Assembly: GCA_019637295.1 (NCBI GenBank)
Contig: JAHBVX010000006.1
Coordinates: forward strand, 310,001 to 374,000
Reading direction: 5' to 3'
From: Polyangiaceae bacterium
GTDB taxonomy: Bacteria > Myxococcota_A > Polyangia > Polyangiales > Polyangiaceae
Length of the DNA stretch: 64,000 bases
The notes under the pieces are model-generated. The model was given only the letters and a program-made list of their open reading frames with translations, ran no database searches and was not told the DNA's origin. Below, one piece after another: positions 1 to 64,000 of the stretch (position 1 is the first letter of the stretch; the number at the start of each line of letters is the position of its first letter). The translations under genes were made by a program, and so were the position numbers.

Positions 1-888
1 TGGCGGCGAAGCGTCGTCGAGCACGCGAATGCCAAGCGCCGTCCGCATCATGCGGCCCCAGAGGCGGGGCCCCACGTCCAGCGCCGCATCCACCGCGTAC
101 AGCGACCACTCCTCGTCGAGCGGCGCCCACTGGCCATGCGCATCCACCGCGGGCACGTAGGCGCGCACCGCCGCGGCCAGCACGACCTGCTGCCAGTCCG
201 AGAGCGCCAGGCGAGGGAGCAGGCGCTCGTCCAAGGCGGCGCGAGCCGCTGCAGCCTTGGGGAAGTGCCGCGCAAAGGCCTTCGCGCGGCCACCCACGTC
301 GCGCGCCAGAGCGCGTCCGGGGCGAGTCACCGGGTCATCCTGGAACACGCTCGCGGAGGCCAGCTCGAACGCGGCGGCTGCCCCCCCCGGGTGCTCCGGC
401 GCCGCGTCGTACACGACGCGCAGCGTCTCGACCCACTTCTGGAGCGGTCTGGCCACGCGCAGGGACGCCGCACACTCGCTCGAATCCCGGGGCGACGCCT
501 CCAGCTCCGCGATCAGCTCCCGTGCGTGCTTGGCCAGCACGCCGCGCATGGGTGCGTCCGGCGCCGCCGCCCACAGTCCATGGGGGTCGAGCCAGCCGGC
601 GGTCGCAGTGGCGAAGCCGCGCGCATCGGGACGAACGGCTGGAGTCGCGAGGCGCGCACGTGCCTCGGTGATGATCCGGCGCGCGTCCCGGCACGTGAGC
701 ATGGCGGGGAGCCCCGTCGGCAGCTTCAGGGGGCGCACGGAGCAGTGCTCGCCGGCGCCGTAGTCGCTGACCGCGGGCGCGAGCTGCTCTCCGAGCTTGG
801 CGAGCAGCGGCGGCCTCGAACGGCCGCTCTCGCTCGCGTTCGCGAGGAGCCCGAGGGCGAGGCCCAGGACCCGAGACACTTGCCGCAT
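1..888 (-). CDS. Partial secreted protein, possibly S41/PDZ-type peptidase N-terminus
   Basis: An open frame runs leftward from an ATG at 888 and leaves the window without a stop, giving 296 codons. The first ~17 residues include a short hydrophobic stretch (VLGLALGLLANA) that could be a weak signal peptide. The middle carries WLDPHGLW, which resembles the LDPH motif before the PDZ domain of C-terminal processing peptidases (family S41). The last visible residues (ALGIRVLDD) look like the first strand of a PDZ domain. The catalytic Ser/Lys region would lie outside the window, so the family call is tentative. A divergent gene starts 98 bases upstream. The alternative is an uncharacterised secreted protein. 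Confidence 0.5.
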   Translation of the reverse strand, partial: MRQVSRVLGLALGLLANASESGRSRPPLLAKLGEQLAPAVSDYGAGEHCSVRPLKLPTGLPAMLTCRDARRIITEARARLATPAVRPDARGFATATAGWLDPHGLWAAAPDAPMRGVLAKHARELIAELEASPRDSSECAASLRVARPLQKWVETLRVVYDAAPEHPGGAAAAFELASASVFQDDPVTRPGRALARDVGGRAKAFARHFPKAAAARAALDERLLPRLALSDWQQVVLAAAVRAYVPAVDAHGQWAPLDEEWSLYAVDAALDVGPRLWGRMMRTALGIRVLDDASPP

Positions 889-985
889 CGCCGCCGAGGC
901 TAGCTCGAAAGCTCCGGGCGGGCGATGTTCGTGACGAGCGCGGGTCGCTCCGAATGGTCTTGGTTCAGACCTCGCTGCCTGCGCT

Positions 986-1504
986 ATGGTTTGCCGCGTG
1001 TCCGCCGACGCCATCGTCCTGCTCGGGTGCCGCATCGAACCGCGGGGCGTCCCGTCGCCAGCGGCGCGGCGGCGCTCACGCACGGCGGCCCGCGCGTTTC
1101 ACCGCGGGGTCGCGGCGCGGGTGATCACCAGCGGCGGGCGCCGCTGGTTCGGTGTGGCGGAGGCGACCGCCCTACGCCACGAGCTGGTGCGCTTGGGCGT
1201 GCCCGACTCAGCGATCGAGGAAGAGCTCTGCAGTCTGTCGACCTGCGAGAATGCCCGCTACGCCGCCGAGGTATTGAGGCGCGTCGACCACGCGCGAGTC
1301 GTGGTCGTCACCTGCGACTGGCACCTGCCTCGGGCGCTCTCTTGCTTTCGCCGCGCCGGGCTTCGAGCCCGCGGAGAGCCAGCCTGGTCACCGCCCGTCG
1401 GCCTCGGTCGCAGCATCCGTCGCGCGGTGCGCGAGCGGGTGAGCCTCGCGCTCGATCAGCTGGGCACCTTCGGCCTGCGCTCGCGGGAGGATGCCGCGTG
1501 GTGA
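986..1504 (+). CDS. DUF218 (YdcF/SanA/ElyC-like) domain protein
   Basis: A 172-residue protein that is almost entirely one DUF218 domain. It begins with a hydrophobic strand (AIVLLGC), then VITSGG, an acidic region with STCENARYAAE, and the closing strand VVVTCDWHLPRA. In the family the conserved Gly-Gly, Glu-Asn and His positions line a pocket, and members such as SanA and ElyC act on the cell envelope, though their reaction is unknown. There is no membrane segment, unlike ElyC. ATG at 986 is used; an in-frame GTG at 998 is equally possible. The stop overlaps the next gene's GTG by four bases, suggesting translational coupling. Confidence 0.75.
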   Translation: MVCRVSADAIVLLGCRIEPRGVPSPAARRRSRTAARAFHRGVAARVITSGGRRWFGVAEATALRHELVRLGVPDSAIEEELCSLSTCENARYAAEVLRRVDHARVVVVTCDWHLPRALSCFRRAGLRARGEPAWSPPVGLGRSIRRAVRERVSLALDQLGTFGLRSREDAAW

Positions 1505-3654
1505 CGAGCAGGATCGCCCTCGGGCTGCTGGCGGTCGCCGTGGCATCGGGCTGCGACCGCGGTCAGGGCAGCCAGGCCACCCCCAGCGCGGCCCCCCCCA
1601 CTGCGTCAGCCGCGGTGACGTCGGACGCGCTGCTCGACGAGCGCATCCTGAGCGCGGAGCAGCGGCGGGTCACCGCTGACGTGCCCCACGAGGCGCTGTT
1701 CAGTCGAAACGTCGCCGTGCGACGGCGCGCCGTGGCGGCTCTCGCACGGATCGCCGATGGGCCCGCCCACGAGTCGCTGCTGAGCGCGCTGGCGGACGAA
1801 GAGCCATCCATCATCAGCTGGGCGGCGTACGGCCTGGGCTTCGCGTGTCGGGGGCAGGAGGAAGCGACCGTCGCCGCGCTGGTCTCGCGCGCTGCGTCGC
1901 TCGTGGAGCGCGACACGACGACCGCCGCTCCGCTCTCGGATCCGGTGGCCGCCATCGCCGACGCTTTGGGCCGCTGCGCCACGCAGACGTCCGAGGCAAC
2001 GCTGCGCGCGTGGCTGTCCAGCGACAAGGCGAGCGCAGAGGCCGCGGCGCTCGCGCTGGGCCGGCTCGCCGCGCGGACACGCCGCCTCGACGCCGCCTCG
2101 GTCGTCGCGCTACTGGACGCGGCCAGCGATCCCGAGCAGCCGCTGGAGGCTGCTCTGCTGGCGTTCTCGCGCGTTGGTGAGCTCCCGGAGGCCGCGCGCG
2201 CTCGGCTGCTCGAGATCGCCACGGAGTCGCTCGCGCAGCCCGGCGCGCGGCGCACCTTCGCCGCCCGAGCGCTGGGACGCGCGGGCGTTGCCGCCATCCC
2301 CGTGCTCGAAGGGTTGATCGCGGACGAGAAGCGCGCCGTGGGCGAGCGCGCGGACGCCGCGCGGGAACTGGCCAAGCTCGGTGCAGAGGCCCAGCCTGCG
2401 ATCGCGCGTCGCCTCGCGGCCTGGGCAGAGCCGCGCGCGCTCGAGCCTACGGCGCTCGAGGCCGCGGAGTTTGCCATCTTGCTCACCTTGCTGGAAGGAC
2501 TCGAGCCCCCAGCCAAGGAGGCGACCGCCGCCCTCGAGCGGCTCGAGTCGCTGGCGCTGCCCAAGGACGCCACGTCCGTCGCCTACCGACGCACGGTGCA
2601 GCTGCGCTGTCGCGCCGCAAGTCGCCGCGCCGGGACCGCGAGTCTGTACCCCAAGCTGAACGAGTGCGAGCCCGGCGAGCAGGCCATCGAGCGCGATTTG
2701 GCGCTGTTGACGGTGCTCGACCGCGGGCCCCTCACCCTCGCGCGCGGTCGCCGCTTCCGTGAGTTGGCCGAGTCCCCACACCCCCGCGTGCGTCAAGCAG
2801 CGCTGCAGATGCTGGCAGCTCACCCCGAGGCGGTGGAGGCCCACGTGGTCCTGGCCCGCGCACTGGCGGCAGCCGAGAGCGGGACCGTCGCTACCGCGGC
2901 GCAGATCCTGAGCGCCTATCCGGCTCGCGCGACCCCTGGCGCAGCCGAGGGAGACACTCCCGCGCCGCACAAGGACGTCGCTGCGGCGCTGATGAAGGCG
3001 CTCGAGCTCGAGCGCCCCGCAGACGCGCTCGAAACGCGGGCCGCTCTGATCAACGCTGCTGGGGCGCTGCAGCTGCTCCGAAGCAAGTCCATCGTCGATG
3101 GCTCGTGCAGCAGTGAACACCCGACCTTGCGCGCCGCTGCCGAACGCGCACTGCACTCGATGGGTGACCGAACTCGCCGCTGTAGCAGCGGAAAGTCCAC
3201 CGCTGCACCCGAAGAACTCACACGTTTGGTGCACGGCCAACTCGTCCTGAAGCTCGAGACGGACGCGGGGACGCTGCGCCTCGAGCTGAACGCCGACGTG
3301 GCGCCGGTGTTCGTCACTCGGGTGCGCGATCTGGTTCAGGCTCGCTTCTACGACGGCATCGTCTTTCACCGAGTCGTGCCGGGCTTCGTGGTCCAGTTCG
3401 GCGACCGCATCGGTGACGGCTACGGTGGGGCTGGGAAGTCCGCGGTGCGCTGCGAGACCTCGCCCATCCCCTTCGCTGCGCTGAACGTCGGAGTAGCCCT
3501 GTCCGGGCGAGACACGGGCTCGAGTCAGCTCTTCGTGACTCTGTCGGCCCAACCCCACCTCGATGGGGAGTACGCCTGGCTCGGACGAGCCGAGGGTCCG
3601 TGGGAGAAGCTGGCCCGCGGCGATCGCCTGCGCGAAGTCCGCATCGAACCGTGA
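1501..3654 (+). CDS. Lipoprotein with HEAT-like repeats and a C-terminal cyclophilin domain
   Basis: 717 residues. GTG at 1501 is chosen because it overlaps the previous stop (GTGA) and gives a clean lipoprotein signal ending in VASGC; GTG at 1498 is the alternative. Residues ~45-560 are Ala/Glu-rich helical repeats of HEAT or PBS-lyase type (for example RRRAVAALARIADG). Residues ~583-717 form a cyclophilin-type peptidyl-prolyl isomerase domain, with FYDGIVFHRVVPGFVVQFGD, SSQLFVT and a degenerate W-containing end. The isomerase would act in the periplasm, tethered to a membrane, with the helical solenoid as a substrate or partner platform. The canonical catalytic Arg after FHR is replaced by a V-V context similar to other bacterial cyclophilins, so activity is likely but unproven. 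Confidence 0.85.
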   Translation: MTSRIALGLLAVAVASGCDRGQGSQATPSAAPPTASAAVTSDALLDERILSAEQRRVTADVPHEALFSRNVAVRRRAVAALARIADGPAHESLLSALADEEPSIISWAAYGLGFACRGQEEATVAALVSRAASLVERDTTTAAPLSDPVAAIADALGRCATQTSEATLRAWLSSDKASAEAAALALGRLAARTRRLDAASVVALLDAASDPEQPLEAALLAFSRVGELPEAARARLLEIATESLAQPGARRTFAARALGRAGVAAIPVLEGLIADEKRAVGERADAARELAKLGAEAQPAIARRLAAWAEPRALEPTALEAAEFAILLTLLEGLEPPAKEATAALERLESLALPKDATSVAYRRTVQLRCRAASRRAGTASLYPKLNECEPGEQAIERDLALLTVLDRGPLTLARGRRFRELAESPHPRVRQAALQMLAAHPEAVEAHVVLARALAAAESGTVATAAQILSAYPARATPGAAEGDTPAPHKDVAAALMKALELERPADALETRAALINAAGALQLLRSKSIVDGSCSSEHPTLRAAAERALHSMGDRTRRCSSGKSTAAPEELTRLVHGQLVLKLETDAGTLRLELNADVAPVFVTRVRDLVQARFYDGIVFHRVVPGFVVQFGDRIGDGYGGAGKSAVRCETSPIPFAALNVGVALSGRDTGSSQLFVTLSAQPHLDGEYAWLGRAEGPWEKLARGDRLREVRIEP

Positions 3655-3705
3655 CCGCGCGCCTTGCGCTTCAGGTCGCGGCGCGAACGTGTGTAGAGTC
3701 ACGCC

Positions 3706-4473
3706 GTGCTGCTCGCGGTGGACATCGGCAATACGAACGCGGTGTTCGGGCTCTACGACGGGGCCCAGCTCGTGCGCACCTTTCGCATTTCCACGCAGCG
3801 CACCAAGACCGCGGACGAGCACGGCGTCCTGCTACACCAATTGCTGACTCTGCACGGACATCGCTCGGTCGATGTTCACGCGGCGATCTTGGCCAGCGTG
3901 GTGCCGCCGCTCACCGACGTGATGGCGGACGCCATCACGCATGCGGTGGGCAAGAGCCCGGTCATCGTCGGACCCGACTCGGATACGGGCATCACCGTCC
4001 GCTACGACAATCCGCGCGAAGTCGGCGCCGACCGCATCGTCAACGCCGTGGCTGCGTTCGATCGCTTCCACGGCGGCGTGATTGTGGTGGACTTCGGCAC
4101 CGCCACGACCTTCGACTGCGTCTCTCCCGACGCGGAGTATCTCGGCGGCATCATCGTTCCGGGCATCCAGGTCAGCCTCGACGCGCTGCTCGGCCGCGCC
4201 GCGAAGCTGACGCGCATCGAGATCGCCGAGCCGCCCAACATCGTCGGGCGGAACACGACGCATGCCATTCAGTCCGGCGTCGTCAACGGTTACGCCTCCC
4301 TGGTGGACGGCCTGGTCGACAAGGTCATAGCCGAGCTTGGCTTCCCGTGCCGAGTGATCGCCACCGGCGGGCTGGCTGCGTTGATCGCACGCCACACTCG
4401 CACGCTCGAAATCGTGGACGAGCATCTCACGCTCGAGGGTCTGCGTATCTTGCACGAGCGCAGTTCGCGCTGA
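3706..4473 (+). CDS. coaX: Type III pantothenate kinase
   Basis: 255 residues, normal for CoaX. It phosphorylates pantothenate, the first step of coenzyme A synthesis, in the cytosol. The ASKHA-fold phosphate-1 motif AVDIGNTN is at the N-terminus, GADRIVN near residue 106 contributes the pantothenate site, and DFGTATTFD near residues 126-134 is the phosphate-2 motif; GGIIVPG and ATGG follow in order. GTG at 3706 is the start: it puts the beta-strand and DIGNTN motif at the very N-terminus as in the family. The downstream permease begins 11 bases after the stop, so the two are probably cotranscribed although functionally unrelated. Confidence 0.95.
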   Translation: MLLAVDIGNTNAVFGLYDGAQLVRTFRISTQRTKTADEHGVLLHQLLTLHGHRSVDVHAAILASVVPPLTDVMADAITHAVGKSPVIVGPDSDTGITVRYDNPREVGADRIVNAVAAFDRFHGGVIVVDFGTATTFDCVSPDAEYLGGIIVPGIQVSLDALLGRAAKLTRIEIAEPPNIVGRNTTHAIQSGVVNGYASLVDGLVDKVIAELGFPCRVIATGGLAALIARHTRTLEIVDEHLTLEGLRILHERSSR

Positions 4474-4484
4474 GGCGGGCTCGG

Positions 4485-5477
4485 ATGTGGCGGCGCGCCC
4501 TCCCGTGGCTTCTGCTGGTCGGCCTGCTCGGGTCGTCGCTGCTCGGAGGCGTCCTGTTCGGAGCCGAGCGGCTCGACCTGACCCGCGCGCTATCCGATCC
4601 GGAGAGCCTGCAGGGGGTGATGTTCTGGAAGGCGCGACTGCCGCGGGTGCTGCTCGCGGCGCTGGCGGGTGGCGCGCTGTCGGTGGTGGGGGTCGCGTTG
4701 CAGGCGCTGCTCAGAAACCCACTGGCCGACCCCTACGTGCTCGGCGTCTCCGGCGGCGCTGCCGCGGGCGCTACCCTGGCGTTGGTGGCCGGCGCGAGCG
4801 CGTTCACCGTGGTGGGCGCGGCGTTGGTACCCGCGGCTGCGCTGGCGGGCGGGCTGGTCGCGACCTTCGTGGTGTACGCCATCGCGCGCGCGAGCGGCGA
4901 TCTGAGCGGCACGACCATCGTGCTCGCGGGAGTGATCGTGAACGCCATTGCGGCGAGCGTGATCACGTTCGTCAAGACGCTCGTGTCTGCGGCCAAGGCT
5001 CAGGAGCTCCTGTTTTGGCTGATGGGCTTCCTCGACGTGCCCTCGGTGCCGCAGCTGATCGTGTGCGCCATCTGGGTGGCGGCCGGCACCGGTCTGCTGC
5101 TGTACGACTCCGGTCGCCTCAACCTGCTGGCACTCGGGAAGGAACCCGCCGCGCATCTCGGGGTCGAGGTGCGACGCGTCGAGCAGCGGATCTTCGTCGC
5201 CTCGTCGGCCATCACCGGAGCGGTGGTCAGCCTGACCGGGCTCATCGGCTTCGTGGGCCTGATCGTGCCCCACGCGACCCGCCGCCTGCTCGGGCCGGAT
5301 CACCGCGTGACGCTCCCGGCAGCGTTCATCCTGGGGGCGTCGACGCTCGTCGCCTGCGATCTGGTCGCGCGGGCAGCGTTTCGGTACCTGGGCACGGAGC
5401 CGCCGGTGGGCGCCATCACCGCGCTGGTGGGCGGACCGCTGTTCTTGCTCATCCTGCAGCGGCGGCGGGCTGCATGA
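4485..5477 (+). CDS. BtuC/FecCD-family ABC transporter permease
   Basis: 330 residues with about ten hydrophobic segments, the normal size for the BtuC/FecCD inner-membrane permeases that import cobalamin, haem or ferric siderophores. Diagnostic stretches are ARLPRVLLAALAGGALS, the following NPLADPYVLGVSGGA, and GLIGFVGLIVPHATRRLLGP, the coupling-helix region that touches the ATPase. ATG at 4485 lies 11 bases after coaX and follows a G-rich stretch. No ATPase (BtuD) or substrate-binding protein (BtuF) is adjacent, since the next gene is on the opposite strand, so the partners must be encoded elsewhere. The substrate cannot be told from the sequence; cobalamin is the commonest role. Confidence 0.9.
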   Translation: MWRRALPWLLLVGLLGSSLLGGVLFGAERLDLTRALSDPESLQGVMFWKARLPRVLLAALAGGALSVVGVALQALLRNPLADPYVLGVSGGAAAGATLALVAGASAFTVVGAALVPAAALAGGLVATFVVYAIARASGDLSGTTIVLAGVIVNAIAASVITFVKTLVSAAKAQELLFWLMGFLDVPSVPQLIVCAIWVAAGTGLLLYDSGRLNLLALGKEPAAHLGVEVRRVEQRIFVASSAITGAVVSLTGLIGFVGLIVPHATRRLLGPDHRVTLPAAFILGASTLVACDLVARAAFRYLGTEPPVGAITALVGGPLFLLILQRRRAA

Positions 5478-5486
5478 CGGACGGGG

Positions 5487-5514
5487 GAGTGGCAGACCCC
5501 ACGGCCTGCCACTC
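5487..5514. terminator. Hairpin between convergent genes
   Basis: A perfect 9-bp inverted repeat, GAGTGGCAG at 5487-5495 and CTGCCACTC at 5506-5514, sits in the 51-base gap between the permease stop and the end of the leftward lipoprotein gene. It can serve both strands. No clear T tract follows on either side, so it may act as a bidirectional mRNA-end structure rather than a classical intrinsic terminator. Confidence 0.5.
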
Positions 5515-5528
5515 TCTCCCGCTGGGGC

Positions 5529-6239
5529 TCACTTCTCGTACACCTGCGTGGCCACGATGCCGGAGCCGCCAGCCGCCTCGATGATGAGGTTCACCGGCAG
5601 CGCGAAGGGCGCGGGGTTCTTGTAGCAGTTGGGCTTCTTGCCCAGCACCGCCTGCGGGCCCGTGCCCTGATCCTGGGCCAGCACCATGGCGGAGCCGGGG
5701 ATGGGGGTGACGGCGGTGAAGCGAACGTTCACCTCCGAGACGGGAGGAAGCCCCGCAGCGACGACGGTGTAGCACTTGCCGGGCTGCAGCTGGATCTGGG
5801 ACTCGAGGGTCTGGCCTTGCTGGAAGTTGCCGACGATCGAGCCGCCCATCGGCTTCGCGCCAGCCGGTGCTTCTGCCGCGGCGAGTTGGTTCAAGATTGG
5901 CTGAGCGGCGGCGCCGAGCGACGGGTCCATGGGCTGTGCCTGACCACCACCTTGTGCTGCCGGCGGCGGCTGACCCGCCGGCGGCTGACCCGTCGGCTGC
6001 TGGCCGTAACCGGGCTGCTGGCCGTAACCGGGCTGGCCGGGCTGGGGCTGCTGGCCGTAGCCGGGCTGCTGGCCGTAGCCGGGCTGCTGGCCGTAGCCGG
6101 GCTGCTGGCCGTAACCGGGCTGCTGGCCGTAGCCACCTTGTTGATAGCCCGCGGTTTGGGCGTCCTCGTCCTTCTTCTTGCAGCCCACGACGCTGGTCAG
6201 AACGACGCAGCCTACGACACCAAGGATGAAACTACGCAT
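5529..6239 (-). CDS. Lipoprotein with Gly-Tyr-Gly-Gln-Gln-Pro tandem repeats
   Basis: 236 residues. ATG at 6239 gives a lipoprotein signal (VVLTSVVGC, then KKKDEDAQ); longer in-frame extensions upstream are unlikely coding. Residues ~32-95 consist of repeated QQPGYG units, followed by Gln/Pro/Gly-rich linker. Residues ~110-236 form a compact domain with [17 protein letters not shown] and [14 protein letters not shown], which holds two cysteines that could form a disulphide. This C-terminal domain recurs as a 'Cys-Tyr' domain in hypothetical myxobacterial lipoproteins as far as I recall, but I cannot assign a function. The repeats would make a flexible, low-complexity stalk at the membrane surface. 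Confidence 0.85.
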
Positions 6240-6480
6240 GAGGTCCTCGCTAGTCCGGTTTTCGAGCCTGTTCAGGCAAGCGCGCCGCCTGAGATGAGGC
6301 GCGCGGAAGGCTACCTTTAGACGGCAGACGGGGTCCAGGCCATCCAGAGGATTGTGAGCAAGCGCCGGCAAGCCATGGACATCTCGTGGTTTTTTGCCAG
6401 CGCGGGAGCGTCTGCGGCGGTGCCGGGCGCCCCGGACGCGGCTGGCTGAACCGCGGGGAGCTGTGTAGATCAGTCCTACC

Positions 6481-7284
6481 GTGCGCATCGCTCTGGTGAC
6501 GGACATCCACTTTGGTCCTCGGGCCTACTTCGGGGGCAAGCTGCGCAAGCTGACGGACCAAGCGGGCCGGCTCACTCGCGAGGTCGTCCGCCGGTGGACG
6601 GACGAGCACGAGCCCGACGTCGTGGTGAACCTCGGGGACGTGATCGAAGACGAGAGCCGTGCGGTAGACGCCGACCGCTACCGCGAGTTCTTGCGTGAAC
6701 TGCAGCCCCTCGTCGTTCCCGTCCTGCACGTCGCCGGCAACCACGACCAAGTGAACCTGACCGACGACGACCTGCGTGAGCTATGGGACCACAGCGGACC
6801 TTTGCACTACTCGCGCGACATCGGTGGATTCCACTTCGTCGTGTTGAACACACTGGAGACGAAGGACGTGTCCGTTCGCCTGCCCGCTGAACAGCTCGAC
6901 TGGCTCCGCGAGGACCTGAGCCAAACTCGACTGCCCACGCTCGTCCTGATGCACCACCCCGCGAGCGAGATGGACCTGACGGGCAACCGTTGGTTCGAGA
7001 GAGCCCCGCACATCTGCCGAGTCGCAGAGCGGCGGGAGCTACGCCGCGCACTCGCCGCCAGCGGCCGCGTGATCGCGGTCTTCAACGGCCACGCGCACTG
7101 GAATCACGTGGACGTGCTCGATTCGATCCCCTACATCACGCTGCAGAGCCTGACGGAGAACTTGGACGACGACGCGCCCGGACGCCCGTCGGAGGCGTTT
7201 GCCATCGTCGATCTGGACCCCCACGGGGTGAAGGTCGACATTCGCGGCCAGGCGCCCTTCGTGGCTCAGTTCGAGCGCAAGTGA
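6481..7284 (+). CDS. Calcineurin-like metallophosphoesterase
   Basis: 267 residues with all metal-binding motifs of the calcineurin-like phosphoesterase fold in order: TDIHFG (Asp8, His10), [21 protein letters not shown] and FNGHAHWN. It resembles the cyclic-nucleotide phosphodiesterase/CpdA and PhoD-side branch (single domain, cytosolic). No signal peptide is visible. The substrate cannot be named. GTG at 6481 is the start because the first residues [11 protein letters not shown] form the usual first strand. It shares a 241-base divergent promoter region with the repeat lipoprotein, and its stop lies only two bases from the convergent end of lgt. Confidence 0.9.
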
Positions 7285-7286
7285 GC

Positions 7287-8786
7287 TCAGGAGCGCGGGA
7301 GCTTCTTCTTCCGCTTCTTCTTGCCGACCTGGCTAGGTCTGGACGGGTTGGCCTTCGCGGGCGGCGGGCTGGCGTCCGCGTCGGCGTCGCCTCCGTCGTC
7401 CGCCGCGGGCTCGGGCTCGCCGCGCTCGACGGCGCCCGCGTCGTCTCGGTCGCCGTCATCGGAGTCAGCCTCGTCGGGCTCGGCGTCGTCCGGCTCGACG
7501 GCGTCGCGCTCACTCTCCGGCGCGTCGTCCTCCACTAGCGCGCCCTCGCCCAGGCTCATGGCTGCTTCGGGGCTCCGCTTCGCCGACTCGAGCAGGGTGG
7601 CCCACGCCACGGCCGCCCCCACTCCCGTGAGCAGACCGATCCACTGCGACGTGGAGAGCTGAACCGCGATGGACTGGGCGAAGGTGTCGGGGCGCAGCGC
7701 GAAGAACACGACGATGCCGGGCAGCACGGCCGCGACTCGCGCCACGTTGCGCGCCGTGTCGTTCGCGATGGAACGCGCGGGACCGAACGCGAAGGCCGCC
7801 CCGAAGATCACCAGCGCGCCGGACCAGAGCACCTGCTCGGCGAAGTGCGGGCCGAACTCCCCGCGCTCGGCGTCGTCCCGCAGCACCTCGAGCAAGAAGC
7901 GGAGCAGGCCGTAGCCCAGCGTGAACGCCAAGAATACCTGGCCGCGGAAGCGCTGATTCTTGCGCACCGCGAGCACGAGCACGAGGAGCGCGAGCCCCAC
8001 CAGCACTTCGTACAGCTGGGTCGGATGAACCGGCAGCGACTCGGTCGCATCCGCTGATAGACCCCGCTGGTTGACGTGCTGGATCCAGGCGGGTGAGCCG
8101 CTGCCTTCGATGAGCGTGCTGTCGGACCAGCGCGGAAACGTACCCAGCGAACGCAGCCACGCGGGCGCGCCATCGCCGAGCGGCTTACCGAAGTCACAGC
8201 CGTAGAGGTAGCAGCCGAGCCGCGTGACGACGAGACCCGTCGCCAAGCTGGGAACGGCGACGTCCGCCCAGGGCAACAGCCGGATGCGCTGCTTGCGCAA
8301 GAACAACCACGAACCGACGAACCCGCCCAGGAACCCTCCGTACGCGACGAGCCCCCCGCGCCGGAGCGCGAACAGGTCCTGAAAGCTCGGAAACTCTCCC
8401 AGGTTCGTGACCACGTACAGCAGACGCGCGCCGACCAGCGCCGAGACCGCGGTGACGAAGTAGCAGTTGGCCATCGTCTCGCGGGGCAGCCCGTCCTTCG
8501 ACGCCAGGCCCAGCGTCAAGTACCAGCCGACGACGATCGACAGGCACAACATGGCGCCGTAGCTGTAGACCGGCAGCGGCGAGAGCGTGTAGACCTCGCC
8601 GCGATAGGCGAACCCGGCGATGGCCGCGGCCGCGGCCGCGACCGCGCCGATGATGAGCAGGTCCGCGGCCTTCTTGCGGTAGCCGAACAGCGCCAGGACG
8701 GCGCCGAGCGCGGCCACCACGAGCAGGGCCGGCATCAAGGGCACGGTGACCCCGGGCAGCGGGATGCGAAACAGTACGGGATGCAT
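7287..8786 (-). CDS. lgt: Prolipoprotein diacylglyceryl transferase with acidic and basic C-terminal tail
   Basis: 499 residues, against about 260-330 for usual Lgt. It transfers diacylglycerol from phosphatidylglycerol to the lipobox cysteine of prolipoproteins in the inner membrane, which fits the many lipoproteins in this window. Seen motifs: PVYSYGAML, YGGFLGG, TRLGCYLYGCDFGKP in the Lgt signature position, and HPTQLYE. About seven to nine hydrophobic helices cover residues 1-~390. Residues ~412-480 are a long Asp/Glu-rich tail, and the protein ends with a KKKRKKK cluster. The signature loop differs from the E. coli GRIGNFIN form, as is common in distant Lgt proteins. The tail is absent from standard Lgt. 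Confidence 0.92.
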   Translation of the reverse strand: MHPVLFRIPLPGVTVPLMPALLVVAALGAVLALFGYRKKAADLLIIGAVAAAAAAIAGFAYRGEVYTLSPLPVYSYGAMLCLSIVVGWYLTLGLASKDGLPRETMANCYFVTAVSALVGARLLYVVTNLGEFPSFQDLFALRRGGLVAYGGFLGGFVGSWLFLRKQRIRLLPWADVAVPSLATGLVVTRLGCYLYGCDFGKPLGDGAPAWLRSLGTFPRWSDSTLIEGSGSPAWIQHVNQRGLSADATESLPVHPTQLYEVLVGLALLVLVLAVRKNQRFRGQVFLAFTLGYGLLRFLLEVLRDDAERGEFGPHFAEQVLWSGALVIFGAAFAFGPARSIANDTARNVARVAAVLPGIVVFFALRPDTFAQSIAVQLSTSQWIGLLTGVGAAVAWATLLESAKRSPEAAMSLGEGALVEDDAPESERDAVEPDDAEPDEADSDDGDRDDAGAVERGEPEPAADDGGDADADASPPPAKANPSRPSQVGKKKRKKKLPRS

Positions 8787-8896
8787 CGCTCCCGCGTCTT
8801 CTACCCCGGAACTCGCCGTGGCGAGAAGGTGATGTGCCGAGCTGCGTCGGGGATTGTTCGGATGCCCGAGGGTCGCCGATGGGTTAGCATGGCGCG

Positions 8897-9619
8897 GTGT
8901 CTCGCCGATTCCTGGTTCTTGGCCTGATCACCGCGGCTGGCTGCGTCCCGAACGACGAGAAGGCCAAGCAGCAGCGCGCCGGGGCGGCCCCGCCCGCCGC
9001 CGGGCAGGCCGCCGCCGATCCGCCGCTGACGGCCGTATTCTCGGACGCGTTCGATCGCAGCGAGCTGGGGGCGGACTGGAACGCCACCAGCAACGTGTGG
9101 AAGATCGAGAACGGCCGACTGTGCGGTCGCGGCGCGAGGAACCACGGCGTGTGGCTCAAGCGACGCCTGCCCGTCAACGCGCGCATCGAGTTCGAGGCCA
9201 CCAGCGCGTCGCCGGATGGTGACCTGAAGGTGGAGGTGTGGGGGGACGGGCGCAGTCACGCGACCGGGGTCTCCTACACGAACGCGACGAGCTACGTCGT
9301 GATCTTCGGGGGCTGGAAGAATCAGTTCCACGTCCTGGCGCGCATCGACGAACACGCGCCGAACCGGCCCGAGGTGAAGCTCAGCCCGGAGGGGACCGAC
9401 GTTCGAACCCGCCGGGTGCAAGCCAACCAGACTTATCGCTTCAAGATCGAGCGCACCGACGGCAAGACCGTGCGCTGGATGGTGGACGACATCGACATCC
9501 TCTCGTTCACCGATCCCCAGCCCCTCGCGGGCGAGGGACACGAGCACTTCGGGTTCAACGACTGGGAAGTACCCGTCTGCTTCGACAACCTGCGCGTCAC
9601 TCCGCTGGATGGGAGGTAG
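8897..9619 (+). CDS. Lipoprotein with concanavalin-like (LamG/DUF1080-type) domain
   Basis: 240 residues. GTG at 8897 gives a lipoprotein signal (LITAAGC). Residues ~48-240 look like a beta-sandwich of the DUF1080/LamG kind: SDAFDRSELGADWNAT at the start, WKIENGRLCG, then ARIEFEATSASPDGDLKVE, and FGFNDWEVPVCFDNLRV at the end. This fold often binds glycans or occurs in glycoside hydrolases, but no catalytic residues can be assigned. It would sit on a membrane facing the periplasm or the surface. The next gene starts seven bases after the stop, so the two probably form an operon. Confidence 0.8.
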   Translation: MSRRFLVLGLITAAGCVPNDEKAKQQRAGAAPPAAGQAAADPPLTAVFSDAFDRSELGADWNATSNVWKIENGRLCGRGARNHGVWLKRRLPVNARIEFEATSASPDGDLKVEVWGDGRSHATGVSYTNATSYVVIFGGWKNQFHVLARIDEHAPNRPEVKLSPEGTDVRTRRVQANQTYRFKIERTDGKTVRWMVDDIDILSFTDPQPLAGEGHEHFGFNDWEVPVCFDNLRVTPLDGR

Positions 9620-9625
9620 CAGGCG

Positions 9626-10654
9626 GTGGAGGCGGAAGAGCTCGACATCGATCAAGAGCTCGAGGAGCTCGAGAGCCGGCTCGATCGGCTGAGGTCGCTC
9701 TACGAGCAGTACTTCCTGGGCATCGAGAAGATCGAGCCCGCGGTGGCGCGCAAAGACGTGGACCGCCGCATTTGGGTGCTGCGTCGCGCGAAGTTCCGCA
9801 ACACGGCCAAGCGCTTCAAGCTGCAGACGCTCATCATGCGGTACAACACGTACCAGCAGTACTGGCAGCGGATCTGCCGCGAGATCGAGAACGGTACCTA
9901 CCACCGTCACATGCTCAAGGCGGAGAAGCTGGGAGAGGCGCTCACCATCGCGGCCAAGAAGCGACGGGGCATGTTCGCCCGCGGCGAAGCGGCGAGCGAG
10001 GCCCGATCCCGAGCGGAGGACGCCAGCCAGCAGGCCGCGCAGGACCTCGCCGCGCTGCTCGAGAGCCCGAGCGACGGAGCCCTCGACACCAAGCAAGCCC
10101 TGGACGACGCCTTCCGCGCGGTAGCGCAGCGCGCGGCCGTGGCGCCAGCCACGCCGAGCCGGCCGCCGGCCGCTGCGCCCGTGAAGCGCGCCCTCGGGCG
10201 GCTCGACCTCGACTTGGACCTGGACCTCTCGGAGCCCTCGCCGGCGCGCCCAGCCCCTTCGGCGCGCCCAGCCCAGCGGCCGGTTTCGGCGGCCGCTTCG
10301 CCTCCGGCGCCTGCGCCCGCGCGAGCGGCGGCGCCACCGGCACGCCCTGCCCCGCCGGCGCGTCTGCCGCCCCCGGCTCGGCCTCCGGCCGCTCCCCCTC
10401 CCAGCCCCGCCCGCCCCGCGCCATCGGCGCCGGGGCCCGGAGGCGTGTCGGACCAGCGGGTCCGGGAGCTGCACGCCCGGCTGGTCGACGCCAAGCGTCA
10501 GACGAACGACAGCCAGGCCGTCAGTATGGACGGACTAGCCAAGACGCTGAAGGCGACCGAGAGTCGGCTGAAGCAGCAGCATGGCAACCGTCAGGTGGAC
10601 TTCGACGTGGTCATCCGGGACGGCAAGGCCATCCTCAAGCCCATCATCAAATGA
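9626..10654 (+). CDS. MXAN_5187 C-terminal-domain-like protein
   Basis: 342 residues. Residues 1-~115 form the conserved module known from Myxococcus xanthus MXAN_5187: ELEELESRLDRLRSLYEQYF, then a basic RRIWVLRRAKFRNTAKRF and RYNTYQQYWQRICREIENG. The pattern is alpha-helical and partly coiled-coil. A Pro/Ala-rich linker covers ~175-270 and includes LDLDLDLDL. A second short conserved block at ~275-342 (VRELHARLVDAKRQTND, ending in AILKPIIK) closes the protein. The domain is typical of myxobacterial signalling and polarity proteins; its molecular role is not established. Start GTG at 9626, seven bases after the lipoprotein gene. Cytosolic by composition. Confidence 0.85.
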   Translation: MEAEELDIDQELEELESRLDRLRSLYEQYFLGIEKIEPAVARKDVDRRIWVLRRAKFRNTAKRFKLQTLIMRYNTYQQYWQRICREIENGTYHRHMLKAEKLGEALTIAAKKRRGMFARGEAASEARSRAEDASQQAAQDLAALLESPSDGALDTKQALDDAFRAVAQRAAVAPATPSRPPAAAPVKRALGRLDLDLDLDLSEPSPARPAPSARPAQRPVSAAASPPAPAPARAAAPPARPAPPARLPPPARPPAAPPPSPARPAPSAPGPGGVSDQRVRELHARLVDAKRQTNDSQAVSMDGLAKTLKATESRLKQQHGNRQVDFDVVIRDGKAILKPIIK

Positions 10655-10658
10655 CCCG

Positions 10659-10940
10659 TCAGGGCAGGGAGCGCCGGGCGCTCGCCGGGGCCGAGGAGGC
10701 TCGACGAGTCTCGACGTAGACGTCGTCCTCGCAGAACAGGATCGCGCACGAGCTATGGCCCATTTCTCGGAGACGCGAGCACAGCTCGACCAGCTCTTCG
10801 TCCCAGTCCACCACGTCCCCCTCCACGGGCTGGAGGGTGGCCTTGTCGTATCGGCAGTTGTCCAGCGCTACCCAGGCGCCCTTCAGGTCAGGGGACCGGC
10901 AGAGCTCTGGCCACGTCATCCGCGTCGTCGTTTTCGCCAT
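10659..10940 (-). CDS. Small conserved-looking hypothetical protein
   Basis: 93 residues, convergent with and only four bases from the preceding gene. The sequence is globular rather than low-complexity: WVALDNCRYD, PVEGDVVDWDEELVELCSRL and SCAILFCEDDVYVET, with three cysteines. The C-terminal ~15 residues are basic and Ser/Ala-rich. I do not recognise a characterised family. The AT-containing ATG-AAA-like start at 10940 is the only good one. A short regulatory or accessory protein is possible; no functional inference is justified. Confidence 0.65.
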   Translation of the reverse strand: MAKTTTRMTWPELCRSPDLKGAWVALDNCRYDKATLQPVEGDVVDWDEELVELCSRLREMGHSSCAILFCEDDVYVETRRASSAPASARRSLP

Positions 10941-11135
10941 CTGTGGGTGCGTTCTCCCGAAGGACTCTCCCCATCAACCAGCCAAAGACAAGGGACTCGA
11001 GCAGGAACTCCTCAAAGCCGGCCCGAAGGTAGACCCGCTTCTCGGATCCGGTCAAGGAACCTGCGCGCTACTCCGTAAACTACCGAAAGCATACGGCTAC
11101 TTCGTGCGCCAGGCGCCCGGCGGGGGCCGCTCGCC

Positions 11136-12890
11136 CTACTTGCAGGTGGTGCCGGACAGCGCGTTGTTCAGCGCGCCCGAGCCCGCGCCCATACCGTTGG
11201 CGGCCGCCATGATGGCCTTGGCCTGGGCGCAGTTGCCGTTGCGCGCGGCGGAGGCGGCTGCACCGGGAGCGCTCGTTCGGGCGGCCCGGCTGCACAGGCT
11301 TTTCTTGCCTGCATCCGAGCAATTTCGGTAGTGGGACGCGGCGCCGGAGATGTTGCCGCCCTGCGCGGCCGCGATGCACTGATCGCAGGCCGCCGCGTTG
11401 CCCGCCGGCTGGGCCGTCTTGGCGGTGGTGGCCGTGGGAGTCCCGGTCGTGGTTGGCTTGGTGGTGGCGGTAGGCTTGGGGGGCGGCTCGCTGCCCTCAC
11501 CACCGCCAGCGTCGTCGCCCCCCGCGGCCACGGCGCTGGGATCGAGCTCCGGCGCGATGGTGGTCTGGCCAGAAGCGCTGGTGAAGGGGTTGGTGAGCGG
11601 CTGGTCGTCGATGGTGGAGGGCTTGGCCCTGATGACCAACACGACCACGATGACGATACCGAGCAGCGTCATCAGGCCAACCAGGCCGATGATGATGCCC
11701 TTGCCCCCGCCGCCACCCGAGGAGGCCGCCGGGGGGGGAGCCATCACCATCGGCGGCGCGGCCATCATGGGTTGGTGGTGCTGGGCCATCGCCACCGGGG
11801 GTGGCGCTGCCGCGCCCGCACCCATGGCCGCGAAATCCGGCGCAGCGGCCATGGCTGCCGTCCCGGGACCCGTCGAGGCGGCTGCAGCGGCGCCGGTGCG
11901 CAGGGACTGCGCCGGCTCGTCCGCCGTCAGCCCGCCCCCGCTCGAAATGTCCGCGTAGAACTCCCGGGCGGTCGGGTGGCGCTCCTCGCGGTCCTTGGAC
12001 AGCGCGCGCAAGATCGCCCGCCGGATGGGATCGGGGATGGAGGTCGCCGGGGCCGTCACCTCGAAGGGCAGCGGCTGAGCGGTCATGTGCTGCGTCGCCC
12101 ACTGCCACGGCGTGTCCGCCTCGAACGGCAGCTTCCCGGTCAGCATCTCGTAGGCCATGACGCCGAGGGAGTAGATGTCGCTGCGCCGATCGAGGGCCTT
12201 GCCCGTGAATTGCTCCGGGCTCATGTAGGGCGGCGTTCCGAGCACCATCCCCTGTTGGGTGAGCTTCGCTTCTTTCTGTGCGTCCGCCGACTCGCTGCGC
12301 GCGGCGATGCCGAAGTCGAGCACCTTGGCGAAGTCCGAGACGCCGGCACGCTCGGTCAGAATGATGTTCTCGGGCTTCAAGTCGCGGTGGATGATGCCCT
12401 GCTCGTGGGCCTCTTCGAGGGCGCCGCAGACCTGCTTGAGGATCTTGAGCGTGCGCTCCGGGGTGATCGGACCGCGCTTCTCGATCACGTCGTTCAGGGG
12501 CTCGCCTTTGACGAACTCCATCGCGATGTACAGCGTCCCGTCCGCGGTGGAGCCGAAGTCGAAGAACTTGATGGTGTTGGGGTGCTCGAGCTGGGCAACC
12601 GTGCCGCACTCTCGGTGAAAGCGCGCCAGAACCGAGGGATCCTTCGACAGGTGCTGGTGCAGGGTCTTGATGGCGACCTTGCGCACGGTCGAGCCCATCT
12701 GCTGCTCGCCGATGTACACGATGCCCATCCCGCCCTCGCCGAGCACCCCGGTGACCCGGTAGCGGCCGCCGATGATCTGCCCGACCAGCGCGTTCTCGTT
12801 CTCCTGGTCCTCGATCGGTAGCAGTCCGCCGCAGCTCGCACAAAAGCGCGCGCCGTCGACGTTCGCGTGCCCACAGGCCTCGCAATTCAT
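11136..12890 (-). CDS. Membrane Ser/Thr protein kinase with N-terminal zinc ribbon
   Basis: 584 residues. The N-terminus carries a zinc-ribbon knuckle pair (CEAC and CASC, residues 3-20). Residues ~43-310 are a complete eukaryotic-like kinase: Gly-rich loop GEGGMG, VAIK lysine, HRDLKPEN catalytic loop, LDFGIA in the DFG position, and MSPEQF. A Pro/Ala linker leads to one membrane helix near residues 398-421 (IIIGLVGLMTLLGIVIVVVL). The extracytoplasmic part (~425-584) is Thr/Pro-rich and then has paired cysteines (CDQCIAAAQ, YRNCSDAGKKSLC, GNCAQAKAIM), suggesting a small disulphide-bonded sensor domain. It belongs to the large PknB-like set of myxobacteria. The substrate is unknown. Confidence 0.95.
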   Translation of the reverse strand: MNCEACGHANVDGARFCASCGGLLPIEDQENENALVGQIIGGRYRVTGVLGEGGMGIVYIGEQQMGSTVRKVAIKTLHQHLSKDPSVLARFHRECGTVAQLEHPNTIKFFDFGSTADGTLYIAMEFVKGEPLNDVIEKRGPITPERTLKILKQVCGALEEAHEQGIIHRDLKPENIILTERAGVSDFAKVLDFGIAARSESADAQKEAKLTQQGMVLGTPPYMSPEQFTGKALDRRSDIYSLGVMAYEMLTGKLPFEADTPWQWATQHMTAQPLPFEVTAPATSIPDPIRRAILRALSKDREERHPTAREFYADISSGGGLTADEPAQSLRTGAAAAASTGPGTAAMAAAPDFAAMGAGAAAPPPVAMAQHHQPMMAAPPMVMAPPPAASSGGGGGKGIIIGLVGLMTLLGIVIVVVLVIRAKPSTIDDQPLTNPFTSASGQTTIAPELDPSAVAAGGDDAGGGEGSEPPPKPTATTKPTTTGTPTATTAKTAQPAGNAAACDQCIAAAQGGNISGAASHYRNCSDAGKKSLCSRAARTSAPGAAASAARNGNCAQAKAIMAAANGMGAGSGALNNALSGTTCK

Positions 12891-12938
12891 GGCGCGCTAG
12901 AGTCGCACGAAGCCGGCCCAGAGCGCCACCTCTGCTGC

Positions 12939-13562
12939 CTACGGCGCGGCAGGCGGCGGATCGGCTGGTTTCTTGGGTGGTGGCGCTGGGCTGGGCGCCC
13001 CGCCCGGCGGCCAGGGCAGCTCGAGCACCTCGCTCGTCGCGCGATCCACCAGGATCGCGCGCGTCGCCCGCGTGCTGTCCGGCACGAGCACGGTGCGCTC
13101 GACCGTCGCGCCAGCGGCCAGGGATGGAGGCTCCTTCAGGGGCCGGCGCGGACCGGCTGGCTCCTCGGCCCCGAGCAACGGGAAGTCGAAGCGTACTCGC
13201 TCGATGAGCTCGCGCCCGATCCACAGCTCGATCGCCCACCGCCCCATGCGCCGCGCGGTGGGAACTGGCCGCGGGAATACCTTCAGGGTGGTGCGCTCCA
13301 CTCGCACCTTGCCCTGATCGTGGACCACCACCATCTCCCACTGGCGCCGCTCGGCCAGCGCGGGTGGATCGGGCAGGCTGTCGTAGGGCTCGGTCGCGGC
13401 GCGCTCGGCGGTCGGTTTCGGTGCGGGCTCGACGCCGCCCGCGTCCTGCTCGGAGCCTTCGCCCAGCCGCGCCGGCATCGCCAACGTGGGGCCGTCGGTG
13501 CGATCGTACCGCGCCGCCGAGCAGCCACACACCAGGACCACGAGGATGAGCGCACGCTTCAT
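12939..13562 (-). CDS. Hypothetical lipoprotein
   Basis: 207 residues with a lipoprotein signal (LVVLVCGC followed by SAARYD). After a Pro/Glu-rich linker to ~65, the rest is beta-rich: WEMVVVHDQGKVRVERTTL, MGRWAIELWIGRELIERVRF and ILVDRATSEVLELPWP. The C-terminus is Pro-rich. I do not recognise a family. It lies 48 bases downstream of nothing obvious on its own strand and precedes the kinase gene in the same direction, with a 48-base gap, so joint transcription is possible. Probably an inner- or outer-membrane anchored periplasmic protein. Confidence 0.75.
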   Translation of the reverse strand: MKRALILVVLVCGCSAARYDRTDGPTLAMPARLGEGSEQDAGGVEPAPKPTAERAATEPYDSLPDPPALAERRQWEMVVVHDQGKVRVERTTLKVFPRPVPTARRMGRWAIELWIGRELIERVRFDFPLLGAEEPAGPRRPLKEPPSLAAGATVERTVLVPDSTRATRAILVDRATSEVLELPWPPGGAPSPAPPPKKPADPPPAAP

Positions 13563-13575
13563 GGGACCTGGCGCA

Positions 13576-14475
13576 CTACAGCACTTTTCCCGACCTCGCG
13601 ACAGCGAGCCCGAGCTCGACGGCGCGGCCCCACGCCGACTCGTCCCCGCCGAGGGCAGACCAGCGTCCGAGCAGCTCCGGCGCGATGGGCGCGCGGGCGA
13701 CGAAGCTCGAGCGATCCGGAGCGGTCAGCTCGAGCGCTGCGCAATGAAGCGCGATGCGCTCGAGCGACACGACGGCCCCGCTCGGCAGCACCTGGGTTCG
13801 AGCGCCGCCATGGGCACGGTCGCCGAGCAGCGGCGCCCCCGCGAGGGACGCGTGGACGCGCAGCTGGTGGTGGCGGCCGGTACGCGGCGTCAGCGCCAGC
13901 AGACACACCCCGGCTGCCCGGCTCACGACGCGATAGAGCGTCAGCGCCTCGCGCTCTTGCACCGACCAAGCCCAGGCGCCCTGCTCGGACAGTTCGCCCT
14001 TCGCGAGCGCGACGTAGCAGCGCGCGTAGCTCCCACGCGACCGCTCCGCCTCGACGTGCCGCCGCGCGGCGACGGTGGACGCGAACAGGACCACCCCGCT
14101 GACCCCCAGGTCCAGACGCGAGAGCGCGTGACAAGGTCGTCCGAGGGTCTGCTCCAAGTACTCGCGGACCGAGCGGGTCCCGCTGCGCTCCGGCTCGGTG
14201 GCGAGCCCCGCGGGCTTGTCGACCGCGAGCAGTCCGGCGCGCTCGAGGAGCACACTGGGCGGCGCGGTCATCGGTCGAGGGGCGCCAACCTCGATGTGCG
14301 CCCCTTCGCGTACGGGCGCGTCGCCTTGAAGTTGACGCTTGCCGTCGACGAACACGCGTCCCGACGCGAGCGCGTCGCTCGCGTCCGCGAGTACTCGCGA
14401 GAGCGCGCCGAGCAGCGACCCAGCGTCGTCGCGACCGACACGCCAGCTCTTGGGCGCCTGCTTGGCGCGGCTCAT
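13576..14475 (-). CDS. RluA-family RNA pseudouridine synthase
   Basis: 299 residues, the size of RluA/RluD-type enzymes that convert uridine to pseudouridine in rRNA or tRNA. The catalytic aspartate lies in SRLDLGVSGVVLFA; other family marks are LAVDKPAGLATEPE and PRTGRHHQLRVHASLAGAPL, the last also carrying GDRAHGG. Residues ~15-70 may be a reduced S4-like RNA-binding domain (ASGRVFVDGKRQ). ATG at 14475 overlaps the upstream gene's stop by four bases, so the two are translationally coupled. The base modified cannot be told from sequence. Confidence 0.9.
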   Translation of the reverse strand: MSRAKQAPKSWRVGRDDAGSLLGALSRVLADASDALASGRVFVDGKRQLQGDAPVREGAHIEVGAPRPMTAPPSVLLERAGLLAVDKPAGLATEPERSGTRSVREYLEQTLGRPCHALSRLDLGVSGVVLFASTVAARRHVEAERSRGSYARCYVALAKGELSEQGAWAWSVQEREALTLYRVVSRAAGVCLLALTPRTGRHHQLRVHASLAGAPLLGDRAHGGARTQVLPSGAVVSLERIALHCAALELTAPDRSSFVARAPIAPELLGRWSALGGDESAWGRAVELGLAVARSGKVL

Positions 14476-17042
14476 GGCAGCGGCTCGACGATGCCCGACT
14501 CTCCGTCCATCCGAACGGCGACCCCGCTCGCGAGGCGCGCGCGCGCGTTGGGCACGCCGACCACCGTGGGCACACCGAGCTCTCGCGCGACGACCGCGCC
14601 GTGCGCCAGCGTGCCACCGCACTCCGCGATCACACCGGCGATGCTGGGCAGCACCGGAGTGAGCCCCACGTCGAGCGAACGCACGACCAACACGTCCCCC
14701 GGCCCCAGCTGCTCGAGCTCGGACAAGTGCCGCACTCTCCCCTCCACCGCGCCGCCGCCGGCAGCTTCACCCCGCAGCGAACTGGATCGGCTCATCGCGG
14801 TCACGACGGGTGGTCGTCCCACGAAGATCTCGGGCGGATCCGGCAGCCCTGCCAGGTGAGCGAAGCCTGCTCGCCGCCAGCGCACGATCGGCCCCAGATC
14901 AGCGCGCATGGTGCCGATGGCGGAGGAGAGCTCGGATGGTGTGAGAAAGAAGGCGGCTCCTCGGGCGAGGGCCGGATCCAGCCGCAGCAGACGCCGGTCC
15001 ACGTCCAGCACCACGGTCCGCAGCATGCCCACGGTCTGAGCGAGCCAAACCCGCATCTCTTCGCGGACCCGCAAGAGCCCTCGCAGTCGCTGCACCAGTG
15101 AGCGCAGGAGCACCGTCTCCAGGTACGAGAGGCTCGCTTCCAGGCTAGCGAGCGCTTCGTCGGCCTCGGCGCGAACACGAGACATTCTCTGCTCGACGGA
15201 GCCCTCCACCGAGAGGGCAGCCCGCACGAACGCCAGCACGGGCTCAAACCGCTCTCCGAAGCGCGGTTGCTCGATCTCCGGCTCGGACAGCCCGCGGTCC
15301 CCGAACGACTCTTGCCAGCCGAGCAGCGCGCGACGCAGAGGTCCTGGAGGCAGCTCGGGCAGGGTCATGACTCCGCTGCGTAGCACGCGAGCCGCGGCCT
15401 CGTCCTCGCGTGCAGTGGCGATGACCGGTGCGAGCGCGAGCGTCGGCGCGACGGTCGCCAGATCACCGACGCCCGCGCTGATGCGGTGCGTGAGCCGCGA
15501 TGCATCAGCCGGACGGCCGCGCGCCACCACGGCGCGCACCGCGACGAAGGCGGACAAGAACGCCAGCGAGCTCGCCAGCAACAGGCGCGCGGTGTCGCGA
15601 AAGAAGTCGTAACTCTCGCTCAGGGTGGTCTTGAGCGCGTCATCCGGCAAGATCGCCAGATCCATCTCCGACAACCACCGCCTCTGCGCTTGCGCACGGC
15701 GACCGAACTCCTCGACGGACTCGCGCATCGCGCGCTCACGCGATGCCAGGCGAGCGGCCGCAAGCGAGAGCGCCGCGAGGGAGGGCGAGCGAGCCTTCAG
15801 GTCGAGCGCGTGCTGCACCTCTTCCTGGGTGGCCCCGCGGATCAGGTCCAACAGCGCCGTCGGATCCAGACCCGGCACCGTGCGCACGACGTCGAACAGC
15901 GCCGACAGGTTGAAGTACGCGCGACCTTGGACGTTCTGCACCAAAGGTGCCGACTTCGGCGCGCGCCCTCCTAGCTCATGCAGCGCGTTGCGCAGGCTCT
16001 CGCTGCTGGCTCGCTCGACCAAACCGGCGGTGAGTGGCGTAGCCACACGCGGCAAGAGCGCGTCGAGACCCGAGCGCGACCACACCGTCTCCGGCTCGCC
16101 ACCCTCCGGATACCCCGCGCCGATGGCGCGCTCGAGCGAGCAGAGCAGCGGCTGCCGCGAGTCCGAGACACAGAACCAGGCGAGCTTCGGCTCGGAGCGA
16201 GCACCCAGCTCGGCGACCGAAGTCAACTCCGCGAGGGTCGACGCATCGAGCGGGGGCACGTCGCGCTCGCTCGCTTGGCTGTGCGGAATGTCGACGCGCC
16301 CGAGCTCGCGCCCGTCGCTCGACAGCTCGACTCGATCGGCGAGCAGTGCACCGTCCCGCACCGAGAACGACGGCCCCGCTCCGGTCATGAGCACCCACCG
16401 CTCATCGCTCGCGGAACGACCGGGCGTTTCCTCGCCGCGCTCACGGTGCCACAAGCGCTCCGGATCCGCGGTCAGCAGCGCGATGATGCGCGGATGCGGG
16501 GGCAAGCGTTGGATCACCGCGCCCAGCGCGAGCTCGCGAACGCCATGCTGCGTCAGCACTCGCAGCGTCTGCTCGTGGTGTGTGGCGGCCCAAGCTCGAC
16601 CCAGAGCCTCCATGGGCGTGGGAGCCAGGTGCGGGCCGAACATGCCGGCCAACGACAGCACGGTCGAGTCACGCAGCGTCGTGCTGAGCCACACGGCGTA
16701 GCTGCCGCCGTCGTCGATCCGCGGCAGCCCGTCCAGAGCCTCGGCGAGCGCCTCGACGGGCTCGTGGAGCAGCCGCTCGTAGGCGCGCGCCGCGCGCTCC
16801 GAGGTGGAGCTGCGGCGACTGCCTCGCAGGAGCGAGGCCAGGTCGTGACCCGGTGGTAGCTTCGCTTCGACGTGGGCGCGAAACGCCCGCGTGGGGACGA
16901 CCCAGGACTGGGCTACACGCGCGCCGGCGCGGTCGGCCTCGGCCAGGCGGACCGCGAGCACCCCAAAGTCCTCCACCCGGGCGCCATCGGCGACGACGTC
17001 GATGAGCGAGTAGAGCCGGAACCCCGCTGGGTCACGCGCCAT
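14472..17042 (-). CDS. PEP-utilising mobile-domain protein related to PEP synthase/rifampicin phosphotransferase
   Basis: 856 residues. The C-terminal ~90 residues are the phosphohistidine swivelling domain of PEP-utilising enzymes: PGDVLVVRSLDVGLTPVLP, then IAECGGTLAHGAVVAREL, whose histidine would be phosphorylated, and GVPTVVGVPNA. The N-terminal ~320 residues weakly resemble an ATP-grasp start (LAEADRAGARVAQSWVVPT and WFCVSDSRQPLLCSLERAIG) but lack a clear Gly-rich ATP loop. The centre (~400-700) is long and helical. The overall order matches rifampicin phosphotransferase and PEP-synthase-like proteins (nucleotide domain, linker, His domain), yet it may no longer bind ATP normally. It overlaps the pseudouridine synthase start by four bases. 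Confidence 0.75.
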   Translation of the reverse strand: MARDPAGFRLYSLIDVVADGARVEDFGVLAVRLAEADRAGARVAQSWVVPTRAFRAHVEAKLPPGHDLASLLRGSRRSSTSERAARAYERLLHEPVEALAEALDGLPRIDDGGSYAVWLSTTLRDSTVLSLAGMFGPHLAPTPMEALGRAWAATHHEQTLRVLTQHGVRELALGAVIQRLPPHPRIIALLTADPERLWHRERGEETPGRSASDERWVLMTGAGPSFSVRDGALLADRVELSSDGRELGRVDIPHSQASERDVPPLDASTLAELTSVAELGARSEPKLAWFCVSDSRQPLLCSLERAIGAGYPEGGEPETVWSRSGLDALLPRVATPLTAGLVERASSESLRNALHELGGRAPKSAPLVQNVQGRAYFNLSALFDVVRTVPGLDPTALLDLIRGATQEEVQHALDLKARSPSLAALSLAAARLASRERAMRESVEEFGRRAQAQRRWLSEMDLAILPDDALKTTLSESYDFFRDTARLLLASSLAFLSAFVAVRAVVARGRPADASRLTHRISAGVGDLATVAPTLALAPVIATAREDEAAARVLRSGVMTLPELPPGPLRRALLGWQESFGDRGLSEPEIEQPRFGERFEPVLAFVRAALSVEGSVEQRMSRVRAEADEALASLEASLSYLETVLLRSLVQRLRGLLRVREEMRVWLAQTVGMLRTVVLDVDRRLLRLDPALARGAAFFLTPSELSSAIGTMRADLGPIVRWRRAGFAHLAGLPDPPEIFVGRPPVVTAMSRSSSLRGEAAGGGAVEGRVRHLSELEQLGPGDVLVVRSLDVGLTPVLPSIAGVIAECGGTLAHGAVVARELGVPTVVGVPNARARLASGVAVRMDGESGIVEPLP

Positions 17043-17093
17043 GCGAGAGTGGACCTAGCGCGTTTGTCGTGCGCCGTCATGCCCCGACGCGCG

Positions 17094-17438
17094 TCACTCC
17101 GCGCGTGGCACTTGACCGGTGGCTCGTCGAACGAGCTCGATCAGCACCGGATCCGTCGCGAGCTGCTCGCGCAGCGCGCTCTGCACGAACTCGAGCTGCT
17201 CGGGCCCCAGGCTGGCGGCGAGCGGAGCGGAGGCACTGGCCACGCGCTCGTCCAGGTACTGGTCGAGCGTGATCTCGCCGCGACCGAGTCGCCCGAGGGA
17301 GTCCACCTCAGCGGTGGCCTCGGGCTTCTCGGCGCGACCTGCGTCGAAGGTGGCGCCCGTCTTGGCGGCGCCTCCGGCCTCCGCTGCCGTCGGGAGTGGC
17401 GCGCCGCCTGGGGGTTTTCCGATTCCGTCGATGCCCAT
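17094..17438 (-). CDS. Small hypothetical protein, partner of the adjacent helical protein
   Basis: 114 residues. It starts MGIDGIGKPPGG, then an Ala/Gly-rich disordered half, and ends in a helical block: LGRGEITLDQYLDERVAS and LEFVQSALREQLATDPVLIE. The helical end resembles secretion-associated chaperone or regulator fragments but I cannot name a family. It is 37 bases downstream of another small gene on the same strand, so they are probably cotranscribed. No signal peptide or membrane segment. Ordinary high-GC codon use supports it as a real gene. Confidence 0.6.
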   Translation of the reverse strand: MGIDGIGKPPGGAPLPTAAEAGGAAKTGATFDAGRAEKPEATAEVDSLGRLGRGEITLDQYLDERVASASAPLAASLGPEQLEFVQSALREQLATDPVLIELVRRATGQVPRAE

Positions 17439-17475
17439 GGTCGCACCACCATCCTACGTGAAATGTGGCCGCGAA

Positions 17476-17916
17476 TCAGCGGATGTTGCCAATCGCGTTC
17501 TTCACCGTGTCGTGCCGAGCTTTGAGCACGTTGGAGAGCGCGGTGTACGACCGGCTCTCGGCGCTGATCCGCTCCTGCAGCTCGAGATAGTAGAGGTTCA
17601 TGTCGGAGTTCTGAGCCATGACCTCCTCCACCCCCGGGCGAGGGGTGCCGCCGTCGGTGCCGGCCGTGCCGGGTGAGCCCTCCGGGCGGCTGCCCGCGGG
17701 AGCGACGAAGCCGCCGCCGCCCGGCCGCAGGGCCGCCGAGACGACGGGGCCGCCCGGGAGGCGGCGCAGCGCAGACTCCGCGCCGTCCACGACCGCCTGG
17801 GCGCCCGCGCCCATGAACTGCTTGAAGGGCCGTGCGGGGGGTGGAGTGACGCGGGATGCCGAGTTGGATGGGGCGACCTGGGGGGACGGGCCGCCGGACG
17901 AGACGCGGGTGGACAT
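17476..17916 (-). CDS. Small protein with conserved C-terminal helix (type III secretion rod-like?)
   Basis: 146 residues. A good ribosome site (AAAGGAG, nine bases from the ATG) supports this start. Residues 1-~95 are Pro/Gly/Ser-rich and probably disordered. The last ~48 residues form one or two amphipathic helices: YYLELQERISAESRSYTALS followed by NVLKARHDTVKNAIGNIR. This kind of short terminal helix with many polar residues recalls inner-rod, needle or hook-type secretion subunits, but the likeness is only of shape and I would not assign it. It stands alone with its small neighbour: no secretion apparatus genes are in the window. Confidence 0.6.
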   Translation of the reverse strand: MSTRVSSGGPSPQVAPSNSASRVTPPPARPFKQFMGAGAQAVVDGAESALRRLPGGPVVSAALRPGGGGFVAPAGSRPEGSPGTAGTDGGTPRPGVEEVMAQNSDMNLYYLELQERISAESRSYTALSNVLKARHDTVKNAIGNIR

Positions 17917-18005
17917 TCGAAATGGCTCCTTTCAACGAGACAGCACGATGTTCGGCTGCCCTGCGGAGCAGTTGCGCGAATTCTCTCGCGTACTGATGAG
18001 CAGGC

Positions 18006-18983
18006 TCAGATCCCGAACCACTCGGCCGGGTCGACCGTGTCGGCGCCGACCCGGAGCTCGAGGTAGAGCAAGGGCCCGTCCCCCGAGTCACCGATCGAGC
18101 CAAGGCGAGCTCCGACGGTCAGGTCCTCGCCGGTCTGGACCAGGATCTCCTCGAGGTTCGAGCTGATGGTGTAGTGCCGGCCGCCGTGGTCCACGATCAC
18201 GGTCTTACCGTACGCCGCATAGTGGTCGGCGAACGCGACCCGACCGCCATAGACGGCCCGCACCGGCGAGCCGCGTGGTGCGCGCATCTCCAGGCCAGGG
18301 CCGTCCGTGCCCGGGCGCCGAGCGGAGCGGATCTCCGCGCGTCCGGGCAGAGGAAACGGAAGCCGCCCCTTCATGGCGGCGAACCCAGCCGCGATGTCCA
18401 CGGGATCCGTCGGCCCGATGCCCGCGCCGTAGATGGCGGTGTGCGACGTCGAGCCCGTGGGCGTCTCGAAGGCGCGCTGAAAGGCGAGCGCACGGTCCTG
18501 GGCTGCCAGCAGCGCACCACGCGCTTGCGCGGTCGCACGCGCCTGCGCTTCGAGCGGACCCCGGCGAGCCTCGAGGTCGGCGAGCTTCTCGCCAAGCTCG
18601 GTTCGACGCTGGCTGATCTTGCGCTCGAGCGCGATGTCCCGGCCGAGCGCGCGCCGGAGGCGCTCGATCTTGGAGGCATGATCGACGGTGGCCTCGAAGC
18701 CGCCCCCAACCGGCAGGAGTCCAGCGCGAGCGAGTCGGACGTACGCGCGACCCCGGGTGAGGGTGCGGGCCTCCGCTTGCTTGGCCTCGACGGCGAGCTC
18801 CGCGAGCAGCTTCTTCAGCTGACGCCGCTCGCGGTCCACGTCATCGAGCAGCCGCTCGGCATCGAGCCCAGCGCTGGCGCGAGCAACCGGCGAGGCGACG
18901 GGGCTCGGTTGACCCGCCGACAGCGAGGTCACCAGAGCGGCGGGCAAGCCGACGAGCAGTGCAGCGAGACGTCGATTGAGCAT
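18006..18983 (-). CDS. envC: EnvC-like murein hydrolase activator (degenerate LytM domain)
   Basis: 325 residues. An N-terminal signal segment is followed by a coiled-coil region (~45-165, rich in RRQLKKLLAELAVEAKQAEA-type helices) and a C-terminal LytM/M23 fold (~205-325; AVYGGRVAFADHYAAYGKTV, LGSIGDSGD, LYLELR). The zinc ligands of active M23 peptidases are largely missing: the usual HxH near the end reads YLELR. This matches EnvC, which does not cut peptidoglycan but activates amidases when pulled by FtsEX. It starts three bases after ftsX, which supports that role. It would act in the periplasm at the division septum. Confidence 0.85.
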   Translation of the reverse strand: MLNRRLAALLVGLPAALVTSLSAGQPSPVASPVARASAGLDAERLLDDVDRERRQLKKLLAELAVEAKQAEARTLTRGRAYVRLARAGLLPVGGGFEATVDHASKIERLRRALGRDIALERKISQRRTELGEKLADLEARRGPLEAQARATAQARGALLAAQDRALAFQRAFETPTGSTSHTAIYGAGIGPTDPVDIAAGFAAMKGRLPFPLPGRAEIRSARRPGTDGPGLEMRAPRGSPVRAVYGGRVAFADHYAAYGKTVIVDHGGRHYTISSNLEEILVQTGEDLTVGARLGSIGDSGDGPLLYLELRVGADTVDPAEWFGI

Positions 18984-18986
18984 CGC

Positions 18987-19856
18987 TCACACGATGAGCA
19001 GCTTGCGCAGGCTCGTGAAGGCGGCGAGAGCACCGAGCCCGCCGCCGAGGATGACCATGGACAGCACGACGGTCCACGGCAGAAAGGTGGGCGTCACGCC
19101 CAGCAGAATGGCGAGCTGCCCGTCGAAGTGGTTCTTCACGATGCCGTACAGCAGTCCCAGCAGCATCACGGCGAAGAACGCACCGATGGCACCCTGCGCC
19201 GCACCCTCCACGACGAAGGGTCGGCGCACGTAGGAGTCGGTCGCACCCACGAGCTTGAGCACCTCCACCTCGATGCGGCGGCGCTGAAGGCTCAGGCGGA
19301 TCGTCGAGGAGACCACGCTGACCACCGCAGCCAGCACCACCAATGCCAGCACCAGCGCGGCGCTCACGCCGCCGGCGAGGAGGCCGCCGAGCCGCTTGCC
19401 CCAGTCCTGGTAGGTCTCCACCGCCTCCACCGCGGGCAGGGACCCGAGCAGGGCGCTCAGCTTGTTCAGTCGCGACCCCTCGGCATCGTCCTGGACCCGC
19501 ACCTCGAGCGACGCGGGGAACGCCGCCGCGGGCAGCGCCGCGAGCACGTCGTTGTCGCCGTTGCCAGTGAGCTCCCGACGAGCATCCTCCGAGCTGACGT
19601 AGCGGACGTCGGTCACGCCCGCGCTGGCTCGCAGCGCAGCCTCGATGGCCCGGGTTTGGTCGGGGGTCGCCTCGGGCAGCAGGTAGACGCTCGCCCTGCC
19701 GCTCTCCACCCAGCGACTCTGGATCGCCTTGACGTTGACCACGACGAGCAGCGCCGCGGCAAGACACACGAAGGCCACTGCCACCGAGAAGATACTGAGC
19801 ACGTGCAAGCGCCAGTCGTTCTTGGTTCCTCGCCAGGCGCGTTCGAGCGGTGTCAT
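18987..19856 (-). CDS. ftsX: Cell division protein FtsX (ABC permease subunit)
   Basis: 289 residues with the FtsX layout: a cytosolic N-terminus, one membrane helix (~22-44), a periplasmic loop domain (~45-165) that in other species holds the EnvC or amidase partner, and three further helices with the FtsX/MacB-type RRRIEVEVLKLVGATDSYVR stretch between them. With FtsE it forms a mechanotransmitting ABC complex that switches on septal peptidoglycan hydrolysis. Its ATG lies one base from the ftsE stop and its stop is three bases from the EnvC-like start, so the three genes form one leftward operon. Confidence 0.95.
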   Translation of the reverse strand: MTPLERAWRGTKNDWRLHVLSIFSVAVAFVCLAAALLVVVNVKAIQSRWVESGRASVYLLPEATPDQTRAIEAALRASAGVTDVRYVSSEDARRELTGNGDNDVLAALPAAAFPASLEVRVQDDAEGSRLNKLSALLGSLPAVEAVETYQDWGKRLGGLLAGGVSAALVLALVVLAAVVSVVSSTIRLSLQRRRIEVEVLKLVGATDSYVRRPFVVEGAAQGAIGAFFAVMLLGLLYGIVKNHFDGQLAILLGVTPTFLPWTVVLSMVILGGGLGALAAFTSLRKLLIV

Positions 19857-19857
19857 T

Positions 19858-20649
19858 TCAGGCTACCTCGCGGGTCATTGCTTCCCCGACGCGGTCCAGG
19901 CCGCCCGGGACGTCCGTCGCCCGCCCTTCGTCCAGCACCACTACGCGCCGCGGTCTCACGTCGAGCAGGGTGCGATCGTGAGTTGCGAAGAGCACCGTCA
20001 CTCCGGTGTCGTGAATGTCCTCGAACAGTCCGAGGACGTCGATCGCGAGTTGCGGGTCCAGGTTTCCAGTCGGTTCGTCGGCGAGCACCAGCGCCGGCTC
20101 CCCCACGATCGCGCGGGCGATCGCGACGCGTTGCTGCTCACCACCCGAGAGATTTCCCGACGCCTCGCTGCCGCGGCCGCCGAGCCCCACGCGTTCGAGC
20201 GCCTCACCCACGCGTTTGCGGATCATGCGCGAAGAGAGCCCGAGCACCTCCAACGGCACGGCGACGTTCTCGTTCACGCTCCAGTTGGGAACCAGCTTGA
20301 AGTCTTGGAACACCACGCCCACGTTGCGACGCAAGAAGGGCACCGAGTCCGACGTGAGCCGACCCACCTCGCGACCCATGAACAGGATCCGCCCTGCGTC
20401 CACCACCTCCGCCGCGTACAGCAAGCGGAGCAGGGTGCTCTTGCCCGCTCCCGAGGGTCCGGTGATGAACACGAACTCTCCGCGCTGGATCTCCAAGGAA
20501 AGCCCGCGAAGAACGGGGGCATCGGCCCGGTACGCCTTGTGGACGTCCTCGAACACCAGGATGGGTTTGCGGGCGGCCACGGGGTCGAAGCGCTTGTCAC
20601 CGGCTCGGAGGACCGGCCGAAAGGTGCGACTTCTGGCCCCAGCTTCCAT
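19858..20649 (-). CDS. ftsE: Cell division ATP-binding protein FtsE
   Basis: 263 residues from ATG at 20649. Walker A GPSGAGKST, Q-loop VVFQDFKLVPNWSV, ABC signature NLSGGEQQR, Walker B LVLADEPTGNLD and switch ATHD are all intact. The core begins at PILVFEDVHKAY, so this start adds ~38 residues that typical FtsE (about 222 residues) lacks; a GTG at 20580 would give 240 residues and may be the true start. No strong ribosome site marks either. The protein binds FtsX in the inner membrane at the division site and hydrolyses ATP to drive the EnvC-like activator. Confidence 0.93.
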   Translation of the reverse strand: MEAGARSRTFRPVLRAGDKRFDPVAARKPILVFEDVHKAYRADAPVLRGLSLEIQRGEFVFITGPSGAGKSTLLRLLYAAEVVDAGRILFMGREVGRLTSDSVPFLRRNVGVVFQDFKLVPNWSVNENVAVPLEVLGLSSRMIRKRVGEALERVGLGGRGSEASGNLSGGEQQRVAIARAIVGEPALVLADEPTGNLDPQLAIDVLGLFEDIHDTGVTVLFATHDRTLLDVRPRRVVVLDEGRATDVPGGLDRVGEAMTREVA

Positions 20650-20721
20650 AAGGCCCGAGTACCAGGGCACGCCGGACCCACACAACTTTTCGGCGACGCT
20701 GACCTATGCTGCAGGGCGCGA

Positions 20722-21681
20722 ATGCGGCTCGGTTACTTTGGACTCCCCCTCGGGGCGCTGCTGCTCGCGGCCGACGGACACACGCTGGAGCTGGCCGTGC
20801 TCTCGCCGGTCGAGGCACCTGGCCGCAGACGCCTCGGGCGGCTGCTCGGGCCACGGCGCGTCTTGGATGCGGCGCGGCTGCCGGGGGACGCGGTCCTGCT
20901 CCAGGCAGCCGAGCTGCTGGAACGGGCGGCGCCGGAGCTGATCGTCAGCTGGTTTTGGACTCGACGCCTTCCGGCGCGACTCCTCGCTCTCGCCGGCGGC
21001 GGCGGGGTGGGCGTCCACCCGTCGTTGCTGCCCCGTCACCGCGGTCCGGACCCGTTCTACTGGGCCATCGACAGCGGGGACGAGCTGTCCGGCGTGACGG
21101 TGCACCGCCTGACGGAAGAGTACGACGCGGGCGCCATGCTCGTTCAGCGCTCGCTGCGGATCGGCGACCGCAACGCCTGGCAGCTCGCTCGCGCGCTGGA
21201 TCGCCCATCCCTCGAGGCGCTGCGCGACGTGGTGGGGAGACTCGGCCGTGGGGAGGCCATCCCGGAGCAGCAGCAGGAGCCCGCGCTGGTGACCGCCGCG
21301 CCGATCCCGAGCGGCGCCGCGCTTCGGCTGCGCTACGACTGGACGGTAGAGCGCGCGCTCCGTCGCGTCCGAGCTCTGTGCCCGGTGCCCGGGCTGGCGT
21401 TGTCCGTCCGTGGACTGGATCTCTTCGCCACCCACCTGCGCGCCGCCGACGCGCACCCCGCCGGCCTGCGCCCGGGCGAGGCCGCCGTCCGGGCGGGTCC
21501 GGACCCGCGGCTGATGCTCCAGCTCTCGGACGGCTGTCTGGCCGTCGAACGCGCGATTCTGGCCACGGATGACACGGAGCTGACCGGCGCCGAGCTGGCC
21601 GCGAGGCTGGGCAGCGAATCAACCTCTCTCCATCCGTTGGGGCGCTCTGATATAGACTCGGAGCCAACCGGAGGAACCTGA
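20722..21681 (+). CDS. Formyltransferase-fold enzyme (methionyl-tRNA formyltransferase-like)
   Basis: 319 residues. The N-terminal half has the folate-dependent formyltransferase fold: RLGYFGLPLGA, then HPSLLPRHRGPDPFYWAI, where His and the loop correspond to the HxSLLPxxRG signature, and TEEYDAGAML, which supplies the conserved Asp. The C-terminal part (~200-300) resembles the Fmt C-terminal domain. In true Fmt the loop reads RGAAPI; here it is RGPDPF, as in ArnA-type and orphan formyltransferases, so the acceptor may not be Met-tRNA. Start ATG at 20722. The stop overlaps the next ATG by one base (TGATG), implying coupling. Confidence 0.8.
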   Translation: MRLGYFGLPLGALLLAADGHTLELAVLSPVEAPGRRRLGRLLGPRRVLDAARLPGDAVLLQAAELLERAAPELIVSWFWTRRLPARLLALAGGGGVGVHPSLLPRHRGPDPFYWAIDSGDELSGVTVHRLTEEYDAGAMLVQRSLRIGDRNAWQLARALDRPSLEALRDVVGRLGRGEAIPEQQQEPALVTAAPIPSGAALRLRYDWTVERALRRVRALCPVPGLALSVRGLDLFATHLRAADAHPAGLRPGEAAVRAGPDPRLMLQLSDGCLAVERAILATDDTELTGAELAARLGSESTSLHPLGRSDIDSEPTGGT

Positions 21682-22862
21682 TGAGCGATCCGATGACCCA
21701 GGCGAAGACCGCGCGCGAGAGCCTCGCGCGTGGGCTCTCGGCGCTGCAGGCCCCCGGGCTGCCCGACGCGCTGAACGGAGTCGCCGAGCAGGTCGCGATG
21801 GCCATGAGCGCGCTGCACCACATCGAGGCCTCGCACGGAGCCGCGACCGCCGAGAACGCACCCAGCGCATTGAGCGCGGTTCGGCAAGCGTTGTCGCTGC
21901 TCCAAACGCAGGCCGGCGCGCACCCCGCCGTCGATCAAGCGACGGAGGCGGTCGCGGGCGCCCTAGGGCTGGTGCACTCCCTCAACCAGGCTCCCGCGGC
22001 GTACCCCAATCTCGGCGGCACTGCGGTGATGCAGCCTTCACCGGTACAAGCACCAGTGCCGCAGTACGCCGCGCCGCAACAGGCCGCGCCCGCGCCGCAG
22101 TACGCCGCGCCGCAGCAGGCCGCGCCCGCGCCGCAGTACGCCGCGCCGCAGCAGGCCGCGCCCGCGCCGCAGTACGCCGCGCCGCAACAGGCCGCACCCG
22201 CGCCGCAGTACGCCCAGGCCCAGGGCTACCCGCAACCCGCTCAGCCGTATGCTCAACCGCAAGCGCCTGCTCAGCCCTACGCGCCGCAGCCCGCGGAAGG
22301 TTACGGACAGCCCCCGGCCGCTGCACCCTGGGCCGCGCAACCGCAGCCGCAGGCGGCCCCGGTGCCCCAAGCGGGGTGGCAGCAGCCCCAGCAAGCCTGG
22401 CCGGCGCCGGAGCCGCAACCGGCACATGCGCCGTCCCACCCGCACGCGGCGGCCGCGCCGCTCGGCTCACAACCCATGGCCGCACCCGGGCCGGCGGTGC
22501 CGATCCAAGCACCACCCGGCGCGAAGCGTGCCGAAGCGAACCTCGGCGCCCACAGCCCCAGCAACTTCTACAAGGGCCTGTCCGGCAACGACGTGATCGA
22601 CTCGGGCGGCATCTTCGTGTCCACCTATCAGATGCCGTCCCTCGGCGAGACCGTCGTAATTCACATCACCTTGCCGGGCGGCTACGAGTTCGAGGCGCTG
22701 GGCATCGTCGAGTGGATGCGTGAGGCGCCGCACTCCACGGCGGACGGCGTGGAGGCACCTCCCGGGTTCGGCGCGAAGTTCACGCAGATCTCTCCCGAAG
22801 GGCGCCAGCTCGTTTACCGCTACGTCCGCAACCGCGAGCCCCTCTTCCACGACGACCTCTGA
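21681..22862 (+). CDS. PilZ-domain protein with Pro/Gln/Ala tandem repeats
   Basis: 393 residues. Residues 1-~110 are helical. Residues ~125-300 are a low-complexity linker with four near-identical 12-residue units (PQYAAPQQAAPA). The last ~105 residues form a PilZ domain of the Myxococcus paralog type (TIGR02266): DVIDSGGIFVSTYQMPSLGE, then VIHITLPGGYEFEALGIVEW and PGFGAKFTQIS. In canonical PilZ a basic RxxxR motif binds cyclic di-GMP; I do not see a clear RxxxR here, so binding may be lost. The gene is translationally coupled to the formyltransferase-like gene and is followed after 17 bases by the large barrel gene. Confidence 0.85.
   Translation: MSDPMTQAKTARESLARGLSALQAPGLPDALNGVAEQVAMAMSALHHIEASHGAATAENAPSALSAVRQALSLLQTQAGAHPAVDQATEAVAGALGLVHSLNQAPAAYPNLGGTAVMQPSPVQAPVPQYAAPQQAAPAPQYAAPQQAAPAPQYAAPQQAAPAPQYAAPQQAAPAPQYAQAQGYPQPAQPYAQPQAPAQPYAPQPAEGYGQPPAAAPWAAQPQPQAAPVPQAGWQQPQQAWPAPEPQPAHAPSHPHAAAAPLGSQPMAAPGPAVPIQAPPGAKRAEANLGAHSPSNFYKGLSGNDVIDSGGIFVSTYQMPSLGETVVIHITLPGGYEFEALGIVEWMREAPHSTADGVEAPPGFGAKFTQISPEGRQLVYRYVRNREPLFHDDL
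22059..22202 (+). repeat. Four tandem 36-bp coding repeats
   Basis: Four units of 36 bases beginning CCGCAGTACGCCGCGCCGCA encode the peptide unit PQYAAPQQAAPA. The first and last units use CAA for a glutamine where the middle ones use CAG, so the units are not quite identical. A partial fifth copy follows at 22203. Such arrays change copy number by slippage; the linker length could vary between strains. Confidence 0.9.
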
Positions 22863-22879
22863 CCGTCAGTGCGAGCGCG

Positions 22880-25837
22880 ATGACCTGGGCACGCCGCACC
22901 TTGGCTGCCGCTTGCACGGCGTTCGCGCTGCTCGTGTCCGGCCAGTCGCACGCGGGTGATCCCTACCTTCGCTGGTACACCCTGGAGACGCCGCGCTTTC
23001 GTGTGACCTATCACGGCGGGCTCGAGCGCCAGGCGCAGCGCGTGGCCAACCTCGCCGAGGCGATTCACGCGCGCCTCTCGCCGCAGCTCGGCTGGCAGCC
23101 GACGGAGGTCACCGAGATCATACTGTCGGACGACACGGACTCGGCCAATGGTTCGGCCACCGCACTGCCCTACAACGCCGTGCGCATGTACGCGACTGCA
23201 CCCGACGACATGTCCGCGCTGGGCGAGTACGACGATTGGCTGAGCGAGCTGCTCACCCACGAGTACGTCCACATTCTGCATCTCGACAACATCAGCGGCA
23301 TCCCCGCGCTGATCAACAAGGTGCTCGGCAAGACGAGCGCGCCCAATCAGGCACAGCCCCGCTGGATCCTCGAAGGTCTCGCCGTTGCGCTCGAGAGCGA
23401 GCACACCGGCGGCGGGCGCCTCCGCTCTTCGCAGTTCGACATGTACCTGCGCGCGGACGTGCTCGAAGGTCGGCTCGCGCGCCTCGATCAGATGAGCCAC
23501 GCGCCGCGCCGCTGGCCCTCGGGCAACCTGTGGTACCTGTACGGAGGCAAGTTCATCGGCTGGATCTCCCATGTCTACGGGCCCGACACCTTCGGCGCAG
23601 TAGCCACGGACTACGGCTCGAACGTCATCCCTTGGGGCATCAACCGCTCGATCCGGCGCGCCACGGGCAAGACCTACGTCGAGTTGTTCGAGGGCTGGAA
23701 GGTCCACCTCGAGCACAAGTACGCCGTGCAGATGGCCGAGGTCGAGCGCCGAGGGCTGCGCGAGGGCACGCGCCTGACCCGCGGCGGCCGCGTGGCCGCG
23801 TCGCCGCGCTTCGTGCCGGAGTGCGCCCGTCGAGGCAGCGCCGAAGAAGTCCTCTACTACCGCGACGACGGCCACCAGCCCGGAGGTTTCTATCGCGTCG
23901 CCCTGGCGTCACGCGACCGCGCGGCGAACCCACGCGGCGAGCTGGTCACGCGCAGCTGGGGCCGCAGCGCGAGTTTCGATGGAGACTGTGGGTTCGTGTT
24001 CGACAACGTCGCCCCGTCGGCGCGGCGTTACTACTTTGGCGACCTGTTCCGACAACCCAAGGGCACCTCCTCACCGCGCGGGCTCAGCCGCAGCGTCGTG
24101 AGGCTAACCACCGGGCGCCGAGCGCGTGATCCGGACGTCAGCGCGGACGGGCGACTGGTCACGTATGTGACCAACCGCGCCGGGACCTCCACCCTGCGGA
24201 TAGCCGAGTTGTCACCCCACGGCACTCTCGAGAGCGAGCGGGCGCTGGTACCGAGCGCGCGGGAAGAGCAGGCGTTCACCCCGCGTTTCTCCCATGACGG
24301 CGGTCACGTCGCGTATGGCGCTTGGACGCGGGGTGGGCGACGCAACATCCGCATCGCCCACGTGACCACTGGCGGCTTCGTGGCCGTGACCGACGACGTC
24401 GCGATGGATCAGCAGCCCGCCTGGTCGCCCGATGATCGCTTCGTGCTGTTCACCTCGGATCGCACGGGCATCGCCAACGTGTACGCCTACCAGGTCGCGA
24501 GCGGAGAGCTCTTCCAGGTCACCAACGTCAAGACTGGCGCGTACATGCCGGAGCTCTCGAGCGACGGTAAGACGCTGTTCTTCATTGGCTACACCGCCGA
24601 CGGGTTCGACCTGTTCAGCATGCCATTCGACCCGAGCACCTTCCTCGAGGCGCTGCCCCCTCCGGAGCACCGCGACACTCCGCACCCGGACGCGCCCGAT
24701 CGACGCTGGCCAGTGAAGGAGTACAATCCGCTCGCGACGCTGCGGCCCGCTGCCTACGAGGTGGAGTACGGGCCAGGGACGTTCGGTGACGCGCTGCGCG
24801 TCGCCACTCGGGGCTCGGACATCGCGGGGCACCACGCGTTCGCGTTGACTTTGATGGTGGAGCCCGCCGAGGGCGAAGTCAGCGGGTCGGCCAGCTACGT
24901 GTATCGCCGGCTGCCATTCGACTTCTTCACCACGTTCTTCCGTCGCGTGGCGCCGCGGGTCGGCTACCGCTACGGGGACGAGACGCCGGTGTTCCTCGAG
25001 CACCAGCTCGGCATCCGCACCGGACTGGGCTTCGGCATCCCCGGCATGTTCGAGGGGCAGTCGGTGTCGCTGTCGTACACGGCGCTGAGCTTCGACGGCA
25101 CGCTACCGGTCGGCACCCGCGCCGATCCGTTCGCCACCGTCACCCGCGACCCCCACCGTGGCTTCTTGGGGCTCGTGTCCCTCGGGTACTCCTACTCCAA
25201 CGCGGACTCCACCGTGTACGGCATCAGCGCCGAGCGCGGCTTCTCGCTGGGCGTTGGCGGGGACTTCGCCTCGGAGTACACGGGCAGCGACCACACCCTC
25301 ACGAGCTTCACGGGCCGCGCCACGGGCTACGTGCCCATGCCTTGGGCGGATCACCACGTCCTGGCGCTCGCCGCATCGGGCGGCGCTGCGGTCGGCACCT
25401 ACCCGCGACGGGGGCTGTTCTTCACCGGCGGCTTCGTCGACCTCCCGGTCCTCGACGCCTACACGGACCTGCTCGTTCAGAGCGCCTTCGTGCTGCGCGG
25501 CTACGCGCCGGCTCAGTTCATCGGCAGCCACTACAACCTGCTGAACGCCGAGTACCGCTTCCCCATCTGGTACGCCGACCGCGGGCTCTCCACCCTGCCA
25601 GTGTTCCTGCGGACGCTGAGCGGCGCCGTGTTTGCGGACTACGGCGGGGCGTTCGAGCGCATCGATCTCGACGACCCCTTCGCGGACTATCACCTCGGGG
25701 TGGGGGCGGAGCTGTGGATTGACCTGTTCCTGGGCTACTTCGGCCGCGCCAACCTGCGGCTCGGACACGCGCGCGGGCTCGACGACGAGGCGGCAAAGGG
25801 CGGACAGACCTACTTCGTTGCAGCTTCGGTGTTCTGA
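22880..25837 (+). CDS. Outer-membrane protein: metallopeptidase-like, beta-propeller and beta-barrel domains
   Basis: 985 residues. A signal peptide (to ~25, ending SHAG) is followed by a peptidase-MA-like part with the zinc motif HEYVH near residues 127-131 and a downstream ILEGLAVALES glutamate. Residues ~290-590 carry TolB/PD40-type propeller blades, for example RDPDVSADGRLVTYVTNRAG, PRFSHDGGHVAYGAW and PAWSPDDRFVLFTSDRTG. Residues ~610-985 are beta-strand-rich like a BamA/surface-antigen barrel and the chain ends in phenylalanine, the usual outer-membrane barrel signal. It lies 17 bases after the PilZ gene. Its zinc ligands look intact. The substrate and orientation are unknown. Confidence 0.88.
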   Translation: MTWARRTLAAACTAFALLVSGQSHAGDPYLRWYTLETPRFRVTYHGGLERQAQRVANLAEAIHARLSPQLGWQPTEVTEIILSDDTDSANGSATALPYNAVRMYATAPDDMSALGEYDDWLSELLTHEYVHILHLDNISGIPALINKVLGKTSAPNQAQPRWILEGLAVALESEHTGGGRLRSSQFDMYLRADVLEGRLARLDQMSHAPRRWPSGNLWYLYGGKFIGWISHVYGPDTFGAVATDYGSNVIPWGINRSIRRATGKTYVELFEGWKVHLEHKYAVQMAEVERRGLREGTRLTRGGRVAASPRFVPECARRGSAEEVLYYRDDGHQPGGFYRVALASRDRAANPRGELVTRSWGRSASFDGDCGFVFDNVAPSARRYYFGDLFRQPKGTSSPRGLSRSVVRLTTGRRARDPDVSADGRLVTYVTNRAGTSTLRIAELSPHGTLESERALVPSAREEQAFTPRFSHDGGHVAYGAWTRGGRRNIRIAHVTTGGFVAVTDDVAMDQQPAWSPDDRFVLFTSDRTGIANVYAYQVASGELFQVTNVKTGAYMPELSSDGKTLFFIGYTADGFDLFSMPFDPSTFLEALPPPEHRDTPHPDAPDRRWPVKEYNPLATLRPAAYEVEYGPGTFGDALRVATRGSDIAGHHAFALTLMVEPAEGEVSGSASYVYRRLPFDFFTTFFRRVAPRVGYRYGDETPVFLEHQLGIRTGLGFGIPGMFEGQSVSLSYTALSFDGTLPVGTRADPFATVTRDPHRGFLGLVSLGYSYSNADSTVYGISAERGFSLGVGGDFASEYTGSDHTLTSFTGRATGYVPMPWADHHVLALAASGGAAVGTYPRRGLFFTGGFVDLPVLDAYTDLLVQSAFVLRGYAPAQFIGSHYNLLNAEYRFPIWYADRGLSTLPVFLRTLSGAVFADYGGAFERIDLDDPFADYHLGVGAELWIDLFLGYFGRANLRLGHARGLDDEAAKGGQTYFVAASVF

Positions 25838-25903
25838 GCGCGAGCCCGGGCGTCGCTTTCTTTTCCAGACTGCGCCCGCTCTGCTACCCCAGCCGGGACA
25901 ACC

Positions 25904-26401
25904 ATGCCGGCCAAGCCCACTGCGTCTCGCTCGAGTCTCGTGTCCCTGACGCTCGCCCTGTGCATCACGAGCGCGTCCTGCCTGGCGCCGCCGTCCCAGT
26001 CGCAGCGCATCACCGACGCCGCACGCGAGCTCAACCTCGCGACGCGCTTTGGCCGCATGGACGTGGCCCTCGGGCATACCGCCAAGGGGGCCCGAGACGC
26101 GTTCTTGGAGCGCCGGGGCGCCTGGGGCCGAGATCTCCGAATCGTGGACGTGGAGCTGGCGGGTCTGCACGTCGAGAGCGAGACCGCAGCCACGATCCAG
26201 GTGGACGTGTCCTGGGTGCGGATGAACGAAGACAGGCTGCGCACGACGCGTCTAGCCCAGGTTTGGCGTGACGACCGCGGCGGCTGGCAGCTGGTTCGCG
26301 AGCAGCGGCTCGCCGGCGACATTGGCCTGTTCGGAGAGCCGGTGGTGCAAGCGAACACGGAGCCGCGGGACCGGCACTTTCCGACACGAGTGATCCGCTG
26401 A
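25904..26401 (+). CDS. Hypothetical lipoprotein
   Basis: 165 residues with a lipoprotein signal (LCITSASC). The mature part is about 130 residues of mixed helix and strand: RITDAARELNLATRFGRMD at the start, IVDVELAGLHVESETAATI, and RLAQVWRDDRGGWQLVREQR. The shape recalls small SnoaL/NTF2-like domains, in which a helical start precedes a curved sheet, but I cannot confirm it. It follows the barrel gene by 66 bases on the same strand and may be part of the same operon. ATG at 25904 is the only reasonable start. Confidence 0.75.
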   Translation: MPAKPTASRSSLVSLTLALCITSASCLAPPSQSQRITDAARELNLATRFGRMDVALGHTAKGARDAFLERRGAWGRDLRIVDVELAGLHVESETAATIQVDVSWVRMNEDRLRTTRLAQVWRDDRGGWQLVREQRLAGDIGLFGEPVVQANTEPRDRHFPTRVIR

Positions 26402-26405
26402 GCCC

Positions 26406-26424
26406 GTCGCAGGCCACCTGCGAC
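26406..26424. terminator. Hairpin between convergent genes
   Basis: A perfect 8-bp inverted repeat, GTCGCAGG and CCTGCGAC, with a three-base loop lies five bases after the lipoprotein stop and before the end of the convergent 44-codon gene. There is no T tract, so it is a candidate bidirectional mRNA end rather than a proven terminator. Confidence 0.5.
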
Positions 26425-26437
26425 GTCGCGCGCGCGT

Positions 26438-26572
26438 CTACTTCTTGCTGGTCTTCTTCTTCTTCTTCTGCGCCGTGTTCTCTTCGGCGCGACGCTGCTC
26501 GCGTTCCTTCTTCTTGGCCTGGCTCTTCTTGCGCCGCATCTTCATCGAGTTGCGGTTGTCGAAACGTCCCAT
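26438..26572 (-). CDS. Very small lysine/arginine-rich protein
   Basis: A 44-residue frame that starts MGRFDNRNSMKMRRKK and ends in KKKKKTSKK. Twenty of 44 residues are Lys or Arg. A good ribosome site (AAGGAG, five bases before the ATG) supports translation. The N-terminus MGRFDNRNSMKMRR is not simple sequence, which argues that this is a real conserved small protein and not a chance frame. Its charge suggests binding to nucleic acid or ribosomes; this is inference. It stands alone, convergent with the lipoprotein gene upstream and followed by another leftward gene. Confidence 0.6.
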   Translation of the reverse strand: MGRFDNRNSMKMRRKKSQAKKKEREQRRAEENTAQKKKKKTSKK

Positions 26573-26669
26573 GTCTGCTCCTTGCGATGGCGGGGGGTCT
26601 GCGCTGCGGCCAGGCCGCTAGCGGGGGGAGGCAATACCCAATCGTGCGACGGAATGCCAGTCGCGAATC

Positions 26670-26921
26670 TCAGCCGCTCGAAGCGTCTTCGAGGGTGCGC
26701 TCGCGATCACGCACTTCCAGGCGGTAACGGCTGTTGACCGTCTCGATGTAGAACACGTCGCTCGACGCCAAGCGCAGCACACGCTTGACCGGAGTCGTGA
26801 CGTACTCGTGCATGCCGTCGGAGAACTCGATCACCACCACGCTGCCCTTGCGCGGGGCTCTCACGAGCCGTCCCGAAACGGCGCGTGATCCTCGACCGAG
26901 CTTGCGGAGCACGACCTGCAC
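26670..26921 (-). CDS. Small hypothetical beta-rich protein
   Basis: 83 residues from GTG at 26921. I prefer this start to the ATG at 27011 because an AT-rich stretch (CTAGATTTAG at about 26925-26940), unlike coding sequence here, immediately precedes it and could hold a promoter. The core is strand-rich: SVVVIEFSDGMHEYVTTPVK, then VFYIETVNSRYRLEV. No family is recognised. The transpeptidase gene ends 93 bases upstream on the same strand. If the earlier ATG were used, the protein would be 113 residues. Confidence 0.6.
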   Translation of the reverse strand: MQVVLRKLGRGSRAVSGRLVRAPRKGSVVVIEFSDGMHEYVTTPVKRVLRLASSDVFYIETVNSRYRLEVRDRERTLEDASSG

Positions 26922-27014
26922 GAGACTAAATCTAGCAACCCTTGAGGCTTCGTCCAACCCCAGAGTTGTCCGGAGGGGTAGCCGGGCGAGGTCTGAAAGG
27001 GCGCTCAGCACCCT

Positions 27015-28250
27015 TCAAGGGGGAGTGACGCCCTTTTGGCCCTTTTTCGCGAAGTGGGCGCGTAGGACATTTCGCGCAAGCTCGGGCCCCTTGATGCGCC
27101 AGGTAGGAGTGTTGACCACAAGCGCCGAGATCGCCACCTCGGGCTTGTCCGCCGGCGCGAAGCCGACGAACCAGGTGTAGTGCCGGTTCTGCTTGTGGCG
27201 AGTGAGGGTGCCGGTCTTGCCGGCCACCGCGATGCCCGGCAGGAACGCGCGCCCTCGCCCGTCGTGGAAGCTCTTGTAGGCCGAGCCGTTGGCGGTGGTC
27301 TGGAGCATCATGTCCGTCACCTCCTTGGCCGTCTCCGGCTTGACCGCGCGACGCAGCACCACGGGCTCGCGAGTCTCCTGCCAGAGCGTCTCTTGCCCGC
27401 GATGAATGGACTTGATGATGCGAGGCTCGAGCGCCACTCCGCCGTTGGCGACGGTCTGCGCGATGACCACACCCGCGAGGGGTGACATCCCCGTATGCCA
27501 AAAGCCTGCGGAGGCGCGGGCGAACTCCAGGGGGTCACCCGGGATGTCGATGGCCGAAGGCTCGTTCGGCACCACGAACGGAACCGGCGCGCCGAACCCG
27601 AAGGCGCCGCCCATCGCGGTCACGTCCTCGGGCGTCAGGTGCTTCTGGGCCAAACGCCCGAACACCACGTTGAGGCTCCGCCCCATGGCCATGGCTAACG
27701 TCGCGCACCATTTGTCGCGAGCGGGATCTTCCTTCAGTTCGTCCGCCGAGATGGCGCTGCGCCCACCGTGATAACACTGCTCGGTCTTCGCGCTGAGCCC
27801 GGACTTCTCCACCAGCGCGGCGCCGGTGATCACCTTGAAGATGCTGGCCGCAGGGGGCTCGGCCCGGACGTTGACGTCGAACTTGTCGCCTTCGTTGACG
27901 TAGCTCGCGTACGCAAGGATCTCTCCAGTTCGGACGTCTTGCATCACGACCGCGCCCTCGGGGACCCGGTACTTCTTCAGCTCCGTGACCGCCGCGCGCT
28001 GGACGACCGGGTCGAGGGTCAGCTCGGCGTGGCGACCGTCGCTGAGGGGGGCCACCACCCGGCGAGGCCGCATGTCGAGGCGAAGCAGGTCGAGGCCGGT
28101 CAAATCCGGGCCCTTGGGCGCCTCCGCGCTCCGGGGGCTGAGCTTGCGCAGCGCGCCCTCGAAGCCGATGTCGCCACGAACCACGGGTACGAGCGCCGAG
28201 ATGATTCCCACCGCGGTTCCGATGCCGATCCACCTCGTCCAGCTCGTCAT
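27015..28250 (-). CDS. Penicillin-binding transpeptidase
   Basis: 411 residues: one N-terminal membrane helix (~7-24), a short linker, and a transpeptidase domain that cross-links peptidoglycan in the periplasm. The active-site triads are intact: SIFK (Ser136, Lys139), SLN (192-194) and KTGT (345-348). It is shorter than class B PBPs such as FtsI or PbpA (about 580 residues), because the N-terminal dimerisation domain is nearly absent. ATG at 28250 follows an AT-containing divergent promoter region shared with phoH. It may be a specialised D,D-transpeptidase or a beta-lactam-sensing enzyme of the same fold. Confidence 0.9.
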   Translation of the reverse strand: MTSWTRWIGIGTAVGIISALVPVVRGDIGFEGALRKLSPRSAEAPKGPDLTGLDLLRLDMRPRRVVAPLSDGRHAELTLDPVVQRAAVTELKKYRVPEGAVVMQDVRTGEILAYASYVNEGDKFDVNVRAEPPAASIFKVITGAALVEKSGLSAKTEQCYHGGRSAISADELKEDPARDKWCATLAMAMGRSLNVVFGRLAQKHLTPEDVTAMGGAFGFGAPVPFVVPNEPSAIDIPGDPLEFARASAGFWHTGMSPLAGVVIAQTVANGGVALEPRIIKSIHRGQETLWQETREPVVLRRAVKPETAKEVTDMMLQTTANGSAYKSFHDGRGRAFLPGIAVAGKTGTLTRHKQNRHYTWFVGFAPADKPEVAISALVVNTPTWRIKGPELARNVLRAHFAKKGQKGVTPP

Positions 28251-28401
28251 GGCCTGACCGGGGTAACGAACTGCGTCCCAAACGGCCAAGTTATGGGCAA
28301 AAATCTGGCGCCCCGGAGCCCTCGGGCTCGAGGCTCCGTGACACGCCGTCCGAGTGCTATTCTGCGCGGCGAGGCCCAGGCTCCCTGACCTCGCCGACCC
28401 C

Positions 28402-29427
<1,026 letters not shown>

Positions 29428-29429
29428 TG

Positions 29430-31427
29430 ATGACCGACACGCACGAACCTCAGGCGACGCTACGCAAGCTCAGCCCAAAGGCGGAGGCCACGGTGGCGGC
29501 GATGACGCAGCTCGCGGAGAGCATCGCGCGGGAGCTCACGCTGCCCGGGGTGACCATCGCGAGGCCGCACCCGCTCTTGGTGATGGTGCGCAAGGGTCCC
29601 CACGCCGCGCTGCTCGCCCCGATGGAGGTCTGGGATCGCGGACGGCACCTGTTCGAGGCCTACACGGAGCAGCTCGCCAGCGCCGAGATGCGCCTCGTCC
29701 TGCTGGGCCGCTCGACCGACGGCAAGAGCCTGGCGGAGGCCCACAACCTCGGGCTGCTCGCGGTGATCCCCGGCGCCCCCACGCCGGCGGAGGTCTCCGT
29801 CGCGCTCGCTCAGGCCTTCGAGTACATGGACGTGAAAGCGCGCAGCGAGAGCCGCGGGAAGTGGCTCAACCGCTACCGCTACGAGCTGGGTGAGCTGATC
29901 GAGATCGCCCGGGCGCTCACCACCGAGCGCGAGATCGACCGACTGCTGCACCTGATCCTCGAGAAGAGCCGGTTCGTCACGGCGGCAGACGCGGGCAGCC
30001 TGTACGTGGTGGAGGGCGACGACCCAGACCCGGCCCAGCGCCAGCTGCGCTTCAAGACCAGCCAGAACGACTCGGTGTCCTTCGACTCACGCGAGTTCAC
30101 CATGCCCATCAGCCGCCGCAGCATGGCCGGCTACGTGGCGCTCGAGAAGTCGACGCTGCGCATCGACGACGCCTACGAGATGCCCGCTGGGTCGCCCTTC
30201 GGCTTCGATCGCTCCTTCGACGAGAAGGTGGGCTATCGCACCAAGAGCATGCTGTGCACCCCCCTGGTCTCCAGCAAGGGCGAGGTGATCGGCGTGCTGC
30301 AGCTGATCAACAAGAAGAAGGAACCCGCGCAGAAGCTGACCACCGCGGAGGACTGCGAGCGGTGGGTGGTGCCGTTCGACGACCGCAGCGAGCAGCTGCT
30401 CCAGACCCTGGCCGCACAGGCGGGTATCGCCCTCGAGAACGCCATCCTGTACGACGAGATCCGCACCATCTTCGAGGGCTTCGTGCGCGCCAGCGTGGAC
30501 GCCATCGAGCAGCGGGATCCGACGACCAGCGGTCATAGTCGACGGGTCGCGGAGCTGACGGTGGGTCTGGCGCAAGCGGTCGAGCGCGTGGACACCGGAC
30601 CCTACGCGGACGTGGTCTGGAAGCGGGAGGACTTGCGCGAGCTCGAGTACGCCTCGCTCCTGCACGACTTCGGCAAGATCGGCGTGCGCGAGCACGTCCT
30701 CGTCAAGGCGAAGAAGCTCTACCCCCACGAGCTCGACGCAGTTCAGCACCGCTTCGAGTTCGTCAGCCGTTCGCTGGAAGTGGACGTGCTGCGGCGCAAG
30801 ATCGCGGCGCTCGAGCGCGGCGCCCCGCGGGACGACCTGGCAGCTCTGGACGAGGAGCTCGCGGCCAATCGCGCTCGTCTCGCGGACGCCTGGCAGACGG
30901 TCCTGCACGCCAACGAGCCCACCGTGCTGGCCGCGGGCGACTTTCAGAAGATCGCCGACCTCGGCCGGCAGACCTTCGCGCAGCTCGACGGCATCGTCGC
31001 TCCGCTGCTGTCGGAGCGCGAAGTCAAGAGCTTGAGCGTGATGCGCGGGTCACTCACGACGGAGGAGTTCGACGAGATCCGCAGTCACGTGACCCACACC
31101 TATCGCTTCCTGTCGAAGATCCCGTGGGGCAAGAGCTTCACGCGAGTCGCCGTGATCGCGGGCGCACACCACGAGAGGCTCAACGGCACGGGCTACCCCA
31201 ACCGACTGCGCAGCGAGGAGATCCCGGTGCAGTCCAAGATGATGACCATCAGTGACATCTTCGACGCTCTGACCGCCAGCGACCGCCCCTACAAGCGGGC
31301 CGTACCCATCGAGAAGGCGATCGGGATCTTGGATCTCGAGGTGAAGGACGGCCACGTGGACGCCGAGCTGGTGCGCATCTTCAAGGAAGCTCGCTCCTGG
31401 GAGCCCATCATGGGCGCGCTGTACTGA
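29430..31427 (+). CDS. GAF-HD-GYP signalling protein with inserted helical region
   Basis: 665 residues from ATG 29430; GTG 29427 is the alternative and overlaps the phoH stop. A ribosome site (GAAGGGGA) precedes it. Residues 1-~145 are an unassigned N-terminal domain, ~150-330 a GAF domain, and ~350-640 an HD-GYP cyclic-di-GMP phosphodiesterase-type domain. HD motif LLHDFGKIGVREHVL lies near residue 411, and HHERLNGTGYP near 580, where many active enzymes have Asp instead of the Asn. Between them is ~125 residues of extra coiled sequence (KIAALERG, DEELAANRARL), including what looks like a repeat of the LTxEE-H segment. Cytosolic. Confidence 0.88.
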   Translation: MTDTHEPQATLRKLSPKAEATVAAMTQLAESIARELTLPGVTIARPHPLLVMVRKGPHAALLAPMEVWDRGRHLFEAYTEQLASAEMRLVLLGRSTDGKSLAEAHNLGLLAVIPGAPTPAEVSVALAQAFEYMDVKARSESRGKWLNRYRYELGELIEIARALTTEREIDRLLHLILEKSRFVTAADAGSLYVVEGDDPDPAQRQLRFKTSQNDSVSFDSREFTMPISRRSMAGYVALEKSTLRIDDAYEMPAGSPFGFDRSFDEKVGYRTKSMLCTPLVSSKGEVIGVLQLINKKKEPAQKLTTAEDCERWVVPFDDRSEQLLQTLAAQAGIALENAILYDEIRTIFEGFVRASVDAIEQRDPTTSGHSRRVAELTVGLAQAVERVDTGPYADVVWKREDLRELEYASLLHDFGKIGVREHVLVKAKKLYPHELDAVQHRFEFVSRSLEVDVLRRKIAALERGAPRDDLAALDEELAANRARLADAWQTVLHANEPTVLAAGDFQKIADLGRQTFAQLDGIVAPLLSEREVKSLSVMRGSLTTEEFDEIRSHVTHTYRFLSKIPWGKSFTRVAVIAGAHHERLNGTGYPNRLRSEEIPVQSKMMTISDIFDALTASDRPYKRAVPIEKAIGILDLEVKDGHVDAELVRIFKEARSWEPIMGALY

Positions 31428-31480
31428 GCAGTCGCGGACAGGGAGCCGGCGCGGCCCGGCCGCGATGGCGGCGAGGCCGC

Positions 31481-32263
31481 CTACTTCGCCACCGCGGTGA
31501 ACTCGAGGTGCACGGGTGACTCCTTGTTCACCTTGGAGCCCATGGCCTCGAGGGTGCGCTGCGCCAGCTTGCCGAAGGCCTCGCGTGGGCGAACGTCGTG
31601 CGTGGCGAGATCGACCACGACGGGCTCGACCGTCTTGGCGCTGACGGAGACGAGCTTGTCCCCCTCGAACTTGAACGTCGCCTCGATCTTCGCGCGCTTG
31701 GGCGCCACGCGCTCGTGGAGGCGCAGCTCGCCCACCGCGGTGGCGGTGATCTTGCGCTCGGCGCCGGTGAGCTTGGTCAGGTCTTTCTCGGACGCGTCCT
31801 CGAGCCGCGTGATCTTGAACTCTACCCAGCGGTTCTTCTCGCGCACGTCCTTGGGAGCATCCTCACCGATCTCCAACCACGCCCGCGCGTGCTCGTTCTG
31901 CGTGTCGCTCTTGGCCCGCTCGCCGTACTCGCCCTGCTCGTTCTCGCGCTTCTCTTGGTAGAGCACCAGCTTGTCCAGATCCACCTTGACGAGCGCGCTG
32001 GACTTGCTCACGTCCTTCGGGTCGACGAAGAGCTCACCCGCGGTCGAGTCGGGCGCCTCGCCGTGGATCTTCTCGAGCGGGGCATGCATCAAGAAGGTGG
32101 CCTTGCCGCCCGGCTGGACGGTGAAGGCGATGGCCGACTCGCTCGGCCGCTCGGCGGCGCCGAGGGCGCTCGAGGTGGGCGCGGCGCCGCTGTCCGACTT
32201 CTTGTCGCAGCCCATGACGAGCGGCGTGACGACCAAGCAGGCCGCGATGATGTGATGGCGCAT
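31481..32263 (-). CDS. YceI-like lipoprotein
   Basis: 260 residues. ATG at 32263 gives a lipoprotein signal (VVTPLVMGC, then DKKSDSG). Residues ~50-250 resemble the YceI lipocalin-like fold that binds isoprenoid chains: KATFLMHAPLEKIHGEA, then TAGELFVDPKDVSKSSAL, and late strands IEATFKFEGDKLVSVSA. It would sit in the periplasm or outer membrane. The call rests on fold pattern, not on catalytic residues. It is convergent with the HD-GYP gene. Confidence 0.75.
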   Translation of the reverse strand: MRHHIIAACLVVTPLVMGCDKKSDSGAAPTSSALGAAERPSESAIAFTVQPGGKATFLMHAPLEKIHGEAPDSTAGELFVDPKDVSKSSALVKVDLDKLVLYQEKRENEQGEYGERAKSDTQNEHARAWLEIGEDAPKDVREKNRWVEFKITRLEDASEKDLTKLTGAERKITATAVGELRLHERVAPKRAKIEATFKFEGDKLVSVSAKTVEPVVVDLATHDVRPREAFGKLAQRTLEAMGSKVNKESPVHLEFTAVAK

Positions 32264-32422
32264 GAACGAATACTCTCCTGACTGGCCCCCCACGACACCT
32301 CGGGTCCGCTGCGTTACGCGGGAGCCCCGCGAGCGGTGTCCCGCATCCCGCCCGGGCCGTCAAGGCAGGCGAGGCCGGGCCGGGCCCGGCGGCCCGGGGG
32401 AGGCCTCGCGGCGAGGGTCCGC

Positions 32423-33277
32423 TCAGTACGCCACGCCCGAGTACGGGCACTTCTTCAGCATGTCGGCGTCACAGGGGGACGGCGGCATGCAGTTGAACCA
32501 CTCCGGGCAAGCCGTGCTCTGCTCGCAGCCGCAGCCACAGCTGTTCGAGAAGGGGGTGGTGTGCTCTGGGCAGGTGTACTTGACGGCCGCGCACTGGGCC
32601 GGGCTGGTCGCGACGTAGTCCCGCCACCACTCCTTGTTGGGATCGCACATGCAGCCAATCTTGGTGCAGCCCACGCCTTGCTCCGTACACGTGCAGGTGT
32701 TGCAGCCGTCGAGCGCGGGGAAGGACTCACCCGGCTTGTAGGTCTTGCCGGCGTAGGTGCAGGTCTTCTCGCAGTACAGCAGCGTGCACGCGACGAACCC
32801 GTCACTCTGGCAGGTGCAGCTGTTGCAGCCGTCGCCGGCGGGGAAGCTGGCGCCCACCGGGTACGGCTTGCCCTCGTGCACGCAGCCCGTGCAGGCGAGC
32901 TCCGTGCAGCCCACGGCGCCCGAGTCCGTGCACTCGCAGGTGTTGCAGCCGTCCGTCGCGGGGAACTTGTCACCAGCCTGATACGTCTTTCCGTCGTAGA
33001 GGCACTCTGCAGGACCGCACCACATGGCGGTGCAAGCGACGAGGCCGTCCGAGCCACACGAGCACGTATTGCAGTCCAGACTGAACGACTCGCCAGCCTT
33101 GTAGGTCTTGCCATTGAACTCGCAGGTGACGCCTCCAGCGCCGCCGCTGCCCGCGGATCCGCCGCTTCCGTCCGTCTCGGTAGTGGAGCCGCCGCACGCG
33201 CCGAGCAGCGCGAAGAGCGCGAACAGCACCGTGCCCAAGAGCCACTTCCCCGTCGAGCCTGATCGTCGTGTCGCCAT
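32423..33277 (-). CDS. Lipoprotein with repeated cysteine modules (VWC/pacifastin-like)
   Basis: 284 residues from ATG at 33277; an ATG at 33298 would add seven. A lipoprotein signal (ALFALLGAC) and Gly/Ser linker are followed by five copies of a module of ~40 residues: C-x-[YFH]-x-G-K-x-Y-x-x-G-x-x-F, then CNTCTC or close variant, then G-x-x-[AG]CT-x-x-x-C. The CN-x-C-x-C...G...CT-x3-C pattern is that of pacifastin-type protease inhibitors and VWC domains. A final unit (~215-284) has paired Cys in CGCGCEQS. The modules are probably disulphide-bonded and exposed. Inhibitor or adhesion function is inference. Confidence 0.85.
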   Translation of the reverse strand: MATRRSGSTGKWLLGTVLFALFALLGACGGSTTETDGSGGSAGSGGAGGVTCEFNGKTYKAGESFSLDCNTCSCGSDGLVACTAMWCGPAECLYDGKTYQAGDKFPATDGCNTCECTDSGAVGCTELACTGCVHEGKPYPVGASFPAGDGCNSCTCQSDGFVACTLLYCEKTCTYAGKTYKPGESFPALDGCNTCTCTEQGVGCTKIGCMCDPNKEWWRDYVATSPAQCAAVKYTCPEHTTPFSNSCGCGCEQSTACPEWFNCMPPSPCDADMLKKCPYSGVAY

Positions 33278-33352
33278 CTGCGCCGTCTCCTGTGCCAATG
33301 CCAGCCCTTGACTGCTGCAACTAACCCAATTCCAAGATCCGTGCCACTCGGC

Positions 33353-35062
33353 TCAGCGCCTGTACAGCCAGGCCACCGGCACGCCGTGGTGGGTGCCCAC
33401 GTGTGCGGGGGAGCTCGTCCCGTAGGCCATCCAGATCTGCTGCTCCACGCGCCTCATGTGAGGTTCGTGGTGGTACACGGCGAGGTCGCTCGACTCGATG
33501 GTCCAGGCCCCGCGCAGATCCGAGCGCAGCATGCCGTCAGCCACCATCTGGGTCCAGCTCTGCATCGCGGTGTCGTGTATGAACACCGGAGCCCCCGGGC
33601 GCGCGTGCTCGTTCAGGTACGGGGCGAGCGAGCCGGTGGTGTAGCCCCAGAAGGTGCGGTTGAGTCCGAGGGTGGCGGCGCCGGGCGCGCCGCCGACCAG
33701 CGGCGTGTAGGCGCTGAGGCCCCAGGGATGCGACTCGAGGGTGATGGCTACTGGCGCCGCGAGCACGGTCGCGGCCAGGCCGCCCCCGAGCGCGTGCCGC
33801 AGAATCCCCTGCCGCAACCGAGGCCACGAACGGCTGGCGTGCTCGCAGACCAACACGAACGCCCGCGCGGCGAACAGACACATGAACGGGTAGGCCGTGA
33901 TCCAGTGCTTCGTGCCGCCGAAGATGGGCGTGTTCTTCGAGAACCACGGCGCGTAGCTGGTCAAGATGCAGAGCAGCCAGAGCACGTCGGTGCTGAAGCG
34001 CTGGCGCTCTTCGGCGCTGGCGGCCGCTCGCGGCGGCAGGCTGCGCCCGAGCCAGCCGAGCACGCGCTGACTCCACGAGCGATAGCGAGTCGAGAGCGCG
34101 TGCCGCGCCGAGTCCGAGAGCCCCACCACGAAGAGGAGCAGGGTCACCGCGGGCACCGTCGCGGCGGTCATCAGCCACGCGTAGCCGCGCGGCATGGGCG
34201 GCTTCCAGTAGGTGCGCCCGAGAAACTCCATGTTGTAGTAGTCGTGGTGCATGTGGAACGCGACGTAGGCGGCGAGGCGCCGCCCGGTGTCGTTCCAGAT
34301 CCACGGCCACAGCAGGTAGAACACTACCGGCCCGATGGTGGCCATGGTGAGCAAGGAGGTCGGTATGGCCAAGCGGCCGACGCGGAAGTTGCGCCACAGG
34401 CCCTGGCCCCGCACGATGACGAACCACGCCACCAGCGCCGGCGGCAACAGCCACGAGTTGTGCTTCGTGTTCAGCAGCAGGCCGTACAGCACACCGGTCA
34501 AGATCGCCCAGCCCAGGCCACGATCGAGCGAGCGCCAGAACGCGTAGCTCGTGAGCAGCCACATCGCCGCGACGGGCAGGTCGAAGCAGTCGAGGTGCGC
34601 GTGGTAGAAGATGCGCGGCATCATCGCGAACAGCACCGCAGCCACGACGCCGGCGAGTCGTCCGATGGCGCGCGCGCCCCACGCGTACGTGACGGCTACC
34701 GCGACCCCACTGAGCACCATGCCGGGGAAGCGGAACGCGGTGCCGGCCGTCGAGAACCACTGCCACTTCTCGAACAGGTAGCGATGCGAGAGGGCGAACA
34801 GCGTCTTGATCAGCGCCGGGTGTTCGTTGTTCGCCGCCCAGTAGCGATCGACGACCGCGCGCGACAGCGCCTCCTGCGGATTGGTCAGCAGGATGTCGAG
34901 CCACGCGCCGTAGCTGCGGGCCGCCTGAAAGTAGAAACCCTCGTCGCGGGCGTAGCCGAGGTCCGAGCTGGTCCCGAGCAGCAGCGCGACGTACGCCACG
35001 CCGAGCCCCAGCGCGATGGCGGGATCGGCGGCGCGGGCGAGCAGGCGGCCGGGGACGCTCAT
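33353..35062 (-). CDS. GT-C (ArnT/PMT-like, GT39-type) membrane glycosyltransferase
   Basis: 569 residues with ~11 membrane helices. The first periplasmic loop holds RDEGFYFQAARSYG, the Asp-Glu motif that binds metal and polyprenyl-phosphate sugar in this superfamily; EHPALIKTLFAL and LLLNTKHNSWLLPPA follow as in ArnT-like enzymes. A soluble C-terminal part (~500-569) lies on the periplasmic side. It should transfer a sugar from a lipid-phosphate donor to a lipid, protein or glycan in the periplasm; the acceptor is unknown. ATG 35062 is chosen because the residues before it in a longer frame are not membrane-like. It is separated from the upstream gene by the hairpin array. Confidence 0.88.
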   Translation of the reverse strand: MSVPGRLLARAADPAIALGLGVAYVALLLGTSSDLGYARDEGFYFQAARSYGAWLDILLTNPQEALSRAVVDRYWAANNEHPALIKTLFALSHRYLFEKWQWFSTAGTAFRFPGMVLSGVAVAVTYAWGARAIGRLAGVVAAVLFAMMPRIFYHAHLDCFDLPVAAMWLLTSYAFWRSLDRGLGWAILTGVLYGLLLNTKHNSWLLPPALVAWFVIVRGQGLWRNFRVGRLAIPTSLLTMATIGPVVFYLLWPWIWNDTGRRLAAYVAFHMHHDYYNMEFLGRTYWKPPMPRGYAWLMTAATVPAVTLLLFVVGLSDSARHALSTRYRSWSQRVLGWLGRSLPPRAAASAEERQRFSTDVLWLLCILTSYAPWFSKNTPIFGGTKHWITAYPFMCLFAARAFVLVCEHASRSWPRLRQGILRHALGGGLAATVLAAPVAITLESHPWGLSAYTPLVGGAPGAATLGLNRTFWGYTTGSLAPYLNEHARPGAPVFIHDTAMQSWTQMVADGMLRSDLRGAWTIESSDLAVYHHEPHMRRVEQQIWMAYGTSSPAHVGTHHGVPVAWLYRR

Positions 35063-35303
35063 TCGGGCGCGAGACTGCCACAAGGCGCCCCGGGAGAGGC
35101 CCTCGGACCGGCGTAGGCCCGCAAGCCGGGCGGGGTTCTTGCTCCATCGCTCGCGTGATCGTTCAGATCTGAAATTACCCCCAGAGAACTGCCTGTAAGT
35201 TACTGTAATTAAAAGGGCACTGCTGTGGCATGCCGGATGCAATGTAGGAGAGCGGCGGCGGCATAGGAGCCCCAGGCAACCGCCCCCGCCTGTTCAAACT
35301 ACG
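35063..35303. other. Non-coding stretch before the hairpin array
   Basis: No plausible gene was found. The first ~100 bases are the leader of the glycosyltransferase gene; 35162-35214 is AT-rich and carries short symmetric and repeated motifs described separately. The remaining ~85 bases up to the first hairpin are GC-rich and show no open frame of note. Confidence 0.6.
35162..35214. promoter_or_regulatory. AT-rich regulatory segment with palindrome and direct repeats
   Basis: This is the most AT-rich stretch of the neighbourhood. TTCAGATCTGAA at 35162-35173 is a perfect 12-bp palindrome. CTGTAA occurs twice, starting at 35193 and 35203, ten bases apart (TTACAG on the minus strand), one helical turn, as seen at sites for dimeric regulators. 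It can serve the leftward glycosyltransferase gene (start 100 bases away) or a rightward transcript into the hairpin array. No canonical -10/-35 pair could be assigned. Confidence 0.45.
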
Positions 35304-35349
35304 CACGGCGCCCAAGCGCATCCCCCCTCCGCAAGGGCGCCGTGTTTTT
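35304..35349 (+). repeat. Hairpin unit 1
   Basis: Outer arms CACGGCGCCC (35304-35313) and GGGCGCCGTG (35335-35344) pair perfectly over ten bases. After a symmetric AA/AA internal loop, GCG pairs with CGC and closes the 11-base loop CATCCCCCCTC. Five T's follow (35345-35349), giving an intrinsic-terminator look. Confidence 0.85.
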
Positions 35350-35355
35350 CACTCC

Positions 35356-35401
35356 GCACTGCGGCCGAAGACGCATCCCCCCTCCGTCCCGGCCGTGGTG
35401 C
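35356..35401 (+). repeat. Hairpin unit 2
   Basis: Arms GCACTGCGGCC (35356-35366) and GGCCGTGGTGC (35391-35401) pair over eleven positions if two G-U wobbles are allowed. The inner stem GACG/CGTC closes the loop CATCCCCCCTC (35374-35384). The two wobbles make more sense for RNA than for DNA. This unit alone lacks a T tract. Confidence 0.8.
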
Positions 35402-35410
35402 CCTACTACC

Positions 35411-35463
35411 CCACGGCGGCCAACAGACGATCCCCCCTCCGTCCCGGCCGCCGTGGTTTTTTT
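35411..35463 (+). repeat. Hairpin unit 3
   Basis: Arms CCACGGCGGCC (35411-35421) and GGCCGCCGTGG (35446-35456) pair perfectly over eleven bases; the inner stem GACG/CGTC closes the ten-base loop ATCCCCCCTC. Seven T's follow at 35457-35463. Confidence 0.85.
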
Positions 35464-35467
35464 CCCG

Positions 35468-35519
35468 CACGGCAAGCTCGACGATCCCCCCTCCGTCGAG
35501 CTTGCCGTGTTCTTTTTTT
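35468..35519 (+). repeat. Hairpin unit 4
   Basis: A perfect 16-bp stem, CACGGCAAGCTCGACG (35468-35483) with CGTCGAGCTTGCCGTG (35494-35509), closes the loop ATCCCCCCTC without any internal loop. The run TTCTTTTTTT follows (35510-35519). This is the strongest terminator-like structure of the four and would end a rightward transcript. Confidence 0.88.
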
Positions 35520-35565
35520 GTCCTGACGACGCGGTGACGACGGTGCTCTGCGACCGCGCGCCCGC

Positions 35566-36498
35566 TCACTCGCGAACGCTCGCGGCGAAACAGAACACCT
35601 GCGCCTTGGGCGGCTCGGCGGTGATCGAGAACTGGACGTCCCCTCGCGCGCCCGGTGCGACGCCGGTCGGGTACTCGAAGCGAGACCAGGGGGTGCCCTC
35701 GGGGTGCTCGGCGCGTCCGATGCTCTGGCCCGCGACGCTGACCTCGACGGTGAAGTGCGCCCCGATGCCGTCGCGTCCCAGCACCCACGGTACCCCCGTG
35801 AAGCCCACGACCTTGTTGCCGAGGGGCACGTCGCGGTAGCGCAGCACGAGCGGGTCCGATCCCGCGGGGCTCGCCCAGATGCAGCGGCGAGCGCGATACT
35901 CCTCGCCGTCGATCACCGTGGCCCCCGCGAACGTGCTCGCGCAGGCGAAGCGCACCGCGGGGGCGGCCGGCGGACCACCGAGCCCGCCGGTCGTGACCCG
36001 CGCGCGATCGGTGTACTTGCACAGCTCGGTGCCCGAGAGCACGTCGGCGTGGGTCGGAGCGAGGGACGACACGAAGTCGAACAGCACGCGCTCGGGGCTC
36101 GGGTTCTCCAGCACCCGCAGCACGAACCTCCCTTGCTTCTGCGACGAGGCCTCACGCCACCCGCTCAGCTCGGGAGCACGCTGCCCGATGAGGCTGACCT
36201 CGATGGCGCGCTCCACTCGCGCGTCGTCGCTGCGCGCGATCTGGTCGAGCGGCATCAGCTCGTCACCAAAGGCGTGGCGCGCGAGCGGCTCGGCCCAGGC
36301 CGGCGCGGTGACGATGACCTCGCCCCCGGTGCGCAGCGCCGCCACCGCGGGCCGAAGATCCAGCCAGTCTTCGACGCTGGGCGGCCGGCGCGAGAAGTAG
36401 AAGTGCGCGCCGAGCTCCGCCAGCCCGACGATGGGCAACGCCAACCACAGGAGGGCCAAGCCTCTGCGGCGCGGAGTGGGAGGCTCGTCGGTGGACAT
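35566..36498 (-). CDS. Membrane-anchored hypothetical protein
   Basis: 310 residues. One N-terminal membrane helix (~13-33, LALLWLALPIVGLAELGAHF) anchors a periplasmic domain. The domain has TGGEVIVTAPAWAEPLARHA near residue 57, GRFVLRVLENPSP, two cysteines in the middle, and a strand-rich end (DGIGAHFTVEVSVAGQSIG, VQFSITAEPP) resembling galactose-binding-like or NPCBM-type sandwiches. It may accompany membrane glycosyltransferases, and the next leftward gene is one, 500 bases on. I cannot assign a family with confidence. Confidence 0.75.
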   Translation of the reverse strand: MSTDEPPTPRRRGLALLWLALPIVGLAELGAHFYFSRRPPSVEDWLDLRPAVAALRTGGEVIVTAPAWAEPLARHAFGDELMPLDQIARSDDARVERAIEVSLIGQRAPELSGWREASSQKQGRFVLRVLENPSPERVLFDFVSSLAPTHADVLSGTELCKYTDRARVTTGGLGGPPAAPAVRFACASTFAGATVIDGEEYRARRCIWASPAGSDPLVLRYRDVPLGNKVVGFTGVPWVLGRDGIGAHFTVEVSVAGQSIGRAEHPEGTPWSRFEYPTGVAPGARGDVQFSITAEPPKAQVFCFAASVRE

Positions 36499-36542
36499 CG
36501 GCGAGAGGGCGGTAGCTCTATATCAGAACCCTCGGCCAGCGC

Positions 36543-37232
36543 TCACGGACGCCCCACCACCCAGATCCACTTCACTGGACCCGGTTCGGCGCCGGGTGCG
36601 CAGGAAGCGAGCCACAGCCTCAGACCCAGGGGTTGCTTGGGCTCGACCGAGCAGGTGGGCTTCGCCTCGAGGGACTCGGGCGAGCGCGTGATGGTGAAGC
36701 TGCCGATCAACGCCTCGAGCTCGCCGTGGCTGGTGCCCACCCCGAGGCCGCTCCGGGTCTTCAACTCCGGCTTGGAGATCAGGATCGTGCTCACCTTCGC
36801 GCCGCCCCGCGCGTGGGCGTGCGCGAGCGGCCCGTACTTCGCCCGCAGGCGCTCCTCGTCCTCCTCGCTCTCGGGGATGGGATCGTCCTGCTCCATGGGG
36901 TCGTCCTCGAGCCGTACGTAGAGCGGTGGCGACTCGAGCTCGAAGCCATGGAAGGGCTGCGCGTCGGCGATGAAGCGCATGCGATAGCGCGCCGCCAGAT
37001 CGGACTTCAACAGCCGCTCCGGGAGCGGCTGACCGAGCCGCACGTCGCCGACGCCGTCCTCCGAGATCTCGTCGGGCCGCTCGCTGCGGGGCGGCGTCGG
37101 GCTCGGATCTCCCGTGGCGCTGGTGTTCTCCGTCGCGATCACGGTCGCCGGCGGCGCGCCGTTGGTTCCCGCACAGCCCACCGCCACGAGAAACGCCGTT
37201 GCCATCCACCCGAACCACGACCCACGGTCCAT
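36543..37232 (-). CDS. Hypothetical lipoprotein
   Basis: 229 residues with lipoprotein signal (ATAFLVAVGC, then AGTNGAPP). A Ser/Pro/Thr-rich linker leads to a domain from ~65: DGVGDVRLGQPLPERLLKSD, then YRMRFIADAQPFHGFELE, and a late TRSGLGVGTSHGELEALIG. The DVRLG...GVGxS arrangement repeats in many proteins that sense or gate at the envelope, where a pair of such half-domains is common, but no function is established. It lies 44 bases upstream of the membrane-anchored protein gene and is probably in its operon. Confidence 0.75.
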   Translation of the reverse strand: MDRGSWFGWMATAFLVAVGCAGTNGAPPATVIATENTSATGDPSPTPPRSERPDEISEDGVGDVRLGQPLPERLLKSDLAARYRMRFIADAQPFHGFELESPPLYVRLEDDPMEQDDPIPESEEDEERLRAKYGPLAHAHARGGAKVSTILISKPELKTRSGLGVGTSHGELEALIGSFTITRSPESLEAKPTCSVEPKQPLGLRLWLASCAPGAEPGPVKWIWVVGRP

Positions 37233-37365
37233 GATCGCCGACGTTGCTGCGACCGGCTCGGGGACGCAAGCGACGAAACCCGAAGCAACTGGGCGAGGTG
37301 AGGCCTGCTGGCGGAGGGCCCCCCGCGGCTTGCACCAGCCGAAGGTCGGACGTATCCTCGGCGTC

Positions 37366-37833
37366 GTGACGGAGTCGGTTTGGGGCCCGGTATTTCACGG
37401 CCTGGTTTCGGTGGCGTCGCTCGCCTTCGCCCTGTCCTGCTCGAGCGGCGGCAGCAGCGGTGGCGGCGGCGGCGATTGTGCCCGCGCCTGCGCGCACGCT
37501 GCAGCAGTGTGCCCCGATCAGTTCTCGAACCGCGACAAGTGCGAGAGCGGCTGCTCGCAGTTGAGTCCCGGCCAGGTTGCGTGCCTCGGCGTCGACACGA
37601 CCTGCGCGCTGCTCGAGAGCTGCGTGGGTGACGGGCCGTTCGTGGACCAGGCTGGCGGTGCCACGACCGCACAGTGCCAGCAGGCCTGCAGCCATGCCGC
37701 GGCCCGGTGCCCGGAGCAGTTCTCGGACCAAACGAAGTGCCAGAGCGGTTGCGCCCAGATTTCCCCGGGACAGGCGGCGTGCCTGTCGGTCGAATCGAGC
37801 TGCGCGCTGCTCACGCGTTGCGTGGACGAATAG
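37366..37833 (+). CDS. Cysteine-rich lipoprotein with two tandem repeats
   Basis: 155 residues. GTG at 37366 gives a lipoprotein signal (ASLAFALSC) with a Ser/Gly linker. The mature protein is an internal duplication of a ~55-residue unit with C-x3-C at the start (CARACAHAAAVCP and CQQACSHAAARCP), a middle QFSxxxKCxSGCxQ, then SPGQxACL and CALLxxCV. Each unit has seven cysteines in the same spacing, so disulphide-bonded helical hairpins are likely. The second repeat pairs with the first along its whole length. Function unknown; surface-exposed by inference. Confidence 0.85.
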   Translation: MTESVWGPVFHGLVSVASLAFALSCSSGGSSGGGGGDCARACAHAAAVCPDQFSNRDKCESGCSQLSPGQVACLGVDTTCALLESCVGDGPFVDQAGGATTAQCQQACSHAAARCPEQFSDQTKCQSGCAQISPGQAACLSVESSCALLTRCVDE

Positions 37834-38022
37834 CGGCTCGGCTGCTGTGAGGACGCTGTCCCAGGCTGCGGGTCCAGGCGCTGGCTGGTGCCGCAGTTCC
37901 GGCTGCATCCCCGCCGGTGCGCGCCGCCGTGCCCGCGTCGGGCCGGCCTAAACCGGCCACCGCTGTCAGCGACTTGCTCGGCGTAGTGCGTGCAGTATGG
38001 TCCCGCCCTTGGGAGCGCCAGC

Positions 38023-40212
38023 ATGAGCGAGCTTCAGCTTTCCGTCATTGCCCCTTGCTTCAACGAGGAGCTCAACATCCCCGAGCTCACGCGCCGCGTG
38101 CTCAGCGTGTTCGACCGGGGCCATCTGTCCGGCGAGCTCATCCTGGTGGACGACGGGTCATCGGATGGGACGCGGGCCGCCATCGAAGCGCAGGAGCGTG
38201 AACACCCGGGCCGCGTGGTTGGGCGCTTCCACCCGAAGAATCGCGGCATCGCCCACGGCTGGAAGACGGGCACCGCCGCCGCCCGCGCGCCCATCGTCGC
38301 GGTCATCGATGCGGATCTGCAGTACCAGCCCGAGGACCTCTTGCGGCTGTACGCGGAGCTGATGGAGCACAGCATCGACATCGTGCAGGGCTGGCGCAGC
38401 GCCGTCGGCCGTGAGCGCGGCACCCGCTACAACCTCAGCCGCGGCTTCAACGTCTTGCTCAACAAGACCTTCGGCATGGACCTGCAAGACAACAAGAGCG
38501 GGTTCGTGATGTGCGCCAAAGAGGTGATGGAGGACCTGCTCACCTACGACGGCAACTACTACTACTGGCAGTCCTTCATCATGGTGGCCGCCCACGCCAA
38601 GGGCTACGGCTACAAGCAGATCGAGACCCTGTTCGAGAACCGGCGCGCCGGGAAGAGCTTCCTGGACGGCGCTGCCTACCGCGCCGTGACGCGCTCCTTC
38701 GTGGATTTGGGCAAAGCCACCTGGGAGTACCGCATCAAGCCGCTGGTGCCGGACGTGAGCGAGCAGTTCCTGCGGCGCTACCCGGTGCTCGATCGCAGCA
38801 CCCCGCTGAGCGCCACTCGGCAGCTGGAGTGGAAGGCTTACCTGGCCACCTTCAACCAGACCCACTGGATGATCACCCGGGACGTCGAGCGCTACTACGA
38901 TGCGCTGCGCAAGACCCAGTGGCTCGCGCCGGCGCAGCTCCGGGAGCTGCAGGACGAGAAGCTCCGGCGACTGGTGCGTCACGCCTATCGCAACGTGCCC
39001 TACTACCGCAAGCGCATGCGCGAGGCGGGGCTGTCGCCGCACGACATCCGGGGTCAGGCAGATCTCCACAAACTGCCTTTCTTGACCAAGAGCGACGTGC
39101 GGGAGAACCTCTACTTCGACATCCTCAGCGAGAACCACGACAAGCGGCAGGTGCTGCGCATCGCCACTAGCGGCTCCACGGGTGAGCCCTTCGTGTGCTA
39201 CGCGGATCGCGCGCAGCTGGAGTTTCGCTGGGCCGCGACGCTGCGCTCGCAGGAGTGGACGGGCTATCAGTTCGGGGACCCGAGCGTGCGGCTGTGGCAC
39301 CAGACCCTGGGCATGTCCAAGAGCCAGGCCGCGCGGGAGATCCTCGACGCCAAGCTGACGCGCCGCAAGTTCATCCCCGTGTTCGAGATGAGCGACGACA
39401 AGCTGGACCGCATGGTGCGCGAGATCGCGGACTTCGAGCCCGTGTTGATGGACGGCTACGCCGAGGCGCTCGACTTCGTCGCTCACTATCTGAAGAACCA
39501 CGGCAACGTGTCGGTCCGTCCCAGGGCCATCATGTCCAGCGCGCAGACGCTGCCCGAGCCCAGTCGCAGGCTGATCGAGGAGGCCTTCGGCTGCAGGGTC
39601 TTCGACAAGTACGGCTCCCGTGAGTTCTCTGGCATTGCCTACGAGTGCGAGGCGCACACCGGGCACCACGTGGTGGGCGAGGGCTACATCCTCGAGGTGT
39701 TGCGCGATGGTCGCCCGGCCGCGCCCGGCGAGGTCGGCGAGGTCGTGATCACGGACCTGAACAACTTCTGTCTACCCTTCATCCGCTATCGCATCGGCGA
39801 CCTGGCGGTCGCCATGGACCCGAGCTTCGCGTGTCCGTGCGGTCGCGGCTTGCCCATGGTGGGGCGCATCGAGGGGCGCGTGCAGGCGGTCATCCAGGGC
39901 ACCTCCGGGCGCTGGGTGCCGGGCACCTTCTTCGCTCACTACCTCAAGGAGTTCGACCACGCGGTGGCGCGCTTCCAGGTGGTGCAAGAAGAGATCGGCG
40001 CCATGAGCTTTCGGGTGGTCAAGGGCGGACGCTACTCGGACGACGTGCTCGAGGAGATCCTCGACACCTTCCGCAAGTACTTGGGCCACGACATGGTGAT
40101 CGACGTCGAGTTCGTCGACAGCGTGGAGATGGTGCGCACGGGCAAGCGGCTGGCCAGCGTGTCGCGCGTCGAGGTCGACTTCCAGAAGCGCGCCCCGGGC
40201 GCGCCGAACTGA
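38023..40212 (+). CDS. Fusion of GT2 glycosyltransferase and PaaK/CapK-like adenylate-forming domain
   Basis: 729 residues. Residues 1-~230 are a dolichyl-phosphate-mannose-synthase-like GT2 domain: SVIAPCFNEELNIP, ELILVDDGSSDGT, AVIDADLQYQPEDL (the metal-binding DAD), and YNLSRGFNVLLNKTFGMDLQ. Residues ~265-729 are a PaaK/CapK adenylating domain: ATSGSTGEPFV (phosphate loop), DKYGSREFSGIAYEC, PFIRYRIGDLA and a late GRIEGR. ATG 38023 has a GGGAGC site 10 bases upstream; an earlier ATG at 37990 adds 11 residues. Both active sites look complete. The protein probably acts on a lipid-linked or polymer glycan, activating an acyl substrate while transferring sugar. Confidence 0.9.
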   Translation: MSELQLSVIAPCFNEELNIPELTRRVLSVFDRGHLSGELILVDDGSSDGTRAAIEAQEREHPGRVVGRFHPKNRGIAHGWKTGTAAARAPIVAVIDADLQYQPEDLLRLYAELMEHSIDIVQGWRSAVGRERGTRYNLSRGFNVLLNKTFGMDLQDNKSGFVMCAKEVMEDLLTYDGNYYYWQSFIMVAAHAKGYGYKQIETLFENRRAGKSFLDGAAYRAVTRSFVDLGKATWEYRIKPLVPDVSEQFLRRYPVLDRSTPLSATRQLEWKAYLATFNQTHWMITRDVERYYDALRKTQWLAPAQLRELQDEKLRRLVRHAYRNVPYYRKRMREAGLSPHDIRGQADLHKLPFLTKSDVRENLYFDILSENHDKRQVLRIATSGSTGEPFVCYADRAQLEFRWAATLRSQEWTGYQFGDPSVRLWHQTLGMSKSQAAREILDAKLTRRKFIPVFEMSDDKLDRMVREIADFEPVLMDGYAEALDFVAHYLKNHGNVSVRPRAIMSSAQTLPEPSRRLIEEAFGCRVFDKYGSREFSGIAYECEAHTGHHVVGEGYILEVLRDGRPAAPGEVGEVVITDLNNFCLPFIRYRIGDLAVAMDPSFACPCGRGLPMVGRIEGRVQAVIQGTSGRWVPGTFFAHYLKEFDHAVARFQVVQEEIGAMSFRVVKGGRYSDDVLEEILDTFRKYLGHDMVIDVEFVDSVEMVRTGKRLASVSRVEVDFQKRAPGAPN

Positions 40213-40233
40213 GCCGCGCCGGGCGGAAGCGTC

Positions 40234-41877
40234 TCACAGCGCGCCGAGCACGTCCGCGCTCAACGCGAGCATGCGATCGACGCTGGGCGGATCGAAGCGC
40301 GCCGGCTCGAAGGCGATGGCCATGCGACCCGGTCCGCACTCGAGGATCCCGCTGAACGACTGGTTCATGAGCAGCAGGCGGAGCGGCGCGGGCAGCGCTG
40401 CGTGGGCCTCGTGCGGTGAGGGAGCGGTGACCTCGAAGCGAGACTCGAACCACGGGTCCCCGAGGATCGCGCTGGCCACCGGCTTCGACGAGACGAGCCG
40501 ATCGAGGGCGCGCAGCCCGCGCGCGATGCCGTCACCGATGCCGGTGACCTTCTTGGTGCGCAGCGCGACGTGATGCGTGACGCGCGGGGACTGCACCAGC
40601 GCGAGCAGCAACGCGCCTTCACCGATCGCGCGCCGCAGCTCGTCGCCCACGAGCACCTCACCCACGAGCACCTCCGCGTTGCCCACTCGCGCGCGCCCTT
40701 CGCGCACCACCGACTGGATGCGCGGTACGAACTGAAACTGCATGAAGCCGAAGTAGTGGTGCGGCATGCCCCCTTCGGCGAGCTGCACCTGACGCTGGGT
40801 CGCCCAGGCGTGCAGCGTGGCGTGCTGAGGCGCGGTCGGGGGTGCAGCGGTCGTCGTGAAGGGGCCCGTCGTGCCGAAGGCGGGCGGCGTGGTCGGGTAG
40901 TGGCCGGGCGGCGGCGCGGTGATGGCGGGCGCCGGCGGCGGCGGGAGCGACGCGAGCCCGGAGAAGCACGCCGACAGGGCGCGCACCGCTTCACCCGCCG
41001 ACGCCCAGCGCTTGTGCGCGTCCAGGTCGAGGCAGCGCGCGAGCCAAGCGTCGAAGGTCGGCGGCAGACTCACGCCGCGAGCCTGCGCGCGCGCCGTCGC
41101 GCTCGGCAGCGGCTCGAGGAACACCTTCACGGGCAGCTCCGCCAGGGTCGCCGCCGACCAGAACTCGCCCGAGGGCGCGCCGGTGAGCAGCTCGAATGCC
41201 ACCAAGCCCAGGGCCCACACGTCCGTGCCCGGGGAGACCTGCGCGGCCACCACGCGGCCGTTCTTGGCCGCGATGTGGCGCCACGACTCGCCGAGTTGCT
41301 CCGGCGCGGCGTAGGCCGGAGTGCCCACCTGCGTCGCCGAGTGCGCTGCGCTCTCGGCCAGCTTCGCGATACCGAAGTCGAGCACCTTGAGCGCGTGTTC
41401 CCCCTTGCGCGTGCGCACCAAGAACAGATTCTGGGGCTTCAGATCGCGATGCACCACGCCCGCGGCGTGGGCTTGGTCGAGCGCGTCCGCCACGTGCTCC
41501 AACAAGCGCAAGGCCTCGCCGGGCGGCGGCGCGCCGTAGCGCCGGAGCTGTTCGTCGAGGGGCTCGCCCTCGAGCAGCTCCATCACCATGTAGGGCACCC
41601 CGAGTTCGGGGGCGACGCCAGCGTCGAGCACGTCGATGATGTGATCGTTGCGGCCGATACGTGCCGCCACGCGGGCCTCGCGCACGAACATCTCGCGCGC
41701 CGCTTCGCTCTGGGCGAGCGCCGCGTGGACCAGCTTGACGGCGACCTTGCGTCCGGTCTCCGTGTGCTCTGCGCGCCACACCACCGCCATGCCGCCCTGG
41801 CCGAGCACCGCCTCGAGGCGGTAGCGAGCGGCCACGATCAGGCCAGGCGCGGGGGTGGGCAGACTCACGCGCGCCAT
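40234..41877 (-). CDS. Cytosolic Ser/Thr protein kinase
   Basis: 547 residues. Residues ~17-290 form the kinase: GQGGMAVVWRAE, VAVK, HRDLKPQN, LDFGIA, AAPEQL. A Pro-rich linker (~310-355) follows. The C-terminal ~190 residues have no membrane helix; they contain FMQFQFVPRIQSVVREGRAR, DPWFESRFEVTAP and a final FEPARFDPPSVDRMLALS. That pattern recurs behind kinases in myxobacteria as far as I recall but I cannot name it. ATG at 41877 is well placed before the Gly loop. The gene is divergent from the lipoprotein gene at 41918. Confidence 0.93.
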   Translation of the reverse strand: MARVSLPTPAPGLIVAARYRLEAVLGQGGMAVVWRAEHTETGRKVAVKLVHAALAQSEAAREMFVREARVAARIGRNDHIIDVLDAGVAPELGVPYMVMELLEGEPLDEQLRRYGAPPPGEALRLLEHVADALDQAHAAGVVHRDLKPQNLFLVRTRKGEHALKVLDFGIAKLAESAAHSATQVGTPAYAAPEQLGESWRHIAAKNGRVVAAQVSPGTDVWALGLVAFELLTGAPSGEFWSAATLAELPVKVFLEPLPSATARAQARGVSLPPTFDAWLARCLDLDAHKRWASAGEAVRALSACFSGLASLPPPPAPAITAPPPGHYPTTPPAFGTTGPFTTTAAPPTAPQHATLHAWATQRQVQLAEGGMPHHYFGFMQFQFVPRIQSVVREGRARVGNAEVLVGEVLVGDELRRAIGEGALLLALVQSPRVTHHVALRTKKVTGIGDGIARGLRALDRLVSSKPVASAILGDPWFESRFEVTAPSPHEAHAALPAPLRLLLMNQSFSGILECGPGRMAIAFEPARFDPPSVDRMLALSADVLGAL

Positions 41878-41917
41878 TCTACACGGGGCCACTGGCGGCT
41901 GTGGCATACTACTCGGC

Positions 41918-43036
41918 ATGTCGCATAGGCTCGCGCCCTGGCTCTTGGCTCTCGGCTGCGCGTGCAGCGACTCCGAAGCGCCGTCACGCTCCGAGACCGA
42001 GCTGCACCGATCCGCGTCGTCGAGCCAGTCCGCGGCGCTGTCGGCGTCGGCGCCGCGCGTGGCGATGCTGCTCACCCGGCCGGGGGCCAGCCACACCCGC
42101 TTGGTGCTGCAGCCCGTGGGCGGGCACGCGCTCGCCGCGCCGGTCGCCAGCGTCTCGCACTTGCCGGACGCAGAGAGTCGCGGCGTGTTGCTCCCGAACG
42201 GCGCCCGCGTGGCGCTCGTGACGGACGTGCGCGCCGGACGGGACGCGTCCTTCGGCGCCGCGCTCTTCCGTCTCGACGTCGGCGGCGCCGCGACCGAGCT
42301 CGTCGACTCGGTGGTGCACGCGACTCGACCTGCCGTGGTGGACGCCGAGCACGTCGCCGTCGAGCGCGGCACGGCAGGCCCGGAGCCGTCGGCGGCGCAG
42401 ATCGCGCAAGGCGAGCTGCGCGCCGACGCGCTGTGGCTCGACCTGGTGAACGTGAGCACCGGCGCGACCCGGACCGTGCACCAGTTCGTCGGCTACACCA
42501 CGCACCTGTGCGGCGTTCTGGAGCGCGAGCTCTTGGTGTACCGCGTGCGCTTCGGTCACGCGGACTTGGTCGCCATCGACGTCGATCACGGCTCGGTGCG
42601 CGCGCTGGTGGACTCCATCCCCGGCATGGCGCGGGATTTCTCGGTCGACGCGAGCACGCGCTCGCTCGTGTACGCCAACCACGACGACGGCGGCTGGTTC
42701 GTCGAGCGGCTGGGGCTCGACAGCGGGGTGCGCTCGCGCCTGGCCACGGGCGTCACCATGCAGGCGCTCCCCAGCGTGTGGCTGGACGGAGGGGTGCTGC
42801 TCAATGATGGCCGCGGCGCGGTCACGACGGGCGGCGGCCTGCCCCTGTCGCGTCCCCTCGGCGACGGGTTCGACCAAGTACGCGCCTGGTCGCCGGACGG
42901 CGCGCTGGCGGCGCTGCTGCACCACGTGCCGGGCGCGTTCTCCCGTCCCTTCGCGGTCGACGTGAACGAGAACCGGGTGCTGCCGGTCGCCGTCAGTCCG
43001 GGTCATCGCGTGGACGTCGTGGGGGTGCTGCCGTGA
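41918..43036 (+). CDS. Lipoprotein with PD40-like (beta-propeller) strands
   Basis: 372 residues; lipoprotein signal LLALGCACS. Residues ~55-372 hold repeated strand-turn units, for example ARVALVTDVRAGRDASFGAA, TRSLVYANHDDGGWFVERLG and VRAWSPDGALAALLHHVPG, which fit TolB/PD40 propeller blades. No enzyme motif is seen. The stop overlaps the GTG of the lytic-transglycosylase-like gene by four bases (GTGA), so the two are coupled and both are secreted. Confidence 0.8.
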   Translation: MSHRLAPWLLALGCACSDSEAPSRSETELHRSASSSQSAALSASAPRVAMLLTRPGASHTRLVLQPVGGHALAAPVASVSHLPDAESRGVLLPNGARVALVTDVRAGRDASFGAALFRLDVGGAATELVDSVVHATRPAVVDAEHVAVERGTAGPEPSAAQIAQGELRADALWLDLVNVSTGATRTVHQFVGYTTHLCGVLERELLVYRVRFGHADLVAIDVDHGSVRALVDSIPGMARDFSVDASTRSLVYANHDDGGWFVERLGLDSGVRSRLATGVTMQALPSVWLDGGVLLNDGRGAVTTGGGLPLSRPLGDGFDQVRAWSPDGALAALLHHVPGAFSRPFAVDVNENRVLPVAVSPGHRVDVVGVLP

Positions 43037-44214
43037 CGCGCGTGGCGTCAATCGCCGCGCTCCTGGGCGCGCTCGCCGTGACCGGCAGCGCGAGCGCGTA
43101 CTGTCCGAGCTACACCCTGTCGAGCTCGAACAACTCGTACAACTGCGGCGTGGAGGCCGTCCCGGGGACGAACCCGAGCGTCGCGGCCTGGCAGGCCCTG
43201 TTCACGACGGTCGCGCAGGGTCCGCCGGCCTGGGGCAACGACGGACCCGCCGTCGCCGACATCGGCCAGGGCTGCGGCAAGCCCGAGCCGAACACGAAGG
43301 TCCCGGCCAAGTTCGCCTGCGAGCTGCTCAAGGCCATCGCCATGGCCGAGAGCGGGTGGACGCAGTTCTGCGTGCCCACCACGCCCGCCGACCAAGTCGG
43401 CGGCGCGTCACGCACCATCATCTCGTTCGATTGCGGCTACGGCATCGCGCAGGTGACGAGCGGCATGCACATCGGAGAGAACCCGTCGTACAATCCGCAG
43501 CGCGTCGCGGCGGAGCCTTTGTACAACCTGGCCACCGGCGCGAGCATCCTGGCCGCCAAGTGGCGCGCGACCCAGTGCGTCGGTGACAACCAGCCCACCG
43601 TCGTGGAGCACTGGTACACCGCCGTGTGGGCGTACAACGGCCTGGCCTACTCGAACAACCCGAGCAACCCCAACTACAGCTCGACCCGCGGCGTGTGGAA
43701 CCCGACCGTCGGCGGCGCAGCGCCCTATCAAGAGAAGGTCTTCGGTCGGGTGGAGCACCCGAGCGGCGATCCCCCGCGCTGGGAGAGCGTGGCGCTCGCG
43801 TATCCCAATCCGGCCGACGTCGGCGGCACGGGCGCTCCACCCGCGCTGCCGGAGCCAAGCTGCGCGTCGCCCACCAACTGCACCAGCAAGCGCTCGGTGC
43901 ACACGTCGAACTGTTTCGGCGGACCCATCGAGCCGGGGACCGGCGGAGTCGCGGGGCACGCGGGCGCGGCGGGCTCCGCCGCCGGCGGCGGAGTGAACGC
44001 CGGCGGCGGAGGCGCCGCGGGCTGGACGAGCGCGGGCGGCACCGGCGGTGGCGCGACGGGCGCCGCGTCGGGCAAGAACCAGAGCAGCTCAACCCTCAGC
44101 GACGAGGGCGGCTGCCAGTGCGCAGCGGTGGGCCGCACGCCGAGCCGCGGCTCGGCCTGGCTGCTCGCTCTGCTGGGGCTTTCGCTGCTCGGTCGCCGTC
44201 GCGCCCGTGGATGA
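43033..44214 (+). CDS. Lytic-transglycosylase-like protein with MYXO-CTERM tail
   Basis: 393 residues. Signal peptide ending SASA-YC. Residues ~95-200 show a lysozyme-like/SLT fold: AIAMAESGWTQF with the catalytic-type Glu, FDCGYGIAQVTSGM, YNLATGASILAAKW and YTAVWAYNGLA. A Gly/Ala linker leads to a C-terminal MYXO-CTERM module: conserved Cys pair (GCQCAAVG), a hydrophobic helix (WLLALLGLSLL), then RRRARG. MYXO-CTERM is thought to be recognised by a rhombosortase-like protease and used for surface sorting. GTG at 43033 overlaps the preceding gene. Role: peptidoglycan cutting, probably at the cell surface or against prey. Confidence 0.9.
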   Translation: MTRVASIAALLGALAVTGSASAYCPSYTLSSSNNSYNCGVEAVPGTNPSVAAWQALFTTVAQGPPAWGNDGPAVADIGQGCGKPEPNTKVPAKFACELLKAIAMAESGWTQFCVPTTPADQVGGASRTIISFDCGYGIAQVTSGMHIGENPSYNPQRVAAEPLYNLATGASILAAKWRATQCVGDNQPTVVEHWYTAVWAYNGLAYSNNPSNPNYSSTRGVWNPTVGGAAPYQEKVFGRVEHPSGDPPRWESVALAYPNPADVGGTGAPPALPEPSCASPTNCTSKRSVHTSNCFGGPIEPGTGGVAGHAGAAGSAAGGGVNAGGGGAAGWTSAGGTGGGATGAASGKNQSSSTLSDEGGCQCAAVGRTPSRGSAWLLALLGLSLLGRRRARG

Positions 44215-44262
44215 CCCGAATTGAGGGGTGACCCTCGGCGGGCGCATGTAATATCCGCCGCC

Positions 44263-45315
44263 ATGAAGGACTGGGTCATGGTCACCGGTGCGTCGGGGTT
44301 CGTGGGATCCCGACTGGTGCGTGCGCTCGTGGAGCGCGGACAGCACGTCAAGGCCTTCGTGCGAGCCGGCTCGAGCCTGAGGCACCTCGAGGGGCTACCC
44401 CAGGATCGGTTCCGACTCGCGTTCGGCGACGTGCGCGTCGAACACACCGTGTACCGCGCTATGGCCGACGTGAGCCACCTCTACCACGTCGCTTCGGCGT
44501 TCAAGATGTGGGATCCGGTGCCGGAGCGCATCCTGGAGCCAGCCGTCGAGGGCACCCGCGCGACGTTGTCCGCCGCCATGAAGCGGGGCGTGCAGAAGGT
44601 CGTCGTCACCAGCAGCGTCGCGGCGTTGGGGACCGGGTCGCGCGACGAGCCGATGGACGAGGGTCACGAGTTCAACCTGAGCGATCCCGAGACGTACATC
44701 TTGTCCAAGCTGGAGGCGCTGCGCGTCACGCTCGAGATGGTGGAGAAGGGCGCGCCGGCCGTCGCCGTCTTGCCGTCGGGCATCGTGGGGCCGGGCGACT
44801 GGAAGCCAACGCCGACGGGCGCGGGCATCCTCACGTACCTGAGGAGCCCGACCGCGTTCCGCATGCCGGTCAGCGACGGCGGGTTGAACTTGGTGGACGT
44901 GGACGACGTGGTCGAGGGTCACATCCTCGCCATGGAGAAGGGGCGCGTCGGCCAGAGCTACGTTCTGGGCGGCGAGAACGTCACCTTCCGGCAGATGTTC
45001 GAGACGCTGAGCGAGCTGACGGGTCTGCCGCCGCCCGGGGGCACCATCTCGAGCGGCCTGGTGCAGCTCACCGGACGCTTGCTGGAGCTGCACGCGCGCC
45101 TGCGCGGCGGCGAGCCCAAGCTCACCTACAGGCTGGCGCGGGACTACGCCTCCGCTTTCGCCTGGGTCACGAGCAAGAAGGCCGAGCGTGAGCTCGGCTA
45201 CAAGCACCGCGAGGCCCGCGTCGCGCTGGCGCGCTCGGTGCAGTGGTACCTACAGAGCGGCTACGTTCCGGAGCGAGTGTCTCGCCGGATCCGCCTCGAG
45301 CTGCGAGCCTCGTGA
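44263..45315 (+). CDS. NAD-dependent epimerase/dehydratase (dihydroflavonol-reductase-like)
   Basis: 350 residues of an extended short-chain dehydrogenase. The NAD-binding loop is VTGASGFVGSRLVRAL, the FGDV and HVASAFKMWDP segments follow, and the catalytic Tyr-x3-Lys reads YILSK. The pattern resembles the hopanoid-associated HpnA sugar epimerase and dihydroflavonol-reductase families. ATG at 44263 is chosen since the NAD loop then follows at residue ~7. The start of the next gene overlaps the stop by four bases. Substrate not determined. Confidence 0.88.
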   Translation: MKDWVMVTGASGFVGSRLVRALVERGQHVKAFVRAGSSLRHLEGLPQDRFRLAFGDVRVEHTVYRAMADVSHLYHVASAFKMWDPVPERILEPAVEGTRATLSAAMKRGVQKVVVTSSVAALGTGSRDEPMDEGHEFNLSDPETYILSKLEALRVTLEMVEKGAPAVAVLPSGIVGPGDWKPTPTGAGILTYLRSPTAFRMPVSDGGLNLVDVDDVVEGHILAMEKGRVGQSYVLGGENVTFRQMFETLSELTGLPPPGGTISSGLVQLTGRLLELHARLRGGEPKLTYRLARDYASAFAWVTSKKAERELGYKHREARVALARSVQWYLQSGYVPERVSRRIRLELRAS

Positions 45316-46013
45316 GCACTGACGCCAACCCGAACCTGGCCGGCGCCCTCGCCGTCGGCGCCCTGGCCGCGCTCGTGGCCTCGCTGCCGGCCTCCCTGCG
45401 CGCGTCGGGCCAGGGAGCGAGCCTGCCGCTCGCGCTCATACTGCTCGCTGGCGCCGCCGCGATCACCGTCGGCGTCACGGCGGCGTGCTTGCGTGCCCTG
45501 TCGCCGTGGCCCCGCTCCTTGACCGCGCTGATCGTCGCCGTCCTCCTGGCGCTGCCCGTGCTCGCGATCTTCGCGCGCGTGCTCAAGACCGCCACGCATC
45601 ATCGCCCCCTCGGCGGCGTCACCTTCGCCGTGCTGGGCGCGCTGGTGGTGCTCGGCTGTCTGGTGCTCGCGGGGCGCGCCGTGTCGTGGTCGAGCACGCG
45701 TCCTCGGCGCCTAGCGGTCATGGGGGTCGCCGCGCTCGCCGGCGCGTTCGGAGCCCGGCTGCTATTGCCGCTACTAACGGACGCTTCACTGCGCGGCATC
45801 GCGATCGACGCTGCCGTCTTGGTCGTGGCCATCGCGGTAGCGGCTGCGTGGACTCCGCCTCCGGCGCTGCGCTCCCGGCCGGTCGCGTTGGGCATGTTCG
45901 GCGCGCTCGCCGGCGCCGCCGTCGTGCTGGCGTTGGCGAGCCCCGCCACCGCCGAGATCGCGCGCGGCGTCGCGCCGGTGTTGCACGGCCCGCTCTGGGT
46001 CGTCTCCAACTGA
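45312..46013 (+). CDS. Multi-pass membrane protein of unknown function
   Basis: 233 residues with about seven hydrophobic segments separated by short loops (ALAVGALAALVASLPASL, LALILLAGAAAITVGV, LTALIVAVLLALPVLAIF, AVLGALVVLGCLVLAG, and three more). Arg-rich loops lie between. No charged motif typical of a known transporter is seen. It begins GTG at 45312 with a four-base overlap of the epimerase stop, so the two are coupled; joint action on a membrane lipid is possible but is inference. Confidence 0.75.
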   Translation: MSTDANPNLAGALAVGALAALVASLPASLRASGQGASLPLALILLAGAAAITVGVTAACLRALSPWPRSLTALIVAVLLALPVLAIFARVLKTATHHRPLGGVTFAVLGALVVLGCLVLAGRAVSWSSTRPRRLAVMGVAALAGAFGARLLLPLLTDASLRGIAIDAAVLVVAIAVAAAWTPPPALRSRPVALGMFGALAGAAVVLALASPATAEIARGVAPVLHGPLWVVSN

Positions 46014-46020
46014 AGCGCCG

Positions 46021-46509
46021 CTACTTGCAGGCCGCGCGGCAGGCGTTGAACGCGGTGTTGCAGGCGGCGGGGTTGGGCAGCACGAACCCTCCCTCGCTCT
46101 GCTTGGGCGTGAGACACGTCTGCAGGTCGGTCTGACACTTGCTCAAGCAGGCCGCGGACGGCGCGGTCGTGGTCGTGGCCGTCGGCGGGGCCGACGCGGT
46201 GGGCGCCGTCGACGCGGTAGGCGGGGCCGACGCAGTGGGTGGAGCCGACGCGGTGGGCGCCGAGGTCGTCGGCTTGGTGGTGGTCACCACCTTGGGCGCC
46301 TGGGGGTTTGGCTTGGCGGCCGTCGTGGCCGGAGTGTCCGTGTCGGTCGGCGTCTCGGCGCCCTCCGTGGGACTCACGGGCACGACGGGCGGTGGGGCGC
46401 TCTCGAGCGTTGGGACTGGCGCGCTCTCCTCGGTACTGCCGCGCTTGCAGGCCAACAACGCGACTCCCAACACCCCGAGGGTAGCGACGGCGGAAAGCTT
46501 CGGGCTCAT
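46021..46509 (-). CDS. Lipoprotein with Thr/Pro stalk and C-terminal cysteine motif
   Basis: 162 residues; ATG at 46509 chosen because AGAGGA lies at proper distance, while ATG at 46515 would be too close. Lipoprotein signal LGVALLAC. Residues ~45-120 are a Thr/Ala/Pro repeat stalk (TASAPPTASAPPTA). The last ~35 residues carry six cysteines as C-x3-C pairs: CLSKCQTDLQTC, then CNTAFNACRAACK. This small helical-hairpin disulphide motif recalls the repeats of the cysteine-rich lipoprotein at 37366-37833. Convergent with the membrane-protein gene, seven bases away. Confidence 0.8.
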   Translation of the reverse strand: MSPKLSAVATLGVLGVALLACKRGSTEESAPVPTLESAPPPVVPVSPTEGAETPTDTDTPATTAAKPNPQAPKVVTTTKPTTSAPTASAPPTASAPPTASTAPTASAPPTATTTTAPSAACLSKCQTDLQTCLTPKQSEGGFVLPNPAACNTAFNACRAACK

Positions 46510-46642
46510 TTCCATTCCTCTCGGGCGCCATGGGAGCAAGAGCCGACCCGGATGGCAAGGCGAAGGGTGGACGGAGCGCAAGAGCCCGAGGTTTGGGCGG
46601 CTGATTGACGAGCCACCTCGGCGCTCTTAACTTTGTGGTCCG

Positions 46643-47875
46643 ATGACCCGTCCTGCCGGACGCGCGGCGCTGCTTCGTTGGCTGACGGGGCTCTTGCTGC
46701 TCCTTGTCGCCCTCATGCACCCGGGGCAGGTGAGCGCCCAGGCCGGCGCGGGGCCCGTGCGGACCGGGGTCACCGTGGAGGAGCCACCCCCGACCCCGCC
46801 GCCCATCCCGGACGCTCACGAGACTCCCCCGAGCGACGCGCCGCGCATCGCTCGGGGGTCGTCGATCTCGATCCCTGCGCCTCCGGCCAGCTTCAACACC
46901 CACGACGCGGGCTGGATCCGATTCTCGTATCAGCCTGCGGTGCGCGAGCGAGTCCAGCCGCTGATCACCGAGGCCGACGCCGTGCGCGCAGATCTGCGGC
47001 GACGCCTCGGGCAGAGCGTGCTCGACAAGGTAACGGTGTACATCGCGCGCACCCCTGGCGAGATGTCCACCCTCGCGCCGGAGGGCGCGCCCTTCCCCAA
47101 GTACGCCGCGGGCGTAGCCTACTCGGATCTGGGCTTCGTGCTGCTCACCTTGCAGCCCGTACACCCGAACTCGCGTCACGACTTGACGGAGGTGTTCCGG
47201 CACGAGCTCGCGCACGTGGCGCTGCACGACGCCGTGAGCGGCAGCCACGTCCCACGCTGGTTCAACGAGGGCTTCGCGGTGTTCGCCTCGGGCGAGAGCT
47301 CATTTCCACGCCTGCAGACGCTGTGGACCGCGACGGTGGCAAACGACCTGCTGCCCCTCGCGCGTCTCGAGCGTTCTTTCCCGGAGGACGCGGCGACCGC
47401 GTCGGTGGCGTACGCCCAGGCGGCAGACGTGCTCAGGTTCTTGATGCGCAAGCAGGACCAGCAGCGCTTTCACTCGCTGATCGAGCGGGTGCGCAGCGGT
47501 CAGCGCTTCGAGCTCGCCATGAAGGACGCCTACGGCGTGGACCTGGCCGGGCTCGAGTACGAGTGGCGCGAGGACGTGGCGCGGCGCTACACCTTCTGGC
47601 CCGTCCTGTTCAGCGGCAGCATCGTGTGGGCGTTGGCCATCGGACTGTTCGGCTGGGCCTGGCGCCGCCGCAAGCGCCGGGACCGAGAGACCCTCGCTCG
47701 CTGGGCCCGCGAGGAGGCTCGCGAGGACGCGCTGCGCCTACGCCTCGCGCAGCAGGAAGAGCGCATGCACATCGTGCTGGCGCGCACCCCGCGCGACGAG
47801 ACGCCACGCCCCCTGCCGCCGGAGGTCGGGGTGCCCAAGGTAGAGCACGACGGAAGCTGGCACACGCTGCACTGA
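46643..47875 (+). CDS. Secreted peptidase-MA-like metalloprotease with C-terminal membrane helix
   Basis: 410 residues. Signal peptide to ~32. The core has the gluzincin motif HELAHVALHD near residue 194 and the downstream WFNEGFAVFASGE, where Glu would be the third zinc ligand, as in the peptidase-MA family. A membrane helix at ~318-335 (LFSGSIVWALAIGLFGWAW) is followed by an Arg-rich, Glu/Arg cytosolic tail to 410. So the peptidase domain faces the periplasm and the tail the cytosol. Divergent from the lipoprotein gene at 46509, and 19 bases before the chorismate mutase gene. Confidence 0.85.
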   Translation: MTRPAGRAALLRWLTGLLLLLVALMHPGQVSAQAGAGPVRTGVTVEEPPPTPPPIPDAHETPPSDAPRIARGSSISIPAPPASFNTHDAGWIRFSYQPAVRERVQPLITEADAVRADLRRRLGQSVLDKVTVYIARTPGEMSTLAPEGAPFPKYAAGVAYSDLGFVLLTLQPVHPNSRHDLTEVFRHELAHVALHDAVSGSHVPRWFNEGFAVFASGESSFPRLQTLWTATVANDLLPLARLERSFPEDAATASVAYAQAADVLRFLMRKQDQQRFHSLIERVRSGQRFELAMKDAYGVDLAGLEYEWREDVARRYTFWPVLFSGSIVWALAIGLFGWAWRRRKRRDRETLARWAREEAREDALRLRLAQQEERMHIVLARTPRDETPRPLPPEVGVPKVEHDGSWHTLH

Positions 47876-47894
47876 GCACGGGTATAGTGCGCGG

Positions 47895-48173
47895 GTGCAA
47901 GACCGCCTCGAAGAGCTGCGCCGGGAGATCGATCGGCTCGACGACGAGATCCTCCGGCTGATCGCGCAGCGGCTCGAGCGAGTGCTCGCCGTGGGAGACT
48001 ACAAGCGCGAGCACGCCGTCGCCGTCTACGATCCCGAGCGCGAGCGCCGGATCCTCGAGCGCTTGGTCGCCCAAGCCCCGGCCCCACTCGAGCCCGACAT
48101 CGTACGCCGCGTGTTCGAGCGCGTGATCGACGAGTCCCGTCGCGCCGAGCAAGCCCGCGTGCGCGCGCGTTGA
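47895..48173 (+). CDS. Chorismate mutase (AroQ class)
   Basis: 92 residues, an all-helical AroQ domain: LEELRREIDRLDDEILRLIA at the N-terminus, QRLERVLAVGDYKREHAVAV in the middle, DPERERRILERL and a last helix VFERVIDESRRAEQ. The conserved Arg of helix 1, the Lys in GDYK and the Arg-Glu pair of helix 3 are present. It rearranges chorismate to prephenate in Phe/Tyr synthesis. As a stand-alone domain it has no fused prephenate dehydratase or dehydrogenase. GTG start at 47895, 19 bases after the protease gene. Confidence 0.9.
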   Translation: MQDRLEELRREIDRLDDEILRLIAQRLERVLAVGDYKREHAVAVYDPERERRILERLVAQAPAPLEPDIVRRVFERVIDESRRAEQARVRAR

Positions 48174-48205
48174 GTCCGCCCCGCCGGTCACCCACGGCGC
48201 CCGCG

Positions 48206-49384
48206 TCAGCGCACCGTGGTGGGGCAGCCGCCGACGACTTGAACCGCGAGCACGTCGCCGCTCGACAGCTTGTCGCAGGCCGGACCAACGATCTCGATGC
48301 TCTGCGGCCCGCTCCAGTGCCACCCGTTCTCGTCGTCCGCGGGCAGCACCTGCTTGTCGAAGTACACGTTCACGAGCTTGGGGTCCTCGGGCTCGAAGTC
48401 CAGCTCGATGGTGCAGCTGATGGCTACCTTGGCGCCGATCTCTTTGAGCACGCTGGACAGCGCCGCCGAGTCGGTCGCCGCGTAGTACTTGGGCGTGCCC
48501 GGCCGCGCGGTGCCGCCGGCCACGGCGAGCTGATCGAGCACGTCCGCGTAGATCTCGCTGCCCGGGATGCCGACCACGTAGGTGGGCACGCCCTGGGCCG
48601 CCAGCGCGGTCACGGCCCCGAGGGAGCCGGGGCCGTCCAGGCAGTGCAGTTGGCCGCCGGTGATCTTCGTCGGATCGCAGCAGTTGAAGCCCGGCTGGCA
48701 CATCACGCCGCCGACGCTGGCGCCCTCCAGGTTGAGCATGCACGCGCCTTCGCTGCAGGACGCGGCCTCGTTGCAGTTGGGGCCGCCGTCGGTCGCGAGC
48801 ACGACGACGGTGTCTCCCGCCAGCGCCGCTACGGTGGGCGTGAGAGCCGTCAGCGTGGCAGCGATGGGCGTGCCGCCGCTCGGCGCGATCCCCGCGAGCG
48901 CGGTCAAGAGACTCTTGAGCACGGGGCCGTCCAGGCTTTGCTCCGCGTACGACACGGGATCGCCGAGCTGTGTCGGGAACACCTGCTTGCCCGCGGCGCA
49001 CCCCTCGATGGCTCCACCCGTGCTGGGAAACACCGCGGCGCCGTAGCTGACGCGATGACCGATCACGCGCAGCACCTTGCCCATGGCGATGCGAGCGTGC
49101 TGGTAGCGCGTATACGCGCCCTCTTTCTCCTGCATGCTGCCCGAGCGGTCGATCACGAAGTAGAGGTTCGGTGGCTCGGCCACCACGGGGATGTACTGGT
49201 TGCCGCACAGCCCGGCGTCGATCGGCGGTGGACCATCGTGCAAACCCGCATCGATGACGCCGCCTCCGCCCGTTCCCGCGCCGGCCTCGACCAGCGGCTG
49301 GAAGTAGTCGGGCCTACGCTCGCTGTCACACGCGATCGCCGCGACGGCTACCCCAACCCAGAGCCAAGTCCGTCGCAGGATCAC
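48206..49384 (-). CDS. Lipoprotein with von Willebrand factor A domain
   Basis: 392 residues; lipoprotein signal VAVAAIAC. Residues ~70-310 form a VWA domain with an intact metal-ion-dependent adhesion site: FVIDRSGSM, the later SGGTPI threonine and LATDGGPNC. Several cysteines in the 200-240 insert (EAASCSEGACM, CQPGFNCCDP) probably form disulphides. A C-terminal part (~320-392) is strand-rich. Such proteins are abundant in myxobacteria and bind ligands at the surface. It is convergent with the chorismate mutase gene. Confidence 0.88.
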   Translation of the reverse strand: MILRRTWLWVGVAVAAIACDSERRPDYFQPLVEAGAGTGGGGVIDAGLHDGPPPIDAGLCGNQYIPVVAEPPNLYFVIDRSGSMQEKEGAYTRYQHARIAMGKVLRVIGHRVSYGAAVFPSTGGAIEGCAAGKQVFPTQLGDPVSYAEQSLDGPVLKSLLTALAGIAPSGGTPIAATLTALTPTVAALAGDTVVVLATDGGPNCNEAASCSEGACMLNLEGASVGGVMCQPGFNCCDPTKITGGQLHCLDGPGSLGAVTALAAQGVPTYVVGIPGSEIYADVLDQLAVAGGTARPGTPKYYAATDSAALSSVLKEIGAKVAISCTIELDFEPEDPKLVNVYFDKQVLPADDENGWHWSGPQSIEIVGPACDKLSSGDVLAVQVVGGCPTTVR

Positions 49385-49527
49385 GGAGTTGAGCTTACGT
49401 CACGCCCACCTCACGAGCCAGCCACCGGAGCGGGAGGGGGTCGCGCGCGCCGATCTGGCATGCGCCTGCATGCCAGGAGCGGACTTGCGGCCCCACTTTG
49501 CGAGCGCGGCGCGTTATCGTGGCCTCC

Positions 49528-52494
49528 GTGTCCGCTTCGGCCAAGCGCCAGCTCCTGCTCGGATTCTTGGCGATCCTGTCGTGCCTCGCGCTCTTCGCGC
49601 GGATCGTGGACACGCCGGCGCGCCGGCTGCCGGAGCTGCGGATCGCGCCGCCACCGCCGGCGGAGACGACGCGCAACGCGCGGCTTGCGGTGCAGGTCGT
49701 CAGTGGTGACCCCGCGCGTGCCGTCCGGGGCGCGACAGTGCGGGTGCTGTGGGAGCAGGAGCGCACGTACTACGAGGCGGGGCGCGCCGTGACGGGTCGC
49801 GATGGTGTCGCGCGCTTCGACGCGCTTCCGCGAGGGGTGGCGTGGGTGATCGTGGATGCGCCTTCACTGGCGCGGGCCTCGACGCAGCTCACCCTGGACG
49901 AGACGCCCCGGGAGGCGACGGTCGCCCTCGCGCCGTCCGCCGAGCTCACGGTGACGGTGAGAGACGAGACCGACCGCGCCCTCGCGGGGGCCACGGTGCT
50001 GGTCACGACCGGCGATCCGCTGCCCTTTGGCGCGCTGGCGGACGGACAGGGGCGCGCGCTCTTCAATCGACTCGGCGCGGCGCCGTGGACGGTGAAGGCC
50101 TCGGCCCGAGGCTACGAGTCGCTCACTCAGTCCGGCGTGACCGGGGACGTCACCATCACGCTGCGCCGACTGGGCACGCTGCTCGTGAAGGTGGAGGAGC
50201 CGGGCGGGACGCCGGCGCGAGGCGCAGAGGTGTTGATCGCGGGCTCGAGTCTGTGGCCCGCGCGGCGCGCGACCACCGGCGACGACGGCGAGACGCGCAT
50301 CTCGGGCCTGCTCGCGGGGACTTACGACCTCAAGGCCTATCGCGGCGAGTTGGTCAGCGACACGCTGCACGGTATCGAGCTCGAGCGCGGAGCGGACAAG
50401 GCCGTGACCCTGAGGCTGGCCGCCGGCCGGCGCGTGATCGCGTGGGTCACCGACGGTGAGGGCGACGACGCGACCGGCGTGTCGGGCGCAGACGTAGTGC
50501 TGGCCGAGGCAGGGCTGACCTCGTTCCCCTTGCGGGGGCGGACGGGTACGGACGGGACCGTGGAGCTGGGTCCGGTCTCGGGTCACGCCACCTTGTCCGC
50601 CATCGCCGATGGCTTCGTCGGGCGCGCGGCGGTCGTGGTGCCCGAGGGCGAGCGGGGACGCGTGCAGCTCGCGCTGCTCCGTGGCGGCACCATCGAGGGC
50701 GAGGTCGTCGACACGCGGGACCGCGCCATCGATGGTGCGTCCGTCGAGATCATCGGCACCGACGTGCACGGCTTTCCCATCGCGGAGACGCCCCTGATGA
50801 CCGCCATGCGACGCTCGCACTTCAACTGGTCGCTGGCGGGACCGTCGCCGCTGATCCCGGCCGGTGAGCTGGGCGTGATGCCCGGGCCCATCCCGCCGAT
50901 CCCGCCGCCCTCGGCGCTCGGGGACGCGTTCGTCGCGGATCCCGGCGTGTCCGCGGGCGCGGGGGCGTTCGCACCCACGGAGGGCGTAGGGTCCTGGGTC
51001 ACGCGCATGGACGGGCGCTTCACCGCGACGCCCGTCACGCCCGGGCGCGTGCGCGCGCTGGTGCGGCACCCGGCGTTCGTCGAGGGCATCAGCGATCTGG
51101 TCGTCCTCGCTCCGGGCGGCACCGCCAAGGTGAAGGTGGTGATGCTCGCGGGCGGCGCCCTCGAAGGCAAGGTCGTGGACGCATCGGGCCGCGGGGTGTC
51201 GGGCGCGCGCGTGGACGTGGCCGCCGCGGCGGGCACGCTGGAGCGCACGACCATCACCGCGAGCGACGGCAGCTTCGCGTTCGCGGCGGTGCCGGCGGAG
51301 GTCCTGATCTCGGTGGCGCGACCCGACGATCTGTCGCGCATCGTCGTGCGTCGCAGCGTGGAGGTCGAGGAAGGGGGCAAGACCACGATCGAGATCAAGC
51401 TACCGAGCGAGCGGGAGGCCGTGCGCGTGCGCGTGCGGGACGGCGACGGCAAGCCCGTGGACACCGCGCAGGTCACGTTCCTATCGCTAGATCCGGAGGT
51501 GCCCCTGCGCCAGACGCTGTTCACCACCGCGGACGGCGTCGTCGAGCTGGCGGACGCGCGCGGCCTGCGCCTGCAGCTCGTGGTCGAGGCGAGCGGCTGG
51601 GCCAAGCTCGTCCGCTCGCTCGCGGAGGCGCCCGCGGAGGTCACTCTCACCCTGGACCACGGGGTGCTGGTCGAGGGCAAGGTGACGGCCGTGCGCGGCC
51701 GACGCGCCGTGGAGCGCGCGTCCGTCACGCTGCTGGCGGAGGGCCGGCGCTGGGTCACCTCCACCAACTCGGACGGCGTCTATCGCGTCCGCGACGTGAG
51801 CCCGGGTCACGTGCGCGTGACCGTGAACCACGGCGACTTCGCGTCGGCCGCGCTCGACGTGGAGGTGAAGCCCACCGGGCGCGCGGATCGCGCGTTCGAG
51901 CTTCCGACCGTGGACCTGAGCGAGGCCGGGCGCGTCGAGGGCACGGTGCTCGATGGGAAGGGGCAGCCCGTGGCGGGCGCGCGGGTGGGCGTCGGCATGG
52001 TGCCCGCGTACTTGCCGGCGGGCTCGCTGCCGGCAGGGCTCACCCAGACCGACAAGACGGGCCGCTTCGTGCTCGACGGCGTCGCGCCGGGCAGTCACGA
52101 GCTCGAGGCCTACGCGCCGGAGGTCGGTCGCGGACGCGCGAGCGTGCGGGTCGACTCGGGCCGGACGAGCCGCAACGTCACGCTGCGCCTCACGGCCCCG
52201 GCGGGAGATGACATGGCGACGGTCGGAGGCAGCGTCGCGGTAACGCTCGGTGAGCGAACCGTCGACGGCGAGGTCGAGGTGGTGATCGTCAACGTAGCGA
52301 CCGCCAGCGAGGCGGAGCGCGCGGGTCTCGCGGTCGGTGACGTGCTCCTCAGCGTGGACGGCGTGGACGTGACCACCATGACGGCGGCGCGCGGCCGACT
52401 GAGCGGTCGCCCGGGCAGCGACGTGGTCCTCGAGGTGGACCGGGCGGGGCGCGAGCTGAGCCTGCGGGTCCCTCGCGAGGCAGTGCGGCGCTAG
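49528..52494 (+). CDS. Large envelope protein with repeated carboxypeptidase-regulatory-like domains and PDZ
   Basis: 988 residues from GTG 49528; GTG 49519 or TTG 49498 would add three or ten. One N-terminal helix (~8-26, LLGFLAILSCLALFA) is followed by ~9 beta-sandwich repeats of the CarboxypepD_reg type, marked by G-x-V-x-D-x-x-G-x-x-[VLI]-x-G-A-x-V (for example EGKVVDASGRGVSGARVDVA and EGTVLDGKGQPVAGARVGV). The end (~905-988) is a PDZ domain: ASEAERAGLAVGDVLLSVDG. These repeats usually act as extracellular, adhesive or receptor-linked sandwiches; the PDZ could bind a C-terminal peptide. A TTG start would be unusual; ribosome sites are weak. Confidence 0.85.
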   Translation: MSASAKRQLLLGFLAILSCLALFARIVDTPARRLPELRIAPPPPAETTRNARLAVQVVSGDPARAVRGATVRVLWEQERTYYEAGRAVTGRDGVARFDALPRGVAWVIVDAPSLARASTQLTLDETPREATVALAPSAELTVTVRDETDRALAGATVLVTTGDPLPFGALADGQGRALFNRLGAAPWTVKASARGYESLTQSGVTGDVTITLRRLGTLLVKVEEPGGTPARGAEVLIAGSSLWPARRATTGDDGETRISGLLAGTYDLKAYRGELVSDTLHGIELERGADKAVTLRLAAGRRVIAWVTDGEGDDATGVSGADVVLAEAGLTSFPLRGRTGTDGTVELGPVSGHATLSAIADGFVGRAAVVVPEGERGRVQLALLRGGTIEGEVVDTRDRAIDGASVEIIGTDVHGFPIAETPLMTAMRRSHFNWSLAGPSPLIPAGELGVMPGPIPPIPPPSALGDAFVADPGVSAGAGAFAPTEGVGSWVTRMDGRFTATPVTPGRVRALVRHPAFVEGISDLVVLAPGGTAKVKVVMLAGGALEGKVVDASGRGVSGARVDVAAAAGTLERTTITASDGSFAFAAVPAEVLISVARPDDLSRIVVRRSVEVEEGGKTTIEIKLPSEREAVRVRVRDGDGKPVDTAQVTFLSLDPEVPLRQTLFTTADGVVELADARGLRLQLVVEASGWAKLVRSLAEAPAEVTLTLDHGVLVEGKVTAVRGRRAVERASVTLLAEGRRWVTSTNSDGVYRVRDVSPGHVRVTVNHGDFASAALDVEVKPTGRADRAFELPTVDLSEAGRVEGTVLDGKGQPVAGARVGVGMVPAYLPAGSLPAGLTQTDKTGRFVLDGVAPGSHELEAYAPEVGRGRASVRVDSGRTSRNVTLRLTAPAGDDMATVGGSVAVTLGERTVDGEVEVVIVNVATASEAERAGLAVGDVLLSVDGVDVTTMTAARGRLSGRPGSDVVLEVDRAGRELSLRVPREAVRR

Positions 52495-53838
<1,344 letters not shown>

Positions 53839-53862
53839 GCGCGCCTCCGGCCGCCGCGCGGC

Positions 53863-54711
53863 TCACTCGAAGGTGCCGTGCAGGCCGAAGGTAATCCAGT
53901 GATGCAGCGCCTTGTCGTCGATGCTGCGGGATGAGCTGCTCTCACCCAGGGATCCTTCGAGCGAAGCCTTGGCCGAGCCATACTGCCCGAGCGCGAAGCC
54001 GACGTACGGGCCGGCGTAGGTGCGGGCGGTGAGGAAGTCCACGCCCGCGCGCGCGTCCACGAACTTGAAGCCATGGACGGACCGGGTGATGCTCGCGCCT
54101 CCCACGCTGACGGTCTGCGAGAAGTACTCGTAGCCGAAGCCGAGGCCCGCCCAGGGTACGACCTCCGCGAAGGGCAGGAAGCGCCACTGGGCCTGGGGCC
54201 CACCCTGCAGCGCGAGCCCGGAACAGGACGCGCCGTTCGGACAGTTGTTGGCGAACACATAGCCCGCGCCGACGTCGAGGGCGACGATCAAGTTGGGGGT
54301 GAAGCGATAGCCGACGTCGATCCCGCCGCCGAGCACGCCGGTCACGCCGTCGGAGATCACGCTGGTGTTCGAGTCTTGGTACTTGCCGCCTGGCAGCGCG
54401 AAGCTGATCTGAAACCCGAAGTGAAAGCCGGGCCGGAAACGCAGCGCGCGCGCTGTAGCCGCGTCGGGCGCGGTCGTCGCGTAGGTGGCGGCGTTGTCGA
54501 ACTCTTCCTGCTCCGTCACGTCGTCCGAGCGATTGTCGAACACGACGTTGTCGTCGTCTTCCTCTACCGGCTTCTTGGGCTTCGTGTTGTCGAACACGAC
54601 GTCGTCGTCCACCTTCTCGACCGGCTTCTTCACCTTCTGGCCGAAGGCGGGAGCGGCCAGGGCGGACGCGAGCAGCACGACGGGCAGGCAGAGTCTCTTG
54701 GCGGAGCCCAT
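53863..54711 (-). CDS. Outer-membrane beta-barrel protein
   Basis: 282 residues with a signal peptide ending ALAAPAFGQ. A short Asp/Lys/Pro repeat (VVFDNTKPKKPVEE, repeated twice as VVFDN) precedes the barrel. Residues ~95-282 alternate strands: FHFGFQISFALPGGKYQDSN, IDVGYRFTPNLIVALDVGAGY, VPWAGLGFGYEYFSQTVSVG and HWITFGLHGTFE. The pattern fits the OmpA-like/porin-family 'outer membrane beta-barrel' class of ~8 strands. The C-terminus is not aromatic. ATG at 54711 chosen since the signal peptide begins MGSAKRLCLPV. Confidence 0.85.
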   Translation of the reverse strand: MGSAKRLCLPVVLLASALAAPAFGQKVKKPVEKVDDDVVFDNTKPKKPVEEDDDNVVFDNRSDDVTEQEEFDNAATYATTAPDAATARALRFRPGFHFGFQISFALPGGKYQDSNTSVISDGVTGVLGGGIDVGYRFTPNLIVALDVGAGYVFANNCPNGASCSGLALQGGPQAQWRFLPFAEVVPWAGLGFGYEYFSQTVSVGGASITRSVHGFKFVDARAGVDFLTARTYAGPYVGFALGQYGSAKASLEGSLGESSSSRSIDDKALHHWITFGLHGTFE

Positions 54712-54781
54712 GCTCGGGACTCTACTCGGAGTCGCGCGGGAGGGCACCCCGACTTGCTGCGCCATCGTGCTTGGGGACCGA

Positions 54782-55174
54782 TCAAACCACAGTCACGATC
54801 GGCCCGTAGGCCGCCAGCCGCGCATCGTGCGTCAGGAACCGATACGGCTCAGTGAGCGCGGTGGCCACCAGGAGCCGATCGAACGGATCGTCGTGATGCC
54901 GCGGCAGGCTCTCCAGCGTGAGCACGTGCGTGGTCTTCACCGGCGTGGTCGTGAAGCCGCTGGTCTGGAAGAAACCCAGCGCCTCCGCGGCGGACATGGG
55001 CATGGCCTCGGAGCCGCGACCCAGCGCGTGCTTGATCGCGATCTCCCAAAGGCTGACCACGCCCACGAACAAGTGCGCCGCGGGATCCAGGATCAGTTGC
55101 CGGGCCGCCTCGGAGAGGCGTGGATTGTCCTCCACCGCCCAGATCGCGATGTGAGTATCGAGCAACAGATTCAA
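54782..55174 (-). CDS. vapC: PIN-domain toxin VapC
   Basis: 130 residues of a PIN RNase: acidic residues in LLLDTHIAIW (Asp6), SLWEIAIK (Glu44), HHDDPFDRLLVA (Asp95/99) and LTHDARL (Asp117) form the metal site. VapC toxins cut RNA, often initiator tRNA or rRNA, when freed of antitoxin. It follows the antitoxin gene with a four-base overlap, the usual order. The clade resembles VapC of the Phd-type modules (SLWEIAIKxxxG motif). Start ATG 55174. Confidence 0.93.
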   Translation of the reverse strand: MNLLLDTHIAIWAVEDNPRLSEAARQLILDPAAHLFVGVVSLWEIAIKHALGRGSEAMPMSAAEALGFFQTSGFTTTPVKTTHVLTLESLPRHHDDPFDRLLVATALTEPYRFLTHDARLAAYGPIVTVV

Positions 55175-55416
55175 GTCCCCTCACCCCGGAACAGGGAGGC
55201 GGCTTCGGCCTCCAGCGCCAGGTCCGGCTCCGGCGTCACGAACTTGCCCTTCGCGACGCCGATGCGTTGCCCTGCGGACGCCTTGCCGATCGGCACGAGC
55301 CGCGCGGCAGGTTTGCCGTTGCGCGCGATGATGAACTCGTCCTCCGTTCCGCTCTCCAGGGCCTCCACCAGGCGTGACAGGTTCGATTTGGCTTCCAGCA
55401 TGTTCACCATGGTCAT
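55171..55416 (-). CDS. vapB: Phd/YefM-type antitoxin partner of VapC
   Basis: 81 residues. The N-terminal ~55 residues are the Phd/YefM DNA-binding fold (MVNMLEAKSNLSRLVEAL, EFIIARNGKPAARLVPI), and the acidic C-terminal tail (PDLALEAEAASLF) should wrap around the PIN toxin. The overlap with vapC implies balanced translation. An ATG at 55410 is an alternative start. A strong palindrome 15-40 bases upstream is a likely self-repression operator. Confidence 0.92.
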   Translation of the reverse strand: MTMVNMLEAKSNLSRLVEALESGTEDEFIIARNGKPAARLVPIGKASAGQRIGVAKGKFVTPEPDLALEAEAASLFRGEGT

Positions 55417-55430
55417 GGCGCGCCTTCCGA

Positions 55431-55455
55431 GTTAGCTTGGCCAAGCTTAGCTAAC
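55431..55455. promoter_or_regulatory. Palindromic operator upstream of the VapBC module
   Basis: AGCTTGGCCAAGCT at 55434-55447 is a perfect 14-bp palindrome nested in a wider repeat (GTTAGC at 55431-55436 and GCTAAC at 55450-55455). It lies 15 bases upstream of the antitoxin start and is AT-richer than its surroundings. This is the expected place for the antitoxin or antitoxin-toxin complex to repress its own promoter. Confidence 0.75.
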
Positions 55456-55491
55456 GTATCGAGTTGGTCAAGGCAGGGCAGCGCTCGCTGT

Positions 55492-55740
55492 TCAGTGGCG
55501 CCCTCCCGACGAGATGGATGACGCCGTTGTACGCCACGTCGGGCTCGGTCCGAAGACGTCCACGAGGCTGCGCTCGATCACCAGGACCGTGTCGCCTCCC
55601 GCGCCGTGCAGCACGATCCTGGAACGGTCGATGCGCAACACGCCGGTGATGCGATAGCGCCCTGCCGCGAGCCAGACCACTTCGGCGCTGGCGTCGATCG
55701 CAGCCTGCAGGGCGGCGGCAGCCAGCAGCGTGAGGATGGG
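55492..55740 (-). pseudogene. Fragment of a pectate-lyase/right-handed beta-helix protein
   Basis: A leftward frame reads AALQAAIDASAEVVWLAAGR, then YRITGVLRIDRSRIVLHGAG and DTVLVIERSLVDVFGP. This is the conserved first coil region of pectate-lyase-like beta-helix proteins (D-T-x-A-L-Q-x-A-I-D). There is no signal peptide and no further helix coils; the frame ends at a TGA at 55492 after ~15 unrelated residues. So it is a remnant, overlapping the promoter area of the lipoprotein gene at 55789. The rest of 55417-55788 holds the operator above and no other gene. Confidence 0.6.
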
Positions 55741-55788
55741 TCCCCCCGAGCGTTGATGTTCGCGTCGTCGCCAGGTACGGTCGCGCGC

Positions 55789-56334
55789 ATGCTCCGACCC
55801 ATGACAGCCGGTTTCGTCATTGCCCTCCTTTCTGCCTCGCTCACCATCGCGTGCAACAAGGAGAAGGCCGACGACAAGGCGGGGGGCAAGCTGGCTGAGA
55901 AGGAGGCCGAGAGCGGCTGTGGCAAGGACTACGGCGACCCGGACAAACAACTCTGCATCACCCTTCCAAAGGGCTACGAAGTCAAAGGGAAGATCGAGAA
56001 GAGCGAGCTCTACTCGGAGCTGATCAACATCGACGGGCCGGACATGGGCGACGGAGTCACCCTCACCGTCGGTTTCAAGAACAGCAACTTCCAGACCTAC
56101 GAGGAGCAGCTCGCGTCGGACGAAGAATTGGGAAGCGCCAAGCTCGAGGCGAGCGGCTCGACGCCGGGCAACAGCGGCAAGTGGTGGTTCACCAGCAACG
56201 ACGGGACGAAGACAGTCTCCGCGACCGCCAGGGCGCCGAACGGCAAGGCGATCATGTGCGGCACGTCGAACACCACTCCGTCGGCCGCGGCGATGGAGGT
56301 GTGCAAGTCGCTGCGACCGTTCCCGAGCAAGTAG
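55789..56334 (+). CDS. Hypothetical lipoprotein
   Basis: 181 residues; ATG at 55789 gives a lipoprotein signal (LLSASLTIAC followed by NKEKAD). ATG at 55801 is an alternative. A Lys/Asp/Glu linker precedes a compact domain with ITLPKGYEVKGKIEKSELYS, DGVTLTVGFKNSNFQTYEEQ and KWWFTSNDGTKTVSATARA; two cysteines (KQLCITLP and IMCGTSNTT) and one late (MEVCKSL) may pair. No family is recognised. It starts just after the beta-helix relic on the other strand. It likely stands alone. Confidence 0.7.
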   Translation: MLRPMTAGFVIALLSASLTIACNKEKADDKAGGKLAEKEAESGCGKDYGDPDKQLCITLPKGYEVKGKIEKSELYSELINIDGPDMGDGVTLTVGFKNSNFQTYEEQLASDEELGSAKLEASGSTPGNSGKWWFTSNDGTKTVSATARAPNGKAIMCGTSNTTPSAAAMEVCKSLRPFPSK

Positions 56335-56451
56335 AGGCTCTTGCGCAGCGGTCTTCAGGCCGCCTCGCTCGACCCGAGGCATCGCCGGTCAGCGGCGGAC
56401 CCCGCACGCGCAGCCAGCGCGGGAGCCCCACCTTGCCAGTCGCGGGACTCC

Positions 56452-56691
56452 ATGACACATCCGGTCACCATGACGGAGCCGGACGTGTTCGAGGACCGCA
56501 TCGGTCCAACGGGGGAAGGGTATGGGGAGGAGATGTTCTCCGAGGCGGAGTTCGAGCTGCGCGCAGACATGGAGCTGTCGCACTAGCTCGAACGCGGTGG
56601 CGTCTCGAGAGAATCGCGACTGATCGAGATCGGCTGCGGCATCGGCACGCAAGCCACGTACCTGAACGAACAGGCAAGGCATCCGAGCTGA
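56452..56691 (+). pseudogene. Truncated SAM methyltransferase relic with an in-frame stop
   Basis: The frame reads MTHPVTMTEPDVFEDRIGPT and EEMFSEAEFELRADMELSH, then a TAG at 56584-56586, then LERGGVSRESRLIEIGCGIG, TQATYL and a TGA at 56689-56691. The piece LIEIGCGIGTQATYL is the glycine-rich SAM-binding motif I of class I methyltransferases, and the upstream part matches the usual lead-in to it. Nothing follows that resembles motifs II-IV. So the gene is both interrupted and cut short. Sequencing error could remove the first stop but not the missing C-terminal two thirds. Confidence 0.65.
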
Positions 56692-57192
56692 TTGCAAGCA
56701 GTTCTCGCGGAGTTTCAGGATGGTCGACGGCCCCAGGTGCCAACATCGGATGAGACGGCTGCCTCTCGAGGTCTCGCACACCCTCCCCAGACAACGCGGC
56801 TGCGTCCCAGGACCACATCACTGCGTCACGGCCCGCGGAGTTCAGAGCGGCGGTGGCGACGGGGATGACCGGGGGAGTCGACGGGTGGGGGGATTGCCAT
56901 CTCGCATGTGACGAGCGCCACGCGCTGAGTTTCGAAGTCGATTCTCGCCAGGTTGTCGTGACCACAGCGTGATCCCTTGGCCGGGTTTCAGGTCAGGGCG
57001 CGCGCGAGGGCGGAGCACACCGCCCGCGCCAAATTTCCGCGGCTTCGTAGTCGGTGGCGCGTCTGGGCTGTCGCCCGCGTGAAGGATTGCACCGCTGCTC
57101 TCCGCCCCCACTCGCACGTCCCGCGAGATCCAATTTGGATCCCACCCTCGCCAACGCTTGACGGCGAACGACAGGCGGCTAGCGTCGCATCG
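56692..57192. other. Non-coding stretch after the methyltransferase relic
   Basis: 500 bases with only short frames on both strands. Codon choice is poor for this genome and no motif is recognisable. A fragment near 56830-56970 reads VATGMTGGVDGWGDCHLA on the + strand and might be an old coding relic, but this cannot be supported. The last ~90 bases must contain the promoter and ribosome site of the response-regulator gene. Confidence 0.5.
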
Positions 57193-57966
57193 GTGAGCAC
57201 CGCGGGGCAGCAAGAGGGCCGGGCGTTTGCCTTGCTGTGTGTGGAGGATGAACCAGAGGCGGTTCGCGCGCTCACTCGTCAGGCCGCACTCAGGCGCTGG
57301 ACTGTTCGGTCCGCCTGTACGCTTGCAGAGGCTCGGGCGCTTGCCACGGAAGGCTGGTGGGACGTGATGCTGCTTGACCTCGGCCTTCCGGACGGGGACG
57401 GCGCGCAGCTACTCGAACTCAAGCGCGCGCGAGGTGATCGACGTGGGGTCGTAGTGCTCACCGGGAACCGGTCGGAGGAAAAGCGCATCTTCGAGCTCGG
57501 CGCCGATGACTTCGTGTTGAAGGCGGACCACGCGGACAACGAGGTGCTATGGCTCAGGCTGGGGTGCGTCGCGCGGCGGACCGTTGGTCAGTCCCGGGGC
57601 GAGGTGGTGATCGGTGCGCTGCGGTGCAACGTGAATACCCAGGAATTGCACATCGACAGTGAGCCGCTCGAGCTCCGCCGATTGCTCCGTGACCTCCTCT
57701 TCCTCCTCGTCGCGCATCATCCGGCGCCGGTCAGCTTCGAGCAGATCCTGGCCTGCTGTCACCCCGGGTATTCGGACAGGCGCCTCGTGTACCGGGATGT
57801 GAACCAGCTCAACCTCGTCGTGCCAATGCGCTATCGCCCCCTGGTTACCGCCGTCTCGGGCTTCGGGTATCGCTTTGCGCTGGGCCCACTGGGCCCCCGA
57901 GCTACGGATCCCGTGTGTTCTGCGGGCCCCGGTGGACCTAGGGCTTGCCGTCGCTCCGTGAGATGA
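57193..57966 (+). CDS. OmpR/PhoB-type response regulator
   Basis: 257 residues from GTG 57193. The receiver domain (~12-125) has the acidic pair in CVEDEPE (Asp19/Glu20), the phosphorylated Asp62 in LLDLGLPDGDG, Thr90 in VVLTGN and Lys110 in DFVLKAD. A winged-helix-type C-terminal domain (~150-240) has LLRDLLFLLVAHHPAPVS and ends RPLVTAVSGFGYRF, which corresponds to the recognition-wing region. No histidine kinase is adjacent. The target is unknown. The stop overlaps the methyltransferase ATG (ATGA), hinting at coupling. A longer start is possible but residues upstream look non-coding. Confidence 0.8.
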   Translation: MSTAGQQEGRAFALLCVEDEPEAVRALTRQAALRRWTVRSACTLAEARALATEGWWDVMLLDLGLPDGDGAQLLELKRARGDRRGVVVLTGNRSEEKRIFELGADDFVLKADHADNEVLWLRLGCVARRTVGQSRGEVVIGALRCNVNTQELHIDSEPLELRRLLRDLLFLLVAHHPAPVSFEQILACCHPGYSDRRLVYRDVNQLNLVVPMRYRPLVTAVSGFGYRFALGPLGPRATDPVCSAGPGGPRACRRSVR

Positions 57967-58688
57967 TATCCGTCCTAGCCAGACTCCGCATGCCGATCCC
58001 GAACGCACCGCCGCTCACCTCGGAAGAAGTCGCCGCGCTGAACGACCGACTCGCGCGCGAGCATCCGATCAACGCCTACTATGACGATTCGCCCTGGGTG
58101 GTGCGCTGGATCGAGGGACGTCGGCTGGACATCATTCGCGACATGGTGAACGCCCGACCGGGCCTTCGAATCCTCGAGGTCGGCTCTGGGGGCGGTCACG
58201 TGTTGCGCATGTTTCGTGACGCCAAGCTCACCGCGGTGGACGTCTCGGAGGTGTTCCTCGATACGGCTCGCAAGAACCTCGCCGGCTACGAAGTCGAGTT
58301 CTTCAAGGGTGAGATCGAGAAGCTCGTCTTGCCGGAGAAGAGCTTCGATCGCATCATCTGCACGGAGGTGCTCGAGCACACCACGGATCCCAGACCGGTG
58401 CTCGCGGAGATCTGTCGCCTGCTCCGGCCCGATGGGCACGCGGTGATCACCGTTCCCGTCGATCCACTCATCGACGGGCTGAAGAAGGTCGTCCGCTACT
58501 CACCGGTCGGGTGGGCGCTGGGCAATCGCATCAACTGGGGCGGCGATCACTACCACTTCCACAAGTGGTGGCCGTGGCAGTTCGTGCGGCTGCTCGAGCG
58601 CGACTTCACCGTGGTCGAGAAGCGCGCATCGCCCTTCGATGCGTTGCCGCTGCGAGTCTGCTTCAAGTGTCGTCCCGCGCGACGCTAG
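57963..58688 (+). CDS. Class I SAM-dependent methyltransferase
   Basis: 241 residues. ATG 57963 overlaps the regulator stop; ATG 57990 would remove nine residues. Motif I is RILEVGSGGGHVLRMF, with the acidic position in LTAVDVSEVF. Motif III is the region SFDRIICTEVLEHTTDP, followed by LRPDGHAVITVPVD. The protein resembles UbiE/Methyltransf_11 and glycan- or lipid-methylating enzymes with a late HYHFHKWWPWQF segment that may bind substrate. No membrane helix is evident. Substrate unknown. It is intact, unlike the methyltransferase relic 1.2 kb upstream. Confidence 0.85.
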   Translation: MISVLARLRMPIPNAPPLTSEEVAALNDRLAREHPINAYYDDSPWVVRWIEGRRLDIIRDMVNARPGLRILEVGSGGGHVLRMFRDAKLTAVDVSEVFLDTARKNLAGYEVEFFKGEIEKLVLPEKSFDRIICTEVLEHTTDPRPVLAEICRLLRPDGHAVITVPVDPLIDGLKKVVRYSPVGWALGNRINWGGDHYHFHKWWPWQFVRLLERDFTVVEKRASPFDALPLRVCFKCRPARR

Positions 58689-58692
58689 CGTA

Positions 58693-58723
58693 GCGGGTAG
58701 GGCTTGTCGTGCCCTGCACCCGC
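58693..58723. terminator. Hairpin between convergent genes
   Basis: GCGGGTAGGGC (58693-58703) pairs with GCCCT..ACCCGC (58711-58723) around a seven-base loop and a two-base bulge. It fills the short gap between the convergent stops of the methyltransferase and tectonin-like genes. No T tract is present; a shared mRNA-end structure is likely. Confidence 0.5.
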
Positions 58724-58724
58724 T

Positions 58725-59552
58725 TCAGCCTCCTTCCAACACGTTCAGCCAGCGGAAGATGGCACCGGAAGGGCTGATAGCCCACTGCTGTGTAAATAAT
58801 CTGATTGGATGAAACAGGTCGGGCGGTGGAAAGTGCGTATGCCAGGAGTTGTTCTCCCAGCGATACACAACGCCATCGTTGATGCCCTTCGCCATGTAGA
58901 CAAAGGAGGCACCCGTCATCAACTGGTTGGTAGTTCCAGGGAGCCAAGCCCAGCCCGACCCATTCCACCGATACGAAACCCCAGCTGCCGAGACGACCCA
59001 CGGCAGTCCGTCATTGGTCGTCGTAATCTGTGCGGCCGCACCAGGCAAGCTCAGCCAGGTCCCGTTCGAGAGTCGCTTCCAGATGCTCTTGTTGGCGCTC
59101 GATTCGCAGCCCAGCGTGTACACCGAACCGCTGTCTCCTGCCGCTATATAGCTAGCACAAGCATACCCACCACCAAAGGTGAGAGGTCCGCTCCAACCAC
59201 CCTGCTCCGTCCGTCGGTACACGGTTCCATCTGAACGTCGGGCCCAGATCGAGCCTAGGTCAAACGCTGAGATTTGCACTGCGCTCAGTCCAGGCATGTG
59301 CTGCCAGAACTCATTGGGATCTGAGTGGTTGCACGAACCAAGACAGCTGTACAACTGCTGGTTCGGACCAGTCCCGCAACCTGCTACGTAGACATATGCT
59401 CCTGCACTGCCGTAGGCACTACCTTGGGTGACCCACGTGGCGCAGCCGGGTCGTGGCGCCCAACTCCCCAATGCGTATGCCTGCGTGTCGCCCGGGAAAG
59501 CTACCAGGCCCAGCAGCCCCATCGTGGTCGAAACAATGCTCTTTCGATTCAT
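58725..59552 (-). CDS. Secreted tectonin-like beta-propeller protein
   Basis: 275 residues. Strong ribosome site (AGGAGG, five bases from the ATG) and a signal peptide to ~25 (AFPGDTQAYA). The mature protein carries repeated blades with W-x-R-x-[SD]-D-G-x-V-Y or similar (SIWARRSDGTVYRRT, LPWVVSAAGVSYRWNGSGW, GVVYRWENNSWHTHF, AISPSGAIFRW), the tectonin/TECPR pattern of sugar-binding propellers. Several cysteines lie in the first blades. GC content is visibly lower than in neighbours (many A/T third positions), suggesting recent acquisition. A lectin or surface-binding role is inference. Confidence 0.8.
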   Translation of the reverse strand: MNRKSIVSTTMGLLGLVAFPGDTQAYALGSWAPRPGCATWVTQGSAYGSAGAYVYVAGCGTGPNQQLYSCLGSCNHSDPNEFWQHMPGLSAVQISAFDLGSIWARRSDGTVYRRTEQGGWSGPLTFGGGYACASYIAAGDSGSVYTLGCESSANKSIWKRLSNGTWLSLPGAAAQITTTNDGLPWVVSAAGVSYRWNGSGWAWLPGTTNQLMTGASFVYMAKGINDGVVYRWENNSWHTHFPPPDLFHPIRLFTQQWAISPSGAIFRWLNVLEGG

Positions 59553-59869
59553 GCGTGCCTCCTAGCCAGATGCCACGATATCGTCCGCGCGGAGCCGCAA
59601 GGATCCTCTCTTGATCCCATCCTGGGTGGCTCAGCTGAGACGCTGCCTCCTCTCTAACGGCGGTCTTTGGCACTCGCGGCCCGCACCTTCCGCTGTGCCC
59701 CTTCCCCCACGAGGCGAGTGCTGGTACGGCTGCGAGCCTCCGGCGCGGTTGCGCGGCTCCCGTCCTCGCTCCTCGTCCCCGACGACCTCGCCCCGCTCGT
59801 GCCCACCGGTCGGCCATCCCCCCATTCCACATTCCACCGCCGTCGCGTCACGGCCCTAGGTGCGTGCAC
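59553..59869. other. Intergenic stretch upstream of the tectonin-like gene
   Basis: About 317 bases with no credible gene. The right half is C-rich on the + strand, and short frames there have no start or ribosome site of note. The left end carries the leader and ribosome site of the tectonin-like gene. It also marks the right border of the lower-GC accessory block. Confidence 0.6.
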
Positions 59870-61918
59870 TCACAGCTTCCAGTCCTTGCGCAGCGCCGCG
59901 TTCCCGGACGTGTCGTGCCCTTTCTTGAGTAGCGCGAAATGTCCACGACGGGCGAGCACGCCGTACTCGCCGCGGTCCAACGCGGGCACCATCAGCTTGG
60001 CGTCGAAGTCCTTCTGGCTCACGAGGAGGTACTCCGCGTCTTGGGGACCCGCGCGCATCGACAGCGCGTTGACGCGATTCGCCGCGTGCGCGCCCACGAT
60101 CTCCGTCATGCACACGGATGCGTCAGGGGGCAACATCTCCACGAGTTCACGCAGCTCAGCGTAGCGGGAGCGGTGTGCCGGCTCGAGCTTGAAGTCGAAG
60201 GTCTGGAACCCCACCTTGAAGTTCGGCGGGCGCGCGAACGCACCCAGGTTGTAGCTGAGGCCGGCGCTACAAACGAGCAGCGCGACGAACGCGGCGCGCA
60301 TGCGGGCCTTCCCATCGAGTGAACCGTCGCGGATCACCGCCAGCGCGAGGGGGACGGTGACCCAGAGGTAGGGTGACCACAGGAGGGTGTAGTGAAAGCC
60401 CAAGCTGACGGTCGGCGCGTATCCGGTAGTCAGCAGTGTGGTGAGGGTGCCGGGCAGCAGAGCCGGCCAGAACCATGAACGACGGATGGGCAAGAACGCC
60501 AGGGGCACGAGCATGTGCAGCACGAACACCAGTTTCTCCTGAGTCGCGATCTTCCCCAGGGTGAACACGGGATTCGTGATCAGCGTTCGGATGACACTTC
60601 CGAACGTCTTGGGCGCGCCCGGGGCCAGCAGCTGGCCGTACATGCCCTCGGGGAAGCCCCAAAGTCCGTAGGCTGGCATGACGCCGAAGCGCACCACGAC
60701 GAAGTACACGGTGGATACCAGCGCCACCAGGAACGCAGCTCGCACGTGGTGGCCGGCCATGGCGAACGCGGTCCCCGTGATGGCGAGTCCGATGGAGATG
60801 TCTTCCCGCATCGAGAGCGCCGCAGCGAGGAAGAAGACGAGCCAGCGGTACCGCCCTGCGTCGAGCGCCCAGACCGTTGCGAAGATGAACGGGCATGCCA
60901 CGGGCAGGTACGTCATTTCGTACAGGTTCGCGCCGTGGTTCGGGTAGTACGCGAGGAACGCCAGGGCCAGGAGCGCGCTCATCCACGGGGACAGGCGCCG
61001 ACGGCAGAACGCGTACAGCGGGATCGCGCAGAGGCCGAGCGCCGTGGACTGGATGACCAGCAACGTCTCCGCCCGGGGGTACAGCGCGTAGAAGGGTAAG
61101 AACAGATACTGGCCGAACTGGGCATGGCCAGCGAGGAAGTGGAGTCCACCCGCAGGCCCCGAGAAGATCGGGGACTCCATGAACTTGCCCGCGAGGGCGT
61201 TGTAGATGAGGTTGTCAGAGATCCCCAGATCCGAGATTGCCGACTGAAGCTTGTGGTGTCGCAGTATGCTCCAGTGGCTCATCGCGACGATGTACGCGAC
61301 GACGGCGACCCAGACCGTGATGGTCGCCGCATGGATGCGAACCAGCGGCGGGAGTCCCTCACGGAGCCGTTCCACCCTCGCTGAGAGCCAGCTGGGAGCG
61401 CTCTCGAACGCCCGCCTGACGGTGCCTTGGACCAAGACGAGCACCACCATGACCACGACCAGCAGGTCGAGGGTTCGGTCCTTCCAGATCGCGTGCCTGA
61501 AGATCACCGGCAATGGAGCCAGCGCGAGGAGAGGCGAGAGCAACCACGCTGCTTTCTCCACCCGCGCCATGCTCCCGCCGCGGCGCGCCTCACGGACGGC
61601 AGCGACGACGGTGACGAGCGCCCCGATCGCAGCACCGGCCAGGATGGACGCGAGCAGGAGTTTGCGCTTTCCGGGCTCGAGCTGGTTGGCCAGGATGAAG
61701 TCCTTGACCCACTTGGCTTGAAAGGTGGTTTGTGCCCAGATGGCCAGGCTCACGCCGATGAGCGAGAACACGACCGCCGCGCGGCCGAACGCGGGCAACC
61801 AGGTCAGCCGCGCCGCGGCGCGCCACCCCGATGCCGGGGGCAGGGCCGCGGCAGCCTCTGGCGCAACAGACTCAGCGGAGGGCGCCAGCGCTGGCGACTC
61901 GCTCGACGGGTTCTCCAT
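59870..61918 (-). CDS. DUF2079 multi-pass membrane protein
   Basis: 682 residues with about 13 membrane helices. It matches DUF2079: SDNLIYNALAGKFMESPIFS, then a His-rich LHFLAGHAQFGQYLFLPFYA, AIPLYAFCRRRLSPWMS, and SMREDISIGLAITG, whose acidic residues recur in the family. The family is related to GT-C membrane glycosyltransferases, with the large His/Asp-containing loop outside. A soluble C-terminal part (~590-682) follows the last helix. ATG 61918 chosen at MENPSSE, since helix 1 is at ~40-60. The acceptor is unknown. Confidence 0.88.
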   Translation of the reverse strand: MENPSSESPALAPSAESVAPEAAAALPPASGWRAAARLTWLPAFGRAAVVFSLIGVSLAIWAQTTFQAKWVKDFILANQLEPGKRKLLLASILAGAAIGALVTVVAAVREARRGGSMARVEKAAWLLSPLLALAPLPVIFRHAIWKDRTLDLLVVVMVVLVLVQGTVRRAFESAPSWLSARVERLREGLPPLVRIHAATITVWVAVVAYIVAMSHWSILRHHKLQSAISDLGISDNLIYNALAGKFMESPIFSGPAGGLHFLAGHAQFGQYLFLPFYALYPRAETLLVIQSTALGLCAIPLYAFCRRRLSPWMSALLALAFLAYYPNHGANLYEMTYLPVACPFIFATVWALDAGRYRWLVFFLAAALSMREDISIGLAITGTAFAMAGHHVRAAFLVALVSTVYFVVVRFGVMPAYGLWGFPEGMYGQLLAPGAPKTFGSVIRTLITNPVFTLGKIATQEKLVFVLHMLVPLAFLPIRRSWFWPALLPGTLTTLLTTGYAPTVSLGFHYTLLWSPYLWVTVPLALAVIRDGSLDGKARMRAAFVALLVCSAGLSYNLGAFARPPNFKVGFQTFDFKLEPAHRSRYAELRELVEMLPPDASVCMTEIVGAHAANRVNALSMRAGPQDAEYLLVSQKDFDAKLMVPALDRGEYGVLARRGHFALLKKGHDTSGNAALRKDWKL

Positions 61919-61959
61919 GGTCGGTCTCGAACGTCCGAGGCGGGACATACCACCTTCCG

Positions 61960-62187
61960 GTGCCACGCAGAACGCTCCGATCTGGGGGCCGGCGCTTCGT
62001 ACCGAGAGCAGGGCGCTCCGCCAGCCCCACCCTTGCCCGCCGACGCGTCAGGGCCTCCGGCGCCCGACCCACCGACTCCCCCCGTCGACGTGCTTGCGCT
62101 CGACCCTCCCGAGCTAGCGTCCGTCGAATTGTCGTCCGTGTTGGAGGCGCAGGCGGCAGTACCGAGAAGCACCAAGTACGCTTTCGT
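61960..62187 (-). pseudogene. Lipoprotein gene relic with ACG in place of the start codon
   Basis: After a near-perfect ribosome site (GGAGGAGGA) the leftward frame reads ACG-AAA-GCG-TAC, that is (T)KAYLVLLGTAACASN, a textbook lipoprotein signal with an ACG where ATG is expected at 62185-62187. The next ~60 residues are the Ser/Thr/Gly linker typical of local lipoproteins. Then, near 61975, the composition changes and the frame runs into the DUF2079 gene until 61804 with no credible domain. So the start looks mutated and the body lost; a non-standard ACG start remains possible. It follows the next lipoprotein gene by 20 bases on the same strand. Confidence 0.55.
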
Positions 62188-62206
62188 TCCTCCTCCAAGT
62201 AAGCGC

Positions 62207-62860
62207 TCAAGACGAACAGAAGCAGCAGTTGGTTGGCAGGCAGAGCCCGACGTTTTGCCCGGTGAGCAGGCAGGCGGCGGTGCACACGAACTGGCTCGCC
62301 GCATCGGAAAAGTTGCAGGGCATGGCGCAGCCGCTGCTCCCGCCGGTGCCGGTGCTGCCGCCGGTGCCGGGAGAGCCGCCGCTGCCGCTCTGCGGAACGC
62401 AGCTGCTGCCGCTCTTGACGTAGCCCGACACACAGTCGAAGTCGCACTGATCGCCGGTACACTTCAGGTTCGCGTTGCTGATGGCGCCGCAGGGCGTGCA
62501 GGTCGTGGTCGAACAGCCGACGCCCGGACTGGGCGGGACACACAAGCCACCGCAGCTCTTCTCGCCGCCGCTGCAGCCGCCGCTGCCGCCGGTGGCCGCG
62601 CCGCCGCTGCCGGGCGCTCCGCCCGAGGGCTGGCCGCCGCTGCCGCTGCCCGCCGCGCCACCCGAGGCGCCCGCGCTGCCGCCGCCCGCGCCTTGCCCCG
62701 CGCCGCCGCCGGTGGGGTTGTCCGTCTTGCCGCCGACGGCGGCCGCGCCGGCGCTGCCCCCGCTGCTGCCGCCCCCCGAGCCTTCATCGTCGAGGGTCTC
62801 GCCCGTCGCGCAGCCCGCGACCAACCCGAACGACACCAAGAATGACCACCCACGCAGCAC
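62207..62860 (-). CDS. Lipoprotein with Gly/Ser stalk and paired-cysteine modules
   Basis: 217 residues. GTG at 62860 starts a lipoprotein signal (WSFLVSFGLVAGC). Residues ~22-100 are Gly/Ser/Ala stalk. Two cysteine modules follow: CSGGEKSCGGLCVPPSPGV with CSTTTCTPCGAISNANLKCT and CDFDCVSGYVK, then near the end CAMPCNFSD, CTAACLLTGQ and CLPTNCCFC. The first resembles the short 'C-x-G-x-C-V' modules repeated in myxobacterial and plant-like surface proteins. Disulphide-bonded exposed domains are likely. It stands downstream of the NAD kinase gene on the same strand. Confidence 0.8.
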   Translation of the reverse strand: MLRGWSFLVSFGLVAGCATGETLDDEGSGGGSSGGSAGAAAVGGKTDNPTGGGAGQGAGGGSAGASGGAAGSGSGGQPSGGAPGSGGAATGGSGGCSGGEKSCGGLCVPPSPGVGCSTTTCTPCGAISNANLKCTGDQCDFDCVSGYVKSGSSCVPQSGSGGSPGTGGSTGTGGSSGCAMPCNFSDAASQFVCTAACLLTGQNVGLCLPTNCCFCSS

Positions 62861-62949
62861 GGAGCGAGCATAGCAAAAAGCCGCTCGCGGTCCCGGCCGC
62901 CGGTGGATGGACCGGGTATCTTGTCGCACCTTATATGCGGATGTAGGTG

Positions 62950-63843
62950 TCAGCCGCTCGCGCGCCGGCCCGACAGCCCGAGCACCGTGAGGGGCTCGTC
63001 GCTGAGCGATACGGTGGTGACGTCGCCCAGCTCGACGTTGATCCGTTGGTAGGGGCCGTCCAGAAACAGGCACGACTCGGTCATCATGCTCTCGGCGACC
63101 ACCGCCTCGTCCGGCTCGATGAGCACACGCAACAGGCGATAGCGGCGCCCAAACGGGGCGTAGGGCTCGCGCACGACGAGCTGTAGCCGGCGTGAGCGCA
63201 GCGGCAGCACGCGCCCGCCGGCGCTGCGCTGCGCCGCCGTGGAGCCCGCAGCCGGTCCCACCCAGAAGCCGCTCGAGCGCTGCTCTTCCCGGCGCCCCTG
63301 ATGGGTCAACAAGTAGCGCGAGGTAGCGGCCGGCGAGGCGTGGCAGAACAGCGCTTCGTTGAGCACGCGTCGCGAGCGCACGCGACCGTTGACCGCCACG
63401 CTCATGCGCTCGAGGCGCATGCTCTGCAAGCTGCCATCCAGCGCGCCGCGGAGCATCTTGACGATGTTGCTGCGACGCGCAGCACAAAAGAACCCCACGC
63501 TGAAGCGCGGCGCGCTGTTGACCCCGAGCAAGGGTACTCGACTGACGTTGTGCGACGCCGCGAGCAGGGTGCCGTCGCCGCCCACGGCGACGACCAGCGC
63601 TGCATCTCCGGGATCGAACGCCGCGTGGGAGCCGCGCAGCATGATCGCGCGCGCGCCCAGCTTGTCGAGCGCCTCCGAGACCGCATCGACGGTCCTCAGG
63701 TGTTCGTCGTGCGCCGAGAGCCAGTTACGCACCGCGGGGGCACCGCGCCTCACCAACCGGCGCGCGTGCGGATCGCCCTCCTCTTCGACGTAGCGGCGAT
63801 ACGCCGAGCGCTTCGCGACGATGATCACGCGCGGCGGGCTCAT
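62950..63843 (-). CDS. nadK: NAD kinase-like protein
   Basis: 297 residues. The ATP-NAD-kinase motif GGDGT is at residues 88-92 (LVVAVGGDGTLLAAS), followed by VPLLGVNSAPRFSVGFF. These mark the NAD/diacylglycerol-kinase-like fold that phosphorylates NAD to NADP. The first ~70 residues include an Arg-rich AYRRYVEEE segment not seen in small bacterial NadK, resembling the plant/mitochondrial-type NADK3 arrangement. The ATG overlaps the stop of the upstream NUDIX gene by three to four bases (ATGA), so they are coupled. Confidence 0.85.
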   Translation of the reverse strand: MSPPRVIIVAKRSAYRRYVEEEGDPHARRLVRRGAPAVRNWLSAHDEHLRTVDAVSEALDKLGARAIMLRGSHAAFDPGDAALVVAVGGDGTLLAASHNVSRVPLLGVNSAPRFSVGFFCAARRSNIVKMLRGALDGSLQSMRLERMSVAVNGRVRSRRVLNEALFCHASPAATSRYLLTHQGRREEQRSSGFWVGPAAGSTAAQRSAGGRVLPLRSRRLQLVVREPYAPFGRRYRLLRVLIEPDEAVVAESMMTESCLFLDGPYQRINVELGDVTTVSLSDEPLTVLGLSGRRASG

Positions 63844-64000
63844 GGCAGGATTTCCAGCAAGCGGCGCGCGGCCAGCTCGGTCTTGGCGTCTTCGACCTCA
63901 CCGCGCCGGCACGCCTCGAGCAGCTCCGTCAGCGGCACGTCGATCACGGCGCCGGCGTGCTCCAGGGGAGAGCCGTCATTCTCGGGCTGTCTGCGCGACG
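63840..64000 (-). CDS. NUDIX hydrolase, C-terminal part (ADP-ribose pyrophosphatase-like)
   Basis: Only the last 53 codons are inside the window; the gene continues past its right edge. The visible end reads AGAVIDVPLTELLEACRRG and EVEDAKTELAARRLLEILP, which matches the tail of ADP-ribose pyrophosphatase-type NUDIX proteins (V-P-L-x-E...G-E-[IV]-x-D-A-K-T). The NUDIX box itself would be outside. The stop overlaps the NAD kinase start, so hydrolysis of ADP-ribose or NADH and NADP synthesis seem cotranscribed, both being NAD metabolism. Confidence 0.65.
   Translation of the reverse strand, partial: SRRQPENDGSPLEHAGAVIDVPLTELLEACRRGEVEDAKTELAARRLLEILP

Follow-up and report, generated by a model that had tools for sequence, protein, structure and literature searches.

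The array and its neighborhood

The window, i.e., the whole 64,000-nt stretch of Polyangiaceae DNA that was analyzed, carries four hairpins in a row on the + strand (35303-35510), as confirmed by sequence reading and by folding. The array is intergenic and is flanked by a PMT_2 membrane protein gene and a gene without a Pfam match (Table 1). The first-pass annotation of this DNA had described a hairpin recurring every 54-55 bases, and the starts of consecutive loops are indeed 55, 55 and 54 nt apart. Its further claims of two G-U wobbles within the paired stem of unit 2, a constant loop and T tracts on the + strand after three units were also borne out, since the fold contains both wobbles, the loop core ATCCCCCCTCCG is the same in all four units and the T tracts follow units 1, 3 and 4.

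Table 1. Features of the array locus and of the tandem genes in genome G032
Feature	Position	Strand	Description	Basis
PMT_2 membrane protein gene	33353-35062	-	Reads away from the array; outside the RNA	Pfam PF13231, E 4e-10
Palindrome GTTCAGATCTGAAA	35161-35174	+	TTKCAN4TGMAA with 1 mismatch; putative site of a PxrR-type enhancer-binding protein	
Sigma-54 (RpoN) -24/-12 promoter-like element TGGCATGCCGGATGCA	35226-35241	+	GG-N10-GC	10/12 consensus positions
Predicted transcription start	35252	+	12 nt after the -12 base	Promoter geometry
5′ leader hairpin	35254-35290	+		Fold
Unit 1 hairpin	35303-35345	+	Loop CATCCCCCCTC 35319-35329; T tract 35345-35349	Fold
Unit 2 hairpin	35356-35401	+	Loop 35374-35384; two G-U pairs; no T tract	Fold
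Unit 3 hairpin	35411-35456	+	Loop 35430-35439; T tract 35457-35463	Fold
Unit 4 hairpin	35467-35510	+	17 bp stem; loop 35484-35493; T tract 35513-35519	Fold
Gene without Pfam match	35566-36498	-	Convergent with the array; outside the RNA	
G032 tandem genes	L025 6075-9581 = G032:C1:9574074-9577580	-		

The loop core ATCCCCCCTCCG occurs at 4 sites in the 7.65-Mb genome, all of them in the array and on one strand, and the reversed-pattern control at none; the shorter CCCCCCTCC is unremarkable by itself (61 genome sites versus 75 for the control). Folding energies of units 1 to 4 were -26.5, -25.6, -27.9 and -32.8 kcal/mol, with unit 4 being the most stable. The 221-nt + strand folded at -116.1 kcal/mol (z = -13.7), a value equaled by 0 of 200 shuffles, and the fold of the - strand of the array was weaker (z = -9.35). 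A simple terminator scan, with a limit of 8 for the loop that all units exceed, flagged none of them. The leader hairpin is also present in all 8 of the folded relatives with the same layout.

Two other readings of the locus were rejected. A + strand open reading frame (35342-35839) runs across the array, but the repeat spacing of 55, 55 and 54 nt does not keep to its frame, and a leader of a downstream gene is not compatible with the convergent orientation of the next gene.

Covariation and relatives of the array

The first-pass annotation had proposed selection on RNA structure plus loop and a covariance-model search of related genomes. This search was run, and homologous arrays with covarying stems were found. 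Model R1, built from the window's four units, matched 12 of 59 genomes at E 0.01, its own genome included, and model R2, built from 26 units, had matches at E 0.001 in 33 of the 108 genomes, or 19 of the 48 genera, from the window's family. Of 377 genomes sampled from the phylum, 13 were matched by R2, three of them from outside the window's family; two of the three (G196 and G231) carry paired C-loop hairpins plus the sigma-54-like promoter, and the third (G240) is a plain terminator by eye. Alignment A3 comprises 26 units (24 distinct) from 10 loci in 9 genomes, among them that of the window. Both partners vary at 10 of its 11 stem pairs, and the paired fraction of cells is 99.6%, a level that none of 500 shuffles reached and that fell to 25-53% in slid controls, although A3 leans towards the model's structure because it was fitted to it and its other loci were picked because they matched. 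The covariation at 10 of 11 pairs supports the proposed selection.

The number of C-loop hairpins per gene ranges from one to six in the relatives: one at many loci, two in L006, L007 and L009, five in L008 and six, each an R2 match, in L040. In G032, nine C-loop genes follow one another in tandem at steps of 383 to 572 bp with two C-run hairpins each (Table 1), the C-run being 8 to 11 long and differing between copies; 8 of the 9 have a TGGCA-type promoter 49-50 nt ahead of the first C-run. In four other genomes (L026, L027, L028 and L029), arrays lie near homologs of both genes that flank the window's array, a position common to the window and these loci. There the homolog of the gene without a Pfam match adjoins PMT_2 and the array follows, whereas in the window the array is between the two.

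For the counts given below, each array was counted once in a table of 37 loci, which are not independent because several share a genus (G014, G067, G068) or a genome (two each in G014, G033 and G067). The inspection covered matches with an assigned locus, so that other R2 matches, e.g., five of six in G085, fall outside it. Four matches were left out of the table: the weak R1 matches L012, L014 and L016, whose genomes (G034, G043 and G030) gave no R2 match where searched, and the R2 match L059, which is a plain terminator by eye after a thioredoxin-like gene.

Promoter-like element and palindrome upstream of the array

Promoters were scored on the 12 positions of the sigma-54 consensus TGGCACGN4TTGCW, with GG and GC obligatory. 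The element of the window starts 77 nt and ends 61 nt before unit 1, with the leader hairpin in between, and the palindrome starts 65 nt ahead of the promoter start. A sigma-70 scan of the same locus found no promoter. The sigma-54-like promoter and the upstream palindrome, as read from the sequence, support a rightward RNA, the direction favored by the first-pass annotation.

At 34 of the 37 loci, including the window, a sigma-54-like site of at least 9/12 lies in the correct orientation no more than 330 nt upstream, and random 330-nt windows reach this score in 12%. The three loci with no promoter within 330 nt are L040, L056 and L060; L040 has a sigma-54-like promoter further upstream than that. 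L056 (1501-1553) and L060 (1501-1554), both from genus g15, are C-run terminator-like hairpins with a sigma-70-like TTGCAC-N17-TGCTAT, not sigma-54.

The palindrome TTKCAN4TGMAA, allowing one mismatch, occurs in the 180 nt upstream of the promoter at 28 of the 34 promoter-bearing loci (0.26 expected by mononucleotide shuffle) and is absent at 6; the motif was recorded from C-loop loci before any pxr locus was fetched, and this exact counting form was fixed after the pxr sequences were known. At 27 of the 28 loci, a copy starts at -64 to -67 or at -55 to -57 from the promoter, two positions that differ by one helical turn. In relatives with a single hairpin, the promoter starts 27-29 nt before the hairpin, which places the start site near the hairpin base, and the RNA would therefore be little beyond one C-loop terminator.

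A composite pattern consisting of palindrome and promoter only was searched in 25 chosen genomes, most of which have R1 or R2 matches. It gave 18 sites in 15 of the 25 genomes, compared with 1 for the reversed pattern, and the single site in the whole genome of the window (35162-35241) is that of the array. A C-run of at least six follows within 255 nt at 12 of the 18 sites, 9 of which were already known through the hairpin search. The 3 new ones, L113, L116 and L125, have R2 scores of 24.2, 29.3 and 35.5 bits, and the C-run background is high at two of them (0.42 of random windows for L113 and 0.35 for L125). The other six of the 18 sites lack a following C-run of six. Among these, L122 is matched by R2 at 29.1 bits and its C-rich loop contains shorter runs, and visual inspection suggests chance matches in coding DNA for L112, L115 and L123. 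The strict pattern had no site in 10 of the 25 genomes, including the RNA-positive G008 and G033, in which the palindromes depart from it.

The remaining two sites, L128 and L129 (G122 and G124, genus g20), have the palindrome and promoter before a structured RNA that has no C-run but a long hairpin rich in GC; this may be a second class of RNA in the same regulon.

Comparison with Pxr

Pxr, of the pxrK-pxrR-pxr system of Myxococcus and relatives, is an sRNA that blocks fruiting-body development. Whitworth and Swain are said to have surveyed the non-coding RNAs of M. xanthus in 2020, and their list may include related RNAs. The pxr gene is reported to have a sigma-54 promoter and to lie beside the gene of an activator, pxrR/nla19 (PMC5568312, PMC5684412), and Pxr function is lost when C is changed to A in the SL1 loop (PMC5684412). 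In Cystobacter, several Pxr paralogs are described within one intergenic region (PMC5568312). Pxr is described as having arisen within Cystobacterineae (PMC11928866, PMC8538405), and its direct targets are called unknown in one of these reports (PMC11928866).

A pattern scan yielded 13 pxr loci, M. xanthus included. A TGGCACG-type promoter scoring 11/12 is present in 12 of the 13, the sequence of L081 ending at that point, and the C7 loop GGTTCCCCCCCACC is present in SL1 of all 13. The palindrome was found at 12 of 12 pxr loci in three copies each (0.21 loci expected), at about -153, -111 and -92, or at -147, -121 and -101 in Hyalangium. Two SL1 patterns with a six-C run gave no match in the 377 genomes or in the named genome collection because the real pxr loop has seven C, a zero that is uninformative on the distribution of pxr.

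The window array thus resembles pxr in its apparent sigma-54 promoter, in the upstream palindrome (one copy with 1 mismatch compared with three at pxr loci), in a PxrR-type activator encoded in the same genome, in the C-run hairpin loop, which is essential in Pxr, and in the multiple copies in some genera. In contrast, pxr has one C-loop hairpin (SL1) and two other stem-loops, whereas the window has four hairpins with identical loops, three of them with T tracts; pxr is directly downstream of pxrR, whereas the array is on contig C22 and the PxrR ortholog on C19. In addition, none of 10 pxr loci was matched significantly by R2 (best 13.9 bits, E 0.87). Because hairpin sequence and gene position both differ, the array is no ortholog of pxr; it is a Pxr-like RNA candidate, probably controlled in the same manner. 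The first-pass annotation knew of no such tandem family in myxobacteria. For the window's family, no report of such RNAs was among the titles and abstract starts listed for the open-access literature, but the annotation overlooks Pxr, a sigma-54-driven C-run sRNA with Cystobacter paralogs that was already known.

One locus of the scan, L069, comes from a record titled Comamonas sp. that contains pxr together with a PxrR sharing 97% identity with the M. xanthus protein, and it is probably a mislabelled myxobacterial genome.

Orthologs of PxrR

With M. xanthus PxrR as the query, one outstanding match of 449 to 486 bits was obtained in 16 of 18 genomes (next best at most 402), and the ortholog in the window's genome scored 480 bits versus 385 for the runner-up. 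The 16 matches group with three PxrR proteins, from Myxococcus, Pyxidicoccus and Hyalangium, in a single clade (support 100/99), and TTLWRKM in the helix-turn-helix is found in 19 of 19 PxrR orthologs and in 0 of 14 next-best paralogs. A PxrR match is present in 95 of the 108 genomes of the window's family. Its presence in 31 of 33 R2-positive and 64 of 75 R2-negative genomes is not significantly different (Fisher p = 0.34), perhaps because diverged RNAs escape R2. The RNA-positive G027 and G062 gave no PxrR match.

In G045, a C-loop hairpin with promoter is located directly downstream of the PxrR ortholog, and its palindrome is 111 nt before the promoter, the same as in pxr. The ortholog in the window's genome is unlinked to the array; its neighborhood contains no C-loop gene of the strict kind, and no kinase gene was seen beside it by eye.

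A palindrome and sigma-54-like promoter were also noted downstream of PxrR, read rightward, at L082 (3084-3220), L084 (3098-3233) and L087 (2906-3056), where they precede an apparent second response-regulator gene (by eye), and the PxrR regulon may thus include regulators. In G231 (L094, L057), which is placed in another class, a C-loop RNA of the matching kind occurs together with a PxrR that falls within the group formed by the window's family, which we ascribe to horizontal transfer or a binning error.

The loop and other C-loop RNAs

The core of the anti-Shine-Dalgarno sequence, CCTCC, is present in all four window loops and in 13 of the 26 A3 units, and it is missing from the 7 units of G032 (13 of 19 when these are set aside). 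A C-run of at least 5 is found in 25 of the 26 units, with a length range of 4 to 10, indicating that the conserved feature is the C-run and not an exact anti-Shine-Dalgarno sequence. A search of the assembly of the window's genome did not recover the 3′ end of the 16S rRNA. An energy comparison between the loops and ribosome-binding sites carries no weight here, as its start sites had been selected by Shine-Dalgarno strength, which makes it circular.

The sX13 RNA of Xanthomonas resembles the array in its C-rich loops, of which it has three (4C/5C), and differs in being a single 115-nt RNA from another lineage; we know of no sigma-54/PxrR control of it. Its loops are reported to repress mRNAs with G-rich motifs independently of Hfq, with control conferred by G-motifs on either side of the start and compensatory changes failing to restore it (PMC3771888). 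The cuckoo/CcsR/alpha-r14 RNAs of Alphaproteobacteria likewise consist of several hairpins with a constant C-rich loop and diverged stems, but their loop motif is CCUCCUCCC versus AUCCCCCCUC / ATCCCCCCTC in the window, and they belong to another phylum. In alpha-r14/NfeR1, redundant anti-Shine-Dalgarno loops silence targets by pairing with start regions (PMC10746234). CcsR is described as transcribed from an RpoHI/RpoHII promoter along with the gene of a DUF1127 protein (PMC10253847), unlike the window with its sigma-54-like site; a Pfam scan found no DUF1127 among the five proteins neighboring the array. Membership in an Rfam family was rejected, since no match attained the gathering score: g2, 6C, ar7 and Scr3202, which have C-rich hairpin loops as in the window array, scored 24.1, 19.1, 18.3 and 18.2 bits against 70, 47, 60 and 52. 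The array is therefore not a member of the CcsR/cuckoo RNAs, to whose C-rich loops the first-pass annotation had compared it, with another promoter, another loop and no Rfam match at the gathering score.

A search for Hfq gave no match in the window's genome and was positive in 5 of 14 control genomes, and M. xanthus is stated to be without hfq in a Pxr report (PMC5684412). From the analogy with sX13 and alpha-r14 and the lack of an Hfq match we infer translational repression at G-rich ribosome-binding sites, with which the loops, by that analogy, most likely pair. The binding of Shine-Dalgarno sequences envisaged in the first-pass annotation is thus plausible.

Proposed mechanism and alternatives

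We consider it fairly probable that the locus is a Pxr-like, PxrR/sigma-54-driven sRNA gene whose four C-rich loops block G-rich ribosome-binding sites. The gene would be a separate intergenic transcription unit, in which a PxrR-type enhancer-binding protein, presumably the PxrR ortholog of this genome, would sit on the palindrome and activate RNA polymerase with sigma-54 at the promoter-like element. The transcript would begin near the predicted start and proceed rightward via the leader hairpin and then the four hairpins, three of which are terminator-like, and read-through at the weaker terminators would give nested RNAs of about 98, 212 and 268 nt. Each hairpin would expose a single-stranded AUCCCCCCUC loop, and the loops would act as four copies of one site pairing with G-rich ribosome-binding regions of mRNAs (GGAGG, GGGG), blocking translation without Hfq. 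Tandem copies of the loop may increase dose or avidity.

The same sRNA gene and control could also serve an RNA whose C-run loops bind a protein, as a decoy or sponge, in place of ribosome-binding sites on mRNAs. The array's several identical loops are the layout of protein-sequestering RNAs, which also carry several identical loops per RNA, and the conserved feature is a C-run whose length varies (4 to 10 in A3), not a fixed complement. We nevertheless regard this as unlikely, as sX13 and alpha-r14 with similar loops base-pair with start regions, and we know of no poly-C-binding protein of myxobacteria. It also seems improbable that the loops of the same RNA pair with G-runs elsewhere, i.e., in coding regions, another sRNA or rRNA, and that the likeness to the anti-Shine-Dalgarno sequence is incidental. 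The control of sX13 targets by G-motifs on both sides of the start fits this possibility, as does the lack of CCTCC in half of the aligned units, but CCTCC is kept in every loop of the window and in 9 of the 15 other A3 units outside G032.

That the hairpins are serial transcription terminators between neighboring genes and nothing more is very unlikely. Although T tracts follow three of the four units on the + strand and the last unit is strongly terminator-like, unit 2 has no T tract, the array has its own promoter-like element at a suitable distance and the loop is exactly kept while the stems vary; in addition, transcripts of the single-hairpin relatives would start at the base of the hairpin and consist almost entirely of the terminator. 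A leftward RNA with GGA-bearing loops (GAGGGGGGAU) titrating CsrA is scarcely credible, since the promoter, palindrome spacing and T tracts indicate the rightward direction, the - strand fold is weaker and the 98.5% complete assembly gave no CsrA match in a search that was positive in 3 of 14 control genomes.

The promoter, palindrome and activator shared by C-loop RNAs across the window's family suggest a system older and wider than Cystobacterineae. We tentatively propose, as a possibility short of a firm expectation, that PxrR, sigma-54 and C-run RNAs constitute an ancient Myxococcota system tuning translation to the nutrient state, with its strength set by the number of identical loops (1-6 per RNA, and up to nine genes in a row), and that Pxr is a derived member with a single C-loop that directly captures G-rich ribosome-binding sites. 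The C-loop RNAs of the family supply many natural loop variants, in which the C-run is indicated as the working part, and two questions are made testable, namely what Pxr binds and what the multiplication of loops does.

Other genes near the array

Two further proteins encoded in the window were noted. The 740-aa protein at 37990-40212 (+) has an N-terminal family 2 glycosyltransferase, and its C-terminal half, in which there is no Pfam match, we take by eye to be like adenylate-forming enzymes; a close homolog of this protein (84%) adjoins the array in G001. The protein at 32423-33298 (-) matches the VWC and Pacifastin inhibitor families in each of three stretches; these domains are better known from animals.
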